This document shows positions 1 to 24,534 of a stretch of DNA of 24,534 nucleotides, piece after piece. The first letter of the stretch is position 1. Every line of letters starts with the position of its first letter. The translations under genes were made by a program, and so were the position numbers. Below the pieces are notes generated by a model that did no database searches, was not told the DNA's origin, and worked only from the letters and a program-made list of their open reading frames with translations. The stretch is from a virus. The stretch covers positions 1 through 24,534 of the IMG/VR virus record IMGVR_UViG_3300048837_000015; one strand, given 5' to 3'.

Positions 1-316
1 AGGAATAGAGAAATTGCTCGATTCGACGTATGCGAGCGACACAGGCGAGATACTTGTCGTCTGAGACATCTGCTTTGTGTTCGGCAGAAGCGCGACGCAG
101 AGGACCGAAATTTTCATTCCGGACACGAGCGACCCCAGAGGTTGCCACTTTGAATTCTTCAGCCACACGAATGTCAGTCCATCCAGGCTGATAGACCCAC
201 GTGTCATCGTCCTGTTCATGTCTGAACAAGACGTCAGATAGTTTATTGTGGATCTTGATGACATCAGTAGACGTGAGATGTCTTGGCTTCGCTCTGATTC
301 GTTTTTCAGTTTCCAT
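1..316 (-). CDS. Putative helix-turn-helix DNA-binding protein (3' end cut by window)
   Basis: The reading frame opens with ATG at 316 and runs off the left edge, so only the first 105 residues are visible and the stop is missing. The start overlaps the end of the upstream 81-residue gene by 11 bases. Residues about 46-75 (GWTDIRVAEEFKVATSGVAR, then VRNENFGPLR) read like a helix-turn-helix in which a 'VAEEF-V' helix is followed by a recognition helix and a conserved FG-L segment, a pattern I associate with small phage DNA-binding proteins. Target and role are unknown. It belongs to the last transcription unit, behind promoter P1. The frame is certain to be open; the HTH reading is inference from pattern only. 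Confidence 0.6.
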   Translation of the reverse strand, partial: METEKRIRAKPRHLTSTDVIKIHNKLSDVLFRHEQDDDTWVYQPGWTDIRVAEEFKVATSGVARVRNENFGPLRRASAEHKADVSDDKYLACVARIRRIEQFLYS

Positions 317-551
317 GTTCAAGCCTTTCTGCTGCATATTCCATAGCGTTGCCGAGGATATCGTGCGCATCTTCAGGATACGCAGCGATGAATTGCTCCT
401 CAGTCATGAACGTGATCTCGTCCATCAGGTGAATTTCCACATGGTGGACCGTGTGGACTGGGACAATATCACCGATGTAGAGATCACCATCAGGTTCCAG
501 GAACACCTTCACGAGCATGTGGTCCCAGCCATCAAACTCGAAGATGTGCAT
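306..551 (-). CDS. Hypothetical protein, 81 aa, acidic
   Basis: An 81-residue acidic protein (MHIFEFDGWD at the start) with no motif that I recognise. The ATG at 551 lies three bases after the preceding gene's TGA, and GGAGGGC just upstream is a good ribosome binding site. Its 3' end overlaps the next gene (HTH protein) by 11 bases, so the two are probably translated together. The residues alternate strongly between hydrophobic and acidic, consistent with a small folded beta-rich domain, with a helical, Ala/Glu-rich C-terminal third. Function unknown. Reality as a gene is supported by the tight spacing, the ribosome binding site and the strand shared with all neighbours. Confidence 0.7.
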   Translation of the reverse strand: MHIFEFDGWDHMLVKVFLEPDGDLYIGDIVPVHTVHHVEIHLMDEITFMTEEQFIAAYPEDAHDILGNAMEYAAERLEHGN

Positions 552-554
552 TGA

Positions 555-791
555 TCAGCCCTCCACCTTGTGAAGCTGGCCGCTCTGCTGGCGGACATAC
601 TTCTGGCCGAAACCTTGGCCGAGCCGCTTGACCGAGTGAAGCCGGTAGCTCTGCTCGGTCATGGTCGCCCAGCAACCACGATGGATGGTCTTGGCATCGT
701 AGACGACCTCGCCCTTCTGGTTGGTGAAGGGGACGCCGAAGTCATCATGCGTCATCTTCTCGGCGCTGAGGTAGCGAACGGGATCAGCCAT
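555..791 (-). CDS. Conserved phage hypothetical protein, 78 aa
   Basis: I start this gene at ATG 791 (MADPVRYLSAEKMTHDDFGV), not at the longer in-frame start at 824, because GAGGAG lies about 8 bases before ATG 791 and the start then overlaps the upstream stop by 8 bases, the spacing usual in this genome. Mature features: a DDFGVPF motif at about 16-22, VYDAKT at 29-34, a GCWATMTEQSYR segment, and a Gly/Gln-rich C-terminal part (GLGQGFGQKYVR). This pattern resembles a small hypothetical protein that I recall from phages and proteobacteria, often next to a homologue of the preceding 75-residue protein, but no function is known to me. No catalytic motif is visible. Confidence 0.72.
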   Translation of the reverse strand: MADPVRYLSAEKMTHDDFGVPFTNQKGEVVYDAKTIHRGCWATMTEQSYRLHSVKRLGQGFGQKYVRQQSGQLHKVEG

Positions 792-1011
792 TCTTGATCT
801 CCTCGAGCTTGGCAGCAAGATCATCGTGAGCTTGCTGGAGCTGACCGCGCTTGTAGGTCTTGCCGAGGAGTTCGCCGGCCTTCGCCAGCATGTTCGTCGG
901 CGTGTAGGCCCGGTTCGCTTTCATGCCGGTCTGAATGTAGAGCTTGATCGCCGACTTGAGGGTGATCATCACGAAGGTGTTGACCTGAGCAGGTCCGGAG
1001 AAAGTCGTCAT
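784..1011 (-). CDS. Conserved hypothetical protein, 75 aa
   Basis: A 75-residue, mostly helical protein starting MTTFSGPAQVNTFVMITLKS. The central segment (GMKANRAYTPTNMLAKAGEL) followed by GKTYKRGQ is a pattern I recall from a widespread small hypothetical family in phages and bacteria; its function is unknown. It is the first gene after promoter P1, and AAGAGGCG lies just before the ATG, so it heads a transcript with the next genes. The Lys/Arg-rich middle could contact nucleic acid, but that is speculation. The stop overlaps the next start by 8 bases. Confidence 0.75.
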   Translation of the reverse strand: MTTFSGPAQVNTFVMITLKSAIKLYIQTGMKANRAYTPTNMLAKAGELLGKTYKRGQLQQAHDDLAAKLEEIKNG

Positions 1012-1049
1012 AGCATCGCCTCTTCTTTGGGCACCATTGCCCTACCTAC

Positions 1050-1078
1050 AGCCTACCCCGCGAGGGTCCTGAAGAAAA
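1050..1078 (-). promoter_or_regulatory. Promoter P1 (sigma70-like), drives 1011 to 1
   Basis: On the minus strand: -35 TTTTCT (1078-1073), 17-base spacer, -10 TAGGCT (1055-1050). It shares spacing, and the motif TAG-AGC-(-35), with the other sites in this window. The TAG just before it is the stop codon of the upstream gene. The -35 is the weakest of the set. Predicted start about 30 bases before ATG 1011. Confidence 0.5.
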
Positions 1079-1081
1079 GCT

Positions 1082-1480
1082 CTATATGTCGTCGCTAAAC
1101 GATACCTCAGACAAGGGATAATGCCCGAGAAGCTCTCGCTCCTCAAGAGCATGGACGCCATACGTCTGTGACGAGACGATGTTCCAGTCCTCATCAAGCC
1201 CAAGAAGGATGGCACGGTCTTCTCGTATCCTGGACGTCGACTTCTTGATAGAAATCACATACCAGAAACGAGTATCACGTCCTCCCTTGGAGGGATACAG
1301 GTTGCCGACAACGACTTTGTGAAGCGGCTCTGCACCGATTTTGTCAATCGCTGCGGCCAGTTTCTTATCAGCGGTCTTTCTGTTCATTCTTGCTTCCCAC
1401 TGATCTGCTGCGAAAGCTGCATATCCATGATCGTCACCCCTTGCGAGATGACGATTATAGATGGTTCCCCAGTCGATCAT
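1082..1480 (-). CDS. Hypothetical protein, 132 aa
   Basis: A 132-residue protein that I do not recognise. The N-terminal half (MIDWGTIYNRHLARGDDHGY onward) is helical with a tryptophan-containing DQWEARM segment; the second half looks like an alpha/beta domain (GRDTRFWYVISIKKSTSRI) ending in a very acidic tail (SFSDDI). The ATG shares a base with the upstream nucleotidyltransferase stop (TGATG), implying translational coupling. It is the last gene before promoter P1, whose -35 starts three bases after this gene's TAG stop. No membrane segment, signal peptide or catalytic motif is apparent. Confidence 0.75.
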   Translation of the reverse strand: MIDWGTIYNRHLARGDDHGYAAFAADQWEARMNRKTADKKLAAAIDKIGAEPLHKVVVGNLYPSKGGRDTRFWYVISIKKSTSRIREDRAILLGLDEDWNIVSSQTYGVHALEERELLGHYPLSEVSFSDDI

Positions 1481-2433
1481 CAGCCGAACATACGGTTGAT
1501 GATCTCCACCAGATAGGCAGTGTCGATGTGATCTTTGTCCTTCTCCTTGGCCTTGTTCAAGACCTCCGAGAAGTAGGCGACATCAACCCCGGTGAGTTGC
1601 TCCTCGAGGATGACAGGGTTCTCCAGATCGAGCTTGGAAATCTGCAAGCACATCTTGAGATACTGCCCGGCGTTGATCGTCCAGCCGCGCAGGATGAACT
1701 TCTTCGCCCTGAACACCGAGCACACCGGATACAGCGATCCTCGATAGACCAGCGTCCTCGACATGAGCGCGAGAAGCGAGTCCTGGTTCACGACCACGCC
1801 TTCATCCGGCGTCCAGTAGTTCATGCAATGCACGAAGTCGAAGTTCTCGTGGATCGCTTCTGGCCCGCCATAGAAGCGGATGATCACTTGCACCCCGCCC
1901 TTGAGGCTGATGGCGTTCGAGGACAGGAACACCGGATGATAGTCCGGCTTCTGCTTCTGGGCTTCCTCGTCCACCTTGCCTTCAGCCGGGAGATTGGCGT
2001 AGGCCTCTTCGAGATATTCGCCAGCCTCGGGGGTATCGCTGCCGCCGGTCTCGAAATACTGATAGTCCTTGGTCTGCTGGTCGCCGGCGACGCCAGCCGA
2101 CTTTACCACGATGCGGATGCGGTTCCTGCCCAGCGTGTCTTTCAGTTCCTGGACCGACATGTCATATTCGATCCCGCCCTGCTTCGCCACGCGGCCAGCC
2201 TTGAAAACCTCGAGATAGTGATGAGCCATCGCCAGCGTGGTCTCATAGGTCTTGAAGTAGAGGTCATAGTCGTTGACCTCTTCGCCCAGGAGCATGGACG
2301 CGATGGAACCGCCGGTCACGATGACATCACGCTTCGCCATCTTGCGGAGACGATCGTCCTCGATGGAGGCGAGCCACTTGTCGATCTTCTTGGTCAAAAT
2401 CTGGTTGATGGTCTTGATCTGTTTGCCACTCAT
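1480..2433 (-). CDS. Phage nucleotidyltransferase-like protein
   Basis: A 317-residue protein with a polymerase-beta-like nucleotidyltransferase signature near its N-terminus: VIVTGGSIASMLLG (about 37-50) followed by NDYDLYF (54-60), matching the GG(S)...D-x-D arrangement in which two Asp residues (D55, D57) bind metal. The same arrangement occurs in tRNA nucleotidyltransferase and MNT-type enzymes. The remaining ~250 residues contain beta-rich stretches (GGVQVIIRFYGGPEA) and a helical C-terminus, without further motifs I can name. The substrate (RNA end, nucleotide or protein) cannot be told from sequence. It overlaps the upstream 60-residue gene by ATGA. I recall similar phage proteins annotated simply as nucleotidyltransferases. 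Confidence 0.75.
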   Translation of the reverse strand: MSGKQIKTINQILTKKIDKWLASIEDDRLRKMAKRDVIVTGGSIASMLLGEEVNDYDLYFKTYETTLAMAHHYLEVFKAGRVAKQGGIEYDMSVQELKDTLGRNRIRIVVKSAGVAGDQQTKDYQYFETGGSDTPEAGEYLEEAYANLPAEGKVDEEAQKQKPDYHPVFLSSNAISLKGGVQVIIRFYGGPEAIHENFDFVHCMNYWTPDEGVVVNQDSLLALMSRTLVYRGSLYPVCSVFRAKKFILRGWTINAGQYLKMCLQISKLDLENPVILEEQLTGVDVAYFSEVLNKAKEKDKDHIDTAYLVEIINRMFG

Positions 2434-2612
2434 TTCGGAGGGTTCCTTTTCAGAGTTGTGACGACTTTCAGGTCCCCGTTGTCCAGGGACCTGAGATGGA
2501 TGCCGCAGAGCGGAATGTCGTCAATCCTCGTGATAGCCTTCTGCTGACATTTCTCGATCAGCGGCTTCTTGTAGTGCGATTGCACCTTGAGGATCGCACA
2601 GCATTCACTCAT
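2430..2612 (-). CDS. Small Cys/His protein, possible zinc finger, 60 aa
   Basis: I choose ATG 2612 (MSECCAILKVQSHYKKPL) because it overlaps the previous stop by 8 bases, as elsewhere here; the longer frame start at 2657 lies inside the upstream gene. The 60-residue product has four cysteines and a histidine arranged CC...EKCQQKA...PLCGIH, similar to small knuckles of the type C-x(n)-C-x(n)-C-x2-H that coordinate zinc. The C-terminal part is basic (KVVTTLKRNPPK), so nucleic-acid binding is possible. No family is assigned. Downstream it is ATGA-coupled to the nucleotidyltransferase, which might point to a joint role, but this is inference. Confidence 0.65.
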   Translation of the reverse strand: MSECCAILKVQSHYKKPLIEKCQQKAITRIDDIPLCGIHLRSLDNGDLKVVTTLKRNPPK

Positions 2613-2817
2613 GGAACACCTTGAGTCGCTGCTCGGCCCGCTCCGAGACAACAACACGGTTCTCCTCCCAGATCACCCAAGGACGGAGGCGGAGCTCTCC
2701 TTGGGCACGAAGGTCTTTCCAGGCAGCGTTCAAGGCGTCAACAGCCTCGCACATGCGAGTCGTTGCATCCTTGACGGGAGGCTGTGCCTTGCGGATTTCG
2801 AGACCGAACAGCTTCAT
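2605..2817 (-). CDS. Hypothetical protein, 70 aa, basic helical
   Basis: Start chosen at ATG 2817 (MKLFGLEIRKAQPPVKDATT) because it overlaps the upstream DUF1653-type gene by ATGA; the longer frame start at 2868 would lie within that gene. The product is short, helical and charged, with a long amphipathic stretch (DALNAAWKDLRAQGELRLRP) and a C-terminal part rich in Arg/Glu. I recognise no family. The MKLFGLEI opening is common among small phage proteins without assigned function. Confidence 0.65.
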   Translation of the reverse strand: MKLFGLEIRKAQPPVKDATTRMCEAVDALNAAWKDLRAQGELRLRPWVIWEENRVVVSERAEQRLKVFHE

Positions 2818-3017
2818 GATTGCCTCACGAACCGTCCGTCGAAGAACTCGGTGCATGGCCGCGTCCACCAGACCTCGGGTTCCCCCAAAGACCGATAGAT
2901 GACGACAGGAACAAGATCATGTTCCTGTATGCCGAAGCCAACGATTTCATACTGCCCTCCTTTCCGATGGGTCCAGTAGCCGAACTTCGGCTGTGACGAT
3001 GGGTCTGCGATTGTCAT
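2814..3017 (-). CDS. DUF1653-like protein, 67 aa
   Basis: Start at ATG 3017 (MTIADPSSQPKFGYWTHRKG), which overlaps the upstream stop by ATGA. The protein matches the hallmark pattern of DUF1653: a Y-x-H-x-K-G-G-x-Y-E-V/I-x-G opening (YWTHRKGGQYEIVG), then 'L-P-V-V-I-Y-R' and 'W-x-R-P...F-F' (WWTRPCTEFFDG). DUF1653 proteins are small SH3-like beta-barrel domains found in bacteria and phages with no proven function. Length about 67 residues is normal for the family. It sits between a GHKL-like ATPase gene and other small genes; nothing here specifies its partner. Confidence 0.8.
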   Translation of the reverse strand: MTIADPSSQPKFGYWTHRKGGQYEIVGFGIQEHDLVPVVIYRSLGEPEVWWTRPCTEFFDGRFVRQS

Positions 3018-4150
3018 TCCTTGATCATCCCCAAGATTTTGTCGAACAGAAACTGCTGCATTCCGCGCGAGCAGTCGGCGTAACCCATCGTATCGTGGAT
3101 CCATTCCTCGTAGATGGTGATCGCTAGGAAATCCCGACCGTTGTCGAGACACTGACGTGTGAACACCATCTTGCCACCCTTCGCCATAGCGAGGACGCCC
3201 GGCCCAAGATGCTCCACGAAGGTGAGCGCCTCAGGCTTGACGATGCAGTTCAGCTTGGTCAGCATCTCACACGCTTCCGCGACGACCGATGCCTGCGTCT
3301 CGGTCAGCGCGAACTCGGTGTAGTCATTCACGTTCCGAACCAGTTTCAGCAGGTTTCGGTTCGTTTCCTTCAGCTGAGCGTGTTCGCGGAACTTCTCGAT
3401 CGCATCGAGAAACTCCTCGCTCGGTTCAACGCAGTCGGAGAAGTCCAGGTCGTGTTCATAGAACTCGACATGGGGGTCCATCACCTTCACGCAGAACTCG
3501 GGATTGGCGATCCTCGGCAGACGCATACCGAGCTTGTAGTTCGCGTCCCAGACCGAGGCCAGCGTCCGATCCTCGGTCAGGCGCATTTCCGTCGTGAAGT
3601 TGTAGGTGAAACGGGTGGGTTTCAGCAGCTTCTGAACACGAACACCGCGATAGTAGAGAAAATTGCTCTTCCCGCGATAGACCTCGATGCCCTCGCCGAC
3701 GATCCACGGTTCGCCATGCAGGAAAATCTGGCCGCGTTCGCCGTGGACCTTCGAGATTTCAGGCCCTTCGACCACGAACACGGTGTCATTCTCGACGAAC
3801 ACGCCGCCGATGGTGCCACCCTCGTCAATGCAGTTGGCGTAGAGTTCACGATACGCCTGCCAGACCTCCCAGTCACGGCCGAGATCGACGGTGAACCCAA
3901 GCTGCTCTTCGTTCATGTAGACCATGCCGAAGGTCTTGCCACGGATTTCCTTGGGCTTCGTGCGGAACTGGATGGTCTCACCACCCGTGCGCAGGCTGAC
4001 AATGTGGCCCGTGCGGAGAAGGGTCGCGATGGCATATTTCAGGCCGGTGCCGAAGTAGCCAATGGGATTGTCGGTGTCCTTCACGGAGACACCCATAGTG
4101 CGGATCACGTCCAGATCGATGTGACCTTTGTTCGAGAAGTAGATAGCCAT
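3014..4150 (-). CDS. GHKL-like ATP-binding protein with C-terminal EExxH segment
   Basis: A 378-residue protein with two ATP-binding motifs of the GHKL (Hsp90/MutL/gyrase B) superfamily. NPIGYFGTGLKYA (28-40) matches the 'G-x-F-G-x-G-x-K' lid box, and RELYANCIDEGG (101-112) matches the N box (E-x-x-x-N-x-x-D-E). In canonical GHKL proteins the N box precedes the lid box; here the order is reversed, suggesting circular permutation. Near the C-terminus YEEWIHDTMGYADCSRG (347-363) has an E-E-x-x-H pattern followed by an Asp, as in degenerate or divergent zinc-peptidase helices, but whether it is catalytic is unclear. I recall phage homologues labelled only as ATP-binding proteins. The biological role is unknown. 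It is cytoplasmic: no signal or membrane segment. A good start is indicated by GAGAGGCGAAAGAC before ATG 4150. Confidence 0.75.
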   Translation of the reverse strand: MAIYFSNKGHIDLDVIRTMGVSVKDTDNPIGYFGTGLKYAIATLLRTGHIVSLRTGGETIQFRTKPKEIRGKTFGMVYMNEEQLGFTVDLGRDWEVWQAYRELYANCIDEGGTIGGVFVENDTVFVVEGPEISKVHGERGQIFLHGEPWIVGEGIEVYRGKSNFLYYRGVRVQKLLKPTRFTYNFTTEMRLTEDRTLASVWDANYKLGMRLPRIANPEFCVKVMDPHVEFYEHDLDFSDCVEPSEEFLDAIEKFREHAQLKETNRNLLKLVRNVNDYTEFALTETQASVVAEACEMLTKLNCIVKPEALTFVEHLGPGVLAMAKGGKMVFTRQCLDNGRDFLAITIYEEWIHDTMGYADCSRGMQQFLFDKILGMIKE

Positions 4151-4162
4151 GTCTTTCGCCTC

Positions 4163-4411
4163 TCAGGGTTGGTAGCCATGCACACAGTATTGCCCCGGAG
4201 CATCCGGAAGACAATAGCGCGGTGTCTCATGCTGATAAATGACCGGCTTCGGGAAATCTTCGGGGTTCCCATACGCGCGCGTTTCTACTTTACCGTTGCA
4301 GAACGTCTGCTTCATATGGTAGTCACCCCATGAGTAGACCTTGTCAAAGCAGTCGCTGACCGGGGCTGTTGAGCACCCGGCCAGGACCACAAGGAGGAGC
4401 AACCGGCTCAC
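4163..4411 (-). CDS. Small lipoprotein, 82 aa
   Basis: The start is GTG 4411, with GGAGG five bases ahead, overlapping the previous stop (GTGA). The protein begins MSRLLLLVVLAGCSTAPVS: a very short n-region, a hydrophobic core and the lipobox L10-A11-G12-C13, so signal peptidase II should cleave before Cys13 and the protein be lipid-anchored. Ser at +2 favours outer-membrane sorting in Gram-negatives. The 70-residue mature part has five further cysteines/His and no family I recognise; it is not proline-rich like Rz1 spanins. It is translationally coupled to a second exported protein upstream, suggesting an envelope function such as superinfection exclusion (inference, by analogy with phage lipoproteins like T5 Llp). 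Confidence 0.75.
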   Translation of the reverse strand: MSRLLLLVVLAGCSTAPVSDCFDKVYSWGDYHMKQTFCNGKVETRAYGNPEDFPKPVIYQHETPRYCLPDAPGQYCVHGYQP

Positions 4412-5004
4412 AGGAACCTCCGCCCAAAGAGAAGGCCGAGCCCAGAGAGGAGCAGGCCAGCAGGAGCAGGAAGAGGGACTGCCGGAGGCTGCGGCGGTTC
4501 AGGCTCGCAGCACGGAGTCTTCGGAGGCTCGCAGCAGACAACGACGATCGGCGGTTCCCACGGAACTGGAGGAGTAGACGGCGGCTCCCAGACACTGACA
4601 TACAGAGGAGGATTCGGATAAACCCACTCGGTCAAAATCGGAGACGGAGGGATCACCACGGTCCAGTTCTGACACTCGTCCAATTTGGCCATGATCAACG
4701 TTCGGCCAGACTCGTCAACGAACGTGTAGCCCTCGCCATATTGGTCGTCGGCGAAGACCAGTCCTTCTCCCTGCCAATACGGCTTTCCGTCTTTGGCATA
4801 GGACATCTTGAGAACGATGCTCCCTTTCGGAATGACCATCCTCTCCGGAATACCCTCCGGAACCTTGAACTCCTTCACTGCCCACTCATAGGAGCAGACA
4901 CCGTCGCAAGGCGCTCCGCCCGGTGTATACGGGCGAAGAGTAGAAGCTGCACCAGCGGTCGCGAGACACGCCAGAGCAACTGCGAGAACTATCGTCTTGG
5001 ACAT
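4408..5004 (-). CDS. Secreted protein with VPLPA-type (PEP-CTERM-like) sorting signal
   Basis: Start at ATG 5004 (MSKTIVLAVALACLATAGAA), preceded by GGAG at a good distance; the frame is open upstream to 5136, but that extension has no signal character and would overlap the promoter. Residues 1-20 form a typical Sec signal peptide with cleavage near AGA-A. The mature region (about 21-130) is unassigned. It is followed by a Pro/Cys-rich linker (135-175, including CCEPPKTPCCEPEPPQPP), then VPLPA (176-180), a hydrophobic segment (181-193) and GRRFL. Motif, membrane helix and terminal Arg pair at the very C-terminus are the tripartite layout of VPLPA-CTERM proteins, which alphaproteobacterial exosortases process. 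Such a signal on a phage protein is unusual. First gene after promoter P2. Confidence 0.75.
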   Translation of the reverse strand: MSKTIVLAVALACLATAGAASTLRPYTPGGAPCDGVCSYEWAVKEFKVPEGIPERMVIPKGSIVLKMSYAKDGKPYWQGEGLVFADDQYGEGYTFVDESGRTLIMAKLDECQNWTVVIPPSPILTEWVYPNPPLYVSVWEPPSTPPVPWEPPIVVVCCEPPKTPCCEPEPPQPPAVPLPAPAGLLLSGLGLLFGRRFL

Positions 5005-5033
5005 ACGGCTTCTCCATTGCCACCCATACGCCC

Positions 5034-5062
5034 AGCATGGCCTTGGAAGGGGCAAATGACAA
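5034..5062 (-). promoter_or_regulatory. Promoter P2, drives 5004 to 1082
   Basis: Minus strand: -35 TTGTCA (5062-5057), 17-base spacer, -10 CATGCT (5039-5034). The -35 begins three bases after the TAG stop of the upstream gene (TAG-AAC-TTGTCA). The spacer contains CCTTCCAAGG, a small palindrome. The predicted start lies about 22 bases before ATG 5004. Confidence 0.6.
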
Positions 5063-5065
5063 GTT

Positions 5066-5326
5066 CTATTTATCGTAATCGTTGACGGGACTTCCATCCG
5101 GATGGCAGATATAAACTCCCAACCATTCCGTCCCATCTTTTATCTCCAGTTCAGCCTGATTGGCTCTGATCCAATCGTAGAACCGGGGATCGCGTATCCA
5201 TTCGTAGCGGAAATTGAATTCCGTTCTCTCTTCTCGGATGAATGCGGCCCATCTCTCTTGGGCGGCGAACGGGATTTTCATCCCGAACGCCTTTCTGCAC
5301 TTATCTCTGAGAGTTGCGTGATCCAT
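5066..5326 (-). CDS. Hypothetical protein, 86 aa
   Basis: Start at ATG 5326 (MDHATLRDKCRKAFGMKIPF), sharing a base with the upstream TGA (TGATG); a TTG one codon earlier is possible but less likely. The product is charged and aromatic-rich in the centre (RTEFNFRYEWIRDPRFYDWI), with a C-terminal WLGVYICHPDGSPVNDYDK. I do not recognise a family. It ends the transcription unit of promoter P3 and its TAG stop directly abuts promoter P2. Confidence 0.65.
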   Translation of the reverse strand: MDHATLRDKCRKAFGMKIPFAAQERWAAFIREERTEFNFRYEWIRDPRFYDWIRANQAELEIKDGTEWLGVYICHPDGSPVNDYDK

Positions 5327-6036
5327 CAATCAAGCAACCTAGAATTATTTGTCGTTGTTATTGGACGATTCAGATTCACTTTATCACCAGCTTTACGACC
5401 TTCGATCATAGCCGAACCATCTGCACGAATACCACGACTACTCGTTGAACGAAGGGTGAGACTCGGAAGCATTTCCGACATCGCAGCCTCGATCACAGCA
5501 TACTTCTTAACCACGAGGTCAGTTCCGGTGCTGTCAGTCTTCACTTCACGAGCTTCCATCAACTCATAAATCTTTTCGTTGATCCGTTCAGCCATGCCCA
5601 GCATGAACGACCAATACTCGGTGTGACGTGAGAGGCCGGGGCGAGTTGGATTCTTGGGCAGATATTCGTGCCACTCTCGGTTCATCGAGTCGTGGATCAG
5701 CCTGAGCAGGAACTCATACATCTCAACATCTGCGTTGAAACCGAAACCGTTGGAAGTCTGCCGGCTGTTGGAATACCAAGTCACGACTCCGCAGAAGTGA
5801 CCAATCGTCTTGCTGCACCACTTCGCGCACGGATGCTGCGTTTTGATCCCATACTTGAACTCGCCGTGCAACATATCGCGCTTGGCTTCGGTGACCTCCA
5901 GGTCGGCTTCGGTCAAGCCATGCTCATCCATCAGCTTGTCAGCCTTGGCAAGAGCAGCCATGGCTTCGGCTTCGGTAGCGCCGCGCTCTTCGATCATATT
6001 CCGAAGGGCCAGGATTTTTGCGCGGATATCAGGCAT
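5326..6036 (-). CDS. DUF2786 domain protein
   Basis: A 236-residue protein whose N-terminus (about 5-50: KILALRNMIEERGATEAEAM, then AALAKADKLMDEHGL) matches DUF2786, the helical pair seen as 'K-I-x-x-L-L-A-L-A-x-x-x-x-x-x-x-E-A-x-x-A-x-x-K-A-x-x-L-M'. The middle part (about 60-150) is rich in aromatic residues with Cys/His (HPCAKWCSKTIGHFCGV), and the remainder is helical and then Ser/Arg/Asn-rich. DUF2786 proteins are frequent in phages and plasmids without known biochemical role. The ATG shares a base with the ligase stop (TAATG), so it is co-translated with ligase, and a link to DNA metabolism is a reasonable guess. Confidence is high for the domain, low for function. Confidence 0.8.
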   Translation of the reverse strand: MPDIRAKILALRNMIEERGATEAEAMAALAKADKLMDEHGLTEADLEVTEAKRDMLHGEFKYGIKTQHPCAKWCSKTIGHFCGVVTWYSNSRQTSNGFGFNADVEMYEFLLRLIHDSMNREWHEYLPKNPTRPGLSRHTEYWSFMLGMAERINEKIYELMEAREVKTDSTGTDLVVKKYAVIEAAMSEMLPSLTLRSTSSRGIRADGSAMIEGRKAGDKVNLNRPITTTNNSRLLD

Positions 6037-6959
6037 TAGAACAGACTCCCTTGTGCTGGTTCCATGTCATCTCCATCGCGCAGCCCAAGGAAGACCGGAA
6101 ACCGGGGTGCATCCTTGGTGCCGACGCGAAAGAACTTGTATTTCGCAAACTGGCCTTTCAGCAAATGCTGATTGGTCCACATCTGCTTCCGCATCTCTTC
6201 AGTGAAGCCAGTGCCGATGCGGACGGTCCGGCTTTGCCATTCGGGGCCGAGTTCGACCTCGATAGCACCCAGCGTTCCCATAGGAACGAGGTTCTCTTGG
6301 TGACCACTGTGCTCGGTATATCCGAGAGCATTGATGGTCGCCGGGTTCGCGTTGTGCATCAGTTCGTGGACAGCAACGATCTTACCTTCGGTGTCCTCGA
6401 ACTGCTTGAGCTTGATCAGCTCGCCATTCTTGGGAGTGCCACGTCCTTGCTTGTAGAGACGATCGCCCTTCCTGAGGATCAGGCCCTCGTGCCCTTCCTC
6501 CAGGCGCTTGGCCTCATACTCATTCAGCATATCCATATCGTGGACCATAGTGGTCGTCACAAGCTGGACCCAGTTCGGCCAGTTAGCGGAACGCTCGATC
6601 AAGGAGCCATAGCGATCATCGTAAGACGAGAACGGATCATTCCAGATGTCGAACACCTGGATGGTCGCATAGGCGATGTCGTCGTTGTCGAAAGACATCA
6701 CAGCAGACGACGTCCGGCGGTAGCAGTCTTCGGCCGTAGCATCACCGACGATGATCTCGCCATCGAGCCCAGCAAGTTCGTCTTTGTGATGCCGGATCAT
6801 GGATTGAAGTTCGTTGTTCCTGATGAGCTTGAGGCTACGAGTGTAGGCGTAGCCATCTTCACCGATCAGAATGCGGATGCCGTCCAGCTTAGGCTGAACC
6901 CAGAAGGGGAACATTTCCTCGTTCCGCTCCTCCCACTTGGATGCGAGCATAGGTTTCAT
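6036..6959 (-). CDS. ATP-dependent DNA ligase
   Basis: This 307-residue protein seals nicks in duplex DNA through a covalent lysyl-AMP intermediate. The nucleotidyltransferase motifs are all visible: motif I VQPKLDGIR (21-29) with Lys24 as the AMP acceptor, motif III LDGEIIV (about 65-71), motif IV EGLILRKGD (about 158-166) and motif V ELIKLKQF (about 180-187). The remaining ~110 residues would form the OB-fold domain (EVELGPEWQSRTVRIGTG region). The size matches T7-like minimal ligases. It follows a 79-residue gene by an ATGA overlap and shares the P3 transcript with the DUF2786 gene. It would join Okazaki fragments during phage replication, working with the polymerase and primase-helicase also found here. 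Confidence 0.95.
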   Translation of the reverse strand: MKPMLASKWEERNEEMFPFWVQPKLDGIRILIGEDGYAYTRSLKLIRNNELQSMIRHHKDELAGLDGEIIVGDATAEDCYRRTSSAVMSFDNDDIAYATIQVFDIWNDPFSSYDDRYGSLIERSANWPNWVQLVTTTMVHDMDMLNEYEAKRLEEGHEGLILRKGDRLYKQGRGTPKNGELIKLKQFEDTEGKIVAVHELMHNANPATINALGYTEHSGHQENLVPMGTLGAIEVELGPEWQSRTVRIGTGFTEEMRKQMWTNQHLLKGQFAKYKFFRVGTKDAPRFPVFLGLRDGDDMEPAQGSLF

Positions 6960-7195
6960 TCGTAAAGCGCCCTCATCGATTGGAGGATGGAAGTTTCTTC
7001 CTCCGGGGTGAGATCGAGAGTTTCGAACAGGTTGCGATATTCCACGCGCTGATCTTTCTCGACGGTGTGATTGACGTGCTCGGTCACTTGCTCTTGTGTG
7101 ACTGGCTGCTCAAAGAGTAGAAAGGTGCTCTGGAAGCAGCAGTGATGGGACACCGAGAAACCCACCATCCACACCAAATGTTTCTCGTCTGCCAT
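6956..7195 (-). CDS. Hypothetical protein, 79 aa, upstream of ligase
   Basis: A 79-residue acidic protein with a strong ribosome binding site (TTGGAGG, 5 bases before ATG 7195). Its N-terminal half is beta-like with a His/Cys cluster (SVSHHCCFQSTFLLFEQP); the C-terminal half is helical and acidic (ETLDLTPEEETSILQSMRAL). I recognise no family. It is the first gene of the P3 transcript and overlaps the ligase start by four bases, so it may be a ligase accessory or simply an early gene. The HHCC cluster could bind metal, but spacing does not match a known finger. Confidence 0.7.
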   Translation of the reverse strand: MADEKHLVWMVGFSVSHHCCFQSTFLLFEQPVTQEQVTEHVNHTVEKDQRVEYRNLFETLDLTPEEETSILQSMRALYE

Positions 7196-7232
7196 TTTGC
7201 CTCCAAGTTACGATCAGACGTCACGCGTAGCC

Positions 7233-7246
7233 GCCAAATTTTTGGC
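7233..7246. promoter_or_regulatory. Perfect palindrome downstream of P3, candidate operator
   Basis: GCCAAATTTTTGGC on the plus strand has perfect 6-base arms around a 2-base centre. It lies 10 bases past the -10 of P3, at about +4 to +17 of the predicted transcript and ahead of the first gene. Position and symmetry suit a repressor site, but no second copy was noticed. Confidence 0.4.
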
Positions 7247-7256
7247 AACTGAGAAC

Positions 7257-7285
7257 ATTATACGCCGCGACTGCCAGCCTGACCA
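7257..7285 (-). promoter_or_regulatory. Promoter P3 with consensus TATAAT, drives 7195 to 5066
   Basis: Minus strand: -35 TGGTCA (7285-7280), 17-base spacer, perfect -10 TATAAT (7262-7257). It has the best -10 of the six sites and sits in the longest gap of the window (7196-7419). Unlike the others it is not adjacent to the preceding stop codon, and its predicted leader is longer (about 55 bases). Confidence 0.65.
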
Positions 7286-7302
7286 CGGGGCGCAGGTCAG
7301 GC
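7277..7302. repeat. 8-base inverted repeat overlapping the -35 of P3
   Basis: Arms GCCTGACC (7277-7284) and GGTCAGGC (7295-7302) are perfect complements with a 10-base GC-rich centre. One arm contains most of the -35 of P3. There is no T-run after it on either strand, so it is more likely an operator or structured site than a terminator. The rest of the gap to 7419 shows GC-rich sequence without a gene I can support. Confidence 0.4.
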
Positions 7303-7419
7303 AGCAATCGGGCGTGTCCGGAGGCCTTCGGAGCCGGTCCAGGAGCGCCATGGATGCCTGTGGTGGTGCCGGTGTAGCCTAGCCCAGCCAAGGCCCCTCC
7401 AGCGCGTCCACAGAGGTCG

Positions 7420-9825
7420 TTAAAAAGGCACATCATCCGGCTTTTCAAGGTCAAGTTGCAGCGGGTCGTCCCACTTGGTCTTGCCGTTCTTCTCTTCCCA
7501 GGATTGGCGGCATTGATCCAGCGTTCCCAGATCGTAGAAGTTCGCCCGCTTCTGCACCTTCTTGGGCCGACCATCCCAGTCTGCCTCATCCACCGAAATC
7601 CGACGGGTCACTTTCTGAATGTGCGGAACCATCCTGGAAAGGAACCTTCCAAGTGCAGTTTCGTTACCGCGACGTGTCTGCTTCCAAGTATCCATGTAAG
7701 CGACATAATCGTTGATAACATGCTCTGTCTGAGCGTAACGCTCCCACTTATCGTCTGTATCGAACAGCCTGCCATCCTGGAGTTTCCGATACCACCATTC
7801 CTCATCGTAGCCCATGGACAGAAGCTTCTGCTCTTGCAGCGCGTCTGTGCTTGGGACATTGCGAACTTGGAAATTGCTCAGATCAATTGATTGCAGATAG
7901 TAGAGAAGGGCTTCGTAGCCACCATTCTCAAGCTGTTCGCTGATCTTGCCGAAGTAGGCTGCGTTCTGCTTCTTACCTTCGCCAACATCAAGCACGAAAT
8001 ACCGACGCTCGTCTCCGGTTGCACGAATGACATGCGGATCGTTTGACGCCATGATAACGTGAACGAAGTTCGGTGCAGCCTCGACATCATAGCCTTTCTT
8101 TTCGATAGGTAGAATGTCTTCAGTGATGAGCATCTTGAGAACACTCTCATGCGACTTGTCGCCTGCAAAGAATGCTTCGTCTGCGTAGAGCAGCACACAG
8201 TCTTGAAGGTGGGCGTTGAAGTTGCCGACCAGATGCTTGGCGTTTGCGATGTGAATGAAGTGTCGCCCAAAGAGCTTGCCGAATGTCCTCGCGAACCAGC
8301 CTTTGCCGGTGCCCTTGCCGCCTCTCATGACGATTGCAACTTCACCAGCAGATGCTGGCTCCTGGATAACCCGTGCCATCCAGTGAATTAGATATTCGTA
8401 GTTCGCCTCGTTGCCGTTGCAGATGTTCTCTCTCACGTGCTGGAGAAACAGGCTGCAATCGCCGGGGATAGCTTCAACAGCGAACCCACGCCACAGATTG
8501 TAGACGCCTTCCTTCTCCATGAGGGGCATGAACCTCATCGTATCATACTGGCGGCGCATGGGATGCTGGAGCCAATACTTCCCGAGAGGCATGGAGACAT
8601 CAGCGCCGTCTTTCGTGGTGCCGACCTTGACCTTCTTGTTGAGGTATCGTTGATTGATGCTGTCGAAGCTAGACATCGTCAGCTTTGTGCGATTGTAGGT
8701 CTGCCCATTGTGCAGCTTGAGATGATCATCGACCTCCTCAATCACCACACATTTACCGCCGATGTTGCCGATCACGGCATGGCGATCATTCATCTGCAAC
8801 AGGAGCGGGTCTTCACTGTATTGCTTCGCACGGAGAATTTGTCTCCGAGCATAGCGATCAGCACCAGATTTCAGCTCAAGCACACTCTGTGAAATGCCCC
8901 AGCCGGGATCGGTCAAGATACTGTAGATCACAGCGTCTGGCACGTTGCACCGAGCCAGCGAGCACACGCAATCGAAAACCCAAGAGGAGCGGGAGTTGTC
9001 CTTCTCCTTGGGCTGATCCGGATGGTGGCCCTGTGCGATAATGATCTTCACACGATCAGGCACACTCCACTCGTCGAGTTCATTCAAATCCTGGATACGC
9101 TCAATGTTTCCAGGAATATCGAGATGTTCGCTGGTTCCACCACCGCCATCCATCATCGATCCTGAGGATTGAACCCCAGCAGCTTTCCTGAAATCAGAGA
9201 TATCGTAGGATAGATCGTTCAGCTCAAGCAGTTGCGCCTCAACCTCGACCCGTCCCTTCTTGCGCTTCTGAGGGTTGGGGATATTGATGGTGCCGGGCAG
9301 TCGGGCGATACGATCTACGTTGAAGCAGTGGTCGCCACCGAAAATCTGTTCAAGCCGCTTGTTGTAGAGCTCGAACTCCTCCCAGCGGTTCTCTGTCCCT
9401 TCGATCTTGAAGGGTTCCTTCAATCTCCAGAACGCCCAGTATCCATTTCCGGAGAACAGCAGGACGCTCGGCTTGGGCGTCCCCTTGGGCAGCTTGTCAG
9501 TAAGCTGTGACAAGATCATGTTCAGGTCATGGTCAAGACCTTCCTTGTCAGTCACAGAACTGTCGATATCGACATGCAGCCAAGTCGCTTCTGAGATATC
9601 GGTCTTGGACGGCTTGGTCGCCAAGTCCCTGGACGTGTTGTTCACAAGGAAATAGAGATTTCGCTCGCCATTCTCACGCTCAATGAACTGGAGGGTTTCC
9701 TGCTCATCGCGGAATGTTCTGAACGTGACATTCTTGCGATCGGTAGAGATAGCGCCAATAGTCCAAGGTCCACCCGGCTTGAACTTCTTGAGAAACGCTA
9801 TCGTTTTCTTACTATCACCCTTCAT
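7420..9825 (-). CDS. Primase-helicase (AEP primase plus D5/VirE-type ATPase)
   Basis: An 801-residue replication protein. The N-terminal region has archaeo-eukaryotic-type primase motifs: TWLHVDIDSS (81-90) with the metal-binding D86-x-D88, SGNGYWAFW (125-133) and FNVDRIARLPGTINIPN (168-184). After a Gly/Ser linker (220-230) comes a helical zone, then an ATPase domain with Walker A RGGKGTGKGW (501-510, Lys508), Walker B VLLYADEA (544-551) and a sensor-like IMASNDPHVIRATGDERRY (591-609), typical of D5/VirE-like phage helicases of superfamily 3 type. It should unwind the fork and make primers. The C-terminus ends DLEKPDDVPF, resembling the acidic tail of single-strand binding proteins. It is the third gene of the P4 transcript, 7 bases after the HTH gene. 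ATG 9825 has only a weak ribosome site. Confidence 0.9.
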   Translation of the reverse strand: MKGDSKKTIAFLKKFKPGGPWTIGAISTDRKNVTFRTFRDEQETLQFIERENGERNLYFLVNNTSRDLATKPSKTDISEATWLHVDIDSSVTDKEGLDHDLNMILSQLTDKLPKGTPKPSVLLFSGNGYWAFWRLKEPFKIEGTENRWEEFELYNKRLEQIFGGDHCFNVDRIARLPGTINIPNPQKRKKGRVEVEAQLLELNDLSYDISDFRKAAGVQSSGSMMDGGGGTSEHLDIPGNIERIQDLNELDEWSVPDRVKIIIAQGHHPDQPKEKDNSRSSWVFDCVCSLARCNVPDAVIYSILTDPGWGISQSVLELKSGADRYARRQILRAKQYSEDPLLLQMNDRHAVIGNIGGKCVVIEEVDDHLKLHNGQTYNRTKLTMSSFDSINQRYLNKKVKVGTTKDGADVSMPLGKYWLQHPMRRQYDTMRFMPLMEKEGVYNLWRGFAVEAIPGDCSLFLQHVRENICNGNEANYEYLIHWMARVIQEPASAGEVAIVMRGGKGTGKGWFARTFGKLFGRHFIHIANAKHLVGNFNAHLQDCVLLYADEAFFAGDKSHESVLKMLITEDILPIEKKGYDVEAAPNFVHVIMASNDPHVIRATGDERRYFVLDVGEGKKQNAAYFGKISEQLENGGYEALLYYLQSIDLSNFQVRNVPSTDALQEQKLLSMGYDEEWWYRKLQDGRLFDTDDKWERYAQTEHVINDYVAYMDTWKQTRRGNETALGRFLSRMVPHIQKVTRRISVDEADWDGRPKKVQKRANFYDLGTLDQCRQSWEEKNGKTKWDDPLQLDLEKPDDVPF

Positions 9826-9832
9826 TTTCTGC

Positions 9833-10063
9833 CTAGTAGTTTACGAGTCTCTCAGGTGATGCCTTACCCAACTCCATCAGATTGAACCAGTAGCGGGAAA
9901 TTCCAGCCTGATCAGCGCAGGCAGAAATTGTCCAACCGCTGCGGCGGCGAAATATGAAACATTTCTCGTAAGAGAATAGTTCCCCGAGATGCGGTTTCTC
10001 GATGCTCTTTGCCTGACCTTCCTCCCTTTCGAGTTCACCATAGGCTTTCCTCGTCAAGCCCAA
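9833..10063 (-). CDS. Double helix-turn-helix protein, start unresolved
   Basis: The frame encodes two XRE-like helix-turn-helix units: the first spans GLTQRGAGARLGLTRKAYGE just after 10105, the second FRRRSGWTISACADQAGISR and following WFNLMELGK. Tandem HTH proteins of this layout are common phage regulators. The start is a problem: the first HTH begins immediately after an in-frame TAG (10108-10106), and no ATG, GTG or TTG occurs until TTG 10063, which cuts that HTH in half. I give the TTG start, but the true start may be a non-standard codon between 10105 and 10063, or the first HTH may be decayed. It follows the nuclease gene and precedes the primase-helicase, so it may regulate the replication unit. 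Confidence 0.55.
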   Translation of the reverse strand: MGLTRKAYGELEREEGQAKSIEKPHLGELFSYEKCFIFRRRSGWTISACADQAGISRYWFNLMELGKASPERLVNY

Positions 10064-10110
10064 GCGAGCACCAGCGCCTCTCTGGGTCAGACCTTCACGC
10101 CGACGCTATA

Positions 10111-10557
10111 TCAGAAGATGCTCTCCGAGTGAGAGTTCAGAAACTGCAAGTGCAGGAAGTTCACGAGTTCCTTCGGCTCCAGCTTCCCCTCGAACACTTT
10201 CGCCGCTTCCTGATACATCTGCGGTTTCGTCATATTGTCCCACAGGTTCTGTTCCTTGATTTTCGCGCCTGACCAAAAGAACCACGAGTTGCTGACCTTC
10301 GCGCATACCAGCGCCAGACCGCCCGCCCGCTCCCGTCTCCACAGCCAAAGCTGTTGATGTTTCGTGAGAGGATGAGGGAACTTGACCGGCCTCGTCTCCG
10401 CATTGACCGGCCATGTTTTCAGCCACTTGCATTCGATCCAACCCCACTTGAAATTCACATCAGGGATACCGATGCCAGTCTTCGGGGACTCGATGGCGAC
10501 GGCGTCCAGACCCACCATTCTCTGAATGAGAAGCGAGCGCATTCCTGCTTCCGACAT
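10111..10557 (-). CDS. PD-(D/E)XK nuclease, VRR-NUC/Holliday-resolvase-like
   Basis: A 148-residue protein with the PD-(D/E)XK core: GIGIPDVNFKWGWIECKW (28-45) gives the P-D at 32-33 and the E-x-K at 42-44, where Asp33 and Glu42 would bind magnesium and Lys44 activate water. Downstream, PHPLTKHQQLWLWRRERAGG (about 61-80) resembles the Q-x-x-W-x-x-x-x-x-x-x-A/G-G segment common in VRR-NUC and phage resolvase-like nucleases. The size fits a single nuclease domain. It probably processes branched or recombination intermediates in phage DNA. First gene after promoter P4, with GGAGGAACT before ATG 10557. The precise family within the superfamily is not certain. Confidence 0.78.
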   Translation of the reverse strand: MSEAGMRSLLIQRMVGLDAVAIESPKTGIGIPDVNFKWGWIECKWLKTWPVNAETRPVKFPHPLTKHQQLWLWRRERAGGLALVCAKVSNSWFFWSGAKIKEQNLWDNMTKPQMYQEAAKVFEGKLEPKELVNFLHLQFLNSHSESIF

Positions 10558-10571
10558 AGTTCCTCCAGATT

Positions 10572-10599
10572 GCGGGGTTGGCTTTTAACCCTACCCCGC
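10572..10599. repeat. 7-base inverted repeat overlapping -10 of P4
   Basis: Arms GCGGGGT (10572-10578) and ACCCCGC (10593-10599) are perfect complements separated by 14 bases. The second arm overlaps the -10 and adjoining spacer of P4. No T-run follows on the minus strand, so an operator or leader hairpin is more likely than a terminator. Confidence 0.35.
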
Positions 10600-10616
10600 T
10601 GACCCGGCAGTGACAA
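10588..10616 (-). promoter_or_regulatory. Promoter P4, drives 10557 to 7420
   Basis: Minus strand: -35 TTGTCA (10616-10611), 17-base spacer, -10 TAGGGT (10593-10588). The -35 begins two bases after the TGA stop of the dCTP deaminase gene. Predicted start about 23 bases before ATG 10557. Confidence 0.6.
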
Positions 10617-10618
10617 GT

Positions 10619-11092
10619 TCAACCTTTCTCGAGGATAGGTCTCACGGGTCCGCGCTTCTGGTTCTGATACTTCCCGTCGTAGGCAACGGAGGCGGGCGAA
10701 TCGAGGTAGTGGAACACGATCTGTGCGATGGGATCACCGCGCTTGATCACTAACGGTTCAGTTCCGTGATTGGTGAGTTCGAGCGTGAGCCAGCCGCACC
10801 AGCCCGGTTCGATCACAGTGTTCTGAACGGCCAGCCCCATGCGAGCCCAAGTGGACTTGTCATGCACGATGCCGAGGAGATTGGTCGGCATGGTGAAACG
10901 CTCGATTGTCGAGGCCAGCATGAACTGACCAGGATTGAGGACCATCTCGTAAGCGAGACCATCCTCGTCGAATTCCACACGGACATCATAGCCAGCGGGT
11001 CCGACGCCGAAGGTCATGCCGTTGTGCTTGGTCCGTTCAGCGAAAGGCTCGAAGATGCCCATCGCCTTGATAGTCTTTCCTGACGCGATCAT
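10619..11092 (-). CDS. dcd: dCTP deaminase / dUTPase-family protein
   Basis: A 157-residue trimeric dUTPase-fold enzyme. Motifs: GYDVRV (34-39), HDKSTWARMG (77-86, with Arg84 in the position of the conserved Arg of 'K-S-S-x-A-R'), VQNTVIEPGWCGWLTLELTN (89-108, with Glu105 at the catalytic position of dCTP deaminases), GDPIAQIVF, and YQNQKRGP near the end. The catalytic Glu and the extra EPGW segment favour deamination of dCTP to dUTP over plain dUTP hydrolysis, though bifunctional enzymes look alike. dUTP/dUMP would supply the thymidylate synthase-family enzyme at 15681-16697. Length is a little short of the ~190 residues of the E. coli enzyme. It is ATGA-coupled to the zinc-ribbon gene and ends the long P5 transcript. 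Confidence 0.85.
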   Translation of the reverse strand: MIASGKTIKAMGIFEPFAERTKHNGMTFGVGPAGYDVRVEFDEDGLAYEMVLNPGQFMLASTIERFTMPTNLLGIVHDKSTWARMGLAVQNTVIEPGWCGWLTLELTNHGTEPLVIKRGDPIAQIVFHYLDSPASVAYDGKYQNQKRGPVRPILEKG

Positions 11093-11328
11093 TTCTTGCT
11101 CCTGAAGCTGGCGTAGGGATCATCTTTGAGAATGTTCAGCCGCTTCGGTTCGAACGTTCCCTGAGCGCAGGAAGGACATTGGTGAGTATCATTTCCCCGA
11201 TACTTCCAGCCCTCTTCTTGGGCTTCCTCCCATGCGTCTTTGAACTCACGCTCGCTGGACGCATAGGTTTCACCACAGTCTTCACATTCGAAGATTACAT
11301 CTCCATGCTTGTCTCGCGTCGAGGTCAT
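11089..11328 (-). CDS. Zinc-ribbon protein, 79 aa
   Basis: Start at ATG 11328 (MTSTRDKHGDVIFECEDCGE), which shares a base with the FkbM stop (TGATG); the longer frame start at 11400 lies within that gene. Two Cys pairs, C-E-D-C at about 15-18 and C-P-S-C at about 50-53, form a classical zinc ribbon, with an acidic helical stretch between (EREFKDAWEEAQEEGW). Such small ribbons often contact nucleic acid or act as protein modules in transcription or replication. The C-terminus contains a short basic-acidic tail (DDPYASFRSKK). No specific family identified. It is co-translated with dCTP deaminase. Confidence 0.75.
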   Translation of the reverse strand: MTSTRDKHGDVIFECEDCGETYASSEREFKDAWEEAQEEGWKYRGNDTHQCPSCAQGTFEPKRLNILKDDPYASFRSKK

Positions 11329-12032
11329 CACTCTCTCCGATACGCGGCAAGTGTCTGCCACAGGTTTTCTTGGATGCGAGGTTCGCGAGTGGCGACCCAC
11401 CCATCGGCGATGAGAAGCTGATGCGCTTGACGAACAGCCCCGGTGGAGAAACCGTTGATGTGGAATTCCAGAGCGATCTGCTTCAGAGGATATTTCGTGA
11501 GACGCGGCAGTAGATCGAATTCAGCGCCTTCACAGTCGATCTTGGCGACCTCGATGTCAGGGTGTTCGTTGAAAATGTGTTCCACGCTGACACAGGAAAC
11601 TTCGATCTGGAAGCGCCCACGGCGAGCGTGGAGGGAGGAGTTGCCGGGGTTCTTGCCGGTGTTGCTGAGGAACAGCGTGAGCGACTCGAACGGAAGCGGG
11701 GTGAGGGCCGAATTGTAGAGCGTCACCCGGTCGTGATGACCAGCCGTGTTCAGATCCAGCATGTTGTAATTGTTGGGTTCCGGCTCGATTGCGACAACGT
11801 GCTTCGCCCCTTTCTCCAGGGCCAACTTCGTGAAACAGCCGATGTTGGCACCGATGTCGAGAACCACCTTGTCCTCGCATTCCAGAACGCCATAGGCGGC
11901 ATTGATCTCTTTTGCAACATACTGATCGTAAGTTCCTTCACGACCCTTCATGGTTCCTTTGAAACCTTTTGCTGTGATATCGATAAGCTCTCGCTCGTCG
12001 AATTCACCGTCTTTGATTACACCATACTTCAT
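11328..12032 (-). CDS. FkbM-family SAM-dependent methyltransferase
   Basis: Start at ATG 12032 (MKYGVIKDGE), with AGGAGA seven bases upstream and a four-base overlap with the HNH gene; a TTG six codons earlier is unlikely. The 234-residue product has a Rossmann methyltransferase core: motif I VVLDIGANIGCF (56-67), the adenosine-binding acidic loop AIEPEPNNY (81-89), and IDCEGAEFDLL (165-175), the D-x-E-G-x-E signature of FkbM enzymes, which methylate sugar hydroxyls. In phages such genes are usually of unknown target. The glycosyltransferase in the same transcript makes a sugar on DNA or on a virion protein a plausible substrate, but this is inference. The ribosome binding site is contributed by the 3' end of the HNH gene. 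Confidence 0.85.
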   Translation of the reverse strand: MKYGVIKDGEFDERELIDITAKGFKGTMKGREGTYDQYVAKEINAAYGVLECEDKVVLDIGANIGCFTKLALEKGAKHVVAIEPEPNNYNMLDLNTAGHHDRVTLYNSALTPLPFESLTLFLSNTGKNPGNSSLHARRGRFQIEVSCVSVEHIFNEHPDIEVAKIDCEGAEFDLLPRLTKYPLKQIALEFHINGFSTGAVRQAHQLLIADGWVATREPRIQENLWQTLAAYRRE

Positions 12033-12448
12033 GAGTTTCTCCTTCTCCAATGTGTTTCACCCATAGGCATTGTCCCATGGATGTATTTGTCGTCAGAATT
12101 GTCTTGATATGAAGCCCAATAGAGATGTCTCTTATTGATACAGGATCTATTCCCACATTTATGAGCCGACATGAATTTCTCTTCTGTTGGTTCTCCTGGA
12201 CACATCAACCGATGAACATTTCCTCTTCTGTTCCTAGGATATCCCTGAGATGTTAAACCGAAAGGCCAAATTAAACATTCATCACTTTCGTATGATTTTG
12301 CATATTCTAGGAATGCTGTCACTTCATCAGGATGAGCTCTCTTTAGAATAGAGTGCTCTGGATTTCCATACTTCAGAAGTTTTTGATAATGCTTATTACA
12401 CAGACCCCTAGTTCTGCTATCATTATTACATCCTTGAATACTACACAT
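12029..12448 (-). CDS. HNH homing endonuclease (between polymerase and FkbM genes)
   Basis: A 139-residue selfish endonuclease. The N-terminus carries a CxxxxC...C-x2-H zinc-binding segment (CSIQGCNNDSRTRGLCNKHY, 2-21), followed by a linker and the HNH motif SAHKCGNRSCINKRHLYWAS (94-113), with His96, Asn105 and His108 as the likely metal/catalytic set. The coding sequence is visibly more AT-rich than its neighbours and contains none of the CTTGGGC motifs frequent elsewhere, both signs of separate origin. It overlaps the polymerase stop by 8 bases and supplies the ribosome site for the FkbM gene, so it was inserted without breaking the operon. It would cleave cognate DNA lacking the insertion. 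Family assignment is firm; target unknown. Confidence 0.88.
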   Translation of the reverse strand: MCSIQGCNNDSRTRGLCNKHYQKLLKYGNPEHSILKRAHPDEVTAFLEYAKSYESDECLIWPFGLTSQGYPRNRRGNVHRLMCPGEPTEEKFMSAHKCGNRSCINKRHLYWASYQDNSDDKYIHGTMPMGETHWRRRNS

Positions 12449-14513
12449 TTTTAAGAGTTCCCCAATTCGGTCCTACTTCTGTATCGACTTTGAAGGGCGT
12501 CCAGATCTTTCCAGGATATGCTTCTTTGATGCAGTCTTTCATGATATTACCAACAGCTTTTGCTTCTGCTGCGGTTGCATAGCTTCCATCTGTTTCATCA
12601 TGAACTTGCAGTTGCAGATAATATCCTGCTCTGTCAATTTCACAGATAGCCAGCTTGGTCTGGTCTGCACTGCTTCCCTGAATAATTCTATTGAGGGCTT
12701 TATGAGTGAAATCAAACGTCCCATCATCACGACGTTCGAAGTTCAGTCGGCGACCAAGGATCGTGCTGACGAACCCACGAGCCTCTGCTCTTTCAGTTGC
12801 AGCCCCGGCCAGTTTCCGAACGTAGGGAACTTCGGTGTCAAAGTTATCGATGATGTTCTGACCTTCAAGACCAGCAGTCTCACGGATATAACCTCGCTGG
12901 ATCTGCATCTTGTAGGCCATCGCCTCTCTTTGAGTCTCGAAGTATTCCACTTGTTTGTCGCGACCCCACCCATAGGTGACCATCCATCTCGTGGGCTTCT
13001 TGATATCACGACAGAGTTTCGCGCCGCCTTCTCCGTAGCACAGCCCAAGAAAGATGTTCTTGGAATAACCCCGGTTGACCTTGTAATCGCCGAGACCTTC
13101 TGCGATCCATTTCTCCACCTGCTCGTCACCATGGATCAGTCTGGTCATCATATCGTGGTTATCGGTGTTCGGATCGTTCTGATAGCGGAGCGCTGCTTCC
13201 CTTGCCCGAGGGAGATCAAGCACCGCAGCGAAGTGTGTCGTCCACCGAGGTTCCTGTTGAGAATAGTCGTTACAGCCCCAGATCGCTCCAGGTTCAGGAA
13301 CAAAGATCTTTCGCCATTCACCAGCGATTTCAGGATCACGGTCAGGAGATGGTTGTTGCTGGAGGTTCGGGTCAGTTGCAGACAGACGACCGTAGCGAAC
13401 GCCCTTCTGATCTCCCTCGTCGTCCTCTCGCGCGATCTGATGGAACTGGCAGTGCAGTCGGCCGTTGACTGCATAGCGCCTGATGCTCTGGGCGAAAGTG
13501 GTTCTGATCTTGTTGACCTTGCGAGCACGAAGGATCGCTTCGCACACAGGATCATCGCTTCCACCAAGCAAGAAGCGATCGATCTGCGGAGCGCCGGTGC
13601 TGGTCCGCTGCAACCTCATGCCGATAGCTTCGAGGGCAGGTGCAAGAGCACCGGGTTTCCAGACATCGCCAAAGCCGATGCGAACACCAGTGCGATGCTT
13701 GATCAGATCGAGTGCGTCCTGCTCTTGTCGTTCAGTCCACGCTTCAATCTGTGCCAGCTTGTCGAAGTCAATGGCAACGCCACGCCTCCGCATACGAACC
13801 AGCACGGGCAGAGTTCTGGTTTCCAAGTCCCAAATCTGCCGGAGGCCTTCACGGTCGATGGTCTCCTCTTGGGCTCTGAGAATTTCCAGCGGAGAAGCAA
13901 CGTCCTGCTCTCCATAAGCGCCGACGTATCGACCCGGCAGACGCCACAGTCCTTTCTTGGGGTCAAGCCCAAAGGAGCGGGCAGCTTCCAGCAGGGTCTC
14001 CTCGTCCTTTGCCTGGATACCGTGGCGTTCGCCGATGTTCTTGAGCGAGTAGCTCAGATGGAGTTCGTAGATAAGCGGATCTGCAATTTGAATGTCTCGG
14101 AATTTGGCGTCTTGATGCCAGTCGAATCCATCAGCATATCCATAGTCAACGTCATAGGCGAGGTTGGCTCCGACGAATTCTCCATCAAAGCCCTTAATCT
14201 GTTCTCTAAGATAGCCGAGAACGCTTTCGACAGGGAGGTTATCGCCTCCTTCATGTCGGAAGGGGAGATAGTGCTTTGGCCCTCCGTCGATGGCGAAGCC
14301 CCAACCGACTGTATAACCATCTCGAAGTGAACCCGATCCCATTTTGTTTCCGATGGACGGATCACGAGTTTCGGCATCGATTGCAATCCTCTTGGCCCCC
14401 TTCCACGACGGGAGGTCCGACATGGAAGGGAGTTGCCATTTCGCCTCAGGGGTGAAGAACCCAAGCTGGAGTGGACCTCCAGAGTTGGGGTCGCTTTTCT
14501 TTCTGATAACCAC
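12441..14513 (-). CDS. Family A DNA polymerase with 3'-5' exonuclease
   Basis: The 690-residue replicative polymerase. Exonuclease motifs: Exo I IAIDAETRD (43-51, D46 and E48), Exo II VGANLAYDVDYG (114-125, D121), Exo III YGEQDVAS (200-207, Y200 and D204), so proofreading should be active. Polymerase motifs: RYGRLSATDPNLQQQP (373-388), motif A WGCNDYSQQEPRW (412-424, D416), motif B NRGYSKNIFLGLCYG (480-494, R481, K485 and Phe at 488) and motif C LQVHDETDGS (635-644, H638-D639). No 5' nuclease domain is present, as in most phage enzymes of this family. The start is GTG 14513, two bases after the DUF3310 stop, with GAGGGAG upstream; no ATG lies before an in-frame stop. It must accept any modified dNTP made by the phage. 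Confidence 0.95.
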   Translation of the reverse strand: MVIRKKSDPNSGGPLQLGFFTPEAKWQLPSMSDLPSWKGAKRIAIDAETRDPSIGNKMGSGSLRDGYTVGWGFAIDGGPKHYLPFRHEGGDNLPVESVLGYLREQIKGFDGEFVGANLAYDVDYGYADGFDWHQDAKFRDIQIADPLIYELHLSYSLKNIGERHGIQAKDEETLLEAARSFGLDPKKGLWRLPGRYVGAYGEQDVASPLEILRAQEETIDREGLRQIWDLETRTLPVLVRMRRRGVAIDFDKLAQIEAWTERQEQDALDLIKHRTGVRIGFGDVWKPGALAPALEAIGMRLQRTSTGAPQIDRFLLGGSDDPVCEAILRARKVNKIRTTFAQSIRRYAVNGRLHCQFHQIAREDDEGDQKGVRYGRLSATDPNLQQQPSPDRDPEIAGEWRKIFVPEPGAIWGCNDYSQQEPRWTTHFAAVLDLPRAREAALRYQNDPNTDNHDMMTRLIHGDEQVEKWIAEGLGDYKVNRGYSKNIFLGLCYGEGGAKLCRDIKKPTRWMVTYGWGRDKQVEYFETQREAMAYKMQIQRGYIRETAGLEGQNIIDNFDTEVPYVRKLAGAATERAEARGFVSTILGRRLNFERRDDGTFDFTHKALNRIIQGSSADQTKLAICEIDRAGYYLQLQVHDETDGSYATAAEAKAVGNIMKDCIKEAYPGKIWTPFKVDTEVGPNWGTLKNV

Positions 14514-14515
14514 GC

Positions 14516-15121
14516 TCAGTCATCTCCCTCATACCCAAAGGGAGCCGGATGCTCCGTGCGCCCCGAAAGGGGCTTTGTTGCGAGCTCTGTGGACGCGCTG
14601 GATGCGGGCGCTTGGGTGGTAGCACCAGCAGCGCCACCACAGGCCGCGCCAGCCGGGGCAGCAGGGGCCGCGCCGGGGGTGGGCGGTAGGGTAGGGGCGG
14701 GGGCAGGGCTTGGCCGTCCCTGCCCCCTCTGAGCGTCCTGTAGCAAGGCGCGAATATGCTTCTTTGCCAGCACCAGCATTTCCTTCGGGCAGGGTCCACT
14801 GAGAAGCTCCATGATGGACCTCTCGGCTCCGACCAAACCGTTGACTTCCACGAACCGGTCGGTGCAGACGCGGGTCTTGTAGCTGGCTTCGCGATTGAAC
14901 CTGTAGCCCGGCTCAGCCTTCAAGATCGCCAGCATCTTGTCCACGTAAGTCATGGCTTTCCGAAGGTCAGCCTCGCCGTTCTTCTTGCGCCACCGCGAGA
15001 CATACTTCGTGGCGTTGCCGGGGAGGTAGCCCATGCTGATATCAGTGACCCAGTCCCAATGCTGATACTCGGCCTGATAGTGGTCGCCTCCCTCTTGGGC
15101 GATGAAAGTGTCGGTCATCAT
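14516..15121 (-). CDS. DUF3310 protein with Ala/Pro-rich C-terminal tail
   Basis: A 201-residue protein. Residues about 8-72 (QEGGDHYQAEYQHWDWVTDI, then NATKYVSRWRKKNGEADLRK) match DUF3310, a helical domain found in phages and known as SaV-like, related in pattern to nucleotide-metabolism helical domains; its biochemical role is not established. Residues 73-130 hold a second helical part with charged repeats. The final ~70 residues are Ala/Pro/Gly/Thr-rich low-complexity sequence (PAPAPTLPPTPGAAPAAPAG), probably disordered. The ATG overlaps the previous stop (ATGATG). It lies between the nucleotidase and polymerase genes, consistent with a role in nucleotide supply or replication (inference). 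Confidence 0.8.
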   Translation of the reverse strand: MMTDTFIAQEGGDHYQAEYQHWDWVTDISMGYLPGNATKYVSRWRKKNGEADLRKAMTYVDKMLAILKAEPGYRFNREASYKTRVCTDRFVEVNGLVGAERSIMELLSGPCPKEMLVLAKKHIRALLQDAQRGQGRPSPAPAPTLPPTPGAAPAAPAGAACGGAAGATTQAPASSASTELATKPLSGRTEHPAPFGYEGDD

Positions 15122-15678
15122 TCACCCCCGATGTCGGACATCGTGTCCCAGGTATCGCTGCGAAGGGCGTAGTAGATGTCGACGATCTCCTCGGGATACT
15201 TGTGGCGATATTTCGCCATGTAGTTCTCGACGGCAGCATGTTTCGTCTGCATCATGCGGTTGCCCATCATCAGCTGATCACGGACCCAGCAGTAGAACTC
15301 CAGCATGTCGAGCCCAGAGAGCCACTTGGCCTCGTTCTCGTCCAAGTCCTGGATACTGTCGTTGCCGAACACGATCGTGTTCAGGTGCTCCTCGTATTCG
15401 GTCTGCTTGATCCGGTCCATGATGCCGGCGACCTTGGCAGGATGCGGAGTGTCGCCAGTGACACGTTCCGGGATATCGTGTTCCAGGATAGCCCAGACGA
15501 GGCGGACAGGCGCTTCCGGCCAGAGGATGCGCAACATGCAGAGCATACTGAACGTGTGCATCCCGACAGGATGCGGACCGATCCCCGGCTGGGTGTGGGT
15601 CCGCTGAACGTTCGCACCTTCACGTGCGAACTTGATCTTGGAGACGATGGGGTTCCGGTCCTGATTGAAAGCATACAT
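15118..15678 (-). CDS. HD-domain 5'-deoxynucleotidase (YfbR-like)
   Basis: Start at ATG 15678 (MYAFNQDRNP), with GGAGG eight bases ahead and two bases after the upstream stop; an earlier ATG at 15702 is less well placed. The 186-residue protein has the HD-phosphohydrolase metal residues: His41 in GMHTFSML, His67-Asp68 in LEHDIPERVTGDTPHPAK (65-82), and Asp124 in SGLDMLEFY. The segment H-D-x-x-E-x-x-T-G-D-x-P-x-P-x-K is the characteristic YfbR pattern. YfbR removes phosphate from dNMPs; phage relatives include the dATPase DatZ, so the substrate could be a mono- or triphosphate. It directly follows the thymidylate synthase-family gene, fitting removal of an unwanted thymine or cytosine nucleotide when a modified one is made (inference). 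Confidence 0.85.
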   Translation of the reverse strand: MYAFNQDRNPIVSKIKFAREGANVQRTHTQPGIGPHPVGMHTFSMLCMLRILWPEAPVRLVWAILEHDIPERVTGDTPHPAKVAGIMDRIKQTEYEEHLNTIVFGNDSIQDLDENEAKWLSGLDMLEFYCWVRDQLMMGNRMMQTKHAAVENYMAKYRHKYPEEIVDIYYALRSDTWDTMSDIGGE

Positions 15679-15680
15679 CG

Positions 15681-16697
15681 TCAAATCCTCCGCTCGAGCC
15701 ATTCAGTGCAGGCCATGCGCCAGTCCTCGGCGATGATCTGGTCGGCGAACGCCAAAGCGTTCTGCATGAAGTTGGGATTGTCCCGGTCCTTCCAGGCGAA
15801 CCACGACTGCCACATGGGCGTCGCCACCTTCTTGAAGAAACGATCCTGGAGGCCGATCACCGGGCCTTGCTCCATGAACATGGTCAGGTCCTGGAACCAT
15901 TGATCGATCGGACCGTTCACGATCGGGAAGGCACGGACCTTGCCCAAGGAGTAGGGATCGAAGCCGACGCCATTCTTGACGACGTCACCATGCTTCTCGA
16001 GAGTGTTGTGGTAGGAATGGAAGTTCGTGCTGACCTGCCAGTAGGCTCCCATCGGAGCGCCCACCCATGCGGCCATGACTTCCTGCAACACCGAGAAGTG
16101 GACAGCGTTCGCTCCATAGGCACCCCAGATCATGTCGTTGCTGCGATTGAACACCGTCATGTCCAACTTGCCGTAGGGGCTGATGCGGAACGTGCAGATC
16201 AGGTTGCAGGGGAAGTCCTTGCCGTTCATGCCGAGATCGCTGGACGCGTCCCACATTTGCAGCACGACCCGCCGATCGTCCGGGTTCTGGCGCAGCAGAG
16301 ATGCGATGGTCTCCAACTGATCGACCACCCCATCACCATACTGACGGTCGCCCTCGGCAGGCGGGAACCAGTTCCGCCAGCGAGCGCCGTAGGCACCGTG
16401 GAAGGTGACGCCGTCGTCGGAATAGTTGGCGATGTTCGACGAGAACTGGCTGATCCAGGCCACGTCACGCCGACCCGCCATCATCCACAGGCTTTCCATG
16501 AAATGGAAGTAGGGGTTGGCGTCCCGTTCGGGGAAGAACAGCACCCGTTCCTCGGGCCGTTCATAGATGGTGGTGACGGGGGTCGTGAACACGCGAACAG
16601 GACCGTTGCGCGAGTCACGATCGACGCCGTCAACCTGCAACGATTGAAGCCCAAGGACGAGGGCTTCGCTCACGTTGCGGCCAGAGATGATCTTCAT
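15681..16697 (-). CDS. Thymidylate synthase-family enzyme (possible dUMP hydroxymethylase)
   Basis: A 338-residue enzyme of the folate-dependent thymidylate synthase/nucleotide hydroxymethylase family. Visible motifs: GAYGARWRNW (101-110), DDRRVVLQMWD (140-150), DFPCNL (161-166) with nucleophile Cys164, and FNRSNDMIWGAYGANAVHFS (183-202). Asn197 aligns with the Asn that reads the uracil ring in thymidylate synthases (dCMP hydroxymethylases have Asp), so dUMP is the likely substrate. Whether it methylates (making dTMP) or hydroxymethylates (making hmdUMP) cannot be told from these motifs; both types occur in phages. The gene overlaps the glycosyltransferase stop by ATGA and lies close to a thymine-hypermodification family gene, favouring hydroxymethylation. 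Longer than the 264-residue E. coli ThyA by about 75 residues, mostly at the C-terminus. Confidence 0.85.
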   Translation of the reverse strand: MKIISGRNVSEALVLGLQSLQVDGVDRDSRNGPVRVFTTPVTTIYERPEERVLFFPERDANPYFHFMESLWMMAGRRDVAWISQFSSNIANYSDDGVTFHGAYGARWRNWFPPAEGDRQYGDGVVDQLETIASLLRQNPDDRRVVLQMWDASSDLGMNGKDFPCNLICTFRISPYGKLDMTVFNRSNDMIWGAYGANAVHFSVLQEVMAAWVGAPMGAYWQVSTNFHSYHNTLEKHGDVVKNGVGFDPYSLGKVRAFPIVNGPIDQWFQDLTMFMEQGPVIGLQDRFFKKVATPMWQSWFAWKDRDNPNFMQNALAFADQIIAEDWRMACTEWLERRI

Positions 16698-17989
16698 GCG
16701 AGAACTCCATATTGGTCGAACATCAGGTCTTCATATTTCTTGCGGATTGCGGGATCGTCGGTGCCTACCTGCGTTCCGTCAAGGCTGCCGAACGTCAGAG
16801 CGATCAGGTCTTGTGCGACCTGCCGACGATCGAATTGCCAGAGAAGTTCCCGGCCAGCGGCGATCATCTGATCGGCTTGGGATTTGTGCATGTGGCTTGC
16901 ACGAATGACGATCTCGGCATAGTCCATGGCATCACGGGCTTCGCCGACATCGATATAGTGCTCGCCGGCGACGAACAGTTCCGAACCCATGCCGCGAGAT
17001 TGCGCCACAGGGACACAGCCACGGATCATCGCATCCACGACCACGCGGTTCCAGTGACCGCCGACCAGCGAGTATTTCTTGGACCAGGACGGATCGACGA
17101 GAACACGAGCTTGGCTCAGCCACTGGTCGACTTCGGTTGTGTCCCAGTAGTCGTGGTGAACCATGCCGTTCGCCAGCGCAGCGTCCCAGAACTTCTCGCC
17201 GGAAAAGTCGAAGTCAGTCCCTTCGACCACGCCGTGGAAATAGTTCTCTTTGCACTTGTCCTCGGAGGTCATGTATTGATATTCGATCCCCTTGCCAGCG
17301 ACCTCACGAAGTTCGCCCGGAAACTTCTTGGGCATGTAGGCGATGGCCTCGACGAGTTCGTGAACATGCTTCCACGCCTTGAACGTCTGCATGTTGACGA
17401 ACCCAGGACGCTTGGCATCCCAGCCGATGATGTCACGAACCGGCTTGTCCTGCGGGTTCAGGATCAGCGCCCGAGGGACAGTCAGATGGTCTGCACCATT
17501 GAGAGCGCACCCGTGGACGCAGGCGACCGCCGTGAGATGTTCCTGGATGTGAAGGATGTGCGGCGATCCGGCCTTGGCGTTGCCATCGTGGATGAAGGCA
17601 ATCTGCTTGACCTTGGGGTTCAGATCGTAGAGGTCCGGCCACTTGTCGTTGCCGAGATGCTGCTTGTTCTTGGGCGGGACCGGCACAGTCCAGATGACCA
17701 TGTCGTAACCATTCAGGATTTGCTGCGCAGACTGAACGCCGATCGAGGTCTTGTAGGGAATGCGTTGTTCGCGCTTGAAGTTCCAGCCCTTGCCCTGATG
17801 GAAAGGAATGCCGCTGGGACCGAGTTCGGTCGGACCGGTGCGATTGACGGAACTGACGCGATCGGCGTAGACCAGTTCCCGAAAATCAACTCGGTGGCCC
17901 AAGTCTTGCAGGCCACCGATCAGTTGTTCCGTGTGGTTGATAATGCCTCCGAGATCCATGCAGGAATGGAGGGCCACGCATATTTTCAT
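16694..17989 (-). CDS. GT-B glycosyltransferase (GT4-like)
   Basis: A 431-residue two-domain glycosyltransferase. The N-terminal acceptor domain opens with MKICVALHSCMDLGGIINHT, a beta strand followed by a Gly-rich loop as in GT4 enzymes, and includes QIAFIHDGN (129-137). The donor domain starts with GFVNMQTFKAWKHVHELVEA (196-215), and LVDPSWSKKYSLVGGHWNRV to RGCVPVA (297-329) matches the nucleotide-sugar site 'N/E-x-x-x-x-x-E/D-A-x-x-x-G-x-P-V-V'. It is cytoplasmic, with no signal or membrane segment. First gene after promoter P5 (GGAG before the ATG) and ATGA-coupled to the thymidylate synthase-family gene, suggesting that it glycosylates the hydroxymethylated base in DNA. A virion or cell-surface target cannot be excluded. 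Donor sugar unknown. Confidence 0.8.
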   Translation of the reverse strand: MKICVALHSCMDLGGIINHTEQLIGGLQDLGHRVDFRELVYADRVSSVNRTGPTELGPSGIPFHQGKGWNFKREQRIPYKTSIGVQSAQQILNGYDMVIWTVPVPPKNKQHLGNDKWPDLYDLNPKVKQIAFIHDGNAKAGSPHILHIQEHLTAVACVHGCALNGADHLTVPRALILNPQDKPVRDIIGWDAKRPGFVNMQTFKAWKHVHELVEAIAYMPKKFPGELREVAGKGIEYQYMTSEDKCKENYFHGVVEGTDFDFSGEKFWDAALANGMVHHDYWDTTEVDQWLSQARVLVDPSWSKKYSLVGGHWNRVVVDAMIRGCVPVAQSRGMGSELFVAGEHYIDVGEARDAMDYAEIVIRASHMHKSQADQMIAAGRELLWQFDRRQVAQDLIALTFGSLDGTQVGTDDPAIRKKYEDLMFDQYGVLA

Positions 17990-18019
17990 ATCGAGCTCCG
18001 GGTTATGCGGTATGAGACA

Positions 18020-18048
18020 AGCATAGCTTGCCGGGTGGCAAAAGACAA
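18020..18048 (-). promoter_or_regulatory. Promoter P5, drives 17989 to 10619
   Basis: Minus strand: -35 TTGTCT (18048-18043), 17-base spacer, -10 TATGCT (18025-18020). The -35 starts three bases after the TAG stop of the membrane-protein gene. The spacer carries TTGCCACCCGGCAA, a short palindrome. Predicted start about 22 bases before ATG 17989. Confidence 0.65.
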
Positions 18049-18051
18049 CTG

Positions 18052-18288
18052 CTAAGTGTCGTCGTCTCTGTCATTGTTAAATGCCATCGCCTTCCCGAGA
18101 ATGATAGCGATGGCAAGAACCGGACCGAAGCCCGACAGAATAAACATGAAGAAGGCCTCCGCTGGGGAGACCTTCTCTTTCTTGTCAGCATCCATTTGCT
18201 TGGAATACCACGTCAGGAAGATCGCATACCACACGAGCCACCACAGCGTGATCCAATACCAGATGCCCCCCACCCAGTCCAGGCTCAT
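18052..18288 (-). CDS. Small two-helix membrane protein, 78 aa
   Basis: Residues about 5-27 (WVGGIWYWITLWWLVWYAIF) and 44-68 (EAFFMFILSGFGPVLAIAII) form two strongly hydrophobic helices, joined by a charged loop (SKQMDADKKEKVSP) and followed by a short acidic tail ending DRDDDT. It should be an inner-membrane hairpin. The start overlaps the previous stop by ATGA and the stop abuts promoter P5. Size and topology would fit a class II holin, but no lysis genes are visible nearby, and the position within nucleotide-modification genes argues for a different, unknown role. Confidence 0.7.
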   Translation of the reverse strand: MSLDWVGGIWYWITLWWLVWYAIFLTWYSKQMDADKKEKVSPAEAFFMFILSGFGPVLAIAIILGKAMAFNNDRDDDT

Positions 18289-19208
18289 CGCGCTTTATAC
18301 CTCGATCTCGGAGTCCCCTGCCCAAGACGGACGCGCTCATACTTGTCGAACTCGCACAGGCCGAATTGAATATCAGTCGGGGACAGTTGTCCATACTCTG
18401 CGACAGGCCAGTAGACTTCTTGCCAGAACGCAAGGTCCGAGATGATGGATCGGGCTTTGCTCTCGGACATACGAGTGCTGACGTCGTAGTCCTCGAACAG
18501 GACGCGGCCACACCCACGAAGAGCGCCGGGTCCGATGGGCGTCCACTTCCACCAGTCCCGAGGGAACGAGAAGCGCCCGTCCTTTGGGTCATCAGTGACA
18601 TCAGCCCAGAAAGCAGTGTAGGTCGTGTCGATCAGAACTTCCTTCGCCATGAAGCCAGTTCCGCCGAACCCGTTCAGCTTTCGCATTTCCGTTGCGACCT
18701 TCTCCCAGCTTTGGGTCTTGGTCGCTACAGCCAGAATGGCCGGGGTTGCCGCGTGTAGACCCTTGAGAAAGTAGTCGACCACGACCTCTTGCTTCGGAGC
18801 AGAAATGCCTTGGTTCGTGATGACATAAGCTCCTGTGAACACACGTTCACGGTTCTCAAGTCGTTCCTCGGCCAGTTCCTTGATGCCCTCGAAGTCGAAG
18901 TCGTCATAGTCCTGCCACCCCACGGCTGCTGCGAATTCCCATGTCCCGAAGTATCGGAACAACGCGCAGTTCATGAGAACTGAACGCCGGTCGTCCAAGA
19001 AGTGCGGATTGTAGAAACGCTCACGAAGCTCCCTGCTGGTCCGGTCATGATGACGCCGGACGTTTGTGAACTTGTAGGCCGAGAGGATTGGATCGTCAGT
19101 CCACTTCAGCTCATCGAACCCAACGGGAAGGCCCGCCTCCTTCCGGAGACGGACCTCCTCACGTTCCTTGAGGTAGTCAAAGAACGCGGCTGCGCGAGGC
19201 AGTTTCAC
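18285..19208 (-). CDS. Thymine-hypermodification family protein (aGPT-PPlase / HMUDK_hel-like)
   Basis: The true start is probably GTG 19208 (MKLPRAAAFFDYLKEREEVR); the frame is open further upstream, but that part only mirrors the Lys/Ala-coding tail of the upstream gene. The 307-residue protein has KWTDDPILSAYKFTNVRRHH (35-54), then DRTSREL, a helical core, LNGFGGTGFMAKEVLIDTTY (178-197), PIGPGALRGCGRVL (224-237) and LCEFDKYERVRLGQGTPRSR (284-303). These match the motif series of the alpha-glutamyl/putrescinyl-thymine pyrophosphorylase and 5-hmdU DNA kinase helical domains described for phage base hypermodification, a DNA-glycosylase-like helical fold. Known relatives act on 5-hydroxymethyl-dU already in DNA. 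No P-loop kinase motif is present here. Translationally coupled downstream to the membrane protein. Which step it performs is undetermined. Confidence 0.8.
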   Translation of the reverse strand: MKLPRAAAFFDYLKEREEVRLRKEAGLPVGFDELKWTDDPILSAYKFTNVRRHHDRTSRELRERFYNPHFLDDRRSVLMNCALFRYFGTWEFAAAVGWQDYDDFDFEGIKELAEERLENRERVFTGAYVITNQGISAPKQEVVVDYFLKGLHAATPAILAVATKTQSWEKVATEMRKLNGFGGTGFMAKEVLIDTTYTAFWADVTDDPKDGRFSFPRDWWKWTPIGPGALRGCGRVLFEDYDVSTRMSESKARSIISDLAFWQEVYWPVAEYGQLSPTDIQFGLCEFDKYERVRLGQGTPRSRYKAR

Positions 19209-19213
19209 GAGGA

Positions 19214-19945
19214 TCAGCTCGCGGGGGTCTGCGCAGCAGCGGCCTTGGCGGCGGCTTTCGCGGCCTCCTTCTCGGCCTTGGCCTTCTCGCGCTCGACCTT
19301 CTTGGCGGCGGCTTCCTCGGCCTTCGCCGCCTTGGCCTTCTCGCGCTCCTCGGCCTTCTTGGTCTTGGCGAGGTCGGGGTCTTCCAGGCCGTGCTTCGTA
19401 TACCACGCGGCGAGGCGCTCGGCATATTCGGCATCGGTCGGCTCGACGACCTTCATCAGGCCCTTCGCTTCCCAGTTGTAGATGTCCCAGGCGAGGGTGC
19501 CTTCGCCCTCGATCGCGTCGATGACCAGCATCCCGTCCTTGTAGTTCGGCCAGCGATGGGCGCGATCCTGCGAGCCGTCGTGCTGCTTGATGATCTCGAC
19601 CTTCGAGAACATCTTGCGGGTCGGACGCTTCACATATTGGGACGCGGCGGGCTTCGCCAGCTTGCGTTCCTTGGGCTCTTTCGGAGCCTTCGGCGCCTTG
19701 GCGGGCTTCTCGCCGGTGGTGGCCTCGCCACCTTCGCCGGCCTCGGCCTTCACGGTCTCGTCGAACTTCTGCAGCGCCTTCCAGGTCTGCTCGACCGCCG
19801 TATCGTGGTCCTTGAAGTTCTTGATGCCGGCGACGCCGAGGTTCGAAGCGACGGTGTTGCGGAGGGTCAGAAGGTCTTCGTCGGTCATGCCGGCGAGGTC
19901 GGCCTTGTTGTATTCGTTATCGAGAAACTTGATCTTGTCGGTCAC
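19214..19945 (-). CDS. Unknown protein with Lys/Ala-rich C-terminal tail
   Basis: I choose GTG 19945 (MTDKIKFLDNEYNKADLAGM) because GGAG sits six bases before it; ATG 19957 or GTG 19984 are alternatives with no good ribosome site. The 243-residue product has an N-terminal helical region, a Lys/Pro/Ala linker (EKPAKAPKAPKEPKERKLAK), a more ordered middle part (HRWPNYKDGMLVIDAIEGEG, then TLAWDIYNWEAKG) and about 50 residues of Lys/Ala/Glu repeats resembling histone-H1-like tails. That tail may bind DNA or form a single alpha helix. I recognise no family. It is the first gene after promoter P6 and directly precedes the thymine-hypermodification family gene, with only five bases between. Confidence 0.7.
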   Translation of the reverse strand: MTDKIKFLDNEYNKADLAGMTDEDLLTLRNTVASNLGVAGIKNFKDHDTAVEQTWKALQKFDETVKAEAGEGGEATTGEKPAKAPKAPKEPKERKLAKPAASQYVKRPTRKMFSKVEIIKQHDGSQDRAHRWPNYKDGMLVIDAIEGEGTLAWDIYNWEAKGLMKVVEPTDAEYAERLAAWYTKHGLEDPDLAKTKKAEEREKAKAAKAEEAAAKKVEREKAKAEKEAAKAAAKAAAAQTPAS

Positions 19946-20001
19946 AGCTGACTCCATTTCTGCGGTGGTATACCTTGACAGCACATGCCGCCAATGTTCG
20001 A

Positions 20002-20030
20002 AGGTTAGCCCATCGACACACTGACGGCAA
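20002..20030 (-). promoter_or_regulatory. Promoter P6, drives 19945 to 18052
   Basis: Minus strand: -35 TTGCCG (20030-20025), 17-base spacer, -10 TAACCT (20007-20002). Preceded by AAATAGTGC, close to the AAATAGAAC that precedes P2. Located in the gap after the ribonucleotide reductase stop. Confidence 0.5.
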
Positions 20031-20056
20031 GCACTATTTGTCCAGGTCGCCGCTAT

Positions 20057-21922
20057 TTAATCGGCGCAGGCTCCGGTCTTGCGGCCGAACTCATCCAGAG
20101 TGCAGGCACCGCTGAACCCGTCCTCTTCCTGAAGAGCCATGACCTTGGCATGTTCTTCGTCTTGAGCTTCATTGCCGTCGACTGCCTTGATCGGCTCATC
20201 ATAGTTCCCGGCCGGACGATAGGTGGTGCAGCCCTTCGCACCATTCTCCCACGCCATGAGGTAGAGTTCCTTGAACTCGTCGAACTTGAAGTCCGTGGGA
20301 ACATTGCAGGTCTTGCTGACGGCGCTGTCGATGTGGCGCTGCGCCGTGCAGAGGACACCGACGTGCTGAGCAGCGGTGATCTGTCCGCCAGCCACGGTCC
20401 GGCCCTTGACGCCCAAGTAGGCGACGCCATAGTCCGGGATTTGCACCGTCTTCATGCCATCCTTCATGATGACGTTGCGCTTCTGTTCGTAGGCGATCAC
20501 AGGCTCGATGCCGGACGAGACGTTGTCAGCATAGAGCGAGATGGTGCCGGTGGGAGCGATCGAGGTCAGATGGCTGTTCCGGATACCATACTTCTTGATC
20601 AGCGCCTTGGTGTCGTCCCACAGACCGCGAATGAAGTTGCCCTTCATGTAGCGCTCTTCGTCGTAGAGCGGGAACGCACCCTTCTCCTTCGCCAGCAGAG
20701 CCGATGCCTGATAGCAGTGGTTGGCGATGAATTCCATCAGCTGATCTTCGAAGGCCAGGAAGTCTTCGCTGCCGTAGGGATAGCCGAGGGCTTCCAGAGC
20801 GTTGGCGAGGCCGGTCACACCGAGACCCATGCGCCGCTTCCTTTGGGCTTCCAGCTTCTGCTGCGGAAGCGGATAGCGGCTCCGGTCGATGACATTGTCC
20901 ATCGCACGGACGACGAGCGGGATATCGGAGGCGAGAAGGTCCCAGTCGAACGAATAGGAACCGTCGGCGTTCTTGATCAGATACTTCACCACGTTGAAGG
21001 AGCCCAAGAGGCAGGCACCATACGGAGGAAGCGGCTGCTCGCCACAGGGATTGGTCGCTGCGATCGTCTCGCAATACCAGAGGTTGTTCATGCGATTGAT
21101 CGTGTCGATGAACAGGACGCCCGGCTCGGCCCAGTCGTAGTTCCCGCGCATGATCATGTCCCAGAGAGCCTGGGAATCGACTTCGCGGTAGTTCTTGCCG
21201 CCAAACTTCAGCATGAACGGCTTGCCGGTGGAGACGCATTCCATCAGTTCATCGGTGACACCGACCGACATGTTGAACCCACGGAGAGGACGCATGTCCC
21301 AGGGAATGTCCGGATTGGAGACCTGCTTCGCCCGGATGAACTTCTCGATGTCCGGATGGTCGCAGCGAAGAACAGCCATCTGGGCACCACGACGGTTCCC
21401 GGCCGAGGCTGTCGCGCGACACACGCTGTCGAAGATGTTGGCGAAAGCCAACGGGCCGTCTGTCACGGACTGGACGCCACGGATGATATCGCCGGAGGGG
21501 CGCAGCGTTGAGAAGTCGTAGCCGACACCGCCACCCTGACGCATGGTAATCGCGGCCAGCTTGGCGACGTCCATGATGGACTCGGAGCTGAACGCGCCGG
21601 TGCCCTTCTCGATCATGCGTTCGGCTTCGGTCGGACCGTCGGTGAAACTGTCATGAATGGTCGGCATCACGAAGCAGTTGTAGAGCGTCACATTCTTGAG
21701 CGAACCTGCGCCTGCGAGAACACGACCGGGCGGAGAGAACCGCTGGTCCATGATCGTGTCACGAAAGCCCATGTAGTGCTCGTGATTGTCCTGGAGAAAC
21801 CCAGCGACGCGGTTCATCGCTTCCCTGTGGTTCTCGTTCTCACCGCGATATTTTTCCCCGCCGATAGCGTCGCAGTATGGGTTCTGTGGTCCGACCATTC
21901 GTTTGGTCTCCTGAGTGCGCAT
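20057..21922 (-). CDS. nrdJ: Class II (adenosylcobalamin-dependent) ribonucleotide reductase
   Basis: A 621-residue enzyme that makes deoxyribonucleotides from ribonucleotides using a B12-derived radical. Signatures: RVLAGAGSLKNVTLYNCFVM (67-86, redox Cys83), GGGVGYDFSTLRPSGD (130-145), ATNPCGEQPLPPYGACLLGS (289-308) with thiyl Cys293 and redox Cys304, GVTGLANALEALG, and SIAPTGTISLYADN. The C-terminus carries a Cys pair in ACTLDEFGRKTGAC (about 606-619), presumably for reduction by thioredoxin-like partners. No ATP-cone is present, and no NrdB partner in the window, both as expected for class II. It supplies dNTPs for phage replication, but depends on host cobalamin. It follows an HNH gene, with GAAGGGAAAC before ATG 21922. 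It is somewhat shorter than many cellular NrdJ proteins. Confidence 0.93.
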   Translation of the reverse strand: MRTQETKRMVGPQNPYCDAIGGEKYRGENENHREAMNRVAGFLQDNHEHYMGFRDTIMDQRFSPPGRVLAGAGSLKNVTLYNCFVMPTIHDSFTDGPTEAERMIEKGTGAFSSESIMDVAKLAAITMRQGGGVGYDFSTLRPSGDIIRGVQSVTDGPLAFANIFDSVCRATASAGNRRGAQMAVLRCDHPDIEKFIRAKQVSNPDIPWDMRPLRGFNMSVGVTDELMECVSTGKPFMLKFGGKNYREVDSQALWDMIMRGNYDWAEPGVLFIDTINRMNNLWYCETIAATNPCGEQPLPPYGACLLGSFNVVKYLIKNADGSYSFDWDLLASDIPLVVRAMDNVIDRSRYPLPQQKLEAQRKRRMGLGVTGLANALEALGYPYGSEDFLAFEDQLMEFIANHCYQASALLAKEKGAFPLYDEERYMKGNFIRGLWDDTKALIKKYGIRNSHLTSIAPTGTISLYADNVSSGIEPVIAYEQKRNVIMKDGMKTVQIPDYGVAYLGVKGRTVAGGQITAAQHVGVLCTAQRHIDSAVSKTCNVPTDFKFDEFKELYLMAWENGAKGCTTYRPAGNYDEPIKAVDGNEAQDEEHAKVMALQEEDGFSGACTLDEFGRKTGACAD

Positions 21923-21935
21923 GAGTTTCCCTTCG

Positions 21936-22409
21936 CTATATTTTAGGAGTTGTGATTGCTCTCACATCGCTCCATCCACGTTGAACTCTCATTCTTGCAG
22001 TTGCATAAGAGACTTTACCAAATCTCTCTACTGCCTCTGCAAAAGATATTCTTTCACCTTCGATTTCAACATATCTCGTCGATGAAGAGTTCCTGTTCTG
22101 AACAGTCTTAGAAGCCCAGAAACAGTTCTCGGGAGAATATCCTGCGTCGTTATCTTTCCTCTCTATTGAGAAATTACCGTCTGGCTTAAGACCCATGTCC
22201 TCGAGAAAACACTCGAACCCAGACAGACCATCTTCTCCGTTTAACCATCTGTCACAAACTGTTATTCCTCTACCACCATAACGATGATAGTGAACATGGT
22301 TCTCGTTATAGCAGCGATCTTTCATACCGCCATATGAGTTATACTCCGGAGAATGCCTTCTCGGAGAACCATCCTTGGGTCTAACTGTATGTCCGTGAAT
22401 GTAACTCAC
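21936..22409 (-). CDS. HNH homing endonuclease (between helicase and nrdJ)
   Basis: A 157-residue endonuclease starting at GTG 22409, which overlaps the helicase stop (GTGA). The catalytic part includes SYGGMKDRCYNENHVHYHRY (25-44), GGRGITVCDRW (45-55) and FSIERKDNDAGYSPENCFWA (80-99), the typical sequence series of phage HNH homing enzymes. The C-terminal 45 residues (RISFAEAVERFGKVSYATAR, then VQRGWSDVRAITTP) look like a helix-turn-helix DNA-binding module that sets the target site. Its DNA is clearly more AT-rich than its neighbours and lacks the CTTGGGC motif for its whole length. It sits just upstream of the nrdJ start without interrupting either gene. It would spread by cutting homing sites in related phages. 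Confidence 0.88.
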   Translation of the reverse strand: MSYIHGHTVRPKDGSPRRHSPEYNSYGGMKDRCYNENHVHYHRYGGRGITVCDRWLNGEDGLSGFECFLEDMGLKPDGNFSIERKDNDAGYSPENCFWASKTVQNRNSSSTRYVEIEGERISFAEAVERFGKVSYATARMRVQRGWSDVRAITTPKI

Positions 22410-23644
22410 ATTCTCACCACAGATACTTTTTCAGCTGCCCTCGTGATAGCTGTATACAGCCAGCGGTTTCTCTGCTGGCGAAACACTCCCGACTCGTCAA
22501 AGACGCAGACACTGTCCCACTGGGAGCCTTGCGACTTGTGAACTGTCAGGGCATATCCATAATCGAACTCATGCGCCTCAGCGCGGAGCCAGTATTGTTT
22601 CTCGAGCTCTTTACCTCGTCCAAGGAAGTGATGCTCCAGTGCGGCGACGCTCACGCTCATCGGATTGTCTTCAGGCTGGACGGACATATGAACCTTGCCG
22701 TCCATCACACCTTCGACATCGGTGACGTTAAAGATTGCCCCGTTTAGCAAGCCTAGCTCACTGTTGTTTCTAAGGCAAACCAAACGGTCACCGAGGACAG
22801 GGTAGGGATCGTAGATCTCATGGAGCTTGCGCATCTTCATATTGCTGGCATGGCGCGTCACGTTCTTGCCCACCAGAACCTGATCGTAGCTCAGCATCAG
22901 CTCCTTATCGAGCTTCGTCCCTCTTGGGTAGACGTGGCAGTCTCCACCCCAGTCACCGAGACGCAGAGGTTCATTGTTGCGAACCAAGGTAGCCATTCGC
23001 AAGATGGGAGACTCTGCTGCCTGACGGTGAATTTCATCAAGCATCACATCGGGAGTAACACCTTCAGTGAAGTAGCCAGCGCCGCCGACAGGAGGAAGCT
23101 GCGCAGGATCGCCCAAGACAAGGACAGGCGTCTTGAACGACAGAAGGTCTTCGCCCATTTGAGCGTCAACCATAGAGCATTCGTCGATGACGACCAGCGC
23201 AGCTTCCTTGACGATGCTATCGCGGTTCAGAACGAACATCGGCTGAGAAGCATTCTTCGCCTCTTCCTCGATGTCCTTGCGAAGCGATCTCACTTTGGGA
23301 TGCTGATCGATGAAGTCTGCCGTCATGTCCTTCATCTCAGCCAGCAAGTTCTCCAACTCGAGTTCGAGTTCTTGCAGACGTGCCTTGCTCTTGTCTCTGC
23401 TCCGATAGATCAGCGAGTGGATCGTTGCAGCATTCTCGCAGCCCTTGGTCCGCAAGACGTGAGCGGCTTTGCCGGTGTAGGCAGCGAACAGAACATCGCC
23501 ATCGATGCCTTCTGCCAGATGCCTTGCGAGCGTGGTCTTTCCGGTGCCAGCATACCCAAAGAGGTGGAACACCTGCTTCTCGCCGTTGCGATACCAGTCG
23601 TCCACAGCACGGAGTGTGGCTTCCTGTTGTGGTGAAAATCTCAT
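22406..23644 (-). CDS. SF1 DNA helicase, RecD/Dda-like
   Basis: A 412-residue helicase with Walker A GYAGTGKTTLA (30-40, Lys36), Walker B VVIDECSMVD (151-160, D154-E155), motif III GDPAQLPPVGG (178-188, Gln182), and the C-terminal UvrD_C_2-type motifs YALTVHKSQGSQWDSV and RWLYTAITRAAEKVSV. A charged coiled-coil-like insertion lies at 88-130. This layout is like T4 Dda and the RecD2 branch: a 5'-3' helicase likely used in replication initiation, fork restart or recombination. ATG 23644 is preceded by AGGAGGGG, itself only about 16 bases after an intrinsic terminator, so expression may rely on read-through from the SSB-like gene. Its stop overlaps the start of the HNH gene. Confidence 0.92.
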   Translation of the reverse strand: MRFSPQQEATLRAVDDWYRNGEKQVFHLFGYAGTGKTTLARHLAEGIDGDVLFAAYTGKAAHVLRTKGCENAATIHSLIYRSRDKSKARLQELELELENLLAEMKDMTADFIDQHPKVRSLRKDIEEEAKNASQPMFVLNRDSIVKEAALVVIDECSMVDAQMGEDLLSFKTPVLVLGDPAQLPPVGGAGYFTEGVTPDVMLDEIHRQAAESPILRMATLVRNNEPLRLGDWGGDCHVYPRGTKLDKELMLSYDQVLVGKNVTRHASNMKMRKLHEIYDPYPVLGDRLVCLRNNSELGLLNGAIFNVTDVEGVMDGKVHMSVQPEDNPMSVSVAALEHHFLGRGKELEKQYWLRAEAHEFDYGYALTVHKSQGSQWDSVCVFDESGVFRQQRNRWLYTAITRAAEKVSVVRM

Positions 23645-23659
23645 GGCCCCTCCTGGACG

Positions 23660-23687
23660 AAAAAGGGCGGGGAGTTAACCCCGCCCT
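23660..23687 (-). terminator. Intrinsic terminator after the SSB-like gene
   Basis: On the minus strand, a 9-bp perfect GC-rich stem (AGGGCGGGG / CCCCGCCCT) with a 6-base loop (TTAACT) is followed by four to five T residues. It lies 20 bases downstream of the SSB-like stop and 16 bases before the helicase start. There is no promoter between, suggesting that it lowers downstream expression instead of ending it. Confidence 0.85.
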
Positions 23688-23706
23688 GATGACGCCCGTC
23701 CTGTGA

Positions 23707-24534
23707 TCAGAACGGAATGTCTTCGTCGTCGCCCGAGGAGCCACCACGGTTCTGACTGCCGCCGCCCGAGGAACTGCCCTCGTCGTCGCCGCCGGTCTTG
23801 GCGATGGAGTCGAAGTCGGCACGAGCCAGCCCGTTCTCGATCATGTCCGCGAAGTCCTTGGCTTCCTTCAGGAGGGCCATGCCTTCCGGCGAGCCGGGGT
23901 TGATCAGCGACAGACGCCACGTCTCTTCCATCGGGCTGATCTTGTAGTTGTAGAACGTGCCGGAGTCGTTCTTCTGCTTCGACGTGCTGATCTTGCAGCG
24001 GTTGGCGAAGATCGGCGGCGAGCCCTTCTGGGTATACATCGCCGTCATCCAGTCCTTGTGGACCTTGATCTTGGTCGACGAGAAGCTCAGGACACAGTAG
24101 CCCTCGGTCTCGGTGCCGTCCTCGTTCATGATCAGGCAGTAGACGTAATACGTCTCCACCAGATCATTGCCGCCCGGTGACTTGAACGGGATGCGCTTGC
24201 CGTCGGCATCCTTGGGCGGAATGCGCGAGCCGCCGTTCTTGGCGATCGCATCCTTGTAGACCTGCGAGTCGAGCTCATGCCGATCGACGAGACCGCCGCC
24301 CTTGGTCCGGGGAACCCATTCGACGACCGCCGCTTCCTTGTAGACGGGGATGATCACCACCGGCTGCTTCAGGATTTCCTTGGTCACCGAGTTGACCAGA
24401 TCGCCGGCCTTGCAGCCCTCGATCAGCTGATCCTCGACCTCGGGGGAGTTGGATTGCAGCACGTTGATGAAGGGAATGGAAAGATCGGTGATCTTCGTCC
24501 CTTCGAAGCCCGCGTGGGCGTATTCACCGTAGTC
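23707..24534 (-). CDS. Putative single-strand DNA-binding protein (5' end cut by window)
   Basis: The frame stays open to the right edge (residues DYGEYAHAGFEGTKITDLSI precede the first internal start codon, GTG 24462), so the N-terminus is outside the window; 275 residues are visible. The body is an alpha/beta region (ILKQPVVIIPVYKEAAVVEW, TETEGYCVLSFSSTKIKVHK) without a motif I can name, and matches in pattern a conserved phage protein found near recombination genes. The C-terminus is Gly/Ser/Asp-rich and ends GDDEDIPF, the acidic tail typical of single-strand DNA-binding proteins, used to recruit partners. I therefore call it SSB-like; the OB fold itself is not evident from sequence. High-GC codon use and a terminator right after it suggest an abundantly made protein. 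Confidence 0.65.
   Translation of the reverse strand, partial: DYGEYAHAGFEGTKITDLSIPFINVLQSNSPEVEDQLIEGCKAGDLVNSVTKEILKQPVVIIPVYKEAAVVEWVPRTKGGGLVDRHELDSQVYKDAIAKNGGSRIPPKDADGKRIPFKSPGGNDLVETYYVYCLIMNEDGTETEGYCVLSFSSTKIKVHKDWMTAMYTQKGSPPIFANRCKISTSKQKNDSGTFYNYKISPMEETWRLSLINPGSPEGMALLKEAKDFADMIENGLARADFDSIAKTGGDDEGSSSGGGSQNRGGSSGDDEDIPF

What the first reader, a model, noticed from the sequence alone, without database searches (positions are those of the whole stretch)
4408..5004. Phage protein with a VPLPA-type exosortase sorting signal
The protein has a signal peptide, a Pro/Cys-rich linker and a C-terminal VPLPA motif, hydrophobic helix and Arg pair, all in the right order at the extreme end. 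These signals are read by host exosortases and are a bacterial surface-sorting system. A phage using it would hijack host machinery to place a protein in the envelope or exopolymer. It also points to a host with exosortase, most likely a rhodobacteral.
Basis: partly seen in the sequence, partly recalled or inferred. Interest (0 to 1): 0.75.

Follow-up and report, generated by a model that had tools for sequence, protein, structure and literature searches.

The report
Phage protein carrying host surface-sorting signal
This bacteriophage fragment, probably from a virus of marine rhodobacteral bacteria, encodes a secreted protein whose tail looks like the tag that such bacteria's own exosortase enzymes cut to send proteins to the cell surface; a close relative of the phage carries an unmistakable version of that tag, so phages may borrow this host system.

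Summary
On the minus strand (4408-5004) a 198-aa protein has a signal peptide, a ~100-aa domain, a Pro/Cys linker and the terminus AVPLPAPAGLLLSGLGLLFGRRFL. Curated models do not call it: VPLPA-CTERM TIGR03370 gives no hit on the whole protein and 12.0 bits on the tail (cut-off 25.35); PEP-CTERM PF07589 gives 16.9 (cut-off 20.7). A relative settles the family: in a syntenic phage (replication proteins about 70-87% identical), the ~48%-identical homologue ends in SPVPVPAAAWLLASGIAVFGFMKGKK and passes TIGR03370 (29.2 bits). A model built without this family scores the window tail 19.9 bits, against at most 7.4 for unrelated ORF ends and 8.6 for shuffles. The CbK-like Ruegeria phage DSS3P8 has the same domain and a C-terminal hydrophobic helix, but no recognisable motif. 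The phage is related to YuA/M6-like phages; Rhodobacterales hosts are likely but unproven. They often carry the VPLPA-specific exosortase XrtD; none of the phage records searched does. Best reading: a fast-evolving accessory envelope protein handed to host XrtD, perhaps for superinfection exclusion or surface modification (inferred). Some unrelated phage contigs also carry VPLPA-tailed proteins.

The parts
4408..5004 (-). 198-aa secreted phage protein with C-terminal exosortase-type sorting tail (P0001)
   Evidence: homologues in L001, L005, L017, DSS3P8, vB_RpoS-V10
4942..5004 (-). signal peptide, residues 1 to about 21 (MSKTIVLAVALACLATAGAAS), signal peptidase I type; homologues end ASA-S and ANA-A
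   Evidence: sequence; hydropathy 2.43 over residues 5-19; alignment
4648..4941 (-). conserved domain, about residues 22-119, with invariant C33, C37, C111 and motifs YTPGG, YEWA, MSYA, LDxCQNW; one helix and six strands predicted
   Evidence: alignment; AlphaFold2 pLDDT 70-83 over most of residues 41-120
4480..4647 (-). Pro/Cys-rich linker, about residues 120-175
   Evidence: 21 Pro and 4 Cys in 57 residues
4408..4479 (-). VPLPA motif (residues 177-181), 14-residue hydrophobic stretch, RRFL terminus, stop
   Evidence: tail codon changes mostly synonymous
4163..4411 (-). 82-aa predicted lipoprotein (lipobox LVVLAGC), start GTG overlapping the stop of P0001 (GTGA); relatives found only in L001's contig

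Best explanation
P0001 is a phage-encoded exosortase substrate of the VPLPA type. It is exported by Sec and its signal peptide is cleaved. The C-terminal VPLPA, short hydrophobic helix and Arg pair hold it in the inner membrane, where host exosortase (most likely XrtD) cuts near VPLPA. The small Cys-containing domain on its Pro-rich stalk is then released to the outer envelope or exopolysaccharide layer of the infected cell. Because the gene sits in the replication-gene operon, outside any virion module, and evolves faster than its neighbours, the likely job is to alter the surface of the infected cell: superinfection exclusion or masking of receptor or exopolysaccharide. Shown: architecture, conservation, the above-cut-off signal in a homologue, and position in the genome. 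Inferred: export, exosortase cleavage, host identity, early expression and purpose.
For: Complete architecture. Homologues in a syntenic sister phage and its near copy pass TIGR03370 at 29.2 and 27.9 bits against a cut-off of 25.35. The same tail is found independently by a DNA pattern scan for VP[LV]PA[AG][AG]W. The window tail scores 19.9 bits with an HMM trained without this family, against a background maximum of 7.4 and shuffle maximum of 8.6. Mostly synonymous change in the tail. The 14-residue hydrophobic stretch equals that described for PEP-CTERM by Haft et al. 2006 (PMC1569441). XrtD is common on Rhodobacterales plasmids, and Jannaschia sp. CCS1 carries XrtD near its own VPLPA-CTERM protein. 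The same domain occurs in two R. pomeroyi phages. The gene lies among primase, ligase and DNA polymerase genes and is displaced relative to conserved neighbours in the sister phage.
Against: The curated models miss the window protein and stay below cut-off on the bare tail. The DSS3P8 and V10 homologues lack a recognisable motif and basic pair (score 1.0), so the domain can work with a plain anchor. Host and host exosortase are not identified. The fold gives no functional clue. No localisation or cleavage data exist.
Confidence: 0.62

Rival explanations
1. Plain type I membrane protein: the C-terminal helix and Arg pair only anchor the domain in the inner membrane facing the periplasm, and the VPLPA resemblance comes from a Pro-rich stalk running into a helix. 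It could still act in superinfection exclusion, but without exosortase.
For: Curated models are not passed. The DSS3P8 and V10 homologues have a C-terminal hydrophobic helix without the motif. The linker is 37% proline.
Against: Homologues in the sister phage and its near copy pass the VPLPA-CTERM cut-off at the same position. The window tail is far above background for the motif type. Conservative evolution of the tail.
Confidence: 0.25
2. Lysis protein: P0001 and the overlapping lipoprotein gene form a spanin-like pair bridging inner and outer membranes.
For: Membrane protein followed by a lipoprotein gene with a GTGA overlap, reminiscent of spanin pairs.
Against: Inner-membrane spanins carry an N-terminal anchor, whereas this protein has a cleavable-type signal peptide and a C-terminal anchor. 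The lipoprotein was not found next to the homologues in L005 and DSS3P8. No lysis gene was identified nearby; the identified neighbours are replication genes.
Confidence: 0.05
3. Virion component displayed on the particle, for example a decoration or receptor-binding accessory, with the tail as a remnant of a captured host gene.
For: Fast evolution compared with core genes (about 48% against 70-87%) is typical of surface proteins.
Against: Not in a structural module in any phage where the context was seen. Signal peptide plus membrane tail would remove it from cytoplasmic virion assembly. No host homologue was confirmed in the genome collection by pattern scan.
Confidence: 0.05

Closest known systems
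VPLPA-CTERM proteins (TIGR03370), substrates of exosortase D (XrtD), e.g. near xrtD on the Jannaschia sp. CCS1 and Roseobacter litoralis plasmids
   Same: Signal peptide; C-terminal VPLPA; short hydrophobic helix of about 14-15 residues; basic end. The sister-phage homologues pass the model.
   Different: Phage-encoded; the window tail is below the curated cut-off (PAG after VPLPA instead of the frequent AAW or AGW, only two basic residues); unrelated N-terminal domain; not next to an exosortase gene.
PEP-CTERM / EpsH system (Haft et al. 2006, PMC1569441)
   Same: Motif, hydrophobic stretch and basic end at the extreme C-terminus; partial PF07589 match of 16.9 bits
   Different: No PEP tripeptide in the motif; below the Pfam cut-off; no exosortase in the phage
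DSS3P8 gp086 and vB_RpoS-V10_86 (phages of Ruegeria pomeroyi DSS-3)
   Same: Same domain (about 53% identity over 98 aa), signal peptide, Pro-rich linker, C-terminal hydrophobic helix
   Different: CbK-like phages, not YuA-like; tail APVPLGMSIVYMGLALAGLAFFKGNAINT without recognisable VPLPA signal or basic pair; linker without Cys
Early envelope proteins of phages used in superinfection exclusion (e.g. T5 Llp, T4 Imm; from general knowledge)
   Same: Small, secreted or membrane phage proteins made early; works-like comparison only
   Different: No sequence or fold relation shown; different anchoring

Membership tests
VPLPA-CTERM sorting-signal proteins (TIGR03370) | Match to the curated model above cut-off (window protein) | tested here: not met
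   No hit with whole protein; 12.0 bits on bare tail, cut-off 25.35
VPLPA-CTERM sorting-signal proteins (TIGR03370) | Match above cut-off in a homologous protein of a related phage | tested here: met
   P0005 29.2 bits; P0007 27.9 bits
VPLPA-CTERM sorting-signal proteins (TIGR03370) | VPLPA motif, hydrophobic helix, basic cluster within about 25 residues of the C-terminus | tested here: met
   VPLPA-PAGLLLSGLGLLFG-RRFL; basic cluster is only RR
VPLPA-CTERM sorting-signal proteins (TIGR03370) | N-terminal signal peptide | tested here: met
   By sequence and hydropathy only; SignalP not available
VPLPA-CTERM sorting-signal proteins (TIGR03370) | Cognate exosortase in the same cell | not testable with these tools
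   Host unknown; no exosortase in window, relatives or DSS3P8/V10; none on DSS-3 megaplasmid; DSS-3 chromosome not available
PEP-CTERM (PF07589 / TIGR02595) | Match above curated cut-off | tested here: not met
   7.4 bits whole, 16.9 bits tail, cut-off 20.7
Spanin pair | N-terminally anchored inner-membrane protein plus outer-membrane lipoprotein | tested here: not met
   C-terminal anchor; lipoprotein not found next to homologues

The most novel reading that the evidence does not exclude
Phages of Rhodobacterales make early surface proteins carrying their host's exosortase address tag, so that host XrtD releases them into the exopolysaccharide or outer envelope of the infected cell. The tag is kept in phages of exosortase-positive hosts and lost in phages of exosortase-negative ones. 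Unrelated phages (L032, L030, L028) have evolved the same trick.
Probability: 0.4. Interest if true: 0.75.

Novelty: new variant of a known kind. Interest (0 to 1): 0.56.

Why it matters
Exosortase signals are known from bacterial genomes and linked to exopolysaccharide and envelope sorting. The literature searches here turned up no paper on a phage protein using them. If confirmed, this is a host post-translational sorting pathway exploited by phages, a new way of remodelling the surface of the infected cell, and a sequence tag that predicts exosortase-positive hosts for uncultured phages. The two R. pomeroyi phages that lack the tag offer a natural comparison.

Tried and rejected
Homologues in the prokaryote genome collection: none confirmed, so not an obviously recent host capture (pattern-limited scan). 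Homologues in plasmids: none credible. A 28-base probe for the R. pomeroyi genome found nothing, so the DSS-3 chromosome could not be checked for exosortase. Fold searches gave no informative match; the only viral hit at E<0.001 is A0A1B0UZY4, a 203-aa protein at 40% identity, unnamed in the tables and probably DSS3P8 gp086. A scan for the window's motif variant ([VIM]P[LF]PAPAG[LF]-like) found 17 viral contigs, of which only the window's near copy has it in a C-terminal sorting architecture, so the bare motif is not informative by itself. A signal-peptidase II lipobox in P0001 (C13) was considered and rejected: not conserved in homologues. Of the VPLPA-tailed contigs from the pattern scan, L018 lies beyond an integrase and is probably a host flank; L022, L025, L027 and L031 carry the same spurious 56-codon reading frame.

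Full report
Observation. The window is a 24,534-base virus record. On the minus strand, 5004 to 4408 encodes 198 aa: MSKTIVLAVALACLATAGAAS, then a domain, a Pro/Cys linker, and AVPLPAPAGLLLSGLGLLFGRRFL at the extreme end. A GGAG site precedes the ATG, and homologues start at the same place.

Curated models. NCBIfam gives no family for the whole protein. With the bare tail, VPLPA-CTERM TIGR03370 scores 12.0 bits against a cut-off of 25.35, and Pfam PEP-CTERM 16.9 against 20.7.

Homologues. A near-identical copy lies in IMG/VR contig 3300029891_000010 (96%). A homologue (P0005, about 48%) lies in IMG/VR 3300003868_000001, 62.8 kb, and a near copy of that (P0007) in 3300000233_000055. More distant homologues are DSS3P8 gp086 and vB_RpoS-V10_86, from phages of Ruegeria pomeroyi DSS-3 (DSS3P8 is described as a lytic CbK-like siphovirus in PMC4961962). 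None was confirmed in bacterial genomes.

The decisive comparison. P0005 ends in SPVPVPAAAWLLASGIAVFGFMKGKKHVQSL and passes TIGR03370 at 29.2 bits, E 6.5e-7; P0007 scores 27.9. Their contig is a true relative of the window phage: most of the window ORFs tested match it, nearly all in the same order, with primase, polymerase, RNR and helicase 81-82% identical and the 251-aa gene at 23707-24462 87%. Thus a homologous protein in a sister phage carries a certified VPLPA-CTERM signal exactly where the window protein has its weaker one.

Chance test. A strict tail pattern (P-x-P motif, 13-19 residues, two basic residues, end) picked 13 of 1,481 distinct ORF C-termini, all from the window family or VPLPA-type proteins. 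Several of those loci were fetched because they carry VPLPA motifs, so the count is not unbiased; the useful part is that no unrelated ORF matches. An HMM trained on 13 tails of bacterial and other phage-contig VPLPA proteins, without the window family, scores the window tail 19.9 and its near copy 15.7; the best unrelated ORF end scores 7.4 and the best of 2,000 shuffles of the window tail 8.6. DSS3P8 scores 1.0, below the best of its own shuffles (15.9). Between the window and its near copy, the last 28 codons differ at six, five synonymous and one V to I.

Anatomy. Haft et al. 2006 (PMC1569441) describe a motif at the membrane surface, a 14-residue hydrophobic stretch and a basic end; the window tail has VPLPA, 14 residues and RR. 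The domain has invariant C33, C37 and C111 and several invariant aromatic residues. AlphaFold2 on four sequences gives a helix and six strands, pLDDT mostly 70-83, with the tail unresolved; no solved structure matches by sequence or convincingly by fold.

Genome setting. The flanking genes with matches run leftward and have replication or nucleotide functions: DNA ligase, primase, dCTP deaminase-like protein, DNA polymerase, thymidylate synthase, class II RNR, Dda-like helicase. In the sister phage the ligase, DUF7168 and phrog_8203 genes are all present, but P0001 and the lipoprotein are missing between them (about 100 bases separate the DUF7168 and phrog_8203 matches); its P0001 homologue lies about 8 kb away. 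In DSS3P8 the gene lies between a SNF2 helicase and an HD hydrolase, near the DNA polymerase. So it behaves as a mobile accessory gene of replication modules, and it diverges faster than the core. The overlapping downstream gene (4163-4411) encodes a predicted lipoprotein found otherwise only in the near copy's contig.

Host and exosortase. Primase and thymidylate synthase resemble those of YuA/M6-like phages; the RNR gene also matches Rhodobacter phage RcSimone-Hastad. The shared domain in Ruegeria phages points to Rhodobacterales. Jannaschia sp. CCS1 plasmid p1 carries XrtD, annotated as VPLPA-CTERM-specific, close to a VPLPA-CTERM protein; 24 plasmid records hold a match covering at least 80% of XrtD, nearly all of the listed ones from Rhodobacterales. 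No exosortase is in the phage records or on the DSS-3 megaplasmid, which also has no VPLPA-CTERM match. The DSS-3 chromosome was not available, so whether the motif-less DSS3P8 tail goes with an exosortase-less host is open.

Wider occurrence. A scan for VP[LV]PA[AG][AG]W in IMG/VR gave 15 contigs. Besides this family, L032 (between a RecE-like exonuclease and an endolysin), L030 (near a Sak-like annealing protein and an HNH endonuclease) and L028 (with endolysin and exonuclease genes on the contig) carry unrelated signal-peptide proteins with such tails. TIGR03370 scores found in the record-level search are 30.5, 18.1 and 32.5 bits; on the whole proteins 17.1, 19.1 and 33.7. Literature searches for PEP-CTERM or exosortase together with phage listed no paper whose title or abstract describes a phage-encoded substrate; one mentions virus-borne proteins of a family with a putative exosortase-interaction domain, TIGR03118, in hot-spring viruses (PMC11003980). 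The library is partial.

Interpretation. Best explanation: an accessory phage protein exported by Sec, held by its tail and processed by host exosortase XrtD, placing a small Cys-containing domain on a Pro-rich stalk at the surface or in the exopolymer of the infected cell, probably for superinfection exclusion or surface modification. Export, cleavage, host identity, early timing and purpose are inferred. The main rival is a plain C-terminal anchor, favoured by the DSS3P8 homologues and by the sub-threshold score. A spanin-like role and a virion role are unlikely.

Verdict. Observation confirmed; interpretation partly supported; a new variant of a known kind (a phage-encoded exosortase-type substrate).

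Noticed in passing
4163-4411 (-): An 82-aa predicted lipoprotein (lipobox LVVLAGC) overlaps the stop codon of P0001 (GTGA); relatives found only in L001's contig.
   Followed up: partly
11328-12050 (-): FkbM-family methyltransferase (TIGR01444, 79 bits, cut-off 37.7) within the replication operon.
   Followed up: partly
16694-17989 (-): Glycosyltransferase-like protein (weak PF00534, just below cut-off) next to thymidylate synthase; possibly part of DNA or surface modification.
   Followed up: no
L032:10007-10567, L030:1766-2287, L028:11571-12056: Unrelated phage contigs encode signal-peptide proteins with VPLPA-type tails, on contigs with phage recombination or lysis genes.
   Followed up: partly
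3014-4150 (-): phrog_8203 protein (378 aa), 76% identical in the sister phage, function unknown; N-terminus looks ATPase-like (rIIA or HSP90-type) by eye.
   Followed up: no
20057-21922 (-): Adenosylcobalamin-dependent (class II) ribonucleotide reductase NrdJ, above the curated cut-off.
   Followed up: no
H43, plasmid record NZ_CP061940.1: A plasmid record labelled Bacillus velezensis holds a partial XrtD-like match (46% identity), odd for a Gram-positive; perhaps a mislabelled or contaminated record.
   Followed up: no
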